NCBI GenBank assembly: GCA_039182125.1
Contig: JBCDCH010000034.1
Span: 1 to 40,407 of the forward strand
Direction of reading: 5' to 3'
DNA from: Planctomycetota bacterium
Lineage (GTDB): Bacteria > Planctomycetota > Phycisphaerae > Tepidisphaerales > Tepidisphaeraceae
DNA length: 40,407 nucleotides
In this document: positions 1-40,407 of the stretch, piece by piece
Layout of the letters: each line of letters opens with the position of its first letter
How positions within the stretch are numbered: the stretch's first letter is position 1
Notes under the pieces: model-generated
What the model saw: the letters and a program-made list of their open reading frames with translations, nothing else
Told to the model about the DNA's origin: nothing
Databases searched by the model: none
Program-made: the position numbers and the translations under genes

Positions 1-1452
1 GGCCGCTGATGCGGCCGCGCGATTGGCTTCGAGGCTGGCGGTGTTGGCTTCGACACGCTTTTCGTTGAGCGGGTAGAACACCAACAGGACGGCGGCAAGG
101 GCCATCGGGACCGTCGGTAGCCAGCTCATCATCAGCACGATGCCCGACAGGGTTCGCTCGGACGGTTCGGTGTTGGCCTCGAATGCGAAGTAGGCCAGTG
201 TCCAGCCGGCAACGGCACCGCCGATGGTCCAGCCGAACTTGAACCCGAAGCTGGCCGCGGAATAGACCAGGCCGGTGGGGCGGTGGCCGTGCTTGAGTTC
301 GATCTCGTCGGCGACGTCGGCGAGCATGGCGTTTTTCAGGACGAACAGCGGTCCGGAGAACAGGCCGACGAGCGTCTGCAGAATCAGCGCGGCGAGGATG
401 GCGTCTCGTCCCAGCGGGTAGTGCAGCGCGCCGATGAGCGCGCTGAACGCCAGCATGCCGACGAAGACGATGCGTTTGCCGAAGCGGGCGGAGAGCGGGG
501 CCATGAGGGGCGTGCCGATGAGGCAGCCGACCGAGCCAAGCGCGAGGTAGATACCGGCGATGGATCCTTCGGAGAGGTCGAGGCCGAAGAAGTCGATGCT
601 TTCGCCGCGTACGCCGAGGTAGTACTTGACGTAGTACACGGCCGACGCGCCGCGGATCGAGATAAACAGGCACATCATCATGAACACGCCGAGCAGGATC
701 AGCCACGCCTTGGACGTGACCATGTGCTCGGCCTGGGTGAGGAGGGGCACCGGCGAGGCGCGTTTTTCTTCGACGACGCGTTCACGCATCACGAAGAACG
801 CGAAGATCAGCGCGACCACCGCGATCCCGGAGTAGAGGAAGGTCGTGTACTGGAAGCCCGCTTGCTTGGCGGCGAGCACCTGGTCGTCGGTCATGCCCGT
901 GTCGACGCCGCCGAGGGTTTCGACGAGTTTCAGCGTGAAGAGCTGCGCGAAGAGCGAGGCGACGAACGCGCCGAACATGTTCCACGACGCTAGCGAGGTG
1001 CGGACGATGGAATCGTTGGAGCTTACGCCGATCATCGCGCTGAGCGGGATGCCGACGGCGGTGTAGGTCAGGCCGAGGATGGAGTAGGTGACGTAGGCGT
1101 AAATGAGCTTGCCGGTATCGCCCAGCGGCGGGGTGGTGAAGGCGAGCACCCCCATGATTCCGAAAGGCACCGATGCCCAAAGCAACCACGGGCGGTATCG
1201 GCCCCAACGAGTCCGTGTCTTGTCGGCGAGAATGCCGACGATCGGGTCGTTGATCGCGTCCCAGAGCCGGGTGATCAGGAACATCGTGCCCGCTTGCTTC
1301 GCGCTGATTCCGAACACGTCGGTGTAGAAAAACAGCTGCAGCATCATGAAGAGCTGCCAGTAGGTGTTGATCGACAGTGCGGATACGGCATAGCCGGACC
1401 GCTCCATGAGCGGGGGCTTGGCGCTAAGCAGGGTTGAGGAGGGCTGGGACAT
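1..1452 (-). CDS. GPH-family (MelB-like) sugar:cation symporter, 3' end beyond the window
   Basis: This is an inner-membrane secondary transporter of the glycoside-pentoside-hexuronide family, which takes up sugars or oligosaccharides with Na+ or H+. Reading left from the ATG at 1452, 484 codons stay open to the window edge, so the C-terminus is missing. The family signature lies near residues 64-91 (WDAINDPIVGILADKTRTRW, then GRYRPWLLW). About eleven hydrophobic segments follow, with a central loop around residues 240-255. The gene follows the sulfatase by 62 bases on the same strand and probably ends the same operon. It would import sugars released by the secreted enzymes upstream. The family is clear; the substrate is inferred from context only. 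Confidence 0.9.
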   Translation of the reverse strand, partial: MSQPSSTLLSAKPPLMERSGYAVSALSINTYWQLFMMLQLFFYTDVFGISAKQAGTMFLITRLWDAINDPIVGILADKTRTRWGRYRPWLLWASVPFGIMGVLAFTTPPLGDTGKLIYAYVTYSILGLTYTAVGIPLSAMIGVSSNDSIVRTSLASWNMFGAFVASLFAQLFTLKLVETLGGVDTGMTDDQVLAAKQAGFQYTTFLYSGIAVVALIFAFFVMRERVVEEKRASPVPLLTQAEHMVTSKAWLILLGVFMMMCLFISIRGASAVYYVKYYLGVRGESIDFFGLDLSEGSIAGIYLALGSVGCLIGTPLMAPLSARFGKRIVFVGMLAFSALIGALHYPLGRDAILAALILQTLVGLFSGPLFVLKNAMLADVADEIELKHGHRPTGLVYSAASFGFKFGWTIGGAVAGWTLAYFAFEANTEPSERTLSGIVLMMSWLPTVPMALAAVLLVFYPLNEKRVEANTASLEANRAAASAA

Positions 1453-1514
1453 GCGAGAAAGCTCGGTCAGAAATCAGCGCCGGACGCGCTCGTGTGGGAA
1501 GTGACTGGCGGCGG

Positions 1515-2978
1515 TTATCCACGCTCGCCGAACCAGCGTTGCTGCCGGTAGCGTTCGAGCACATCGGCGTAGGCGGGATCATCGGCGAGATTGTGCCAGT
1601 CGTGCGGGTCGGCCTTGCGGTCGTACAACTCTTCGTCGCCGTTGGCGTAGCGGATGTAACGGAAGTCCTCATCGATGATCGCTTCGTTCTCGACCGGCTC
1701 GTGGAACACACGGGCAACGCCGTCCCAGGGCTGATCCGGGTCATCGAAAAGCGGCGTGATGTCCCGGCCTTCGAGGCCCTCACGCTCGGGCAGATCGGCC
1801 ATTGCGACGAGCGTGGGGTACAGGTCGATCAGGCTGACCGTGCGGTGGCTGACGCCCGGCTCAATGCCCGGCCCGATTACGATGAATGGCACACGCGTCG
1901 AGCGTTCCCAGAAGCTGAACTTGGTCCAGGCACCCTTCTCGCCGAGCTGGAAGCCGTGATCGCTGGTGACGATGAGATAGGTGTGATCCCGCGCCGGCGA
2001 GTTTTCGTAGGCGTCGAGGATCTGGCCGAAACAGGCGTCGGCGTACGTGGTCGAAGCGCGGTATGCCTCGACCGCATCATCCCACATGTTTTCGCGAACC
2101 AGCGACCGGTGCAGGTCCGTTTTGTTGGCCCACTTGAGTGCCGTCGGCGGCAAATCATCCGTGTCGTTTTCAAGATAGCCGGCGAGCGATTCGGTCGGCG
2201 TGTCGGGCAGGTCGTAGAGGTCGAAGTACTTTTGTGACGCGACGAACGGAACGTGCGGACGGAAGATGCCGCAGGCGAGGAACATCGGCTTGTCGGCGTG
2301 GGGTGATTCAAGGTGCTCGGCGATACGCGTGGCGTTCTTCCAGTCGCCGGTCTCGACGTCCTCGAAGTCCATGGCCTTCCACCAGAACGACTTGCCCCAC
2401 CATGTGCGGACTTGACCCTTGTGCCAGTTGTTGGGCCGCGGCTGGGGCCAAGGCGTGCCGTGCCTGATTTGGGCGTATTGATCCCACGACGCCCGGCGGT
2501 CGAGGAAGCGGTTCTGATTGCTGTTGGGTCGCCAGCCGTGATGGAAGATCTTGCCCGCGCCCACGGTGTGGTAGCCGTTTTCTCGGAAATGTTGAGGCAG
2601 TGTCACCGCATCACGCAGATGCGGAACCTCCCGGAAGTAGGTGTTGTTGTCCTGAATACCGGTGGTCGGCGGAAGTTGGCCAAGCAGGAAACTGGTCCGC
2701 GAAGGGTTGCAGACCGGTGCGTTGGTGTGTGCATTGGTGAAAACCAGACCCATCTCCGCTAGGCGGTCGAAGTTGGGTGTCTCCACGTCGGCACCAGAAA
2801 AGCCCAAGTCGTGGTTTAGATCGTCGACAACGACGAGTACGACATTGGGGCGGATCGTGATCGGCTCCACGGGCTCGGCCAGGGCAGGGGCCGTGCCGCT
2901 CAATAGCAAGGCGGTGGCGAAGACGATCCTGCGGGCGAGACGGCAGAGCGAACGTGAATGATGCAGGGCATACTTCAT
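1515..2978 (-). CDS. Secreted sulfatase, iduronate-2-sulfatase-like
   Basis: A type I sulfatase of 487 residues that should remove sulfate esters from a polysaccharide outside the cytoplasm. The first 35 residues form a signal peptide (basic start, hydrophobic core, cut after ALA near residue 34). The metal-binding start VDDLNHD lies at residues 51-57. The formylglycine signature C-N-P-S-R places the modified cysteine at residue 90. Downstream HGWRPN, SDHGFQLGEKG and a C-terminal segment rich in Asp and Trp fit the iduronate-2-sulfatase group. The ATG at 2978 is the only start that gives a full signal peptide. It lies 39 bases behind the preceding secreted protein. Activity needs a formylglycine-generating enzyme, which is not in this window. 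The exact substrate is unknown. Confidence 0.93.
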   Translation of the reverse strand: MKYALHHSRSLCRLARRIVFATALLLSGTAPALAEPVEPITIRPNVVLVVVDDLNHDLGFSGADVETPNFDRLAEMGLVFTNAHTNAPVCNPSRTSFLLGQLPPTTGIQDNNTYFREVPHLRDAVTLPQHFRENGYHTVGAGKIFHHGWRPNSNQNRFLDRRASWDQYAQIRHGTPWPQPRPNNWHKGQVRTWWGKSFWWKAMDFEDVETGDWKNATRIAEHLESPHADKPMFLACGIFRPHVPFVASQKYFDLYDLPDTPTESLAGYLENDTDDLPPTALKWANKTDLHRSLVRENMWDDAVEAYRASTTYADACFGQILDAYENSPARDHTYLIVTSDHGFQLGEKGAWTKFSFWERSTRVPFIVIGPGIEPGVSHRTVSLIDLYPTLVAMADLPEREGLEGRDITPLFDDPDQPWDGVARVFHEPVENEAIIDEDFRYIRYANGDEELYDRKADPHDWHNLADDPAYADVLERYRQQRWFGERG

Positions 2979-3017
2979 GACGGGTTTGGTCCGGGGGTTA
3001 CGCGAGAGGAGTCGACG

Positions 3018-5114
3018 TCAGTCCACCTTTTCAAGGCTGACATCGTCGAGGTAGTACGAGGTGGTTTTGTCGTTGATGCGGAAGCTGATATTGCCGACGG
3101 TGACGGTATCGTCGAACGGGATGTCGAACTCGGCTTCCACCTTGTTCCACTGCCCCGAGCCGACGTGGACCGGGTCGGACGAGTAGACGTTGCGACCGCC
3201 GGCGGTGGCGACGATCAGGTGGATGTTCGACCGGCCGGTCCCCTGCTCGAGGCGGACCCAGCCGGTCACGCGGTACTTGCCCGGGCCGTTGATGTTGAAC
3301 ACGTCGGGCACGCGCTGGGTGAAGCTATGCCAGCGCTGCTGGCGTTCGATGAGCTTGCCGGCCATCGCCCCGGAACGCTTTACGTCCGTCGAAGGCACGA
3401 CCCGCACCCGCCCGCCGTCGCCGGTGTACCAGCCCTCGGCCCCCAACTCGAAGTCGGCGTTGTGCACCTCCCGCAGGATGTACGGCACCTCCTGCGGTCG
3501 ATGCACCAACTCGTCCTCGCGGGGGTGTGAGAAGTACACGCCATCGGCCGGCGGCTGCTCGATCTGCAGCCGGAACGCGGCGGGCAACTTAGCACCGTCT
3601 CGAACGCGGATCACACCGTCTTCCAGCACCACTGGCCGCGCCTGTTGCGTCGACTCAAAAAACTGGTTCACGCCCAGGATCCCTATGCCCTCGACCTGCG
3701 TGCCGAGGTGGATCACCGCGTCGGCGTCGCGGATCACGCCCAGGATCTCGCCGGTGTATGGGTTCACGGCGGCGAGGGATTGCTCGTCGGCCACGGCGGT
3801 GGGACTCAGGTACACGCGGTTGTCGTAGTCCCAGAGCCGGTCCTCTACCGGCGTGACGTGCGAGTTTTCCCAGCCGGCGACAATGCGGATGAGCTTGAGG
3901 TCGTTGCTATAGGTGTGCGGGTTGCGGCGGAACTCCCGGGCGAACGTGCCGTAAGAGAAGAAGTTGCTGCCCCGCGTGGCGCACTCGCCGAAGATCACCA
4001 GCTGTACCGGAAAGCTGGGGTTCTTGGGGAACGCGTCGGCGGTGACGTTGCCCAGCAGGTTCAGCGGCCAGCCGTCGTCGGCCAGCTCTTTCTGGCTGAG
4101 GAATTCGAGCGTGGGCTTCTCGCCGACCATCGCGTCGCCGCGGATGCCGCCCAAAAGGTCGGACGTCACCGACGGGTGCCGGATGTCGGCGATGTGCTGG
4201 CCCCAATCCGACCACAGCGCCGCGGGCTCGTGCACGATCTTGATGTCGCGGTCGGGGAACTCGGCTTCGAGTTCGTTGTGCAGCCGGCCGAGGAAGTGGT
4301 ACCACCCCTCCTGCAACGTGGCGTAGTCGTACGCCATGCCCGGCCGAGCCACCGCAGTGCGCTCCGTGTCCGGCGTGCCGGGCAGCTTGCGGTTCGACGA
4401 CCAGTTGAACTCGTTCCAGATGTCGGGCACGTCGAAGGCCACGCCCTTGAATAGGTAGTTCTGCTCCGGCCGCTCCTGGGCCCGCACGTGCGCGACGATC
4501 GTCGCGACGTGGTCGTCGATCACCGCGTCCTGCTGGTAGTCCGGGCACGGCTCCCAGCGGTTGGGCACGCCGTCGCCCCAGGTCTGCAGCTGCGCCAGGT
4601 TGTGCGGGAACGGCCGGTCGGTGTTCGCCCAGGACTTGGTCGCCTCGAACTTGTCCTTGTAGGCTTCATAGACCCGCGGCGCCGCCTGCTCGAGCGCCCG
4701 GAACTCTCGCTCGTCGATCGCCCGCGGCAGCATCGGGTGCCGGCCCGTGATGTAGGGTGCCGCTTCCTTGGCCGCCGCCAACTCGGCGTCGCTGAACGCG
4801 CCGTCGACCAGGTGCTGGATGTGTTTGTGCGGGTCGTTGTAGTAGAAGAACAGGTCGGCCCGGTGTGGGCCTTCGTAGGTGTCGTGCTTCTGGCCGTGGT
4901 AGGCGTAGCGGTACCCCAGCCCGCGGGCCAGCCGAAGCTGCGGCCCCGGCTCGTCCTGCGGCCCGTCCCAGCCGATGCCGTGGATGTTCAGCCACCCCAT
5001 CGGCCGTTCATCGGGTTGGGCCATCGCCGGGCATGTCACAGTCAAGGCCAAGCCCACCCCAAGCGCAAGACACTTGAGGCGGGCAACGGTGGCGTGTCGG
5101 TAGTGTGTGAGCAT
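3018..5114 (-). CDS. Secreted 698-residue protein, putative glycan-active enzyme with C-terminal CBM-like domain (tandem paralogue A)
   Basis: I do not recognise the family. The ATG at 5114 gives a signal peptide (MLTHYRHATVARLKC followed by a hydrophobic run to AMA) and a length of 698 residues, identical to the paralogue upstream; a GTG at 5153 in frame is less likely. The N-terminal region carries LNIHGIGWDGP and RADLFFYYNDPHK. The centre has acidic motifs (FDVPDIWNEFNW, VHEPAALWSDWGQ, VIFGECATRGSNFF) that could supply catalytic Glu/Asp in a barrel fold. The last 150 residues (NADFELGAEGWYTGDG, then YYLDDVSLEKV) look like a CBM4/9-type jelly roll. It sits between its duplicate and a sulfatase, so a role in breaking down a sulfated glycan is a reasonable inference. 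Confidence 0.75.
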   Translation of the reverse strand: MLTHYRHATVARLKCLALGVGLALTVTCPAMAQPDERPMGWLNIHGIGWDGPQDEPGPQLRLARGLGYRYAYHGQKHDTYEGPHRADLFFYYNDPHKHIQHLVDGAFSDAELAAAKEAAPYITGRHPMLPRAIDEREFRALEQAAPRVYEAYKDKFEATKSWANTDRPFPHNLAQLQTWGDGVPNRWEPCPDYQQDAVIDDHVATIVAHVRAQERPEQNYLFKGVAFDVPDIWNEFNWSSNRKLPGTPDTERTAVARPGMAYDYATLQEGWYHFLGRLHNELEAEFPDRDIKIVHEPAALWSDWGQHIADIRHPSVTSDLLGGIRGDAMVGEKPTLEFLSQKELADDGWPLNLLGNVTADAFPKNPSFPVQLVIFGECATRGSNFFSYGTFAREFRRNPHTYSNDLKLIRIVAGWENSHVTPVEDRLWDYDNRVYLSPTAVADEQSLAAVNPYTGEILGVIRDADAVIHLGTQVEGIGILGVNQFFESTQQARPVVLEDGVIRVRDGAKLPAAFRLQIEQPPADGVYFSHPREDELVHRPQEVPYILREVHNADFELGAEGWYTGDGGRVRVVPSTDVKRSGAMAGKLIERQQRWHSFTQRVPDVFNINGPGKYRVTGWVRLEQGTGRSNIHLIVATAGGRNVYSSDPVHVGSGQWNKVEAEFDIPFDDTVTVGNISFRINDKTTSYYLDDVSLEKVD

Positions 5115-5154
5115 CGTTCTCGTTTCGTATTGGTCGCGTTGTTTTGGCGGCACT

Positions 5155-7251
5155 TCAGTCGATCTTGTCGAACGTCACGTCGTCGAGGAAGTAGGGCATC
5201 GTCGGGTGATCGATGCGGAAGCCGACACTCGCGGCGCCGGCGGTGCCGGTGAAGTTGATGTCCAACTCGGCCGAGACTTTGACCCACTCGCCGGGTTTGA
5301 GCCGGACGGGCGACGAGGAGAACGTGTTGGTGCCCTCGGCAGCGGTGCGGACCATGACGTGAATCGAACTGTCAACCTCGAAGTCCGAGCCTGCAGACTG
5401 CCGGACATAGCCGGTGATGCGGTAGGTGCCCGGGCCGTGGATGTTCAGCACGTCCGGGATACGTTGCGTGAAGCTGTGCCAGGCTTTGGTGCGTGCGATC
5501 AGCTTGCCCGAGAGTTCGCCGCTGCGGACGACATCGCTCTCGGCAACGACGCGGACGTCGCGGCCGTCGCCGGTGTACCAGCCTTCGGGGCCGAGCTCGA
5601 AGTCCGTGTTGTGTACTTCGCGGAGGATGTAGGGGACTTTCTGCGGCCGATGGACAAGCGCCTCGTGCTCGGGGTGGGAGAAGTACACGCCATCGGCGGC
5701 GGCCTGGTCGAGTTGCAGACGGAAGCCGAGCGGCAGCTTGACGCCGGGTTTGGGCTTGATCAGGCCGTCTTCGATCACGACCGGCGGTTCACCATCGACC
5801 GGCTCGAAGAATGCGTTGACACCACGCAGGTTGCCGGTCGGAGACACGCCGTCGGCCAGCTTGATCGCGGCGTCAGCCGAGCGGAGCGTGCCTTGGATCT
5901 CGCCGGTGTATGGGTTGACGGCGGCGAGGGATTGCTCGTCGGCGACGGCGGTGGGGCTGAGGTAGACGCGGTTTTCATAGTCCCACAGCCGAGCGTCTAC
6001 GGGTGTGGCGTTCGAGTTCTCCCAGCCGGCGACGATGCGGAGCAGGTTGAGGTCGACGCCGTAGGTGTGCGGCAAACGCTCGAACTCCCGGGCGAACGTG
6101 CCGTAGGCGAAGAAGTTGCTGCCCCGTGCCGCGCACTCCCCGAAGACGACGAGTTGGAGCGTGAAGCTGGGGTTCTTCGGGAAAAGGTCGCCGGTGACGT
6201 TGCCCAGCAGGCTCACCGGCCAGCCGTCTTCGGCAAGTTCTTGCTGCGTGAGGAACTCGAGCGTCGGCTTTTCGCCGACCATCGCGTCACCACGGATGCC
6301 GTCCATCATCTCCTCGGTGACCGACTCGTAAGGGATGTCGGCGATGTATTGGCCCCAGTCCGCCCAGATCGCGGCGGGCTCGTGAACGATCTTGGTGTCG
6401 CGCTGCGGGAACTCGTCTTCGAGCGCATCGTGCAGGCGGTCGAGGAAGTGGTACCAACCTTCCTGCAACGTGGCGTAGTCGTACTCGACGCCGGGACGCG
6501 CGACTGCGGTGCGGGCTTCGTCGGGTGTGCCGGGCAGGCCACGGTGCGATGCCCAGTTGAACTCCTTCCAAATCTCCGGCACGTCGAAGACCACGCCCTT
6601 GAACAGGTAAGCGTCGGCGGGGCGTTCCTGAGCCTTGACGTGGGCGACGATGGCCGCGACGTGTTCGTCGATCACCTCGTCACGCTGGTAGTCCGGGCAG
6701 GGTTCCCAGCGGGTCGCGTCGCGGTCGCCCCAAATCTGCAGTTGCGCGAGGTTGTGGGGGAATGGCTGATCGGTGTTGGCCCAGGACTTGGTGGCTTCAA
6801 GCTTGTTCTTGTACGCCTCGTAGACCCGGGGGGCTGCTTTGGCCAGACGCTCGAACTCGGGCTCGTCGATCGCCCGAGGAATCATGGGGTGTAGCCGCAT
6901 CGTGTACGGCGCCACTTCACGGGCAGCGGCCAACTCTTCCTCCGTGAAATCGTCCTCGACCGACGTTTGAATCTGTTTGTGCGGGTCGTTGTAATAGAAA
7001 AACAGGTCCGCGCGGTGTGGGCCTTCGTAGTGATCGTACTTCTCGCCGTGGTAGTTGTAGCGGTAGCCCAAGCCGCGGGCGAGGCGGAGGATCGGGCCTG
7101 GGTCGTCGTCCGGGCCGTCCCAGCCGACGCCATGGATGTTGAGCCAGGCGTTGGGGAGTGGATCCGGCGTCTCCGCGTCGGCTTGTCCGGTGACAGCAAC
7201 AGCAAGAACGGCAGCGGCGACAAGGCCGGGCTTAAGTCGTGAAAATGGCAT
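5155..7251 (-). CDS. Secreted 698-residue protein, tandem paralogue B
   Basis: This is the tandem duplicate of the next gene downstream, with the same length and motif order: LNIHGVGWDGP, RADLFFYYNDPHK, FDVPEIWKEFNW, VHEPAAIWADWGQ, VVFGECAARGSNFF, and a C-terminal CBM4/9-like domain (TDFELGPEGWYTGDG to YFLDDVTFDKID). A signal peptide occupies the first 27 residues and ends QADA. It is probably first in the leftward operon with paralogue A, the sulfatase and the symporter; the gap to paralogue A is 40 bases. The promoter should lie in 7252-7395, which holds a palindrome. Stretches near the centre and the CBM are almost identical, while the signal peptides and parts of the C-terminus have diverged. 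Function is unknown; a glycosidase or lyase is the best guess. Confidence 0.75.
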   Translation of the reverse strand: MPFSRLKPGLVAAAVLAVAVTGQADAETPDPLPNAWLNIHGVGWDGPDDDPGPILRLARGLGYRYNYHGEKYDHYEGPHRADLFFYYNDPHKQIQTSVEDDFTEEELAAAREVAPYTMRLHPMIPRAIDEPEFERLAKAAPRVYEAYKNKLEATKSWANTDQPFPHNLAQLQIWGDRDATRWEPCPDYQRDEVIDEHVAAIVAHVKAQERPADAYLFKGVVFDVPEIWKEFNWASHRGLPGTPDEARTAVARPGVEYDYATLQEGWYHFLDRLHDALEDEFPQRDTKIVHEPAAIWADWGQYIADIPYESVTEEMMDGIRGDAMVGEKPTLEFLTQQELAEDGWPVSLLGNVTGDLFPKNPSFTLQLVVFGECAARGSNFFAYGTFAREFERLPHTYGVDLNLLRIVAGWENSNATPVDARLWDYENRVYLSPTAVADEQSLAAVNPYTGEIQGTLRSADAAIKLADGVSPTGNLRGVNAFFEPVDGEPPVVIEDGLIKPKPGVKLPLGFRLQLDQAAADGVYFSHPEHEALVHRPQKVPYILREVHNTDFELGPEGWYTGDGRDVRVVAESDVVRSGELSGKLIARTKAWHSFTQRIPDVLNIHGPGTYRITGYVRQSAGSDFEVDSSIHVMVRTAAEGTNTFSSSPVRLKPGEWVKVSAELDINFTGTAGAASVGFRIDHPTMPYFLDDVTFDKID

Positions 7252-7319
7252 CGGTGGGTAGGGTTGGAACAGCTGCTGTTGGCGTGGAGGCGCAGCTCGA
7301 CGCCATTTGGCACATCATG

Positions 7320-7333
7320 CACAAATGTTTGTG
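7320..7333. promoter_or_regulatory. Palindromic operator candidate in the divergent polysaccharide-locus promoter
   Basis: CACAAA-TG-TTTGTG is a perfect 6+6 inverted repeat with a 2-base centre. It lies 69 bases upstream of the leftward operon start and 63 bases upstream of the rightward esterase start. The position and symmetry suit a dimeric repressor or activator (LacI/GalR type or similar) controlling both arms. No regulator gene is seen nearby, so the protein is unknown. Confidence 0.4.
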
Positions 7334-7395
7334 TTAGTCAAATTCGCTGATTTTCGGATGTGGCGATCGGGTAGCCATTGTGTATGCTTCCGCGC

Positions 7396-8895
7396 ATGTG
7401 GAACCACAATCCTCGCTTCACGCACCGGCTGATCGGTGCGCTTCTTGCGTGCTCTCTCCTCGCAGTCGGCTCTCGCGTCGCCGAAGCAGGTACGTCGATC
7501 GGCAGCCCGTTCTCGGATCACATGGTGATACAGGCGGAGTTGCCCGTGCGGGTCTGGGGCGGGGACACGGCCGGCACGGAGGTGATCGTGACCTTCGCCG
7601 GTCACGAAGCGATCACAACGGCCGATGCCGACGGGTACTGGGAGGTCGAACTGCCCGCCGTCTCGGAAGTCGGGCCTTATGAGTTGGTCGTCGCCGGCTC
7701 GGACACCATCACGCTCACCGATGTCGTCGCCGGCGATGTGTGGCTTTGCTCGGGCCAATCGAACATGGCCTGGCCTGTGAAAAACAGCGACAGCGCCCGT
7801 TGGGCCGTCCGCGAGAAGGCCAACCCGAACATCCGTTTCCTCACGATGCCCAACAACTCGGTCGACGCACCGGCCGACGAGGTCGACGTGTCGTGGGAGC
7901 TCGCCGGGCCGGACACCGTGAAAGACTTCTCGGCGGTGGGGCACTTCTTTGGCCGGCGCTTGCACATGGAAACGGGCCGACCGATCGGGCTGATCGACGC
8001 CTCATGGGGAGGTTCCAAGATTCGAGCCTGGGTGCCCGAGGATTCGCTGCGCGGCCATCGTTTGCACGAGGTGCTCGCCCAACGCAGCGACGAACAGGTT
8101 GCCGACTTCGAGCGACGCCTGGCCGATTACCGCGCCAACGGTCAGAAGGGCCAGCGCCCACGCCCCAACGGCGGTGGACCTCAGCACAAGCTCTCGCACC
8201 TCTACAACGGGATGATTCACCCGCTGGGCAATCTCCCCATTCGTGGCGTCCTGTGGTACCAGGGCGAGTCCGACGCGTGGATGCCCGATGACTATGCCAC
8301 GCTCTTCGACATGCTCGTCGCCGCGTGGCGGGATCAGTTCGGCGACGACGAGTTGCCGGTCTACTTCGTGCAACTGCCCAACTTCGACAACGGCAACGAA
8401 GACACTTGGCGTCGGTTCCGCGAAATGCAACGTCTCTACGTCGCCCGACCCGACGATGGCATCGACATGGTCGTGACCATCGACGTGGGTGACTCCAAGG
8501 ACATCCACCCACGAAAGAAGAAGAAAGTCGGCGAACGCTTGGCTTTTCTCGCGTTGCGTGACGTGTACGGCCAGGACATCCAGGCAGGCAGCCCGTTGCC
8601 GGTCTCGGCCACGGTCGAGTCCGACGGGGCGGTTCGCGTGACGTTCGAGAATGTCGGTGACGGGCTCAAGGTTCGCGGCAACAAGGACATTCTCGCATTC
8701 GTTCTTGTCGACGATACCGGGAAGGGCCACATCGCCACCGCCGAGATCGCCGGCCCCGACACCGTCCTCGTTCGCGCCGAGGGTGTCGAGGCGCCCACCA
8801 TCGTCCGCTACGCCTATCGCCCGGATCCGAAGGTGAACTTGGTCAATGCCGCCGACGAACCGGTCACGCCGTTCTCGATCGAGTTGGGCGAGTAA
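7396..8895 (+). CDS. Secreted carbohydrate acetylesterase, sialate O-acetylesterase (SASA) family
   Basis: A 499-residue SGNH-type hydrolase that should remove acetyl groups from a glycan. From the ATG at 7396 the first 31 residues form a signal peptide ending VAEA; an in-frame ATG at 7384 would add four residues. The nucleophile block CSGQSNMAWP puts Ser at residue 122. WYQGESDAW is the conserved second block, and DSKDIHP supplies the Asp-x-x-His pair. An N-terminal beta domain (residues 33-110) and a C-terminal beta domain are usual for this family. A hexamer TATGCT ends 7 bases before the 7396 ATG, so translation may be leaderless. The next gene starts four bases after the stop, so the two form an operon that is divergent from the sulfatase operon. 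Confidence 0.9.
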   Translation: MWNHNPRFTHRLIGALLACSLLAVGSRVAEAGTSIGSPFSDHMVIQAELPVRVWGGDTAGTEVIVTFAGHEAITTADADGYWEVELPAVSEVGPYELVVAGSDTITLTDVVAGDVWLCSGQSNMAWPVKNSDSARWAVREKANPNIRFLTMPNNSVDAPADEVDVSWELAGPDTVKDFSAVGHFFGRRLHMETGRPIGLIDASWGGSKIRAWVPEDSLRGHRLHEVLAQRSDEQVADFERRLADYRANGQKGQRPRPNGGGPQHKLSHLYNGMIHPLGNLPIRGVLWYQGESDAWMPDDYATLFDMLVAAWRDQFGDDELPVYFVQLPNFDNGNEDTWRRFREMQRLYVARPDDGIDMVVTIDVGDSKDIHPRKKKKVGERLAFLALRDVYGQDIQAGSPLPVSATVESDGAVRVTFENVGDGLKVRGNKDILAFVLVDDTGKGHIATAEIAGPDTVLVRAEGVEAPTIVRYAYRPDPKVNLVNAADEPVTPFSIELGE

Positions 8896-8899
8896 CACG

Positions 8900-10804
8900 A
8901 TGAACCAACAACGTGCCACGCTGTTCCCCGAGGGCCGATTGTCGCTCGGGGCCAACTACTGGGCCAGTCACGCCGGGACCGCGATGTGGTCGGACTGGCG
9001 CGAGCAGGTCGTCCGCGAGGATCTGCGCAAACTCGCGGCCGCAGGGATGGACGTGCTGCGTGTCTTCCCGCTCTGGCCGGACTTTCAGCCGATCCATCGT
9101 TTGTTCAAGCAAAACAACGTACCGGTCGGGTTCTCGTTTGCCGACGGCGTGCCGTTGCCCAATCGCGACGGGATCGACGAGGTCATGGTCGAGCGATTCC
9201 GCGCGCTGTGCCGGATCGCCGCCGAGTGCGAGATCAAGTTGGTCGTGGGCTTGGTGACGGGCTGGATGAGCGGCCGGTTGTTCGTGCCGCCCGGGCTCGT
9301 TGGGTTGGACCCGATCACCGACACGATCTCGGTGCGTTGGCAAGTGCGGCTCGCGCGAGGGTTGGTCGAGCGCCTCATCGACGAGCCGGGCATTGCCGCG
9401 TGGGACCTGGGCAACGAGTGCAACGAGATGGGCGCGGCCCGCAGTCGTGACGAGGCCTACGCCTGGACCGCCGCCGTGGCCGGTGCGATCCGGTCGGCCG
9501 ATCCGGGGCGTCCGTTGGTCAGCGGCATGCACTCGCTCAAGGTCGCCGAGCCTGACGTTTGGCGTATTCAGGACCAGGGCGAGCTGACGGACGTGCTCAC
9601 GACACACCCGTATCCGTTCTGGGTGCCGCACGTTGGGAACAACCCGACCGACACGGCCGGCCCGATCCTCCATGCCGCGGCCGAGACGACGCTGTACGCC
9701 GACCTTTCGGGCAAGCCCGCGTTCGCCGAGGAGATCGGCAGCATGGGCCCGACCGTGCTCGACGACGACCGCTCGGCCGACTTCTTCCGGGCGAGCACCT
9801 TCACGCTCTGGGCCCATGGCGGGCGGGCGTCGTTGTGGTGGTGTGCGTTCGATCAGGAGGCGCTCGTTCATCCGCCGTACGAGTGGGTGGCCGTCGAGCG
9901 TCGGCTCGGCATGGTCCGCCGCGACGGTTCGTCGAAGCCGGTGCTCGACGCGCTCGGCCAGGTTCGCATCAAGGTCGACGACATCCTCACGCGCCACGGC
10001 ATCGACGCACTTCCGCCGCGCGTCGTCGACGCGGCGGTGCTGCTCACACCCGGCCAGGACAACTGGGCCGCGGCGTTCGGAGCGTTCGTGCTGGCCAAGC
10101 AGTCCGGGCTGGACGTGCGGTTCATGCACGCCGGGGCGGCGCTCCCGGAGGGACCGGAAGTGCTCCCCGATCCGGTCGAGGTGCCTGCTCTGATCGTGCC
10201 GTCAGTTGCCGGGCTGATGGCGATCACGGCGAGCTTGGCCGCGAAACTTCACGCCTACGTCGAGGCGGGCGGGCGGCTGTTGGTCACGCTCGACGATGCC
10301 CACGTGCCGGACCTCGACACGCTCTTCGGCCTGCACCTGCACCGCCGCTATCCGCGAACCGACGCGCAACCGTTGGCGAGTGACGTGCGGCTCGACCTTT
10401 CGGTGGAGTCCGCCGAGGTACATGCTGCCGAGCCTGACGGAAATCCGGTGCTGACGAGCAACCGTGTCGGGCGGGGCGAGGCATGGTTCCTGACCTGGCC
10501 GGCCGAGAAGCATCTCGCGACCACGCCGGACGGCATCGACGCCGGGTTGCCGTTCTACCAGCAGTTCGCCAACGGTCGGCAAACGCAAAAGCGTGCCTCG
10601 TGCATTTCGCTCGGCGTTCACATGACCGAGCACATCCTCGACGCGTCGCGTCGGTTGTTGCTGTTGGTGAACGTCACCCATGCGGCGGTCGAAGCCGGAA
10701 TCATGCCGACGGACGGCTGGACGTCATCGGCGTCGTCGGTGACCGTGCCGCCGTTCGGGGTGGCCGATGCGTTGCTGACAGCCGCGCGGGCGTCGTCGGC
10801 GTGA
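8900..10804 (+). CDS. Clan GH-A glycoside hydrolase (GH5/GH42-like), probably cytoplasmic
   Basis: A 634-residue glycosidase. The ATG at 8900 follows the esterase stop by four bases; an open frame further upstream overlaps the esterase and is not used. Residues 1-370 read as a TIM barrel: GANYWASHAG near residue 18, MDVLRVFPLWPDF near 50, the acid/base motif WDLGNE with Glu at 173, HPYPFW near 236, and a nucleophile motif FAEEIG with Glu at about 278. Residues 385-500 (LLTPGQDNW to GGRLLVTLDD) resemble the glutamine-amidotransferase-like trimerisation domain of GH42 enzymes, and a small beta domain ends the protein. There is no signal peptide, so it probably acts on imported oligosaccharides. 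Its TGA touches the stop of the convergent ketosynthase. Substrate unknown. Confidence 0.82.
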   Translation: MNQQRATLFPEGRLSLGANYWASHAGTAMWSDWREQVVREDLRKLAAAGMDVLRVFPLWPDFQPIHRLFKQNNVPVGFSFADGVPLPNRDGIDEVMVERFRALCRIAAECEIKLVVGLVTGWMSGRLFVPPGLVGLDPITDTISVRWQVRLARGLVERLIDEPGIAAWDLGNECNEMGAARSRDEAYAWTAAVAGAIRSADPGRPLVSGMHSLKVAEPDVWRIQDQGELTDVLTTHPYPFWVPHVGNNPTDTAGPILHAAAETTLYADLSGKPAFAEEIGSMGPTVLDDDRSADFFRASTFTLWAHGGRASLWWCAFDQEALVHPPYEWVAVERRLGMVRRDGSSKPVLDALGQVRIKVDDILTRHGIDALPPRVVDAAVLLTPGQDNWAAAFGAFVLAKQSGLDVRFMHAGAALPEGPEVLPDPVEVPALIVPSVAGLMAITASLAAKLHAYVEAGGRLLVTLDDAHVPDLDTLFGLHLHRRYPRTDAQPLASDVRLDLSVESAEVHAAEPDGNPVLTSNRVGRGEAWFLTWPAEKHLATTPDGIDAGLPFYQQFANGRQTQKRASCISLGVHMTEHILDASRRLLLLVNVTHAAVEAGIMPTDGWTSSASSVTVPPFGVADALLTAARASSA

Positions 10805-12088
10805 TCAGTCGGTGAATCGGCGGATGACGACCGCGTCGTTCTGGCCACCGAAGCCGAAGCCGGTGCTCATGGCGACGGGAACGTCGGCGGCACGGGCCTC
10901 GTTGGGCACGTAGTCGAGGTCGCACTCGGGATCGTCGGCGTCGAGGTTGGCCGTGGGCGGGAGCTTGCCGTCGCGCATCGCCAGGACACAGGTGATCAAC
11001 TCGACCGCGCCGGCGGCGGCGATGAGGTGGCCCATCATGCTCTTGATGCTGCTGACCGGGATGTTGTACGCGTCGTCGCCGAAGACTTGCTTGATCGCAC
11101 GGGTTTCGTTGCCGTCGTTCTCGCGGGTGCCGGTGCCATGGGCATTGATGTAGCGGACGTCGGTCGGCCGGAGGTCCGCGTCGGTGAGGGCCTCGCGCAT
11201 GGCGATGACCGCGCCGGTGCCGTCGGGGTGCTGGTCGGTGATGCGGTAGGCGTCGGCGGTGCTGCCGTAGCCGACGACCTCGGCGAGGATCGTCGCGCCA
11301 CGGGCCTGGGCGTGCTCGAGGGTTTCGAGAATGACCACGCCCGCGCCTTCGCCCAGCACGAAGCCGCCCCGGTCGGCGGAGAACGGTCGGCTCGCGGCCG
11401 GCGGGTTTTCGTTCTTCTCCGAGAGGGCGGTCAGCCGATTGAAGCCGGTCACGCCCAGCGGGTGGATCATGGAGTGAGCACCGCCCGAGATCATCACGTC
11501 GGCGTCTCCGCGGCGCAGGATTTCGGTCGCCTCGCCGATCGCTTGGGTCGAGGCGGCACAGGCAGTGAGGCAGTTGAACGCCGGACCGGACGCGCCGGTG
11601 AGCTTGGCCAGGTGTGCCAGCGGCAGGTTCGGTTCCTGCTCGATCTCGCGCATGGCGCTCATGGCCACAAACGCGACGTCGGCCCACTTGGCCATGTCGA
11701 GTTCCCGGGCTTCGGTGTCGTACCCGGTGAGCACGGCTGTCGAATAGGGGCCGAAATCGAGCGACCCTTCGCCGCTGGCGAAGTACATGCCCACGCGGTC
11801 GTTGTTCAGGTCGCCGTTAAAATTGGCTTGCGTCCACGCCTGCTTGCATGCGGCCAGTGCAAACCGCGTGTTTCGCCCGGCACCGGCGTGCTCGGCATGT
11901 TCGGGCAGATGGTCCGCGAGGTCGAAGTTCTTCACTTCGGCCGAGATCTGCGTCGGGAACGTGTCGGCTTCGAAGAGTGTCGTGCGCGCGATCCCCGACC
12001 CGCCCGAGAGCAACTGATGCCAGACACTCTCCAGATCGTGCCCGAGCGGCGTGATCCAGCCCATTCCGGTAATGACGACGCGATGCAT
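10805..12088 (-). CDS. Beta-ketoacyl-[ACP] synthase, FabF type, complete active site
   Basis: A 427-residue condensing enzyme that adds malonyl-ACP to an acyl chain. It has the full catalytic set: nucleophile Cys177 in NCLTACAAS, the first His in NAHGTGT, and Lys and the second His in SIKSMMGH. The start MHRVVITGMGWITPLG is standard for the family. It lies 24 bases behind another ketosynthase on the same strand, with no ACP, ketoreductase or dehydratase nearby. It could be the housekeeping FabF, or the active half of a specialised ketosynthase pair; the paired arrangement favours the second. It ends exactly against the stop codon of the convergent glycosidase. Confidence 0.93.
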   Translation of the reverse strand: MHRVVITGMGWITPLGHDLESVWHQLLSGGSGIARTTLFEADTFPTQISAEVKNFDLADHLPEHAEHAGAGRNTRFALAACKQAWTQANFNGDLNNDRVGMYFASGEGSLDFGPYSTAVLTGYDTEARELDMAKWADVAFVAMSAMREIEQEPNLPLAHLAKLTGASGPAFNCLTACAASTQAIGEATEILRRGDADVMISGGAHSMIHPLGVTGFNRLTALSEKNENPPAASRPFSADRGGFVLGEGAGVVILETLEHAQARGATILAEVVGYGSTADAYRITDQHPDGTGAVIAMREALTDADLRPTDVRYINAHGTGTRENDGNETRAIKQVFGDDAYNIPVSSIKSMMGHLIAAAGAVELITCVLAMRDGKLPPTANLDADDPECDLDYVPNEARAADVPVAMSTGFGFGGQNDAVVIRRFTD

Positions 12089-12112
12089 GAGTTTCGAGGT
12101 TAGGGAGGATCG

Positions 12113-13423
12113 TTATGCCTTGCGGAACACCAGTGCCGCGTTCTGCCCGCCGAGGCTGGCGACGCTGGTGAGCGCGATCTTGGCGTCCATCGGGCGGGCG
12201 TCGTTGGACGTGTTCAGGCCGGCGCGGTCGCAGTTGATCGCGGGCGGGGCGGTTTGGTGGTGGAGCGCGAGAACGGCGGTGGCGGCGTCCTGGCCGCTAC
12301 CGGCGGCGAGGGCGCCGGTTTGCCCTTTGATCGGACAAAACGCCGGCTTGCCGAGATCATCGCTGAACGCACGGCGGAGACCCGCCAACTCCGACGCGTC
12401 AGCCGGTGCGTAGCCGACACCGTGCGGAACGATCACGTCCACGTCGCCCGGGGCGGCTTCGGCTTCACGCAGCGCGTTGGCCACCGCGTTGCCGTACGCC
12501 CGTCCCTCCGGATCGGCGTCAACCAAGCCGGTCGCGTCCTGGCTCGCGCCGAAGCCGACGACTTCGGCGTAGATCGTCGCGCCACGCGTTTTGGCCGCTT
12601 CGAGTTCTTCAAGGATCAGCAAGCCACCGCCCTCGCCGTGGACACTGCCTTTGGCGTCCTGGGCGAACGGGCGCACGGCGTTGGCCGGATCATCGTTGCT
12701 CTCGGCGTTGAGCCGGCCGAGCAGGGTGTGTCGGGTCGTGCCCATCGGATTGACCTTCGACTCGGCACCGCCGCAGATGCAAACGTCCGCGTCGCCGCGT
12801 TGGATCGTGCGATATGCCTCGCCGATGGCGAGATGGCTGCTCGCGTCCGCGCAGGTGATCGTGTTGCTCGGCCCCATCAGCCCGTGGATGATCGTCACGT
12901 GGCACGCCAGCATGTTCGGCAGGTACTTGAGCAGCCAGAGCGGCGTGAGCTTGGTCATGCCGTCGGCGCCCCACTTGCTCAGGTCGAGCTTGTTCGGGTC
13001 GGCATCGGATCGGGCGGTGTCCATTGCGACCGCGAGTTCCTCGAGGTCGGCATTGATCAGGCCCGCGCCGATGTTGCAGCCGAAGCGTTCGGGGTTGATG
13101 GTGGGGTTGTCCGTGACGCCGCTGGTTTCGAGTCCCGCCGAACGCACCGCATCGTCGGCCGCGACCACGGCCAACTCGATGTCCCGCGCCATGACCTTCG
13201 CGGCCTTGCGGTAGTGTTTGGGCACGTACTGGTTGACCTTGAACGGCGGCGTCGTCGCGGCGAGCTGGCACGGAAAGCCGGAGGCATCGAAACGCTCATT
13301 CTTCGTGACGGCGATCGTGCCAGCGGTGAGGGCGGCCCAAAAGTCGCCAGCCCCAAGCCCGAGCGGCGAAGCCACACCAACCCCTGTCACCGCCACGCGT
13401 CGTTCGTTCGATGAAACAGCCAT
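12113..13423 (-). CDS. Ketosynthase homologue lacking the second catalytic His (chain-length-factor-like partner)
   Basis: A 436-residue thiolase-fold protein that opens with a ketosynthase start (VAVTGVGVASPLG). It keeps the active Cys (residue 191 in TITCADASS) and the first His (residue 334 in PHGVGY). In place of K-S-x-x-G-H it reads PIKGQTGALAAG, so Lys366 is present but the second His is Ala371. In type II polyketide and aryl-polyene systems one member of a ketosynthase pair is degenerate and sets chain length or specificity. Here the loss differs from classical CLF, where Cys becomes Gln. It lies directly upstream of a complete ketosynthase, so a heterodimer is the natural inference. 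The ATG at 13423 is the only good start. Confidence 0.85.
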   Translation of the reverse strand: MAVSSNERRVAVTGVGVASPLGLGAGDFWAALTAGTIAVTKNERFDASGFPCQLAATTPPFKVNQYVPKHYRKAAKVMARDIELAVVAADDAVRSAGLETSGVTDNPTINPERFGCNIGAGLINADLEELAVAMDTARSDADPNKLDLSKWGADGMTKLTPLWLLKYLPNMLACHVTIIHGLMGPSNTITCADASSHLAIGEAYRTIQRGDADVCICGGAESKVNPMGTTRHTLLGRLNAESNDDPANAVRPFAQDAKGSVHGEGGGLLILEELEAAKTRGATIYAEVVGFGASQDATGLVDADPEGRAYGNAVANALREAEAAPGDVDVIVPHGVGYAPADASELAGLRRAFSDDLGKPAFCPIKGQTGALAAGSGQDAATAVLALHHQTAPPAINCDRAGLNTSNDARPMDAKIALTSVASLGGQNAALVFRKA

Positions 13424-13607
13424 GCGGGCAGAGTCTATGGCGATCCCGGGGATCGTACACTGAGGCTGTTACCTTTGCTCGACGGCAGCGAGATAGTTGG
13501 TGCGTATCGGGCCATTGACTTTCTTCACCGAACCGACGGTTCTGCCGTGAGTGACTTGGCCAAACATGCCCGCTCGCGTCAGCGGCTCGCTGGGACCCTC
13601 GGCGGGT

Positions 13608-13613
13608 TATGAT
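13608..13613 (+). promoter_or_regulatory. Candidate -10 element for the NIL-domain gene
   Basis: TATGAT ends six bases before the ATG of the NIL gene, so transcription would begin at or next to the start codon and give a leaderless message. No good -35 element is visible. Low confidence. Confidence 0.3.
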
Positions 13614-13619
13614 GGGCTC

Positions 13620-13880
13620 ATGGCCAACGGTGAGATCGAGCGGCGGGTTTGGTTGACGTTTCCGGATCAGGCGGCGGTGGAGCGGCCGTTGATTTGGCGG
13701 ATGAGCCGGGAGTTCTCCGACGTGGTTTTCGACATCCGCCAAGCGAGCGTGCAGGCACACATCGGCATCATGGCGATGCTGCTCAAGGGAGAGACGCAGC
13801 GCGTTGCCGGGGCGATCGAGTTTCTTCGGAGCGAAGGCGTGCAGGTTGACCCGATCGAGAAGACGGTGATCGAGGGGTAG
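13620..13880 (+). CDS. Stand-alone NIL-domain protein
   Basis: The ATG at 13620 gives 86 residues, almost all one NIL domain: a beta strand (ERRVWLTFPDQ), a helix (AVERPLIWRMSREFS), two strands around VVFDIRQASVQAHIGIMAMLLKG, a second helix (TQRVAGAIEFLRSEG) and a last strand (VQVDPIEK). This domain is best known from the C-terminus of the methionine importer ATPase MetN, where it binds methionine, and from ferredoxin fusions in an anaerobic homocysteine pathway. It faces a MoaD-like sulfur carrier in a cluster headed by a SAM riboswitch, so a methionine or homocysteine role (sensor or sulfur-transfer partner) is likely. An upstream in-frame start at 13551 would add an unrelated tail and is rejected. 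Confidence 0.8.
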   Translation: MANGEIERRVWLTFPDQAAVERPLIWRMSREFSDVVFDIRQASVQAHIGIMAMLLKGETQRVAGAIEFLRSEGVQVDPIEKTVIEG

Positions 13881-13885
13881 GGGAA

Positions 13886-13968
13886 GGCGCTAGGCGCTGG
13901 TGGCTAGTCGCTAGCGCCTGTCAGCGATGTGCGTGGCAAGCCCTAGCGCCTAGTTCCTAACCCCTAGC
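13886..13968. repeat. CTAG-rich inverted-repeat cluster between convergent genes
   Basis: Six CTAG tetramers lie in about 80 bases, mostly inside GGCGCTAG / CTAGCGCC arms in both orientations. The cluster fills the gap between the convergent NIL and sulfur-carrier genes. It can fold on both strands and could act as a bidirectional terminator or be a REP-like element. There is no long T tract. Confidence 0.5.
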
Positions 13969-13970
13969 GT

Positions 13971-14267
13971 CTACTCCGCTCCCCCCGCGATCGCGGGGAC
14001 GATGCTGACTTCGTCGCTGTCCTTCACGGGTGTTTTGAGATCGTCCATGAAGCGGATGTCCTCGTCGTTGACGTAGATGTTGACGAAGCGGTTGAGCTGG
14101 CCTTCGGACTCGGCGGTGGGAACTTGCTTGAAGAGTCGGGTTTCGATGCCCGAGGCGTTGGAAGTGAGTGTGGTCAACACTTCGCCAACGGTGGTGCCGT
14201 TGATTTCGATGACATCGGCACCATCGGTGTACTGGCGCAGCGGAGAGGGGATGCGAACTTTGGGCAT
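13971..14267 (-). CDS. MoaD/ThiS-family sulfur carrier protein with a two-residue C-terminal extension
   Basis: A 98-residue beta-grasp protein. It begins KVRIPSPLRQYTDG, has the central VNDEDIRF, and ends AIAGGAE. Carriers of this family end in Gly-Gly, which is adenylated and turned into a thiocarboxylate that donates sulfur. Here Ala-Glu follows the Gly-Gly, so a JAMM-type protease would have to trim it, as known for QbsE. It is the last gene of a leftward operon behind a ThrC-like enzyme and a secreted protein, and the operon is controlled by a SAM riboswitch. By analogy with CysO feeding CysM, it probably feeds sulfide to the PLP enzyme. A molybdopterin role is less likely, since no moa or moe gene is nearby. 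Confidence 0.85.
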   Translation of the reverse strand: MPKVRIPSPLRQYTDGADVIEINGTTVGEVLTTLTSNASGIETRLFKQVPTAESEGQLNRFVNIYVNDEDIRFMDDLKTPVKDSDEVSIVPAIAGGAE

Positions 14268-14282
14268 GGATCGGTGGGTTGA

Positions 14283-15161
14283 TTACTTGAGTTGGAGGCC
14301 GCCGCCCTGGTTCATGGCAACGATCTCTTCGGCGACGATGCGTAGCTCTTCGTCGAGCTGAAACCGGTGAGGGACGAACTTGATGGCCCGGGCACCGTCG
14401 TCCCACTCGAGGCCGGTGAACACGCGGGGTCCTTTATGGCCGGCGGCATCGGCCATCATTTCGGCGACGGCCCGAACCTGTGCCGGCGGTGCGTCGATCG
14501 CCCAGCTACGCGCGTTGCTGATGATCTTGTCGACGACCGGTTTGGGATTGTGTCCCGCCTCGGCACGCTGGTAGGCATCCTGAAGCGCGGCCTGAATGGA
14601 CTGCGGGCCGACCGGCAGCCGCTCGCGCAGGGCGTTGCGATAGCCGAAGATGACGTGATTGCCCGAAGTGCGTGTCTTGAGTTCCTGCTGCCATTGCGAG
14701 CGGATCCGTGGTAACTGGTTTTGCCTGGCACCCTGAAGGGCTTGCTGGAGACGCATCTGATCCTGCATTTCCATGCCCGGTTGGGGCTCGGGCAAGGGGG
14801 CGTTGTAGTACGCCTGCACCGCCGACGGGACGAGCTCGTCGGGGATGGTGTCGAGGCTCGCGACGAGTTCCCATTTGATATAGGCGTCGACCGACGGCTC
14901 GGTGTGAATCCGCTCGTTGAGCGCGAGCACGACGATCTCGGGGGTGAGGTGCCTGTCGTACTTCTTGCCGCTTGTCTTGAAGAAGTTGGCCCGTTCCGGT
15001 CCGAGTTCACCGGCGGTGCGGGCCTTGATGTAACGCTCCTGCAACTCGCCGACCGCTTCCTGAATCGCAGCCTTGGCCTCGTCGTCAATCGCGGGCGTCG
15101 CGGATGCGGCACCAGCGGACAGGGCAAGCATCAACATGACGGTTAGGACGTGTAAGCGCAT
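14283..15161 (-). CDS. Secreted protein of unknown function in the SAM-controlled operon
   Basis: I do not recognise this 292-residue protein. A signal peptide covers residues 1-21 (MRLHVLTVMLMLALS, cut after ASA). The rest is rich in charged and helical sequence, with repeated helix-like blocks such as EAKAAIQEAVGELQERYIKA and TPEIVVLALNERIH, and a Gln-rich middle (EMQDQMRLQQALQGARQNQ). A GLEWDDG motif and the C-terminal QLDEELRIVAEEIVAMNQG follow. There are no cysteines that suggest disulfides or metal centres. It lies between the ThrC-like gene (38-base gap) and the sulfur-carrier gene (15-base gap), so it is co-transcribed with two cytoplasmic proteins. Its link to sulfur metabolism is unclear. 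Confidence 0.7.
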   Translation of the reverse strand: MRLHVLTVMLMLALSAGAASATPAIDDEAKAAIQEAVGELQERYIKARTAGELGPERANFFKTSGKKYDRHLTPEIVVLALNERIHTEPSVDAYIKWELVASLDTIPDELVPSAVQAYYNAPLPEPQPGMEMQDQMRLQQALQGARQNQLPRIRSQWQQELKTRTSGNHVIFGYRNALRERLPVGPQSIQAALQDAYQRAEAGHNPKPVVDKIISNARSWAIDAPPAQVRAVAEMMADAAGHKGPRVFTGLEWDDGARAIKFVPHRFQLDEELRIVAEEIVAMNQGGGLQLK

Positions 15162-15199
15162 GGTTCGGTATCTCCTCGGCTCGCCGACATCTTACACCC

Positions 15200-16519
15200 T
15201 CACACGGCCGTGAGAGCCTCTTGGGCGTTGGACACGCGGGCCGCGGTTTGGTTCAGCGAGTCGGGGCCGCCGTGCTCATCGACGTAAGCGTCAAAGGCGT
15301 CGAGCTTGGCTTCGATGGAGGCGGGGCGGTCGAGCTTGTCGGCGACGGCTTCGATGGTTTTGAGCCCGTTGCCGGTGACGCAGACGACGATGGACTCGTC
15401 CTTGTCGATGGTGCCGTTCTGGATGAGCTTGACGGCGGCGGCGAGGGTGGTGCCGCCGGCGGGTTCGGTGAAGATGCCTTCGGTCCGGCCCAGGAGTTTG
15501 ATCGCGTCGACGATCTCGGCATCGGTCGCGTCCATGCCGGCGCCGCCGGAGTCTTTCACGGCGTGGTAGACGTAGTAGCCGTCGGCGGGGTTGCCGATGG
15601 CGATGGACTTGGCGAGCGTATGGGGCTTCTGCGGCTTGATGATGTCGTTGCCGGCGCGGAGCGAGGTGACGACCGGGTTGCAGCCGGCGGCTTGGGCCGA
15701 GTAAAACTTCGCGCCGCCTTCGGGGACGTCGACGAGGCCAAGCTTTTCGAGTTCGGCGTAGGCCTTGTGAACTTTGGGCAGGATCGTGCCGCCGGCGGTG
15801 GGGAGGATGGTGTGCTGCGGGAGCCGCCAGCCGAGCTGCTCGGCGATCTCGAAGCCGTGCGTCTTAGCGCCTTCGGTGTAGAACGGGCGCAGGTTGACGT
15901 TGACGATCGCCCAGCCGTATTTGTCGGCGATCTCGGTGCAAAGGCGGTTGACGTCGTCGTAGTTGCCCTTGATCGGCACGACCTTGGGACCGAAGACCAG
16001 CGACGCGACGACCTTCCCCTGCTCCAGGTCGTGGGGGATCATGACGTAGCAGTTAAGCCCGGCCTGGGCGGCGTGGGACGCGACGGAGTTGGCGAGGTTG
16101 CCGGTGGACGCGCAGCCGACGGTGTCGAAGCCGAACTCGACGGCCTTGGTGATCGCCACCGACACGACGCGCTCCTTGTACGAGTACGTCGGGTAGTTGC
16201 AGGAGTCGTCCTTGATGTACAACTCACGGCAGCCCAGCTCGGCCGCGAGACGGTCGGCCCGCTTGAGCGGTGTGAAACCCGAGTGGATGCCGCAACGCGG
16301 CTCGCCCTCGACCGGCAACAGCTGGCGATACCGCCAAAGCGACTGCGGCCCGGATTCGATGCTCTCGCGCGTGACCTGGCCACGCATTGCGTCGTAGTCG
16401 TACTCGACTTCGTAGGGGCCGAAGCATTGCGTGCAGACGTGAACGGGCGCGGCGGGGATCTGGTGACCGCACTCGCGGCACTTGAGACCTTTGACGAAGT
16501 GGGAGGGCGCTTGGCTCAT
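15200..16519 (-). CDS. thrC: Threonine-synthase-like PLP enzyme with N-terminal zinc ribbon, under a SAM riboswitch
   Basis: A 439-residue fold-type II PLP enzyme. An N-terminal zinc ribbon (CRECG and CTQC, residues 12-34) precedes the catalytic domain. The PLP lysine lies in YSYKERV, the phosphate-cradling loop in CASTGNLANS, and the substrate-binding part includes TAGGTILP. Threonine synthase converts O-phosphohomoserine to threonine and phosphate. The ATG at 16519 matches the family start; a longer frame would run into the terminator of the riboswitch. A SAM-I riboswitch upstream and a sulfur carrier downstream suggest that it may instead use a carrier thiocarboxylate to convert O-phosphohomoserine to homocysteine. 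That function is inferred, and plain threonine synthase remains the default call. Confidence 0.88.
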   Translation of the reverse strand: MSQAPSHFVKGLKCRECGHQIPAAPVHVCTQCFGPYEVEYDYDAMRGQVTRESIESGPQSLWRYRQLLPVEGEPRCGIHSGFTPLKRADRLAAELGCRELYIKDDSCNYPTYSYKERVVSVAITKAVEFGFDTVGCASTGNLANSVASHAAQAGLNCYVMIPHDLEQGKVVASLVFGPKVVPIKGNYDDVNRLCTEIADKYGWAIVNVNLRPFYTEGAKTHGFEIAEQLGWRLPQHTILPTAGGTILPKVHKAYAELEKLGLVDVPEGGAKFYSAQAAGCNPVVTSLRAGNDIIKPQKPHTLAKSIAIGNPADGYYVYHAVKDSGGAGMDATDAEIVDAIKLLGRTEGIFTEPAGGTTLAAAVKLIQNGTIDKDESIVVCVTGNGLKTIEAVADKLDRPASIEAKLDAFDAYVDEHGGPDSLNQTAARVSNAQEALTAV

Positions 16520-16557
16520 GGCGTTTGATACGCCGCGGCGGTGCGAACGATCCGGAT

Positions 16558-16590
16558 AAAAGAAAACCCTCGTCTTGTCGGACAAGGGGG
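16558..16590 (-). terminator. Riboswitch-controlled intrinsic terminator upstream of the thrC-like gene
   Basis: On the minus strand, CTTGT-CCG-ACAAG, extended by CCC/GGG around a small bulge, is followed by TTTTCTTTT. It sits between the SAM aptamer and the ATG. The 3' strand of the aptamer P1 helix (GGATAAGGG, complement of 16642-16650) can pair over nine positions, one of them G-U, with CCCTTGTCC (complement of 16580-16588), which is the 5' half of this terminator. That is a complete terminator/antiterminator switch of the SAM-off kind. Confidence 0.8.
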
Positions 16591-16643
16591 TCGTTGGGCA
16601 AGGTCGGTCGAGCCGGGGCGGCTCGATCGTTTGCTCTGCGTCC

Positions 16644-16761
16644 CTTATCCACCCTGCTGGCCTCCCAGCAGGCGGGGCTTGGCACCCTTCCGGTCACGCG
16701 GTGCGTGGTCGGTGGTTGCCGTGGTTTCGACGGGCCCGCGCCCTCCACCACTCTCGATAAG
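16644..16761 (-). promoter_or_regulatory. SAM-I (S-box) riboswitch aptamer
   Basis: The minus strand carries the conserved S-box core in order. It has the 5' P1 strand CTTATC (complement of 16756-16761), GAGAG followed by TGGTGGAGGG, GGGCCC (16732-16737), GGCAACC (16714-16720), GGGTGCCAAG (around 16678-16687), a P4 hairpin with arms at 16653-16660 and 16665-16672, and the closing P1 strand GATAAG (16644-16649). It lies upstream of the ThrC-like, secreted-protein and sulfur-carrier genes. Binding of S-adenosylmethionine should stabilise P1 and allow the downstream terminator to form, shutting the operon when methionine is plentiful. Confidence 0.93.
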
Positions 16762-16895
16762 TTCGCGCCGAAGCGGCTTGGTTGTGAGTACACGATAGCC
16801 GGGCCGGCGTTTCGATCAAGAAATCGGCGTCGAGGCGTGATTGGCCGCACTTTTGCAGATTCGCGGGCACCGTGACTCTGTTATCTTCACCACCC

Positions 16896-17318
16896 ATGCA
16901 GCCCGTCGCCCCTGGCACGAAACGCCCACGCCTGCTGATCGCAGACGATGCCGTCGCGACACGCAACGGGCTGGCCGAGCTGATGCGGCGGCGGGGGTAT
17001 CGCTCCCTCCAGGCCGCCAACGGCTCCGAGGCGATCGAGCTGCTCAAGCAAGAGTCGGTCGACGGTCTGGTGCTCGATCTGCAGATGCCAGGAACCGATG
17101 GGTTCGCTGTGTTGGACTACGTTGCCGAACATCGGCGCGGCCTACCGGTGGTGCTGCTCAGTGGATTGGCCGCCGACGAGATCCAAGACCGCATGGCCAA
17201 CCTTGCCAGCCCCAACCTGCCGCCGCTGTTTCTCAAGCCCGTCGACGCCGATCAAATGCTCGACGTGATGGAGTTGCTGCTCAGCGGCGAGCTACCGACC
17301 GACCCGTCGGCGGTTTGA
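16896..17318 (+). CDS. Stand-alone response-regulator receiver protein (CheY-like)
   Basis: One receiver domain fills this 140-residue protein. The acidic pair is in LIADDAV, the phospho-acceptor Asp in VLDLQMPG, the Ser of the switch in VVLLSG, and the Lys in LFLKPVD. There is no output domain, so it works by protein contact. The ATG at 16896 is preferred over a GTG at 16872, because an extended -10 (TGT followed by TATCTT at 16882-16887) lies just before it and would make the message leaderless or nearly so. No kinase is adjacent, so its partner is unknown. It is divergent from the SAM-riboswitch operon. Confidence 0.9.
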   Translation: MQPVAPGTKRPRLLIADDAVATRNGLAELMRRRGYRSLQAANGSEAIELLKQESVDGLVLDLQMPGTDGFAVLDYVAEHRRGLPVVLLSGLAADEIQDRMANLASPNLPPLFLKPVDADQMLDVMELLLSGELPTDPSAV

Positions 17319-17343
17319 GACCGGCCTACGATCACCCCGTCAC

Positions 17344-17431
17344 GGAGGTGTGGCAGAGTGGTTGAATGCAGCGGTCTTGAAAACCGCCGTGGCGCCCCGC
17401 GTCACCAAGGGTTCGAATCCCTTCGCCTCCG
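17344..17431 (+). tRNA. tRNA-Ser (anticodon UGA)
   Basis: The acceptor stem GGAGGTG pairs with CGCCTCC and is followed by discriminator G. The D arm is GCAGAGTGGTTGAATGC. The anticodon loop CTTGAAA gives UGA. A long variable arm (TGGCGCCCCGCGTCA), typical of serine tRNA, and the T loop GGTTCGAATCC follow. CCA is not encoded. The 3' end touches the stop codon of the glycosidase on the other strand. Confidence 0.96.
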
Positions 17432-19930
17432 CTATCGGCCGTCGAGCCAGTCGAGCGTTTCGATTCCAACCGACTCTCCCTCGGGAACGTCGGCGATGCC
17501 CATGACAATGAGATAAGCACCGCCCGGCGCGATCGACATTGCGAGCACGTCATCGTTGACGGAGAACTGGCGGCTGGTCGGTTTCACGTCGTATCCGTTG
17601 TTGTTCGTCGAGGAAGGGTCGGCCTCGATTTGGTGAACGATGGCGGTGTCGGCCGTGCCGGGGAGCGAGATCTCCACGGGGGTTGCCATGTCGATACGTC
17701 GGCTAAGCACGAGAACCGCAAACTGATCCCCGTCACGCCAGCCGTACGCCGAGACGAGCGGTACGTTCTCGCGGCGGTCGATCTTGTTGCCGTGAAACTC
17801 GAAGCCGTTGAACGATTTGGTGTGGACCGTCGGCAGCGATTCGGGCACGACCGCGAGCATGACGGCATCATCGGTGATGGCGTGGTTGTTGACCATCTCC
17901 ATCGCGAGCCAACTGACATGGGGGATCAGCGTGCCGTCGTCGGCTTGTCGGTGTGTGGACCAGTTCGGGCCGGTGCGGAGTTGGAAGAACGCCGACGGCC
18001 CGACGCCGTATGCCGCAGCGGCGCAGAACGCGTCGAGGTTCATCGTCGCGGCTGCGACCGATTTGCCGTACGCCTCCTGGATCGGGTTGAACGGTTTTTC
18101 CGCGCTCGGCAATGCGTATCCGGGCCCGCCTTCATAAATGGCCAGCTCGTATTCGACGCCGCGTCCGGCGAGGTCCGCGTGGGTCTGGGCGTGCTTCTCA
18201 AAGATCGGCAGCAACGAGCGGACGGGGAACTCCAGGGCTTCGCGGTACCCATCGGGGTTAACGGTATCGCCGCCGAGTTTGACCTTGGATTCCCATCCGC
18301 CGGCATAAGCGGTGATGCCGACGACGTCCGCCGCCGGGGCGGCTTTGACGGCAGCGGCGCCGTAGCCGTATTCGTTGGCCTGAATGAAAAAGCCACCGAG
18401 CGTGAACGTGATCTTGCCGTTGCCCGGATACGCCGGTGACCGGCGGGCCGTTTCAAACATATGCTGCGAGAACTGCCCGTACTTCTTCCCGTTGCCAATG
18501 AACGTCCACGGCCGGAACAGCGAGTTCCACGTCTCGTTGCCCATCTCAAGGTAAATCGTGTCGAACGCGTTGGTCCACGGTTCGGTTCGTCCGTGCTCGG
18601 CGCGGAGCTTGCCGTAGCCACGATCGGCCGGCCCGGCGAGATACTCCATCAGCCCGGACCATTCCGCCTCGGAAAACGACGGCGACACGACGAGCCACGG
18701 ATCGGCACCGGTCTGCTCGCACAGCCGCAGCCCGGCCGGGAGGTTGACGGTGTGCCCGGCACTCGGCCCGTTGTCGGTCCCCCAGAGCCGCGGCACTTCG
18801 CGGTCATCGCTCAGCCAGCCGTCGAGGCTCGTGCCCCACTTGGTGTTCGTATGCCCCGACCAGATCCGCAGCGTGCCGGGCTTGAATGCGGTGATCTGCT
18901 CGACCAGGTCCGGCCGCAGCGCCATCGGTTCGTTGGATACGTCATAAAAAAGCAGGTTGTCCGCCCAGAGTGTGCCGGGGCCTTCGAAGAAGAGGTAATG
19001 CTCCGACACCGGCGAGGTCGGGTCGGCCGGCGGGGCGACGAAGTCGAAGCTGAACTTCTGCCACTGATCCGTGACGTCGGTCCAGGTGTGGTTGATGCCG
19101 CGGTATTCCTGGGTGTTGCGGTAACTGACTCGGCCGCCGGGGATGCCGGTCTGTTTGAGCCAGACCTCGACGCGGTAAGTCTTCCCGGCGGTGGGGGCGT
19201 TAAAGACCGTGTTGGGGTTGCCGAACGCGAACTGGGACACACCCGCCTGTCGCCGAAGGTCGGTCGTGATTTTCAGCGAGGATTGGCCGCCGAACTCGGG
19301 TGCGGCGGTGGTGTCGTCTCGGGTGACGGTGCCATGCCCGAACGGCTTCCAAGTGTCGCGGCTTGCCGGGGTGAGGTGCTTCATCCGCGGATGCAGCTTG
19401 TCCCATGGCGGGTTCGTCGCCGAGGTCGAAACAAAGTACAGGTCGCCTTTGCGGACGGGAGGCCCCGGTTCGGTGAAGACGATCGCCCGTTCGCCCGACT
19501 CGTCGGCGAGGTACTCGGCCACGGTCCCGGTGCGGACCAGCTCGCAGCCGGCATCGTCGGTGAATCGGTAGACGCGGACGTCGGCCCCGTCGAGGAAGCC
19601 GGTGCCGATCGTCTTCCAGACGGTGGTACTCGGACCCGCGTCGTTGATCAGGCGGGTTTCGTCGCCGCCAGTCGCGGTGCCGCTGTACCGAAGCACGGTC
19701 GGCTCGAATCCCGGATCGGCGGTGAGGTTGTTGAGCAGGGCGGCGGCCTGATTCCACGCCGCATATCCGCCCGGATCGACGTTCATGCCGAACCGCTGCG
19801 GTTCGGGGTTGACGATATCGGTCGTCAGGCGCAGGCGGACCGGTTCGGCGGGGTTGGCCGAGGCCGGCTGGAGTGCGAGCGCACTCCAGATGACCATCGG
19901 CACGGCGGCGAGGGGTAGGAGTCGGGACAC
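17432..19930 (-). CDS. Large secreted clan GH-A glycoside hydrolase with internal CBM-like domain
   Basis: An 832-residue secreted enzyme. The N-terminus has a signal peptide ending ASA near residue 25; the start codon is GTG at 19930, or an ATG 11 codons later. Residues 27-130 contain RFGMNVDPGGYAAW. A jelly-roll-like insert (about residues 195-330) includes AGKTYRVEVWLKQTG and WADNLLFYDVS. The barrel follows: TLRIWSGHTNTKWG, the acid/base motif YLEMGNETWNS and a candidate nucleophile in AIYEGGPGYA. A C-terminal beta domain has the IAPGGAYLIV typical of GH51/GH30-like enzymes. The arrangement resembles GH51 arabinofuranosidases or related families, but I cannot assign one. It stands alone, its stop codon abutting tRNA-Ser. 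Confidence 0.82.
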   Translation of the reverse strand: MSRLLPLAAVPMVIWSALALQPASANPAEPVRLRLTTDIVNPEPQRFGMNVDPGGYAAWNQAAALLNNLTADPGFEPTVLRYSGTATGGDETRLINDAGPSTTVWKTIGTGFLDGADVRVYRFTDDAGCELVRTGTVAEYLADESGERAIVFTEPGPPVRKGDLYFVSTSATNPPWDKLHPRMKHLTPASRDTWKPFGHGTVTRDDTTAAPEFGGQSSLKITTDLRRQAGVSQFAFGNPNTVFNAPTAGKTYRVEVWLKQTGIPGGRVSYRNTQEYRGINHTWTDVTDQWQKFSFDFVAPPADPTSPVSEHYLFFEGPGTLWADNLLFYDVSNEPMALRPDLVEQITAFKPGTLRIWSGHTNTKWGTSLDGWLSDDREVPRLWGTDNGPSAGHTVNLPAGLRLCEQTGADPWLVVSPSFSEAEWSGLMEYLAGPADRGYGKLRAEHGRTEPWTNAFDTIYLEMGNETWNSLFRPWTFIGNGKKYGQFSQHMFETARRSPAYPGNGKITFTLGGFFIQANEYGYGAAAVKAAPAADVVGITAYAGGWESKVKLGGDTVNPDGYREALEFPVRSLLPIFEKHAQTHADLAGRGVEYELAIYEGGPGYALPSAEKPFNPIQEAYGKSVAAATMNLDAFCAAAAYGVGPSAFFQLRTGPNWSTHRQADDGTLIPHVSWLAMEMVNNHAITDDAVMLAVVPESLPTVHTKSFNGFEFHGNKIDRRENVPLVSAYGWRDGDQFAVLVLSRRIDMATPVEISLPGTADTAIVHQIEADPSSTNNNGYDVKPTSRQFSVNDDVLAMSIAPGGAYLIVMGIADVPEGESVGIETLDWLDGR

Positions 19931-20385
19931 CCCCGCCTTATCGACAACCCCGCCGATCGTCGCAACCGCTATTCCCGGCCGAGCTGCTTGCGTTCGGTTT
20001 CAGTGAAATTACGGATGCGCCATCGCCTCCCGGTGTCGCGGCTGCTACTCTATTCGCACGGCGGAGGAGAATCCGTCGGGACTCACGGCCGAGCGGCTGG
20101 CGTAGCGACATCGTTCGCAGCGAGATCCCGAACGCGAACCGCCAACATTTTCAGAACGGTCCCATTTGGGGTCGACGTACACGTTTGCCTAATCACTGGG
20201 CGAACGAGTGCTTATTTCATGCGCAGGATGCGCGCTCTCATGTGCCCGCTTTCTGGGCGAGCTTTGGTCAGATGCTACTCATCTGCGCGGCACTCCTCTC
20301 CGGGGATTGTGAGGATTTAATCAACCCGTGCCCGCCAAACCGGCATTTTGGTGTTCAATCGGCAGGCGAAGTGAAAAATGTGCGG
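19931..20385. other. Non-coding stretch with no recognised feature
   Basis: Open frames here (for example plus 19988-20320) have no ribosome binding site, no recognisable domain and unusual composition, so I do not call them. The stretch separates the leftward glycosidase from the RNA locus. A more AT-rich patch at about 20310-20400 leads into the promoter region. Confidence 0.5.
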
Positions 20386-20395
20386 CGGTTAACCG
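20386..20395. promoter_or_regulatory. 10-bp palindrome upstream of the RNA-locus promoter
   Basis: CGGTTAACCG is a perfect palindrome 14 bases upstream of the -24 element of the sigma-54-like promoter. It may be a regulator site, but it is close for a typical enhancer. Low confidence. Confidence 0.25.
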
Positions 20396-20408
20396 TTTTC
20401 TTTTCGCG

Positions 20409-20424
20409 TGGCACACGTATCGCT
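20409..20424 (+). promoter_or_regulatory. Sigma-54-like (-24/-12) promoter candidate for the hairpin-array transcript
   Basis: TGGCAC followed by a GC doublet at the exact spacing (GG, ten bases, GC; the -12 box reads TCGCT) matches the sigma-54 consensus except for one base in the -12 box. Initiation near 20435 would give one transcript covering the upstream ORF, the membrane protein and all five hairpins, ending at 21254. No enhancer-binding protein gene is in the window. Confidence 0.35.
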
Positions 20425-20457
20425 ACTAGGCCGGCGTAAGTGAAACCACGGCGGAAT

Positions 20458-20472
20458 GCTCAACAGTTGAGC
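20458..20472. promoter_or_regulatory. Inverted repeat in the leader of the small membrane protein
   Basis: GCTCAAC-A-GTTGAGC has 7-base arms around one base. On DNA it would suit a dimeric regulator. It lies just downstream of the proposed transcription start, a position where binding would block transcription. Confidence 0.35.
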
Positions 20473-20527
20473 GTCGCCAACTGCCAGCGGAAGACGGATC
20501 GAACGGCAGGGAGTAATCGAGGAGGCC

Positions 20528-20560
20528 ATGACTCGGGGCGACCCGCTCCGCCAGCCATGA
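20528..20560 (+). CDS. 10-codon upstream ORF overlapping the start of the membrane-protein gene
   Basis: The ORF encodes MTRGDPLRQP. It has the best Shine-Dalgarno of the region (GAGGAGG ending just before the ATG), whereas the main gene has none of its own. Its TGA overlaps the next ATG as ATGA, so ribosomes ending here could restart on the 73-codon gene. Its GAGGAGG is also the ideal target of the CCUCCUCC motifs encoded downstream on the same transcript, which would allow autoregulation. This is an inference from sequence only. Confidence 0.4.
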   Translation: MTRGDPLRQP

Positions 20561-20778
20561 CCACCGAAACAATCAAACGACTGTGCGTGCTCCTCGTGAG
20601 CCTTCTTATCGCAGGTTTTGTGCTTTGGAAAGGGCATTACGCGATTCCGCTCGGCTCCGCCGAGCAACCTGCGGAACGCGGATGGGAAATCTTGCCGGTG
20701 ATGACATCGTTGTTCGCACTGATGCTCACACTCACCGGACTTTCCTTCTTCGCTCGCGACCCTGACTTCAGCGAGTAG
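20557..20778 (+). CDS. Small two-helix membrane protein upstream of the hairpin array
   Basis: I do not recognise this 73-residue protein. It has two membrane helices, residues 8-24 (RLCVLLVSLLIAGFVLW region) and 47-66 (LPVMTSLFALMLTLTGLSFF), joined by a short polar loop (KGHYAIPLGSAEQPAERGW) and ending ARDPDFSE. The ATG at 20557 starts the hydrophobic part; longer frames add a polar tail with no good start. It overlaps the stop of a 10-codon ORF, and the first anti-SD hairpin unit begins 13 bases after its stop. A small ORF leading an array of CUCCUC-type RNAs resembles the ccaF1-CcsR operon of Rhodobacter, although the proteins are unrelated. It may be mainly a carrier for the RNAs. Confidence 0.6.
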   Translation: MTTETIKRLCVLLVSLLIAGFVLWKGHYAIPLGSAEQPAERGWEILPVMTSLFALMLTLTGLSFFARDPDFSE

Positions 20779-20790
20779 AACGACAAGCGA

Positions 20791-20842
20791 ACCTCCTCCG
20801 CAAAGCCGGGGTACCTCCTCCTCAGCCCCGGCTTTCTAAAAT
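20791..20842 (+). repeat. Anti-SD hairpin unit 1 (type A)
   Basis: The leader ACCTCCTCCGC is followed by stem AAAGCCGGGG / CCCCGGCTTT (20802-20811 with 20826-20835) around loop TACCTCCTCCTCAG. The tail is CTAAAAT, with no T tract. Confidence 0.85.
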
Positions 20843-20875
20843 ACGATCCCCTGCCGTTTGGGAAGGCGGTTGGGG

Positions 20876-20900
20876 CACCCGCGAGACCCGCGGGTGTTTT
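20876..20900 (+). terminator. Hairpin with short T tract between units 1 and 2
   Basis: CACCCGCG / CGCGGGTG with a 5-base loop is followed by TTTT. It is the only spacer with a terminator-like hairpin, and this spacer is also the longest (129 bases from unit to unit against 91-96). It may give partial termination, so that unit 1 is more abundant than units 2-5, or it may mark a processing site. Confidence 0.5.
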
Positions 20901-20919
20901 GAGAAATGTCTCCGAAGAG

Positions 20920-20975
20920 ACCTCCTCCGCAAGGCGGCCGACTTCCTCCTCCTCGGTCGGCCGCCTTCCAAAAAT
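20920..20975 (+). repeat. Anti-SD hairpin unit 2 (type B)
   Basis: The leader ACCTCCTCCGC is followed by a perfect 12-pair stem AAGGCGGCCGAC / GTCGGCCGCCTT (20931-20942 with 20956-20967) and loop TTCCTCCTCCTCG. The tail is CCAAAAAT. A small hairpin GTCTC-CGAA-GAGAC (20908-20921) abuts the leader. Confidence 0.85.
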
Positions 20976-21010
20976 CAGCCCGAAAGGGTGGCGGACCATC
21001 AGGTTGAAAG

Positions 21011-21064
21011 ACCTCCTCCGCAAGGCCGGGGATACCTCCTCCTCAGTCTCCGGCCTTCTAAAAC
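21011..21064 (+). repeat. Anti-SD hairpin unit 3 (type A)
   Basis: The stem AAGGCCGGGGA / TCTCCGGCCTT (21022-21032 with 21047-21057) is kept by one G-U pair in place of G-C. The loop TACCTCCTCCTCAG is identical to units 1 and 5, and the tail is CTAAAAC. Confidence 0.85.
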
Positions 21065-21102
21065 TCGAGCACCGCAAGGTGCCGCGGATTTCGGTTCAAC
21101 GA

Positions 21103-21157
21103 ACCTCCTCCGCAAAGCGGCCGGCTTCCTCCTCCTCGGCCGGCCGCTTTCCAAAAC
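21103..21157 (+). repeat. Anti-SD hairpin unit 4 (type B)
   Basis: A perfect 12-pair stem AAAGCGGCCGGC / GCCGGCCGCTTT (21114-21125 with 21139-21150) holds loop TTCCTCCTCCTCG, identical to unit 2. A small hairpin GGTTC-AAC-GAACC runs into the leader, and GCACC-GCAA-GGTGC lies in the spacer before it. Confidence 0.85.
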
Positions 21158-21198
21158 ACAGGTGCCCGAGGGCGAGCACCATGGCGTGTCCATCCCGG

Positions 21199-21254
21199 AC
21201 CTCCTCCGCAAGCGGGCGACCTACCTCCTCCTCAGGGTCGCCCGCTTCTTTTTT
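21199..21254 (+). terminator. Anti-SD hairpin unit 5 (type A), which is also the array terminator
   Basis: A perfect 12-pair stem AAGCGGGCGACC / GGTCGCCCGCTT (21210-21221 with 21236-21247) holds loop TACCTCCTCCTCAG and is followed by CTTTTTT. It is an intrinsic terminator and sets the transcribed strand of the array. Confidence 0.88.
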
Positions 21255-21315
21255 GCCCAAGCTTCTCGTCACCCACTCGACCGCCGGCGGCTCCGGCATA
21301 GACTCGCCGCACCCC

Positions 21316-21388
<73 letters not shown>

Positions 21389-21467
21389 CTTCGACGAATC
21401 CCGTTGGTGGAAGGGTTGCTGGTCTTTGAGACGGCGTCCTTTGCGGCGGGTAACGAAACGACGCTTT

Positions 21468-22652
21468 TCACTTCTCTCGTGAGACGCGCATCCAAAGCTC
21501 GGCGTCGGTGTCGTACAACCGGTTGCCGCGGGCGATGCGGTCGACGAGTTCGCCGAGGCGGGGATTGCGAGTGTCGCCGTGGTCCTTGGAGATGTCCTTG
21601 GTAACGCGGATGACCCAGTAGGGTGTGTCGTTCCACGCGCCCGGCACACGCTCGAGCCGAAGCTCGCCGTCCTCGATCCACGCGTCGTGGCTGACGAGAT
21701 AGGGGACGTGTCCCTCAGCGCGGGTCACGAGCGTGCGTCGACTCGGCGCGCCCTTGGCGTGGTCGCCGCGAAAGTTGTTGAACAGCGTCGCGAAGATGCG
21801 TCCGGCCGGATAAGCCCGGCCCGTGGCGGTATCGACCTCGGTTTGGATCGACACCATGATCGGTTGATCGACCGGCTCGACACGACCGTCGGCGTGGCGG
21901 ACTTCGACGCGGGCATTCGAACGTTTGAGGAAGTCGATGAACTGGTGCGACGCGAGCGCATCGAGTGCCGGGTTGATCAAGACCGTCAGCGCCGACGTCA
22001 GCCTGATACCGTTGCGGCCTTCCGAAAGCAAGAGCGTCGTGATATCGGGTTGGAGCGTGCGGCCGACGACGATGCCGCCCATGGAATGCCCGACGACGAA
22101 CGCCTTGGACGATGAGTTGGCGTTGGTCGCGATGAGGATGCGGAAGAGCGTCTCGCGCATGTTCAACGACGCGACGCGCTCGGCGGTGCGGCGTCGGTCG
22201 AAGAACGTTGTCTGCTGCTGCAGCGGGATGCGCGAGGTCGCGCCGCGCCAGCCGAGGTACACGCCGATCACTCGGTCGGGTGAGTCTTTGTCGCCGGACG
22301 CGAGCAAATCAGCGATCGCGGCAAGTTCTTCACGGAAGTCGACGAGATCGCCTTCCTTCTGATTCGGATCGGCGTTGTTCTTCCAACCGTGTACGAACGG
22401 CAACACGAGGATGCCACGCTCGGTCTCGGCGTTACGGCGTTCGATCAGGTCCAGCGTGTCCTCGAGCTGGTCGAGCTTCCAGAACGTGCCCTGGTCATCG
22501 AACTCGATGATCGCAAGGTCGTACGCGATGTCTCCGCCGCCATCGAGCGACACGGTCTGGAGGTACTGCTCAGGCGTTGCGTTGTAGAGCTAGTGATTGA
22601 CGCAGCCGGCGAGCATGGCCAGGCACAGGAGCAGTGCGAGTCGAGAAGTCAT
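21468..22652 (-). pseudogene. Alpha/beta-hydrolase lipoprotein gene with an in-frame TAG at codon 21
   Basis: The ATG at 22652 overlaps the stop of the channel gene as ATGA and opens a good lipoprotein signal (MTSRLALLLCLAMLAGC, lipobox Cys at residue 17). Codon 21 is TAG (22590-22592). The frame then stays open to 21468 with a clear alpha/beta hydrolase: PFVHGWKNNAD for the oxyanion side, the nucleophile elbow VVGHSMGG, and HVPYLVSHDAW with a candidate His. Only a GTG at codon 34 (22553) could restart a 361-residue cytoplasmic form. Possible explanations are a nonsense mutation, a sequencing error, amber readthrough, or true use of the GTG. It is related to lipases and esterases; the substrate is unknown. 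Confidence 0.7.
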
Positions 22653-23314
22653 GACGGTTCATCTTTGAGTGGGTCGGCGCTGGTTTGTCCGATCTGCACG
22701 CCGACGAGGCGCGCGACGACGATGGCGAGGTAGATCTGGCCGGCGGCGGCTTGGAGGGTGGTCAGCGCGTCGGCGCGGGGCGAGGCGGGGGAGATGTTGC
22801 CGTAGCCAAGGGTGGTGAGCGTGACGAAGCTGAAGCCAAGGAAGCGATCGAACCGGTCGGGCTCGGCGGCACCGGCGGGGAAGCTGAACGAGCCGGGCAC
22901 GACGCTCTCGAGCAGTGCGTAAGCCATCGCGCCGATTAGCCCGAGCAGCAGGTAGACCGACATCGCCTGGCAGATTGTGTCGGCAGTGACGCGTCGGCCG
23001 TCGAACATCGCGACCAACAGCAGCACGCCGACCACGAAGTAGAACGCCAACGTCACAAGCAGAAACACCCGCGCCGCGACATGGTTGGACGTCAACAGAA
23101 ACAACCCCTGCGAAAGGGCCGACGCGACGCCGAGACCCGCGACGACGATCAAGTGCCAACACTTCCCCGCGACCGCGAACGCACCGGCGAGCAGCGTCCC
23201 GAACAGCAGCACGTCCGCCACGCCGACACCCAACACACTCGCCTCGATGAACGGCCGAACGAACGCGATCAGGATCAACGCCGCCAACAAATAAGCAAAG
23301 CGAAACCGCGTCAC
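22649..23314 (-). CDS. Six-helix-type membrane protein with K+-channel pore (ion_trans_2)
   Basis: A 221-residue inner-membrane protein. About six hydrophobic segments are present, and a pore loop near residues 163-175 reads VTLTTLGYGNISP, with the K+ selectivity filter TLGYG. The final helix follows. The GTG at 23314 overlaps the TGA of the RND pump as GTGA, and its own TGA overlaps the next ATG, so three genes are translationally coupled. Open frame continues upstream but lies inside the pump gene and is rejected. There is no TrkA-type RCK domain. A K+ channel coupled to an RND pump is unusual; balancing membrane potential or ion flux during efflux is a guess. Confidence 0.82.
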   Translation of the reverse strand: MTRFRFAYLLAALILIAFVRPFIEASVLGVGVADVLLFGTLLAGAFAVAGKCWHLIVVAGLGVASALSQGLFLLTSNHVAARVFLLVTLAFYFVVGVLLLVAMFDGRRVTADTICQAMSVYLLLGLIGAMAYALLESVVPGSFSFPAGAAEPDRFDRFLGFSFVTLTTLGYGNISPASPRADALTTLQAAAGQIYLAIVVARLVGVQIGQTSADPLKDEPS

Positions 23315-26300
23315 GCCGGCGTCCTTCGGAAGCGCTCGCTGGTGCCTTGCACGACGCGGTAGATCGCGGGGGTGAGGATTACGCCGAAGATCGTCGCGAG
23401 GATCAGGCCGAAGAACACGGCGGTGCCGAGCGCGGTGCGTGCGCCGGCGCCCGCGCCGGTTGCGATGACCAGCGGGGCGGTGCCGAGGATGAACGAGAAC
23501 GCCGTCATCAGGATCGGCCGGAAGCGCAAGCGGGCCGCCTCGATCGCGGCATCCGCGGGCGACAGTCCCTCGCTGCGTTTCTCCCGCGCGAACTCGATGA
23601 TCAGGATGGCGTTCTTGCTCACCAGCGCGATCAGCAACACCACGCCGATCTGCGTGTACGTGTTGTTGTCGTACCCGCGCACAAACGCACCGCCCGCCAC
23701 GCCGAGCAGCCCCAGCGGCACCGCGAGCAACACGGCGACCGGCAACGTCCACGACTCGTACTGTGCTGCGAGCGTCAGGTACACCAGCAACATCGACAGC
23801 CCGAAGATCAGGAGCACACTGCCGCTGGCCTGCTTCTCCTGGAACGACAGTCCGGTCCACTCGTAGCCGATCGACGCGGGCAGCGTTTGGGCGGCGATGT
23901 CTTCCATCAGGTTCAGCGCCTGACCGGACGACACGCCCGGTGCGCCGCTGCCCGAGACCGACGCGGACGGATAGAGGTTGTACCGGCTGATGAACGACGG
24001 CCCGAACCGCTGCTCGACCGTCGCGACCGCCGACAGCGGCACCGGCTCGCCATCGTCGTTGCGAACGCGGAGCTTGAGGATGTCGTCGGGCGTGGAGCGG
24101 AAGCTCGCGTCGGCCTGCACCTGCACCTGGAACGTGCGGCCGAAGGTGTTGAAGTCGTTGGCGTAGCTGCCGCCGAGGTTCGTTTGGAGCGTGCCGTAGA
24201 CGGTGTCGAGGTCGAGGCCGAGCTGTTGGACTTTCTCACGGTCGACGTCGACGAACAGCTGCGGCACGGTCGCGCGGAAGGATGTGGAGACGCCTTGCAC
24301 GTTCGACTGCGAGCCGGCCGCTTCGACGAGGCCGGCGGTTGCGGACTGCAGCGCGTCGACGCCGACGCCGGTGCGATCCTGCACCTGCATGTCGAATCCG
24401 CCGGCGAGCCCAACGCCGGGAATCGGCGGCGTCCCGAACGCGAATGCGACGCCGTCCATTACGCCGAACAGCTTGCCCTGCAAACCGCCGAGGATCTCCG
24501 CCTGGGTTTGCGCACGGTCGTCCCAGTTCTCCAGCGCGATGATGTACGACGCGACGTTGGGGTTGGCGACGTTGTCGATGAGCGAGAAGCCGCCGATCTG
24601 GATGGCCGAGCGGACGCCGTCGGTGTCGGCGAGGAGTGCGTTGACCTGATCGGTGACGGCGCGGGTCCGTTCGCGCGACGCGGCGTCGGGCAGGACGACC
24701 TGCGCCATCAGGATGCCCTGATCCTCGTCCGGCACGAACCCGGTCGGCAGTCCCATGAAGCCGAAGACGCCCGCGACGCTCAGGCCGATGAATACGACCA
24801 TCGCGATCGCGGCCTTGCGGACCGCCTGCGTGACGACCTTGGTGTAGCCCTTGGTCGAGCCTTCGATCGCGGCGTCGAAGGCGCGAAACAGCGGGTTCTT
24901 CTTGCCGGTGTACTTCCGCATGAGCACGCCGCAGAGCGCGGGGCTGAGCGTGAGGGCGTTGATGGAGCTGAAGACGGTCGCGGCCGCGATGGTCAGGCCG
25001 AACTGGTTGTACATCACGCCCGTCAGCCCGCCCATGAAGCTGGTCGGCACGAACACCGCCAGCAGCACCAGCGTCGTCGCGACGATCGGCCCGGTGACTT
25101 CCGCCATCGCCTTGGCCGCGGCTTCCTTGGGCAAGAGGTCGGTCTCGGCGAGGTTGCGGGCGACGTTCTCCACGACCACGATCGCGTCGTCGACGACGAT
25201 GCCGATCGCGAGCACCAAGCCGAACAGCGTGAGCGTGTTGAGCGAGAAGCCCAGCAGCGCCATCACCGCGAACGTGCCAATGAGCGAGACCGGGATCGTC
25301 ACCGCGGGGATGAGCGTCGCTCGGAAGTCCTGCAGGAACACCAGCACCGTGAGGATCACCAATGCCGCGGCGATGAACAGCGTCGTGACGATCTCGCTGA
25401 TCGACGCCCGCACTTGGTCGGCCGCGTCGTAGGTGATCGCCACATCCACGCCCTCGGGAAACGTCGGGCTCAGCTCGTCGATCAACGCCTGGATGCCGTC
25501 GGAGATCTCGATCAGGTTCGCGCCGGGCAGCTGAAAGATCGCCAGCACCGCCGCGGGTTTCTGGTCGACTTTCGACTCCATCACGTAGTTGGCCGCGCCC
25601 AGTTCGAGGCGGGCGACATCGCGGACGAAGACCTGCCGGCCGTCGTCGGTGGTGCGGACGACGATGTTGCCGAACTCGGCCTCGTCGAGCAGCCGGCCTT
25701 GTGCGGTGACGGCGAACTGGAACGGCGTGCCGGCGTCGGCGGGCGGCTGGCCGATGGTGCCGGCGGCGACCTGCACGTTCTGCTCGCGGATCGCGCCCAG
25801 CACGTCGTTGGCCGTGATCCCGCGCGCCTGCAGCTTCTCGGGGTTGATCCACACCCGCATCGCGTAGTCGGCCGCGCCGAACACACTCACGCCGCCGACG
25901 CCGTTCACGCGCTGCAGTTGGTCGCGTAGCCGCAGCGTGGCGAAGTTGCTCAGGAAGATGTCGTCGAACTTCGGATCGTCCGAGGTCACGCTGACCATCT
26001 GGGCGAAGTCGGGCATCCGCTTCTCGGTCTTGATGCCCATCCGCCGCACTTCCTCAGGCAGCGACGACTCGGCGGCCGACACACGGTTCTGCACCTGAAC
26101 CGCGGCGATGTCGAGATCGGTGCCGGTCTCGAAAGTGACGTTGAGCGTGTAGGTGCCGTCGCCCGAAGAGGTGCTCTTCATGTAGAGCATGCCCTCGACG
26201 CCGTTGACCTCCTGCTCGATGGGCGTGGCGACGGTGGTCGCGAGGGTCTGCGCGTCGGCACCGGGATAGATCGCCTTGACCGAGATCGTCTGCGGGGCCA

Positions 26301-26415
26301 TGTCCGGGTACGCCGCGATGGGCAGCCCCATCAGCGAGGTCAGCCCGGCCACGATGATGACCAGCGACAACACCGTCGCGAAGATCGGTCGGTAGATGAA
26401 GAACTTCGACAGCAT
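23311..26415 (-). CDS. RND multidrug efflux permease, HAE1 (AcrB/MexF-like) family
   Basis: A full-length inner-membrane pump of 1034 residues. It starts MLSKFFIYRPIFATV. Twelve membrane helices and two large periplasmic loops are in the usual places. The proton-relay Asp pair in helix 4 is present (IGIVVDDAIVVVENVAR, near residues 400-416), and GFMGLPTGFVPDEDQGI opens the second half. The pump takes hydrophobic drugs or other small molecules from the periplasm and inner membrane and drives them through the adaptor and outer-membrane channel by proton import. It lies 27 bases behind the adaptor gene and overlaps the channel gene by four bases. No TetR or MarR regulator is adjacent, so control is unknown. 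Confidence 0.96.
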   Translation of the reverse strand: MLSKFFIYRPIFATVLSLVIIVAGLTSLMGLPIAAYPDMAPQTISVKAIYPGADAQTLATTVATPIEQEVNGVEGMLYMKSTSSGDGTYTLNVTFETGTDLDIAAVQVQNRVSAAESSLPEEVRRMGIKTEKRMPDFAQMVSVTSDDPKFDDIFLSNFATLRLRDQLQRVNGVGGVSVFGAADYAMRVWINPEKLQARGITANDVLGAIREQNVQVAAGTIGQPPADAGTPFQFAVTAQGRLLDEAEFGNIVVRTTDDGRQVFVRDVARLELGAANYVMESKVDQKPAAVLAIFQLPGANLIEISDGIQALIDELSPTFPEGVDVAITYDAADQVRASISEIVTTLFIAAALVILTVLVFLQDFRATLIPAVTIPVSLIGTFAVMALLGFSLNTLTLFGLVLAIGIVVDDAIVVVENVARNLAETDLLPKEAAAKAMAEVTGPIVATTLVLLAVFVPTSFMGGLTGVMYNQFGLTIAAATVFSSINALTLSPALCGVLMRKYTGKKNPLFRAFDAAIEGSTKGYTKVVTQAVRKAAIAMVVFIGLSVAGVFGFMGLPTGFVPDEDQGILMAQVVLPDAASRERTRAVTDQVNALLADTDGVRSAIQIGGFSLIDNVANPNVASYIIALENWDDRAQTQAEILGGLQGKLFGVMDGVAFAFGTPPIPGVGLAGGFDMQVQDRTGVGVDALQSATAGLVEAAGSQSNVQGVSTSFRATVPQLFVDVDREKVQQLGLDLDTVYGTLQTNLGGSYANDFNTFGRTFQVQVQADASFRSTPDDILKLRVRNDDGEPVPLSAVATVEQRFGPSFISRYNLYPSASVSGSGAPGVSSGQALNLMEDIAAQTLPASIGYEWTGLSFQEKQASGSVLLIFGLSMLLVYLTLAAQYESWTLPVAVLLAVPLGLLGVAGGAFVRGYDNNTYTQIGVVLLIALVSKNAILIIEFAREKRSEGLSPADAAIEAARLRFRPILMTAFSFILGTAPLVIATGAGAGARTALGTAVFFGLILATIFGVILTPAIYRVVQGTSERFRRTPA

Positions 26416-26442
26416 GCGGCTTGGCGAAAGTGGTGGGCGGGT

Positions 26443-27579
26443 TTACTCGGACTCGGCGGGGATGGGGGTGACCGGTGCGCCGGGGCGGGCACGCATCAGG
26501 CCGCTGACGACGATGCTGTCTTCGGCCGAGAGGCCGCTGCGGACCACGCGGTCAGCCCCGTCCACGCCGCCCAACTCCACGTCCCGCCGCTCGACCACGT
26601 TCCCCTCCCCCACGACCAGCACATACGGCCCGACCTGATCCCGTGCGATCGCAACCTGCGGCACGACGATCGCGCTCGGCAACGTCTCGACCGGCATGCG
26701 GACCCGCACGAACAAGCCGCCGACGAGTTGCCGGTCCGGGTTCTGGACGGTTGCCTCGACGCGGACGGTGCCGGTCTGTTCGTCGACGATCGGGTCGGCG
26801 TAGGTGATCCCGCCGGTGTACGGGTAGCCGTCGTCGATCTCGGTGCCGAGTTCGATGAGCGGCGGCCGGCGTGACTCGTCGCCGCCCGCGCGGCGGATGG
26901 CGGTGAGGTAGACGCGGTCTGGGACGGTGAAGGCGACGGTGATCTCGCTGTCGTCAAAGATGGTGCCGAGCAGGCCGCCGTCGCCGGAGGGCGCGACCAG
27001 ATCACCGACGCCGAGGCCGGCCTTGCGAATGCGACCCTTGCGTGGGGCTTCGACGGTGGCGTAGTCGAGGTCGAGTTGCTTGATCGCCAGCTCCCGCTCG
27101 GCGACGGTGACGGCGGCGTTGGCGACCTCGGCTTCGGCGCGGGCCTCGATGGCTTGCAGTTGCGAAACCGCACCGTCGGCGGCCGACCGCTCGATCCGCT
27201 GGGCCTTGGCGTCGGCGAGGGCTTGCTTGGCCTTGGCCTGGTCGAGCTGCGCTTGGGCCGCATCGCGGGCGGCGGTGTAGCTCTCGGCGTTGATGACGAA
27301 CAACAGATCGCCTTCCTCGACAGGTGCGCCGTCGTCAACGGGCACGTCGTCGATGATCCCGCCGACCTGCGCGCGGATGTCGACGCTGTCGGCGGCGGAC
27401 GTGGTACCGGTGAAGGTGGCGTAGTCGATCACGCTGCGCTGCTGCGGCTGGCTCACGACCACCGGCGGGGGCGGCGGGGCCTGGAACTCGTTAGAGTTGT
27501 CACAACCCGCGGCAAGCCCGCCCGCGATCGCTATGGTCAACGCGAGCGCCGCCCGTCGATGTCTACTTTGGAAAGTCAT
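26443..27579 (-). CDS. RND periplasmic adaptor (membrane fusion) lipoprotein
   Basis: A 378-residue adaptor that joins pump and outer-membrane channel. The ATG at 27579 gives a lipoprotein signal with lipobox LAAGC at residues 22-26. The lipoyl-like half motif VDIRAQVGGIIDDVPVDDG, a coiled-coil hairpin (TAARDAAQAQLDQAKAKQAL through AERELAIKQLDLDYAT), the second half APRKGRIRK, the barrel and the C-terminal membrane-proximal domain follow in order. Long open frame upstream is antisense to the outer-membrane factor and is not used. The start codon is back to back with that of the divergent outer-membrane factor (CATATG), so the promoter and ribosome site lie inside the other gene. Confidence 0.95.
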   Translation of the reverse strand: MTFQSRHRRAALALTIAIAGGLAAGCDNSNEFQAPPPPPVVVSQPQQRSVIDYATFTGTTSAADSVDIRAQVGGIIDDVPVDDGAPVEEGDLLFVINAESYTAARDAAQAQLDQAKAKQALADAKAQRIERSAADGAVSQLQAIEARAEAEVANAAVTVAERELAIKQLDLDYATVEAPRKGRIRKAGLGVGDLVAPSGDGGLLGTIFDDSEITVAFTVPDRVYLTAIRRAGGDESRRPPLIELGTEIDDGYPYTGGITYADPIVDEQTGTVRVEATVQNPDRQLVGGLFVRVRMPVETLPSAIVVPQVAIARDQVGPYVLVVGEGNVVERRDVELGGVDGADRVVRSGLSAEDSIVVSGLMRARPGAPVTPIPAESE

Positions 27580-29004
27580 ATGCGTCGAACCCCAGAAGCC
27601 GCCGCCATCGTAACGATGCTCCTTGGACTCGCCACCGTGACCGGCTGCAAAGTCGGCCACGACTACGAAGGTCCGCCGGAGAATCCCGTCGGCGTTATGC
27701 CCGCGGAGTTCACCACCATCGATGACCCGGCTTTCATTCCTGGTGAAGCGGACCTGCGTGAATGGTGGACGGTGTTCAACGACCCGATGCTCACCGCGAT
27801 CATCGCCGAGGTCGACCGGAACAACCGGGACCTGCGCGTCGCGATTGCGAAGGTCGCCGAGGCGAGAGCGCGGCTCGACATCGCCACGGCCGGTCGGCGG
27901 CCCAGCCTCTCGCTTGGCGGTGGCACTGCGGTGACCGGCGACACCGACACTGGCTTCTCTAGCGGCGTCACGTCGAACCTGAGCGCCGAGGCGAGCTGGG
28001 AGATCGACGTCTTCGGGCGGATCGCCCGGCAGGTCGAAGCCGCCGATGCGACCTTCGAGGCGACCGAGGCCGATCGCCGTGACGTGCAGGTGTCGCTCTT
28101 CGCGGAGGTCGCCGACCGGTACCTCTCGGTGCGTCGGCTCCAACAACAGCTCGCGGTCGAGGAGGCGAACCTCGCGACACAGCGTGAGATTCTCGAGCTT
28201 ACCCGCATCCGCGAGCGTGACGGCCTCGCCTCCCGGCTCGACGTCGTCCGGGCCGAGCAACAGGTGGCCAGCGCCGAGGCGAAGCTGCCGCCGTTGCGGA
28301 TCGACCTCAACCGCAACATCAACACAGTCGCGCTGCTCGTCGGGCAGGCCCCGCAGAATCTGCCGTTCGACTTGCAGGAGCCCGGACCGCTGCCGGTTCC
28401 GCCGGCGGAGATCGTGATCGGTATTCCCGCCGAACTGCTGCGTCAGCGGCCCGACATCCGCGCCGCCGAACGCCGACTCGCCGCCCAGGCCGCGCAAGTC
28501 GGCGTCGCCACGGCCAACCTCTATCCGCAGTTCTCCCTCGGCGGCAGCATCAGCTCCGACCTCGCCACCTCGCCGCTCGGTTTCTCGCTCGGCCCCAGCG
28601 TCCGCTGGACGATCTACGACGGAGGGGCGCTTCGGGCGCAGATCGACGTCGAGGATGCCGTGCTCGACCAAGCGGTGCTGCTGTACGAGCAAGCCGTGCT
28701 CCGCGCGATCGAGGAAGTCGAGTCGGCGATGACCGCGTTCATCGAGCAGCGCATCCTCCTAAGCGACGTCGAGAGGTCCGCCGCATCCGCGCAGGAGGCG
28801 TACGACCTCGCGCTCAGTCTCTACCGCGACGATCTGATCGACTTCCAGGATCTGCTCTCGGTCGAAATGGAGCTGTCCATCGCCAACAGCCAGGTCGCCG
28901 AGGCCAGCGGACTCGCGGTGCAGAACTTGGTGGCGTTGTACAAAGCCCTCGGCGGTGGCTGGGACCCGGATGAAGTCCAGACGGCTGGTCAAACCGCCGA
29001 CTGA
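27580..29004 (+). CDS. Outer-membrane factor lipoprotein (NodT/OprM family)
   Basis: A TolC-like outer-membrane channel of 474 residues. The ATG at 27580 gives a signal with lipobox TVTGC, followed by the family start KVGHDYEGPP. Two repeats of long helices follow (residues 75-250 and 280-460), with typical EASWEIDVFGR, ELLRQRPDIRAAERRLAA and RWTIYDGGALRAQI. GGAAAG-like purines (GGAAAG at 27570-27575) four bases before this ATG could serve as ribosome site. An ATG at 27559 in frame would add seven residues and overlap the adaptor gene. It completes the tripartite efflux system on the opposite strand to the pump and adaptor. Confidence 0.94.
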   Translation: MRRTPEAAAIVTMLLGLATVTGCKVGHDYEGPPENPVGVMPAEFTTIDDPAFIPGEADLREWWTVFNDPMLTAIIAEVDRNNRDLRVAIAKVAEARARLDIATAGRRPSLSLGGGTAVTGDTDTGFSSGVTSNLSAEASWEIDVFGRIARQVEAADATFEATEADRRDVQVSLFAEVADRYLSVRRLQQQLAVEEANLATQREILELTRIRERDGLASRLDVVRAEQQVASAEAKLPPLRIDLNRNINTVALLVGQAPQNLPFDLQEPGPLPVPPAEIVIGIPAELLRQRPDIRAAERRLAAQAAQVGVATANLYPQFSLGGSISSDLATSPLGFSLGPSVRWTIYDGGALRAQIDVEDAVLDQAVLLYEQAVLRAIEEVESAMTAFIEQRILLSDVERSAASAQEAYDLALSLYRDDLIDFQDLLSVEMELSIANSQVAEASGLAVQNLVALYKALGGGWDPDEVQTAGQTAD

Positions 29005-29025
29005 CGCCGGCCGGTTGGAGTCGTC

Positions 29026-29181
29026 ATGGAAGTCCCCAGCTTCATCGCCATCACGCCCGGGTCCGTTGCCCATAAGGCGATCATCGCTGCAAGGCTGAAG
29101 CTGCCGTTGTTCGCGTTCATCCTCTTGCCGCTGGTCACCGCATTCTTCTTCGTCGACCTGGCCAACGCGTTTCTGGTGTAG
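29026..29181 (+). CDS. 51-residue single-helix membrane protein
   Basis: Not recognised. The ATG at 29026 has GGAG seven bases upstream, and the frame ends TAG at 29179. One long membrane segment (LPLFAFILLPLVTAFFFVDL) fills the second half after a polar, basic start. It begins 21 bases after the outer-membrane factor and may be co-transcribed with it. Small accessory peptides such as AcrZ are known for RND pumps, but no sequence link is visible. Confidence 0.45.
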   Translation: MEVPSFIAITPGSVAHKAIIAARLKLPLFAFILLPLVTAFFFVDLANAFLV

Positions 29182-29295
29182 ATGTTGACGTCAATCTGGC
29201 AGTGTTTGACCGCATCCTTCGACCGTCGTCCGGATCGCAGTTTGTTTGCCTTTGATCAGGATGACTGCAAGGTTTGGTAGGCCGCCGCGACGGCT

Positions 29296-29679
29296 ATGTG
29301 TATGGCTGATGAGTCGAAACGTTGGTCCGATCTGCCGCCGCCCGACACGCCAGAGGCGTGTATGCGAAAGCGTGTTATCTGGACGCTGATTGGGGCAGGC
29401 GTTGGCGCGATGATTACGTTGCCGGCGTTTGTGGTCGCGGTCGCGGTGACGTACTCGCAGCCGGAGCCAACCGATCACCCTGTGGGGTACATGATCTTTC
29501 CGTACGTCTACTTCAATGTGGTGCCCAATTGGCTGATATGGCTGCAACTGCCGGTCTACGGGGCGGCGGTGGGAGCAGCAGCGTGGCTGCCGAGACGAAC
29601 CAGCTGGTTCATTCTGGCCGGGCTCGCCTTGTCGCATCTGGCAGCAGTGGTCGCCATTCACTTTGGCTTCGGTGAGTGA
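29296..29679 (+). CDS. 127-residue membrane protein of unknown function
   Basis: Not recognised. After a polar N-terminus with acidic and proline-rich sequence (DESKRWSDLPPPDTPEA) come three membrane helices: VIWTLIGAGVGAMITLPAFV, a middle one around WLIWLQLPVYGAAVGAAAW, and FILAGLALSHLAAVVAIHF. Two ATG codons (29296 and 29302) are possible starts. It stands alone between the efflux genes and scpB and has no visible partner. Confidence 0.6.
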   Translation: MCMADESKRWSDLPPPDTPEACMRKRVIWTLIGAGVGAMITLPAFVVAVAVTYSQPEPTDHPVGYMIFPYVYFNVVPNWLIWLQLPVYGAAVGAAAWLPRRTSWFILAGLALSHLAAVVAIHFGFGE

Positions 29680-29852
29680 GCGGCACGATTGGTGCGATCT
29701 TTAGGTATGTGCTCTACGAGACCCCTGAACCATCTGCTCGATAACGCGAGCGGAACGCCGGAGCAAAATCGGAGGACTAGCGGCGACGAATCACCGGACA
29801 AGACGACCACGCGGCCATCGCCGGCGTGGTGTCGTAAGGGGAAGAGTCAGAA

Positions 29853-29923
29853 CTAAGGATGCCGGATTCAGAGCGCGGAAAACGAACCGTTGTAGCCACG
29901 CCGGATTCCTTAGGCCTGAATCC
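29853..29923. repeat. Imperfect inverted repeat before the convergent scpB end
   Basis: The block at 29853-29871 (CTAAGGATGCCGGATTCAG) and the block at 29901-29923 (CCGGATTCC, TTAGG, CCTGAATCC) share inverted parts: CTAAGGA with TCCTTAG, and GGATTCAG with CTGAATCC. It lies between convergent genes and directly precedes the scpB stop. It may serve as a terminator in both directions. The rest of 29680-29852 holds only a doubtful 48-codon frame. Confidence 0.4.
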
Positions 29924-30490
29924 TCACTCCTCAACCTGCGGCAGGTCGCGGGTGGTGTTGAGGCCGAAGACTTCGAGGAAGCGTTTGGTGGTGCCATAGA
30001 GAATCGGCCGGCCCGGCTCTTCAGCACGGCCGGCGATCTTGACCAGGTGCTTTTCCATCAGCGAGCGGATGGTCTCGCCGCAGGCGACGCCGCGGATGGC
30101 TTCGATCTCGGCCCGCAGGACCGGCTGCTTGTACGCGATGATCGCCAGTGTCTCGAGCGCGGCTTTGGTCAGCTTCGCGTCCGCTTCCTTCTTCTGGAGC
30201 TTAGCGAGTTTGTCGCCAAACTCCGGCAGGGTCATCATCTGAAATCCGCCGGCAACGGACTCGATGCGGAAAGTGCGGCCGGTCTTTTCGTACTCGGCGT
30301 TGAGCTCGGTGACGGCGGGGCGGACGCCGTTGGTGCTGGGCAGTTCAAGGAGTTCGGCCAGCCGACCGGCGGTGAGGGGGCCGCGCGTGCTGAACAGAGC
30401 GGCTTCGAGCAACGCGAGATCGACCGGAATGTCGGGCACTTCCGGCGGCGGCTCGTTCTCGGTGACAATGGGTTCCGTCTCTTCGGCCAC
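29924..30490 (-). CDS. scpB: Segregation and condensation protein B
   Basis: ScpB joins SMC and the kleisin ScpA in the condensin-like complex that compacts and separates chromosomes. The two winged-helix domains are clear: LALLEAALFSTRGPLTAGRL, and ALETLAIIAYKQPVLRAEIE followed by IRGVACGETIRSLMEKHLV. RAEEPGRPILYGTTKRFLEVF is the usual C-terminal block. Length is about 188 residues if GTG at 30490 is the start; no ATG fits, and longer frames run antisense into the next gene. The start therefore carries some doubt. scpA is not adjacent. Confidence 0.9.
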   Translation of the reverse strand: MAEETEPIVTENEPPPEVPDIPVDLALLEAALFSTRGPLTAGRLAELLELPSTNGVRPAVTELNAEYEKTGRTFRIESVAGGFQMMTLPEFGDKLAKLQKKEADAKLTKAALETLAIIAYKQPVLRAEIEAIRGVACGETIRSLMEKHLVKIAGRAEEPGRPILYGTTKRFLEVFGLNTTRDLPQVEE

Positions 30491-30554
30491 AGGCCGATTG
30501 GAACGGATTTGCCGCCATCTCGCAAAGCCGGTCGAATCCCCTACGCTGCTTGGC

Positions 30555-31325
30555 TTGCTGGACGGCCCGGACCAACCCGACACGACGCTGCATGTGCTCA
30601 GCCGGGTCGACTTTACCGCCGACCGGTTGGCCGGGCCGCGGCGGTTGTACGTGTCGGCGAATGTCGGTCGGCTTTGGCGTGCGATCCGTGGCTGGCCAGG
30701 GCCTGTGCAGGCGTGGGGATCGACCGCCACGCGGGTGGCGTGCTTTGCCAAGCCGAGCAAGGTCGTCGGGGTCGCGCCGCCAGCGGGGCCGAACGAATTT
30801 CTTCCGGTGCGTTGGCTCGAATGCCATACCGAACAGGCGGCCCGACGTGCGGCGGCGCTCGGCTACGCGCCGGGTGCGATCCGTCGCATGCGCCCCGTGT
30901 TGAACGTCCCAGAGTCGCGGCATCAGGCGTCCGACACACTTCGGGTGCTCATTGCGCCGATGCCGAGTTGGCGGGACAACTTGCGTTCGGCGGTACTCGC
31001 GGCGGCAGTGCTGCGGGTCACGGGGCGACCGATGACGCTCGTCAGCCACGGCCGTGGTCCCATGAGCACGGTCCTCGCCCGGCTGTCCTGCCAAATGGAG
31101 CAGCCCGACATTTGGCACACCACGGACGTTCCGTTCGAGGAGTGCGTCACGCGGTGTCACGCGTACCTGAACGTGGCTCGTGGCGTTACGGACCCGTTGC
31201 CGTGGCGGACGGCTCGGGCGGCGGGCTTGCCGGTGATTCACGCGGGTAGCATGCCGCAACGCCGAATCGCACAGCGGCTCGTACAGCTCTTCGAAGCCCG
31301 CGGTATCTCGCGTGTGCCCTGCTAG
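30555..31325 (+). CDS. GT-B-like protein of unknown function
   Basis: About 256 residues if the TTG at 30555 is used; the frame is open further upstream but antisense to scpB. The N-terminal half has RLYVSANVGRLWRAIRGW. The C-terminal half has RVLIAPMPSWRDN, VLRVTGRPMTLVSHGRGPMS and a tail (HAYLNVARGVTDPL, then AGLPVIHAGS) that resembles the nucleotide-sugar domain of GT-B glycosyltransferases, but the EX7E motif is missing. It may be a degenerate or distant relative of the GT4 gene that follows at 32593. The stop TAG shares the palindrome CTAG with the stop of the convergent PFK gene. Confidence 0.55.
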   Translation: MLDGPDQPDTTLHVLSRVDFTADRLAGPRRLYVSANVGRLWRAIRGWPGPVQAWGSTATRVACFAKPSKVVGVAPPAGPNEFLPVRWLECHTEQAARRAAALGYAPGAIRRMRPVLNVPESRHQASDTLRVLIAPMPSWRDNLRSAVLAAAVLRVTGRPMTLVSHGRGPMSTVLARLSCQMEQPDIWHTTDVPFEECVTRCHAYLNVARGVTDPLPWRTARAAGLPVIHAGSMPQRRIAQRLVQLFEARGISRVPC

Positions 31326-32533
31326 TCCAACTCGCTGATCGAGCCAACGGTGGGCAGTTCGCCGACCAGCGGCAGGGCGTAGTCGATGAAGGTCTGGCTC
31401 ACGTTGTTATGACCTTCGATGAACGCGTCGGGCATGTGGCGGGTGAGGCGGGCGACGTTTTCGAGCGGCTCGAGGTGAACCTTCACGGCGTACTTGTCCC
31501 CCGCACGGTCGCACGTCATCACGACGCTGCCTTGTTTGTTGGCGTCATCGGCGGAGTACTCGACGGCCTTGTTGCCGACCATGCGGGCTTCGGCGGCGTC
31601 GACTTCGCTGACGTAGCCGGGGAAGCTGCGCTGCATGTATCCGAGCGTGTCGGCCCGGACGCGGAGTTTGCCGCCGTCCTTCGGCTTCACGCCAGCCTTG
31701 ACCGCGTCTTGCAGGTAGTCGCCCAGCGCGCCCGAGCCGGCGAGCTGCACGTTGCCGTGGTCGTCCTTGGGCAGGTCTTCGTTCATCATCTCGGCGTACG
31801 TCTTGCCGTCCGGGTGCATCATGCCCTCAGACGCGACGACCAGACACCTGCCCAGGCGGTCGTAGACCTCCTGCACGTCGGCGATGAACTGCTCCTTGGT
31901 CACCGGCCGCTCGGGCATGTAGATCAGGTGCGGGCCGTCGTCTTCGTACTTGCGGCCCAGTGCGGCAGAGGCCGTGAGGAAGCCGGCATTGCGGCCCATG
32001 ATGATGTTGATCTTCACGCCAGGGAGCGACTTGTTGTCGAAGTTGTCGCCGATGCAGGCGGAGGCGACGAACTTGGCCGCGCTGCCGTAGCCGGGCGTGT
32101 GATCGTGGACGCGCAGGTCATTATCGATCGTTTTGGGCACATGGAAGACGTGCAGCTCGTAACCGGCTTGCGCGGCGACTTCGTTGACGATCCGTGCAGT
32201 GTCGGCCGAGTCGTTGCCGCCGATGTAGAACATGTACTTCACGCCCTGGGCTTGCAGGTGCTGGAAGACTTTCTTGCAGTACTCCTCGTCGGGTTTGTCA
32301 CGCGAGCTTCCCAGTCCGGCCGCCGGCGTCTGGGCGATGCGCTCGAGCAACTCGGCCGGCGCTGAGGAGAGGTCGATGAAATCGTCTTCGATCATGCCAC
32401 GCACCCCGTGGCGGGCGCCGAGGATCTTATCGATGTGCCCGGCCTTCTGTGCGGCTTCGATCACGCCGACGAGGGATTGATTGATGACCGCGGTGGGACC
32501 GCCCGACTGTGCGACGACTGCATTGGCTGCCAT
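31322..32533 (-). CDS. Phosphofructokinase family, probably PPi-dependent
   Basis: A 403-residue enzyme that phosphorylates fructose 6-phosphate in glycolysis. The ATG at 32533 gives the family start MAANAVVAQSGGPTAVINQS. IGGNDSAD occupies the phosphate-donor site, and PKTIDNDL is the catalytic block with the Asp base; GRNAGFLTA and MPERPVTKEQF follow. An acidic residue after GGN in place of the GGDG of ATP-dependent enzymes, and PKTIDND, favour pyrophosphate as donor. That makes the step reversible. A longer start at 32563 adds ten residues and is less likely. It overlaps the end of the convergent gene by four bases. Confidence 0.88.
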   Translation of the reverse strand: MAANAVVAQSGGPTAVINQSLVGVIEAAQKAGHIDKILGARHGVRGMIEDDFIDLSSAPAELLERIAQTPAAGLGSSRDKPDEEYCKKVFQHLQAQGVKYMFYIGGNDSADTARIVNEVAAQAGYELHVFHVPKTIDNDLRVHDHTPGYGSAAKFVASACIGDNFDNKSLPGVKINIIMGRNAGFLTASAALGRKYEDDGPHLIYMPERPVTKEQFIADVQEVYDRLGRCLVVASEGMMHPDGKTYAEMMNEDLPKDDHGNVQLAGSGALGDYLQDAVKAGVKPKDGGKLRVRADTLGYMQRSFPGYVSEVDAAEARMVGNKAVEYSADDANKQGSVVMTCDRAGDKYAVKVHLEPLENVARLTRHMPDAFIEGHNNVSQTFIDYALPLVGELPTVGSISELD

Positions 32534-32592
32534 GATGCGGGGATGGTAGGGATCGCGTGACAAGGTGCCAGCAGTGATTACCTTGCGATTCG

Positions 32593-33774
32593 ATGGCCCA
32601 CCCGACGGACCGTTTTCCGCTGAGCTGGTTTTGCCACGGGCACGAGGTGTATGGCGTCGGCACCGCCGCGTTCTCGCTCGCAGCGGAAATGCACCGACGT
32701 GGCTGGCCGGTCCAACTTCTGCACACGCACCCTGGCACGACCGCCGACCGATTCGCCGATGCGGGGATGCACACCCGGCTGCTCAAGCTTGACGCGGTCC
32801 CCGACACATACGGCGGATCGCTGCCGGCCAAGCTCTGGAAGTTCGCCCGCGGTCGCAAGGTCGATCGCAACACCGGCAATGCGTTGCGTTCGGCGATCCA
32901 GGATTTCGGCGGCAAGCACTTTCACGTGCTATGGCCGTTCCATGTTCGGGCCGCAGTCGAAGCAACCAAGCCCATCGCTACAAGGTGCTTTTGGGAGATG
33001 CCCAACTTCGTCAATGACCGCTACCCGTTCGAACTCAACAAACGGGTCTATCAACGGCTCTGTCGGGAGGGCAACGTGACGGTGCTTGCCGACAGCGCGG
33101 CGACGGGGCGGACACTCGCGGGGCGCGGCGTCGAGCCGATCACGTTCTACCACGCCTCACGGACGGATCACTTCGATCCGACGCGGGTGGAGCGTGACCG
33201 AGCCCGGCTCGGCCTGCCTGAATCGGCGGCGGTCTTCGTCATCGCGGCACGGCTCGTCGCGGACAAGGGCGGGATGCATCTGCTGCGGGCGGCGGCCGTG
33301 CACCCGACCACGCCGTCGGGCCGGCCGGTTCACGTGGCACTCGTCGGCGGGTCGAAGGACGACGCGTTCCCGAACGAACTCCGACGCGTTGCCGACGAAC
33401 TCGGCGTGGCCGATCGCCTGCATCTGCCAGGTGAGTTGACCGACGTGCGTCCCTGGTACGCGGCCGCCGATGTCTCGTGCAACTTGCGGGTGGCCCCGGA
33501 GCCGTTCGGGCTGAGCGTGATCGAGTCGATGTTGATGGGTGTGCCCGTGCTCGTGCATGCCCACGGCGGACCGGCCGAGACGGTGCGGGACGGTGGCACC
33601 GGCTGGCACATCACCGGCATGGATCAGGAAAGCGTCAACGCCGGCATGGCCCGCGTGCTTGCCGACGAATCGCGTTGGCCCGCGTTCGGTGAGTCGGCCC
33701 GGATGCGGGGGTTGACCCACTTCTCCGACGTGGCCCTCGCGGATCACTACGAACGGCTTCTTGTCTCCGGTTAA
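32593..33774 (+). CDS. Glycosyltransferase, GT4 family
   Basis: A 393-residue GT-B enzyme that moves a sugar from a nucleotide sugar to an acceptor. The N-terminal domain begins SWFCHGHEVYGVGTAAFSLA, with the glycine-rich acceptor loop. The C-terminal domain opens FVIAARLVADKGGMHLLRAA, contains RPWYAAADVSCNL, and has the EX7E motif in EPFGLSVIESM, followed by VLVHAHGGPAE. There is no signal or membrane helix. It is divergent from the PFK gene (59 bases apart). The acceptor is unknown, and it is not in a polysaccharide-biosynthesis cluster. Confidence 0.9.
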   Translation: MAHPTDRFPLSWFCHGHEVYGVGTAAFSLAAEMHRRGWPVQLLHTHPGTTADRFADAGMHTRLLKLDAVPDTYGGSLPAKLWKFARGRKVDRNTGNALRSAIQDFGGKHFHVLWPFHVRAAVEATKPIATRCFWEMPNFVNDRYPFELNKRVYQRLCREGNVTVLADSAATGRTLAGRGVEPITFYHASRTDHFDPTRVERDRARLGLPESAAVFVIAARLVADKGGMHLLRAAAVHPTTPSGRPVHVALVGGSKDDAFPNELRRVADELGVADRLHLPGELTDVRPWYAAADVSCNLRVAPEPFGLSVIESMLMGVPVLVHAHGGPAETVRDGGTGWHITGMDQESVNAGMARVLADESRWPAFGESARMRGLTHFSDVALADHYERLLVSG

Positions 33775-34050
33775 TCCGCAGCCACCGCCCAGCTTTCCAA
33801 CTCGTGCGACATCATTTCGTACCGCGTCCGATAAATGGCGCTTGCAACCGACTCCGACATCCGTGATACTTCTTGCATCGCGACAGGCGATCGCCTATTC
33901 GCGGAAAGACGGATTTCTTCCAAAGTTGGTCATATCCACAAGGGAAGGGGAGACACCCCGCGGCAGAGTTGCCGGACAACGCAGACCAAACGCCGACTCA
34001 CGTCGTGCCACTGGACTGCGTTCCCGTGCGACCCGTGGGGTGATCCTTTG
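33775..34050. other. Non-coding lead-in to the GAGG hairpin RNA
   Basis: No convincing gene. A weak sigma-70-type pair, TTGCAT (33873-33878) and TATTCG (33896-33901) with a 17-base spacer, points rightward and could start the RNA that ends at 34677. The minus- and plus-strand open frames here show no recognisable domain. Confidence 0.35.
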
Positions 34051-34677
34051 CGCGCTCACAGATTGAGCGCGACGCGATTTGGTCTCGGGGGAGACGAGGG
34101 CGAGCACGGTTGAGGGATCGGGCTCGTCGGAAACGAGGTTGGGGGAACGAGGGCCGCGGATGGCGAATGAGGGTTCGCCGGACGTGGCCGGAAACGAGGC
34201 GGTGAGGGTTGAGGAACCTGAGCCGCAGAAACAAGGGCGTTGGCCGGGTGGCGATCGGTTGAGGGACCGTGACCCAGAGGACCGGCCGACATGCCGAGCG
34301 ACACGAGGGTGTCGATCGGCGACATCGGAGCGACGCGGCGTTGAGGGACGACGCATCGCGGAAACGAGGACGGCCGTCGGTTGAGGGACCGACACCGTCG
34401 GAAACGAGGTCTGGGTTCGAGGAAACAGGCCCGGACGGAGACGAGGCCTGTTCGAGGGTTGGACAGGTCGCGAGGAAACGAGCGGGCCGACACGACGGCG
34501 TGCCGGTCAGCCAAGACAAGCCGCGACACCGAAAGGAGCGCTCGCGGAGGGTACAACCAGAGAGTTACACACCGGGGCCCAACCACAACCCCGGCCGGTG
34601 CGCCGTCACGACGGTGACGCCCGCACCACCAACTTTCCCCGCCCGGACGTCGACGGACGTCCGGGCGGGTTTTGTTT
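34051..34677 (+). ncRNA. Structured RNA with repeated TGAGGG hairpin loops and GGAAACGAGG linkers
   Basis: Five hairpins carry the same hexaloop TGAGGG on different stems: 34107-34120, 34162-34179 (GGCGAA/TTCGCC), 34256-34269, 34339-34350 and 34376-34393 (GTCGGT/ACCGAC). Others have GAGG or GGGG loops: 34082-34095 (GTCTC/GAGAC), 34207-34218 and 34299-34314 (CGACAC/GTGTCG). Between them single-stranded linkers repeat CGGAAACGAGG or close forms. I count 11 CGAGG and 7 TGAGG in about 400 bases. The region ends at a strong plus-strand terminator. It resembles the logic of CsrB/RsmZ RNAs (many GGA loops) or a sponge for anti-SD RNAs. Changing stems with constant loops argue for RNA, not protein, selection. 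Confidence 0.7.
34638..34677 (+). terminator. Strong intrinsic terminator of the GAGG hairpin RNA
   Basis: A perfect 14-pair stem CCCGCCCGGACGTC / GACGTCCGGGCGGG with loop GACG is followed by TTTTGTTT. It points rightward only. It ends 17 bases before the ATG of the acetyltransferase, so it could also be a leader attenuator for that gene. Confidence 0.93.
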
Positions 34678-34694
34678 GCGCGTAACGTGCGGCC

Positions 34695-35159
34695 ATGCCT
34701 GTCCGCACCGCGACCGTCGACGATGTCCCACACATGGCCCGCCTCGCCGGCGAAAAGCGTCGTGCGTATGAAGCGTACTCACCCGTCTTCTGGCGTGTCG
34801 CGCCCGACGACATCGCCATTCACGCCCGGCATCTGGAGAAGGTTCTCGGTGACGCCGACCGCATTTGCCTGATCGACGATGCGCTGCGTGGCTTTGTCAT
34901 AGGCAGCGTCGTCGATCCGCCGCCGGTTTATGCACCGGGGGGTAAGGCGTTGATGGTCGACGACTTCGTGGTGGCCAACCCGGCGTGGTGGGAGACCGTG
35001 GGCAAAGCCCTGCGTAACGAACTCCATCGACGTGCCGCCGAGCGCGGCGTCGCGGTGTCCATCACCGTCTGCGGCCACCAGGACGAACCCAAACGCACGG
35101 CCCTCCGAAACGCCGGGGCGACCGTCGCGTCCGAGTGGTACGTTCAGCCGCTCGGCTGA
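34695..35159 (+). CDS. GNAT-family N-acetyltransferase
   Basis: A 154-residue acetyl-CoA-dependent acyltransferase. It starts VRTATVDDVPHMARLAGEK. The beta strands include RICLIDDALRGFVIGSVVD and LMVDDFVVANPAWW, and the CoA-binding helix follows as VGKALRNELHRRAAERG, a loose form of the usual Q-x-x-G-x-G/A. GHQDEPKRTALRNAGATV closes the fold. It begins just behind the terminator of the structured RNA, and its 3' end overlaps the convergent acetyltransferase by 16 bases. Substrate unknown. Confidence 0.8.
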   Translation: MPVRTATVDDVPHMARLAGEKRRAYEAYSPVFWRVAPDDIAIHARHLEKVLGDADRICLIDDALRGFVIGSVVDPPPVYAPGGKALMVDDFVVANPAWWETVGKALRNELHRRAAERGVAVSITVCGHQDEPKRTALRNAGATVASEWYVQPLG

Positions 35160-35698
35160 TCCGTGAACACGACGCCGACCGTCTGGAACCACGGCGGGTC
35201 GTTGATCGGGTTGCGATCGATCGTCATGCCGAGCTTGCGCATCACGGCCATGGACGCCACGTTATCGTGCTCGGTCGTGGCAACGACGCGGGCGGCGTGG
35301 AGTTGGCCGAAGACGAACCGCAACGCGGCGGCGGCCGCTTCGGTCGCGTAGCCACGCCGGCGGTGTTCGGGGTGGGTCGCCCAGAACAGCCCGAGCTCGG
35401 GCGTGTGATTGGCCGACGGGTCACCGCCTAGCGTCGGCAGCCGGCCGAAAGGGGCCAAGCTCGGCACCAGCCCGATGCTGCCCACGAGCCGCGCGCCGCA
35501 CACCACCGCGTAGTCGCCGAACGGCGGCTGGTGCAGGGCTTCGAGCGCGACGTAGTTCCGCACCGTCCAGTCCAGCCAGCGCTCCCGTTCCTTCAACGGC
35601 TCATCGCCGAAACAGCCGTCGAGCAATTCCGCCACGCCGGCGAGGTCGTCGGGCGTGAAGCGCCGGATCGTAAGGCGTTCGGTGGTCAGGCCGTGCAT
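35144..35698 (-). CDS. GNAT acetyltransferase, RimJ/RimL type
   Basis: A 184-residue GNAT protein with the start TERLTIRRFTPDD common to ribosomal-protein and related acetyltransferases. The acetyl-CoA loop is HRRRGYATEAAAAAL, and NVASMAVMRKLGM is the conserved C-terminal block. GLFWATHPEHR precedes the loop. Substrate could be a protein N-terminus or a small molecule. Its last 16 bases overlap the end of the convergent GNAT gene. Confidence 0.88.
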   Translation of the reverse strand: MHGLTTERLTIRRFTPDDLAGVAELLDGCFGDEPLKERERWLDWTVRNYVALEALHQPPFGDYAVVCGARLVGSIGLVPSLAPFGRLPTLGGDPSANHTPELGLFWATHPEHRRRGYATEAAAAALRFVFGQLHAARVVATTEHDNVASMAVMRKLGMTIDRNPINDPPWFQTVGVVFTDQPSG

Positions 35699-35707
35699 CG
35701 CGGGAGT

Positions 35708-36433
35708 CTAACGACCCGCCGTCGCGGGGGCCGTGGCCGTTTGCTTCCGCAGCGACCGCTGGAACGCCAGCCAGCAAAGCCCGAACACGCCGGCCAGTCC
35801 GACCGCCGCCGCGATCGCGGGGAAGGGGTTCTCCAAACTGCTCTTGCTCCCCGCATACGTCGCGATCAGGACGTACGGCAACGTGCTCCCGATCCACGCC
35901 GTCAGGAAACGACCCAGCGGCATCCGCGTCACCCCCGCCAAACACGCCGTCACCTCCGGCATCATCGGCAACGCGCGCGACAGCAGGATCATCACCACGC
36001 CGTGTTTGGCGAAGGTGTCACGCATGTCCTGCCGTTCGGCCTCGTCGCGGATGATGAACCGTACCAGCCGATCGCCGAACGCCCGGCACAATCCGTAGCC
36101 CCCCAGCCCCGCCGAGAGCAGCCCGAGAAACCCCGAGATCGCCGCCGCCTCGAAGCCCATCAGGCTCCCCGCGATGAGCATGATCGTCAACGTCGGCACC
36201 GCGACGAACAGGTCCGCGAACATCAGCCCGATCACCACCAACCCCGCCCAGACCGGCGACGCGTTTCGCGCCGCCTCCAGCCACCCCTCGATCCGCTCGT
36301 TCGCCAGCACCCCGGTGAGCCGCAGGAGCAGCAGCATCCCGCCGAAGAACATCGCAAGCGGAATCATCACCTTGAGCAGCGCACGCATCGCCCAGCAGCG
36401 TAGGTCCGGCGATGGCGAGCGTTTCAGCGGCAC
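35708..36433 (-). CDS. TVP38/TMEM64 (DedA-like, VTT-domain) membrane protein
   Basis: A 241-residue inner-membrane protein. The VTT core includes FVAVPTLTIMLIAGSLMGF, then GLLSAGLGGYGLCRAFGDRL, then VVMILLSRALPMMPEV followed by TRMPLGRFLTAWIGSTLPYV. Five to six membrane helices are present. Members of this superfamily include lipid scramblases and flippases, but the function here is unknown. An ATG at 36388 (MRALLKVMIPLAMFFGG) is at least as likely as that at 36433, since it begins directly at the first helix. Confidence 0.87.
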   Translation of the reverse strand: MPLKRSPSPDLRCWAMRALLKVMIPLAMFFGGMLLLLRLTGVLANERIEGWLEAARNASPVWAGLVVIGLMFADLFVAVPTLTIMLIAGSLMGFEAAAISGFLGLLSAGLGGYGLCRAFGDRLVRFIIRDEAERQDMRDTFAKHGVVMILLSRALPMMPEVTACLAGVTRMPLGRFLTAWIGSTLPYVLIATYAGSKSSLENPFPAIAAAVGLAGVFGLCWLAFQRSLRKQTATAPATAGR

Positions 36434-36479
36434 AGCGCCGTTGATACGTGCTGCTGCAAATGTCTCGCGAGCATGTTTT

Positions 36480-36488
36480 TGTTACAAT
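36480..36488 (+). promoter_or_regulatory. Extended -10 promoter for the TPR-protein gene
   Basis: TGTTACAAT is an extended -10 (TGn followed by TACAAT). A start near 36495 leaves a leader of about 23 bases with GGAG (36508-36511) six bases before the GTG start. No clear -35 is present, which is normal for extended -10 promoters. Confidence 0.45.
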
Positions 36489-36517
36489 CGTTCCCGGCAC
36501 TTCAACCGGAGCAACCT

Positions 36518-38185
36518 GTGCGACTTTCGACTCTTATCCTGTTCAGCTTGGCATTGTCCACCCTTGCCTGTACAGCGCCTGCCGCAGATCGAACCGTGAG
36601 GCCGACCGAAATCCCGGGCCAAATGTATCCCGGCTTCGACGGCTACGTCCGCATCGTCACGACCGATGACCCCGTCGCCCAAGCGTGGTTCGATCAGGGC
36701 ATTCAGCTGCTCTACGGCTTCAACCATGACGAGGCAATCCGCTCTTTCCAACAGGCTGCGGCGCTCGATCCCGACTGTGCAATGGCCCACTGGGGCGAGG
36801 CTTATGCTCGCGGGCTGCACATCAACAACCCCGTGATGGGCCGCGAACAATCGGAACTTGCGCACGTTGCGGCCAAGCGTGCTGTCGCTGCACTTGATGA
36901 CGAAACGCCCGTCGAACACGCATTGGTTCACGCTGTCGCCCAGCGCTACGTACTGCCGGTTCCCGACGATCGCACACATCTTGATGAGGCTTACGCCGCG
37001 GCGATGCAGCTTGTCTGGGAAGCCCATCCCGATGACCCGGACGTAGGACCGTTGTACGCCGAGTCGATGATGAATCTCCAGCCGTGGGACCTTTGGACGC
37101 CCGATGGTGAGCCCAAGGGCAGGACCGAAGAGATCCTGGCGGTGTTGGAGCAGTCGATGACGAACGTGCCGGACCATCCAGGGGCGAACCACTTTTACAT
37201 CCATGCGATCGAAGCGTCGCCATGGCCGGAGAAGGGCACTACGGCAGCCGAGCGATTGGTCGATCTGGTGCCGGGATCGGGGCATCTCGTGCACATGCCG
37301 GCGCACATCTTCATCCGTACGGGGCGTTACGCCGACGCTGCCGATGCCAATGTTCGCGCCCTCGCTGCCGATGATCGCTACCTCGACCTGGCACCTCAGC
37401 CAACTTTCTACTGGGTGTACTACATGCACAACGCCCACTTTCTGGCGTATGCGGCGATGATGGAAGGGCGTTATGAAACAGCACTCGTCGCGGCTCGCAA
37501 GATTAAACGCGACGTACCGATTGAGTTTGTTGAGGCGCTGCCGGAGGTCGCCGACGGGCTTACACCCGTCGCGTATCACGTTTTGCTTCGCTTCGGGAAA
37601 TGGGAGCAGGTACTCGCTGAGCCAGAGCCGCAGGACTGGCGGTGGTCGAGTCGAGCGACACGGCATTACGCACGGGCCGTCGCGCTGGCGAACCTTGGTC
37701 GACTCGACGAAGCCCACGCCGAACTTGCCGCACTCGATTCGGTTGCCGAGATGTTCGACGATTCGTGGTACGTCGGTGTGAACCAAGCGGCTGACGTTTT
37801 TGCAACCGCTCGCAAAACCGCCGAAGGCGAGATGGCCTACCACGCGGGTGATCCCGATCGCGCATTCGCACTGCTCGACGAAGCAGTGGCGATGGAGGAG
37901 GCGTTGGCATATGACGAGCCGCCGGGCTGGATGCAACCGGTGCGGCACGCGCTGGGCGCGTTGCTCCTGGCCGAAGGCAAGGCCGAGCGTGCCGAGGCGG
38001 TCTATCGAGCGGACCTGAAGCGTCATCCGAACAATGGCTGGTCGCTTCGCGGTTTGCACGATGCGCTAGCGATGCAGGGGCGTGGCGAAGATGCCGACGC
38101 GATCAAGCCAAAGCTGGCCGCCGCCTTTGTTCGGGCCGACGTCGAGCCGATTGCAAGCTGCTACTGCCATCCGGATGCCGATTGA
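36518..38185 (+). CDS. Secreted or lipid-anchored TPR protein
   Basis: A 555-residue tetratricopeptide-repeat protein. The GTG at 36518 is preferred: GGAG sits six bases upstream, and translation starts right at a signal sequence (RLSTLILFSLALSTLAC, an imperfect lipobox). A TPR unit is clear near residues 60-95 (WFDQGIQLLYGFNHDEAIRS, then FQQAAALDPDCAMAHWGEA). More helical pairs follow through residue 540, for example RTGRYADAADANVRALAAD and GRLDEAHAELAALDSVAEM. HMPAHIFIRTGRY and HYARAVALANLG are typical of a family of about 550 residues found in many bacteria with no defined role. The protein ends CYCHPDAD with two cysteines. It precedes the kinase gene by 59 bases. Confidence 0.8.
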   Translation: MRLSTLILFSLALSTLACTAPAADRTVRPTEIPGQMYPGFDGYVRIVTTDDPVAQAWFDQGIQLLYGFNHDEAIRSFQQAAALDPDCAMAHWGEAYARGLHINNPVMGREQSELAHVAAKRAVAALDDETPVEHALVHAVAQRYVLPVPDDRTHLDEAYAAAMQLVWEAHPDDPDVGPLYAESMMNLQPWDLWTPDGEPKGRTEEILAVLEQSMTNVPDHPGANHFYIHAIEASPWPEKGTTAAERLVDLVPGSGHLVHMPAHIFIRTGRYADAADANVRALAADDRYLDLAPQPTFYWVYYMHNAHFLAYAAMMEGRYETALVAARKIKRDVPIEFVEALPEVADGLTPVAYHVLLRFGKWEQVLAEPEPQDWRWSSRATRHYARAVALANLGRLDEAHAELAALDSVAEMFDDSWYVGVNQAADVFATARKTAEGEMAYHAGDPDRAFALLDEAVAMEEALAYDEPPGWMQPVRHALGALLLAEGKAERAEAVYRADLKRHPNNGWSLRGLHDALAMQGRGEDADAIKPKLAAAFVRADVEPIASCYCHPDAD

Positions 38186-38244
38186 GTTCGCGCGGTTGTG
38201 CGGAGCTTCTGCATCGTGTAGCTCAACCTAGTGTTACTTGGTCA

Positions 38245-38802
38245 ATGAGCGTATTACCCAAGTGCATCATCGTTACGGGTCGGCCGGGGTCGGGGAAGAC
38301 GACGCTCGCGCGGCGTCTGGCCGAGGCCGCGTACCTGCCGCTGATCAGCCGGGATGCGATCAAGGAAGGCTTCGTTCACACGCACGGCGTTCGGCACGAT
38401 CAGTTGCCCGGCGATCCGCAGGCCCGCGTGTTCGAGGCGTTCTTCGGCCTGGCCGTCGCGCAGTTGCGTGAGCAAGTCACGACGGTGCTTGAGGCGGCGT
38501 TTCAGCACAAGGTTTGGGCGGGTCAGTTGCCGAAGTTGCAGGCGGTCGCGGAGGTGCGGGTGATCGTGTGCGACGTGCCGGCCGACGTTGCCGCACGGCG
38601 CCATTTGCAACGCGGGCTTGATGATCCGCGCCGGGAGTATTTTCACGGCGACGCACGGGTCGCGGAGTACCGCGCCACCGGAAAGATGGGTCCGCCCGCA
38701 CCGTACGAAACGCCGGAGCTCGGCGTGCCGACGTTGCATGTCGACACGACCGATGACTACGCACCGTCGCTCGATGACATCCTCGAGTTTGCAACGAACT
38801 AA
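38245..38802 (+). CDS. P-loop kinase-like ATPase
   Basis: A 185-residue protein with the Walker A motif GRPGSGKTT at residues 11-19. ISRDAIKEGFVHTHG, a lid-like region AARRHLQRGLDDPRREYFHGD and a C-terminal DTTDDYAPSLDDIL follow. This pattern is common in small phosphotransferases of the zeta-toxin / chloramphenicol-phosphotransferase-like group (AAA_33). The ATG at 38245 begins directly before the first strand; an upstream frame adds an unrelated tail. No antitoxin gene is present, so a toxin role is not supported. The stop is followed at once by a palindromic repeat. Confidence 0.75.
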   Translation: MSVLPKCIIVTGRPGSGKTTLARRLAEAAYLPLISRDAIKEGFVHTHGVRHDQLPGDPQARVFEAFFGLAVAQLREQVTTVLEAAFQHKVWAGQLPKLQAVAEVRVIVCDVPADVAARRHLQRGLDDPRREYFHGDARVAEYRATGKMGPPAPYETPELGVPTLHVDTTDDYAPSLDDILEFATN

Positions 38803-38803
38803 T

Positions 38804-38871
38804 AGCCGCGTTGCTCCGCAACGCCGGGCGCCCGCACTTGCGAAACACCAGCGTTGCGAAGCAACGCGGCT
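38804..38871. repeat. 21-bp inverted repeat (REP-like or bidirectional terminator)
   Basis: Arms at 38804-38824 and 38851-38871 match as inverted copies with one mismatch, and each arm is itself a hairpin (GTTGC/GCAAC). The 26-base centre is GC-rich. It fills the gap between the kinase and the convergent pullulanase. It lacks a T tract, so a REP-type repeat is at least as likely as a terminator. Confidence 0.7.
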
Positions 38872-38892
38872 CACTGACCTGTCCAAGCGGCG

Positions 38893-40407
38893 TTACTGCC
38901 AGAGCACGACCATCGAGTAGGGCGGCAGGGTGACCCAGCCTTCGACTTCGCGGAGCGGCTCGGTGCCGGCGGTGTCGGCGTTGACGACTTGGGTCCACTT
39001 GCCCGGCGGGAGTTCGACGCCGTGCTCGGTCGGGTCGCCGGTGTAGGCGACGACGATCGTGCCCCACGGGTCACCGACGGCGGCACCGTTCAGGGCGAAC
39101 GCGACGGCCGGGCCTTGGGCGATCACGCGCAGGTTGCGGCGGACCTGCGTCGCGTCGTGCATGCGGAAGGCCGGGTGGGCCTTGCGGATCTCGATCAGGC
39201 CGGCGACGTAGTCGAACACGTCGCGGTACTCGCCCTTGCGGGCCCAGTCGAACTTGTTGACCGCGTCGCCCTTGTTGTAGGAGTTGTGCTCGCCGTACTT
39301 GGTGCGGGCGAAGTCGCTGCCGCCGTGGAGGAACGGCATGCCCTGGCTGGTCAGCACCACGCCCAGCGCGAGCTTTTGCATCGAGCGGTGTGTTGCTTCG
39401 TCCGCGTCCGGGGCGGTCTTGATGATCTTGTCCCAGAGCGTGAGGTTGTCGTGGGCACTGGCGTAGGCGACGGACTCGATCGGGTGGTCGGCGAAGTCGT
39501 CGATCGCACCGCGGACGCCGGCGAGGATCGCGCCGCGGTCGCCGCCGGGGCCGGTGGCGAAGCCGATAGCGGTGCCGTCGAGGTCGCCGCGGATGGCGTT
39601 GCGGAGGTGGTCGTTGAACACGGCCATCTCGCTGCCACGCTGCGCACCCTTGCCGTAGTAGATCGGCCCGCCGCCGGTCCACGGCTCGCCGTAGATCGTC
39701 AGGTCCTCACGCACCGACTCGAGTGCGGCGAGGATGGCCGAGACAGTCTCGGGCTGGTGCGTGCCGAGCAGGTCGAAGCGGTAGCCGTCGATTCGGTACT
39801 CGTTGGTCCAGTAGACGAGTGAGTCGACGATGTACTTGCGGACCATCGCGCGCTCGTCGGCGATGGAGTTACCGGTGCCGGCGTCGTTGCGGTACTCGCC
39901 GTCGTCGGTGGTGCGGAAGTAGTACTTGGGCACCGCCGCGTCGAAGGCACGCTGTCCGACGGGCGTGGAGGTGTGGTTGTAAACCACGTCCATTATCACG
40001 CGAATGTCGTTGGCGTGGAGCGTGTGGATCGTCTGCTTGAGTTCGGTGATCGGCGCGATGGGGTCGGTCTGGTTCGTCGCGTAGTCGGCCTCGGCGACGT
40101 TGAACAGCGCGGTCCAGTAGCCCCAGTTGTAGTCGGAGCGCTCGTTGGTGAAGTCCTGAATCGGCAGCAGGTGCACCGCCGTGACGCCAAGCTCCTTGAG
40201 GTGCGAAAGGCCCGTCATTACAGGCGATTCGTTCTCGTGGATCAGGCCAAGGTAGGTGCCGCGGATGTCTTCGGGCGCGCTCTCGTCAGCGACGGAATAG
40301 TCGCGGACGTGGATCTCGTAGACGATCTCGTCGGTCTTCGGATCAACAACCGGCGTCGCGATGCTGCCCCAGCCGTCGGGGTCGGTGCGGTCCAGGTCGA
40401 TGACGAC
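38893..40407 (-). CDS. pulA: Type I pullulanase / GH13 debranching enzyme, N-terminus beyond the window
   Basis: 504 codons are visible, open to the window edge; the missing part should hold the N-terminal beta and CBM48 domains. The visible start has VYEIHVRDYSV. YNWGYW is the pullulanase block (usually YNWGYNP), and VIMDVVYNHT is GH13 region I. YRIDGYRFDLLGT carries the nucleophile Asp and IYGEPW the acid/base Glu. YASAHDNLTLWD holds the final catalytic Asp. A beta-sandwich domain ends the protein (LPPYSMVVLW). It cleaves alpha-1,6 branches of glycogen, pullulan or limit dextrins. Whether it is secreted cannot be told. Confidence 0.92.
   Translation of the reverse strand, partial: VVIDLDRTDPDGWGSIATPVVDPKTDEIVYEIHVRDYSVADESAPEDIRGTYLGLIHENESPVMTGLSHLKELGVTAVHLLPIQDFTNERSDYNWGYWTALFNVAEADYATNQTDPIAPITELKQTIHTLHANDIRVIMDVVYNHTSTPVGQRAFDAAVPKYYFRTTDDGEYRNDAGTGNSIADERAMVRKYIVDSLVYWTNEYRIDGYRFDLLGTHQPETVSAILAALESVREDLTIYGEPWTGGGPIYYGKGAQRGSEMAVFNDHLRNAIRGDLDGTAIGFATGPGGDRGAILAGVRGAIDDFADHPIESVAYASAHDNLTLWDKIIKTAPDADEATHRSMQKLALGVVLTSQGMPFLHGGSDFARTKYGEHNSYNKGDAVNKFDWARKGEYRDVFDYVAGLIEIRKAHPAFRMHDATQVRRNLRVIAQGPAVAFALNGAAVGDPWGTIVVAYTGDPTEHGVELPPGKWTQVVNADTAGTEPLREVEGWVTLPPYSMVVLWQ

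Follow-up and report, generated by a model that had tools for sequence, protein, structure and literature searches.

A probable MetM/MetO-type homocysteine operon with a NIL-domain neighbour in a planctomycete genome

In the CysM/CysO pair, cysteine is made from O-phosphoserine, and in Wolinella the enzyme MetY acts on O-acetylhomoserine. Protein-thiocarboxylate-dependent homocysteine synthesis is attributed to the HcyS/HcyD/HcyF/MetY system of Wolinella succinogenes in PMC5764234, which cites Krishnamoorthy and Begley 2011. Closest to the locus presented here is Streptomyces albulus MetM (Hasebe et al. 2024, AEM 90:e01247-24), which a 2025 paper (PMC12172450) describes as a novel homocysteine synthase converting O-phosphohomoserine; the same text names metO as the carrier gene, places a SAM riboswitch upstream of metM and records MetM homologues in cyanobacteria. 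A Microcystis homologue that is 51.6% identical to S. albulus MetM is reported to act as a threonine synthase/deaminase, and the authors doubt that it has the full role of MetM (PMC12172450), so homology alone does not settle the reaction of a given relative, including the one described below. The DUF39 pathway contains a NIL domain described as methionine-binding and regulatory (PMC12068725).

The window considered here is the whole stretch of 40,407 nucleotides that was analysed, from a bacterium of the Planctomycetota (contig JBCDCH010000034.1). Sequence and genome comparisons identify within it, with high confidence, a putative MetM/MetO-type homocysteine operon, the enzyme of which very probably makes homocysteine with sulfur from a ubiquitin-like carrier. 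In the best-supported reading, O-phosphohomoserine and the carrier thiocarboxylate would be converted to homocysteine. This core reaction is already published for MetM/MetO and is not a new proposal; apparently new is a NIL-domain partner that travels with MetM across many phyla.

The locus and its SAM riboswitch

The features of the locus are as follows.

16642..16763 (-): SAM riboswitch aptamer (S-box); RF00162, 74.3 bits, E 9.6e-16, model positions 1-108 complete
16567..16588 (-): terminator-like hairpin with T tail, the expression platform; 8-pair stem, then TTTTCTTTT
15200..16519 (-): metM-like gene encoding a ThrC-like PLP enzyme, a proposed O-phosphohomoserine sulfhydrylase (homocysteine synthase); PALP, TIGR00260, MetM motifs and clade
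14283..15161 (-): secreted-looking 292-aa protein between metM and metO; open reading frame
13971..14267 (-): metO-like gene encoding a ThiS/MoaD-family sulfur carrier with the end AIAGG-AE; PF02597, 54.8 bits
13620..13880 (+): free-standing NIL-domain protein, a proposed methionine-binding feedback subunit; PF09383, 40 bits

The minus strand carries, in order, S-box, hairpin, ThrC-like enzyme, 292-aa protein and carrier, and the NIL gene is convergent with metO on the plus strand. A preliminary description of this DNA had reported a clear S-box, an operon with a ThrC-like first gene and a MoaD/ThiS-like last gene, and a lone NIL domain on the opposite strand. Profile searches bear out all three: the aptamer scores well above the RF00162 gathering score of 44.4 bits, the outer genes of the operon match PALP/TIGR00260 and ThiS, respectively, and the NIL domain exceeds the 24-bit cut-off of its family. 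The 292-aa protein, which that description left unmentioned, has no Pfam or NCBIfam match, and a homologue occupies the same position at five related loci (L036, L038, L041, L050, and L051).

The S-box is the sole RF00162 match in the 4.13-Mb genome, and both a conserved aptamer and an expression platform are predicted from its sequence. The hairpin (16588-16567, minus strand) lies between the aptamer and the start codon and is stable when folded alone. When the whole leader is folded to minimum energy, the hairpin's 5' arm pairs with the 3' strand of P1 instead; this predicted alternative pairing corresponds to the on/off arrangement usually seen in S-box attenuators.

The enzyme, its carrier and the genomic background

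The ThrC-like enzyme is 439 aa long and matches PALP with 211 bits and TIGR00260 with 270 bits, the latter above its cut-off. Its AlphaFold model (pLDDT 87.5) has threonine synthases as best structural matches, and the nearest solved structures are also threonine synthases. Comparison with CysK and CysM places the enzyme closer to threonine synthase, and its sequence belongs to the ThrC branch. The motifs of the MetM group are nonetheless distinct from those of ThrC. MetM-group proteins have PTxS[FY]K[DE]RVV around the lysine that holds PLP, together with a second motif of the type N[VI]N[LI]RP[YF]Y[AT]EG[SA]KT, whereas in ThrCs the Ser of the PLP motif is preceded by Gly, rarely Ser, and the second motif contains NP. 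The window enzyme carries the MetM signature, YPTYSYKERVV and NVNLRPFYTEGAKT, in place of the P[ST]GSFKD[RN]-type motif of ThrC. In a tree of 126 proteins (115 MetM-group and eleven ThrCs), built by a quick method and with long branches, the 115 form a clade that includes the window enzyme and Nonomuraea MetM and excludes all ThrCs (SH-aLRT 100, branch 2.41). The link to S. albulus MetM runs through Nonomuraea rather than through direct sequence comparison.

The genome itself, a 4.13-Mb draft in 131 contigs, is rated 100% complete, although a gene could still be missed. It encodes five PALP enzymes: IlvA-like, CysK-like, TrpB-like, a canonical ThrC and the window enzyme. The canonical ThrC, with the motif PSGSFKD, lies on contig 48 and is the second thrC that the preliminary description had suggested looking for. 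The same description had looked to an absence of metB, metY and metZ. A PF01053 profile search finds no enzyme of the MetB/MetC/MetY/MetZ family, and metX and DUF39 (PF01837, present in 4 of 120 genomes of the class) are absent as well. The canonical homocysteine enzymes are thus missing across the families searched (PF01053, MetX and DUF39). The sole PF01053 match over the cut-off, a weak one of 36.7 bits, is actually a class I/II aminotransferase. A genome with this gene as its only thrC, able to complement threonine auxotrophy, and with a full classical homocysteine pathway had been named as the contrary outcome; as far as gene content goes, the genome is of another kind. Two genes belong to the homocysteine-methyltransferase family, one of them in a frame of 1299 aa, the size expected for MetH. 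No GHMP homoserine kinase scores above the cut-off in this genome; canonical ThrC requires the same substrate as the proposed MetM.

Within the class, 120 genomes were surveyed, 37 with and 83 without an orthologue of the window enzyme. Orthologues score at least 480 bits, apart from partial genes at contig ends, whereas ordinary ThrCs score about 250 bits or less. MetM and Cys_Met_Meta_PP (PF01053) enzymes replace each other among these relatives: a PF01053 enzyme is present in 81 of the 83 genomes without MetM and in nine of the 37 with it, nine relatives thus carrying both (Fisher 2.5e-17, a test that ignores phylogeny). By the same test, with the same disregard of phylogeny, the split persists both among genomes of the bacterium's own family (p 0.005) and among the remaining genomes (p 1e-12). 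Of 35 class loci, 34 have an S-box upstream of the orthologue and the other is truncated where its contig ends; a carrier is present in 30 of the 35, so that the association of both with the enzyme is not due to chance.

These data bear on the view that the enzyme is a second threonine synthase, with SAM control balancing threonine against methionine. The TIGR00260 score, the solved structures nearest to it and the threonine synthase activity of the Microcystis homologue (PMC12172450) all speak for such a role. Yet a canonical ThrC is already encoded elsewhere, switching on threonine synthesis at low SAM would drain the methionine branch point, the genome would be left without homocysteine synthesis, and both the exchange with PF01053 enzymes and the carrier would go unexplained; we consider this alternative very unlikely. 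Identity as an ordinary threonine synthase is rejected on the grounds of the motif, the clade, the second ThrC and the otherwise missing homocysteine route.

Beyond the class, more than 588 relatives came to light when 84,980 species genomes were scanned. The best 80 of these place the MetM clade in no fewer than 14 phyla: Verrucomicrobiota, Planctomycetota, Nitrospirota, Nitrospinota, Methylomirabilota, Rokuibacteriota, Omnitrophota, Elusimicrobiota, Margulisiibacteriota, Thermodesulfobacteriota, Myxococcota, Acidobacteriota, Pseudomonadota, and Actinomycetota. Of the best 80, 44 have an S-box core no more than 500 bases upstream, and two others have one at a distance of 1-2.3 kb; the strand is the same in every case. 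In Nonomuraea gerenzanensis, S-box, MetM and MetO occur together. The co-occurrence of S-box, ThrC-like enzyme and MoaD-like carrier, proposed earlier as a subject for survey, is seen in many phyla.

The carrier belongs to the ThiS family and ends in ...AIAGGAE, that is, Gly-Gly plus two residues. Most of its relatives end exactly at GG, and nearly all of those in the class end at or just after AIAGG. Genes for E1 and/or JAMM proteins are often found in the MetM cluster (e.g., L083, L087, L100, L107, and L115), and one class member (L070, of the f15 clusters) has a ThiS-E1-rhodanese fusion there. The planctomycete genome encodes a MoeB-rhodanese, a ThiF near a JAMM, and a second ThiF+JAB pair; the motif of the JAMM near ThiF is intact (HSHP..PSATD / HSHPDAEPVPSATD). 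Genes among these MoeB-rhodanese, ThiF and JAMM candidates would serve the carrier.

It is on the carrier that two further alternatives turn. In the first, MetM would make homocysteine from O-phosphohomoserine with free sulfide, and the carrier would serve another pathway or help only at low sulfide. It is common for PLP sulfhydrylases to accept sulfide, other sulfur-transfer genes are encoded in the genome, and at six loci (L098, L122, L127, L128, L133, and L142) the first kilobase downstream of MetM shows no carrier with a GG end. Against these points, 65 of the 71 testable loci of other taxa (from the best 80 of more than 588 relatives) have a carrier no farther than 1 kb downstream of MetM, in addition to the class loci, and the clustered E1 and JAMM genes and the ThiS-E1-rhodanese fusion point the same way; use of free sulfide is unlikely. 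In the second, the enzyme would be a carrier-dependent sulfhydrylase for another product, such as cysteine from O-phosphoserine in the manner of CysM with CysO. The chemistry, the type of carrier and the fold type II PLP enzyme would be the same, but a CysK-like gene (C1) is present, the enzyme is closest to threonine synthase rather than to CysK/CysM, and S-box control together with the replacement of Met enzymes points to methionine; another product is very unlikely.

What is found together here is characteristic of MetM/MetO: an enzyme of a MetM clade apart from ThrC, an adjacent Gly-Gly carrier, an upstream SAM riboswitch and a genome in which canonical enzymes of the families searched are missing. 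In Streptomyces, thiocarboxylated MetO is reportedly the sulfur donor. In the corresponding mechanism for the window operon, the S-box would, judging by the layout, let transcription through the hairpin before metM at low SAM. A JAMM protease would cut MetO behind its Gly-Gly, and a putative MoeB/ThiF-type enzyme plus a rhodanese would then adenylate and thiocarboxylate it. By homology to the Streptomyces system, MetM would take O-phosphohomoserine and release phosphate via the PLP vinylglycine chemistry of threonine synthase; the MetO thiocarboxylate would add sulfur in water's place, and hydrolysis would yield homocysteine, which MetH could convert to methionine. The NIL protein may act on MetM or MetO as a methionine-binding feedback subunit. 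The carrier-dependent route to homocysteine had been put forward in the preliminary description; genome context favours it, and the same reaction is already cited for S. albulus MetM/MetO in PMC12172450.

The NIL-domain protein

A profile of the NIL proteins has matches in 30 of the 37 class genomes with MetM and in two of the 83 others, one of which (G018) is merely 58% complete. The further matches among the 120 genomes are weak, at about 45 bits, and come from exactly the four genomes with DUF39, where they adjoin DUF39. In most relatives the NIL gene adjoins metO on the same strand. In two genomes (G009 and G011) it lies on a different contig from MetM, the MetM contigs being 252 and 56 kb long, and the co-occurrence of NIL and MetM is therefore not merely operon inheritance. 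At four loci (L076, L115, L149, and L153) carrier and NIL form one open reading frame, with AIAGG kept at the joint directly before NIL; a further carrier-NIL frame (L129) is cut by a contig end. Such fusions (ThiS-GG|NIL) are found in several phyla, and two of the fusion loci (L115 and L153) contain a JAMM gene. A carrier fused as these frames predict must be cut before thiocarboxylation.

The NIL profile matches the C-domain of MetN (E 2.7e-10), and the structure model has a fold that matches this domain as well. These matches, together with the methionine-binding, regulatory NIL of the DUF39 pathway, favour a role in methionine feedback, and there is perhaps an even chance that the NIL protein binds methionine and, as a feedback subunit, acts on MetM or MetO. 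A fuller proposal can be offered tentatively: NIL would be a third MetM/MetO component and a methionine-binding feedback subunit paralleling the NIL of the DUF39 pathway, and the ThiS-GG|NIL fusion would be cut by JAMM like a ubiquitin fusion, giving active carrier and sensor in equal amounts. A literature search, with the primary MetM paper outside its range, found no precedent for NIL with a carrier or with MetM. In the preliminary description, NIL had served merely as a pointer to methionine or homocysteine proteins.

Methionine feedback by NIL competes chiefly with the idea that NIL is an adaptor for MetO. Instead of sensing methionine, the NIL protein alone, of the parts of this locus, could assist MetO, either as a structural adaptor or as a partner in handling sulfur, or it could be a neighbour that has no role. 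The fusions tie NIL to the carrier rather than to MetM, its methionine ligand is predicted, and no NIL is found within 6 kb of MetM in Nonomuraea gerenzanensis, which argues that it is not needed everywhere. Conversely, the NIL protein resembles the methionine-binding C-domain of MetN in both profile and fold, and the only other matches to the profile among the 120 genomes adjoin DUF39, the other non-classical homocysteine enzyme, whose NIL is methionine-binding and regulatory (PMC12068725). These NIL proteins have no conserved Cys, and the unlinked co-occurrence in two genomes speaks against a passive neighbour. Taken as a whole, this set of alternatives is a real possibility, though somewhat doubtful.

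Significance and comparison with known systems

Many uncultured phyla look methionine-auxotrophic because they are without MetX, MetB and MetY. One clade of enzymes mis-annotated as "threonine synthases," frequently under S-box control and beside a carrier, occurs in at least 14 phyla, which offers a simple rule for re-annotation; within one class this MetM clade substitutes for the classical enzymes in an almost one-to-one manner. That a NIL partner is common to MetM and the unrelated DUF39 pathway suggests that the non-classical homocysteine routes share a methionine feedback module.

The window locus resembles S. albulus MetM/MetO, as described in PMC12172450, in its ThrC-like PLP enzyme, adjacent carrier and upstream SAM riboswitch, with O-phosphohomoserine as the substrate suggested by homology. 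It differs in that the planctomycete clade has SYKERVV rather than SFKDRVV, a NIL protein belongs to the set, the carrier ends in GG plus two residues, and a secreted-looking protein lies between the genes. With Wolinella HcyS/HcyD/HcyF/MetY (cited in PMC5764234) it shares the proposed protein-thiocarboxylate-dependent homocysteine synthesis and a carrier that is likely JAMM-processed, but the enzyme there is MetY (PF01053) and here a relative of ThrC. Assignment to the HcyS-MetY type was rejected, a PF01053 enzyme being absent from the genome, and the absence of PF01837 likewise set aside the DUF39 pathway. Like DUF39/COG1900 (L-ASST) with NIL-ferredoxin in methanogens and Desulfovibrio, the locus combines a proposed non-classical homocysteine synthesis with a NIL domain, but here DUF39 is lacking, NIL stands free without ferredoxin, and substrate and chemistry differ. 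Mycobacterium CysM/CysO/Mec has in common with it a fold type II PLP enzyme, a thiocarboxylated carrier (proposed here) and a JAMM protease, whereas the window enzyme is of the ThrC branch. Canonical ThrC has the same fold, PLP lysine and probable substrate, but motifs and clade differ and the genome has its own ThrC. Finally, the C-terminal NIL domain of MetN shares fold and profile with the NIL protein, which in contrast is not fused to an ABC ATPase and accompanies a biosynthetic enzyme.

The gene between metM and metO

One gene is flanked by metM, which encodes the proposed homocysteine synthase, and metO, the ThiS/MoaD-family carrier gene:

14283-15161 (-), secreted-looking protein of 292 aa

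Pfam and NCBIfam searches returned no match for this protein; homologues occupy the equivalent position in loci around MetM relatives in other genomes (L036, L038, L041, L050, L051). Because of its position, the gene would be governed by metM's S-box.

Immediately past the gene for the free-standing NIL protein, and convergent with it, are two side-by-side ketosynthase genes of the KAS II type (10805-13423, -). Elsewhere in the window, two large neighbouring proteins (3018-7251, -), each with a C-terminal CBM_4_9 domain, are adjoined by a sulfatase (1515-2978).

Substrate supply and class relatives

O-phosphohomoserine is required by ThrC and, as the proposed substrate, by MetM alike, and no GHMP-type homoserine kinase scored above the cut-off in the window's own draft genome; a homoserine kinase of another type must exist there. 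In class relatives G073 and G106, searches for MetM, a PF01053 enzyme (MetB/MetC/MetY/MetZ family), and DUF39 found none of the three, which may reflect auxotrophy, gaps, or a further route.

Carrier-domain fusions

Gly-Gly is internal in two types of fusion.

Carrier-NIL fusions, Gly-Gly retained:
L076, 8170-8682
L115, 7290-7805
L149, 1809-2324
L153, 7236-7757

ThiS-E1-rhodanese fusions, close to MetM:
L069, 4111-5592
L070, 9147-10670

With Gly-Gly inside, the carrier-NIL fusions resemble ubiquitin fusions.

Follow-up and report, generated by a model that had tools for sequence, protein, structure and literature searches.

Within the window, by which we mean the whole 40,407-nucleotide stretch of DNA that was analysed, five units occupy positions 20791–21254 of the plus strand, with starts at 20791, 20920, 21011, 21103 and 21199 and unit-to-unit spacings of 129, 91, 92 and 96. 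When folded singly, every unit consists of an unpaired ACCUCCUCCGC followed by a hairpin that holds CCUCCUCCUC in a loop of 11–12 nt. The single strand and the hairpin lie, respectively, at 20791–20801 and 20802–20835 in unit 1 (20791–20835; 11 pairs), at 20920–20930 and 20931–20967 in unit 2 (20920–20967; 13 pairs), at 21011–21021 and 21022–21057 in unit 3 (21011–21057; 12 pairs), at 21103–21113 and 21114–21150 in unit 4 (21103–21150; 13 pairs), and at 21199–21209 and 21210–21247 in unit 5 (21199–21254; 13 pairs), where a U-run extends to 21254. An earlier, sequence-only reading had described a five-unit array that exposes an anti-Shine-Dalgarno (anti-SD) motif both as a single strand and in a loop, which the sequence and the single-unit folds bear out; it was also right about a G–U replacement in unit 3 (GGGGA/UCUCC), while the stems that it put at 10–12 pairs are present but computed at 11–13.

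The anti-SD segments are nearly identical across the five units and the stems differ. The folding energy of the array lies 7.0 standard deviations below that of dinucleotide shuffles, none of which (0 of 100) was as stable, and the pattern CCTCCTCCGCAA-N8-18-CCTCCTCCT occurs in the 4.1-Mb genome at these five sites only (reversed control, 0). A U-run follows the last unit alone (TTCTTTTTT) and is the probable, predicted terminator of the entire transcript; units 1–4 end in TTYYAAAA. The spacers (within 20836–21198, plus strand) contain short hairpins, with an AAAA stretch directly 3′ of each preceding unit, as judged by folding of the array and by the sequence. These A-rich spacers are possible processing sites, processing itself being inferred. 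In the spacer between units 1 and 2, TTTT follows the hairpin CACCCGCG..CGCGGGTG (20866–20896, plus strand); this resembles a terminator and might allow unit 1 to be released on its own. A tRNA-Ala gene lies downstream of the array, at 21316. Elsewhere in the window there is a SAM riboswitch (16642–16763, minus strand; 74.3 bits).

Upstream of the array on the plus strand, an SD-like GAGGAGG (20519–20525) precedes a 10-codon upstream ORF (20528–20560), both read from the sequence (translation not shown). The stop codon of this ORF overlaps the start of a 73-residue ORF (20557–20778, plus strand) with two hydrophobic stretches, which ends 12 nt before unit 1. Pairing between the leader GAGGAGG and the array motif comprises 7 bp, with a computed energy of −13.7 kcal/mol. 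No Pfam family matched the 73-residue ORF at its cut-off; the best hit, PepSY_TM, was sub-threshold (E 0.14), and the ORF is not DUF1127. Homologues sought in relatives were not convincing, and the ORF is not conserved alongside the units. A promoter scan before the array found no sigma-70-like promoter, and individual promoters, rated with a crude sigma-70 score, mostly did not exceed shuffles.

The 3′ end of the genome's own 16S gene is intact and reads GGATCACCTCCTTTCT, and the array motif therefore matches the anti-SD core, as had been supposed from the sequence alone. The 16S gene itself is found in several pieces over two contigs (G000:C40:12-1124 and G000:C31:40966-41574), possibly because of an assembly break. 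GGAGG-N4-9-ATG occurs 519 times in the genome and 170 times in the reversed control; for GGAGGAGG-N2-10-ATG the counts are 16 and 2. Since the 16S end reads as above and GGAGG stands before ATG at three times the control frequency, SD-dependent initiation is in use.

Recurrence and covariation of the unit

We searched for related units with two covariance models. The first, R1, derives from 14 units, comprises only 8 pairs and was used to search 397 genomes of the class; the second, R2, was built from 35 single-copy units at other loci and included no unit of the array. R2 nevertheless recovers all five units of the window, at 22.4, 23.9, 25.5, 23.1 and 26.8 bits for units 1 to 5 (E 2.7e-4, 1.1e-4, 4.2e-5, 1.7e-4 and 2e-5), the next match in the window having an E-value of 0.16. 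Because no array unit went into the model, this amounts to an independent confirmation of the array.

Strong R1 matches fall in two families of the class: the window's own (f1), with 1–7 copies per genome and with R2 matches in 18 of its 26 genomes, and f5, where at least 18 genomes have matches in the class-wide R1 search, mostly one copy each. The hairpin recurs in dozens of related genomes with compensatory base changes. The sequence-only reading would have been refuted by a lack of homologous hairpins in related genomes; the covariance search found them, with a conserved anti-SD motif on covarying stems. A pattern search of 60 relatives turned up a second array, in genome G012, and, in further genomes, single units. 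By sequence reading, the G012 array also has five units behind a small two-helix membrane ORF; arrays were found in these two genomes, both times in this arrangement. The layout of the G012 ORF is weakly similar to that of the 73-residue ORF (1% of shuffles score as high), and BLASTP found no match between the two.

Most genomes hold one copy or a few dispersed copies, and single-copy units mostly end in a U-run terminator of their own; the window's genome has a sixth, single unit on contig 53 (L160). Single units, each with a terminator, are the commoner form, from which the array is probably derived. Class-wide R1 matches with E-values of 1e-5 to 1e-2 are a mixture: some appear genuine, namely weaker look-alikes in families f16, f18 and f20 that share the unit plan, and many are chance. 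Outside the class, a phylum-wide R2 search gave three weak matches, none convincing by eye. The exact pattern also matched 100 stretches of unrelated named genomes, and the ones examined proved to be coding repeats or coincidence.

Covariation was evaluated on an alignment of the 35 single-copy sequences (11 pairs), with 500 shuffles and with slid pairing partners as controls. In this alignment 98.2% of the stem cells are paired, and two-sided changes are seen in 10 of the 11 pairs (62 cells), a result reached by none of the 500 shuffles; when the partners are slid by 1–3 columns, pairing falls to 33–52%. Stem bases that change while pairing is kept had been taken as a sign of selected structure in the array, and the relatives bear this out. 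The single-stranded block CCUCCUCCGCC (UCCUCCUCCGCC) is invariant in the alignment, with an abrupt onset of conservation some 10 nt before it, and the loop is less conserved. The single-copy relatives, with one hairpin each, mostly have the loop ACCCUCC, and the window loops hold CCUCCUCCUC. The stems vary freely and CCUCCUCCGCC does not, which singles out the anti-SD motif as the target of selection. The earlier claim of a displayed anti-SD motif stands in substance, except that the most conserved part of the unit is the single strand and not the loop. Copies in f20 and on a phage contig keep the single-stranded motif and have a loop without CCUCC; the loop is therefore not essential everywhere.

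The family plan is a single-stranded CCUCCUCCGC, a covarying hairpin and a U-run at the last unit, which the window fits by the R2 search. In the single-copy relatives, G–U cells outnumber A–C cells on the plus strand (8 versus 2), and it is on that strand that U-runs come after the stem, for which reason we take the plus strand to be the RNA. As far as comparative sequence evidence goes, the hairpin represents a real RNA family that recurs with compensatory changes.

Comparison with known anti-SD RNAs

No curated family of Rfam 15 matches the array in the window at its cut-off. The best sub-threshold match is the alphaproteobacterial ar14 (RF02344), at 31.3 bits (E 7e-4) across units 2–3 against a cut-off of 58.8; the single-copy relatives L130 and L160 do not match ar14 at all. 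A close parallel in design is the CcsR1–4/CIN1 locus (Rhodobacter sphaeroides, RF02791), which, according to PMC8625941 and PMC10253847, consists of tandem homologous sRNAs with CCUCC-type motifs behind a small protein gene, in one transcript with one Rho-independent terminator; RNase E is there described as releasing CcsR1–4 from the ccaF1 transcript, in whose 3′ part they lie. The window likewise has its copies in tandem after a small ORF, with a single terminator for all of them, and to this extent the CcsR-like architecture suggested for it holds; the ORF, by contrast, is not DUF1127 in the Pfam scan but a predicted two-helix membrane protein. RF02791 scores only 20.2, 17.7 and 14.4 bits in the window, far below its cut-off of 65.3; for this reason and for the absence of DUF1127, the array is not a member of the CcsR family. 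An RpoH-type promoter and RNase E processing also belong to the CcsR pattern, and the one promoter scan of the array's upstream region, of sigma-70 type, gave no promoter. The array also differs from CcsR in having single-copy relatives in two families of one class, and in that its most conserved part is a single strand and not a loop.

The cuckoo RNAs of Rhizobiales (SmelA075, SmelA099) resemble the window in carrying several hairpins with anti-SD loops and variable stems; according to PMC3927594, where the CCUCCUCCC loops are described as anti-SD, each RNA has three or four CCUCCUCCC hairpins, whereas each unit of the window has one hairpin plus the single-stranded CCUCCUCCGCC. What the array shares with CcsR, ar14 and cuckoo RNAs is design, as the sequence-only reading had proposed for the CcsR operon. 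Convergence is the simplest reading of the likeness to CcsR and cuckoo RNAs, although remote common descent is not excluded. Based on the Rfam result and on the absence of a comparable family for this group from searchable papers, the RNA family is apparently undescribed. If the class is Phycisphaerae (Planctomycetota), as is inferred, this would suggest that anti-SD sRNA arrays arose at least twice in bacteria.

Proposed action of the array

We propose that the array encodes five sRNAs from one plus-strand transcript that act in trans by masking SD sequences, a reading that we consider reasonably probable but far from settled, as transcription, cutting, pairing in trans and repression are all inferred. 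The transcript would start upstream of the small membrane-protein ORF and end at the U-run of unit 5, with RNA polymerase reading through the internal hairpins, as is expected of hairpins without U-runs, and would then probably be cut in the A-rich spacers. Each unit displays an imitation of the 16S anti-SD twice, as a single strand and in the hairpin loop, and should pair with mRNAs at ribosome-binding sites of the type GGAGG(AGG), excluding ribosomes; a fivefold copy number would raise the dose. In the absence of expression, target or processing data, the likeliest mechanism is inferred to be repression of translation in trans by several processed sRNAs. Pairing of the motif with SD sites, such as GGAGGAGG before rplD, has computed energies of −17 to −22 kcal/mol. 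Several points count against the proposal: the scan before the array gave no sigma-70-like promoter, full complementarity between the motif and an SD ahead of a plausible start codon is limited to few genes (rplD and a few others), no conserved target has been established, and some relatives lack CCUCC in the loop. Specificity is in question because the 8-nt CCUCCUCC could find partners among a great many SDs. The family, with its clear covariation, clear strand and testable pairing rule, offers a direct route to asking how specificity is reached by an RNA that copies the ribosome's tail.

With GAGGAGG in the leader of the small ORF, feedback in cis is also possible, and the units might be 3′-UTR modules: terminators or stability elements whose anti-SD pairs with the SD of their own mRNA and feeds back on that gene. 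The start of the array just past the small ORF fits this, as do six genomes of f1 in which the unit starts 40–66 nt past the stop codon of a CBM48 gene. Many single copies, however, have no obvious coding gene immediately upstream, the anti-SD block is retained after upstream elements of very different kinds, and also in a phage contig, and five copies exceed the need of one site in cis; we regard such a module as unlikely, without dismissing it. Repeated, identical, exposed motifs are also typical of protein sponges, and the C-rich loops and single strands of the plus strand could titrate an RNA-binding protein (e.g. of cold-shock type, or small and membrane-anchored), base-pairing being secondary. 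That both arrays lie behind small ORFs is compatible with a decoy of this kind, and CcaF1, encoded before CcsR, is RNA-binding according to PMC10253847. Against it, the motif is the exact anti-SD core shared with 16S, one or a few dispersed copies in most genomes do not make a sponge dose, and the small ORF does not travel with the units, which makes a decoy improbable.

Were the minus strand active, the array could be a CsrB-like sponge that binds CsrA through GGA in its hairpin loops (GAGGAGGAGG) and linkers; on the complement, each loop and each linker does contain GGA, and a CsrA is encoded in the genome. The excess of G–U over A–C cells on the plus strand (the latter being G–U on the minus strand) and the U-runs 3′ of the stems on the plus strand in most relatives speak against this, and we give it very little weight. 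Least credible of all is that the array is no RNA gene but a coding sequence, a simple CCT repeat or a DNA repeat: two plus-strand frames are open through it and the exact-pattern matches in unrelated genomes are coding coincidences, but the unit spacings break the frame, the stems covary across 35 sequences, and most relatives are single units with a terminator at their end. Repression in trans by plus-strand sRNAs remains our preferred reading.

Genomic settings of the unit and a second element

In 15 genomes, including the window's own, a gene related to the CBM48 gene lies divergently upstream of a unit. A second RNA-like element, a near-invariant GAGCGCGGTTGGTTCCC that is followed by a long hairpin rich in GC, often with a U-run, was found at L331 (G000:C23:25040-25055, plus strand) and at 24 other sites, in 17 genomes of the family. 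At many of these sites GAGCGCGGTTGGTTCCC has an ATG in front and could encode the short peptide MERGWFPR. This GAGCGCGGUUGGUUCCC / GAGCGCGG element lies 87–189 nt upstream of an anti-SD unit in 11 loci. By eye, it mostly lacks a U-run where it precedes a unit, and often has one where it stands alone; the combination follows the logic of the array, in that internal hairpins have no U-run and the last one keeps it. The phage contig (IMGVR_UViG_3300047169_000098) bears one unit (L284:12646-12700, minus strand; R2 45.5 bits) in which the CCTCGTTTCCTCCTCCGCCA block is conserved and the hairpin loop lacks CCUCC, and also encodes a terminase and a CI-like repressor.

We tentatively suggest that the unit is a portable anti-SD terminator cassette of one class, placed at the 3′ ends of CBM48 mRNAs, on the RNA of the GAGCGCGGUUGGUUCCC element, in arrays and in phage, a view that we hold as possible without yet leaning towards it. 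If true, it would imply a lineage-wide network of translation control with an origin independent of the alphaproteobacterial CcsR and cuckoo RNAs. In six genomes of f20 (L278–L283) we observed a related plan, CACCCTCCTCCGAAAGGCC followed by a hairpin and in most cases by a U-run; in three of the six, a phosphatidylserine-synthase-like gene follows at a distance of several hundred bases.
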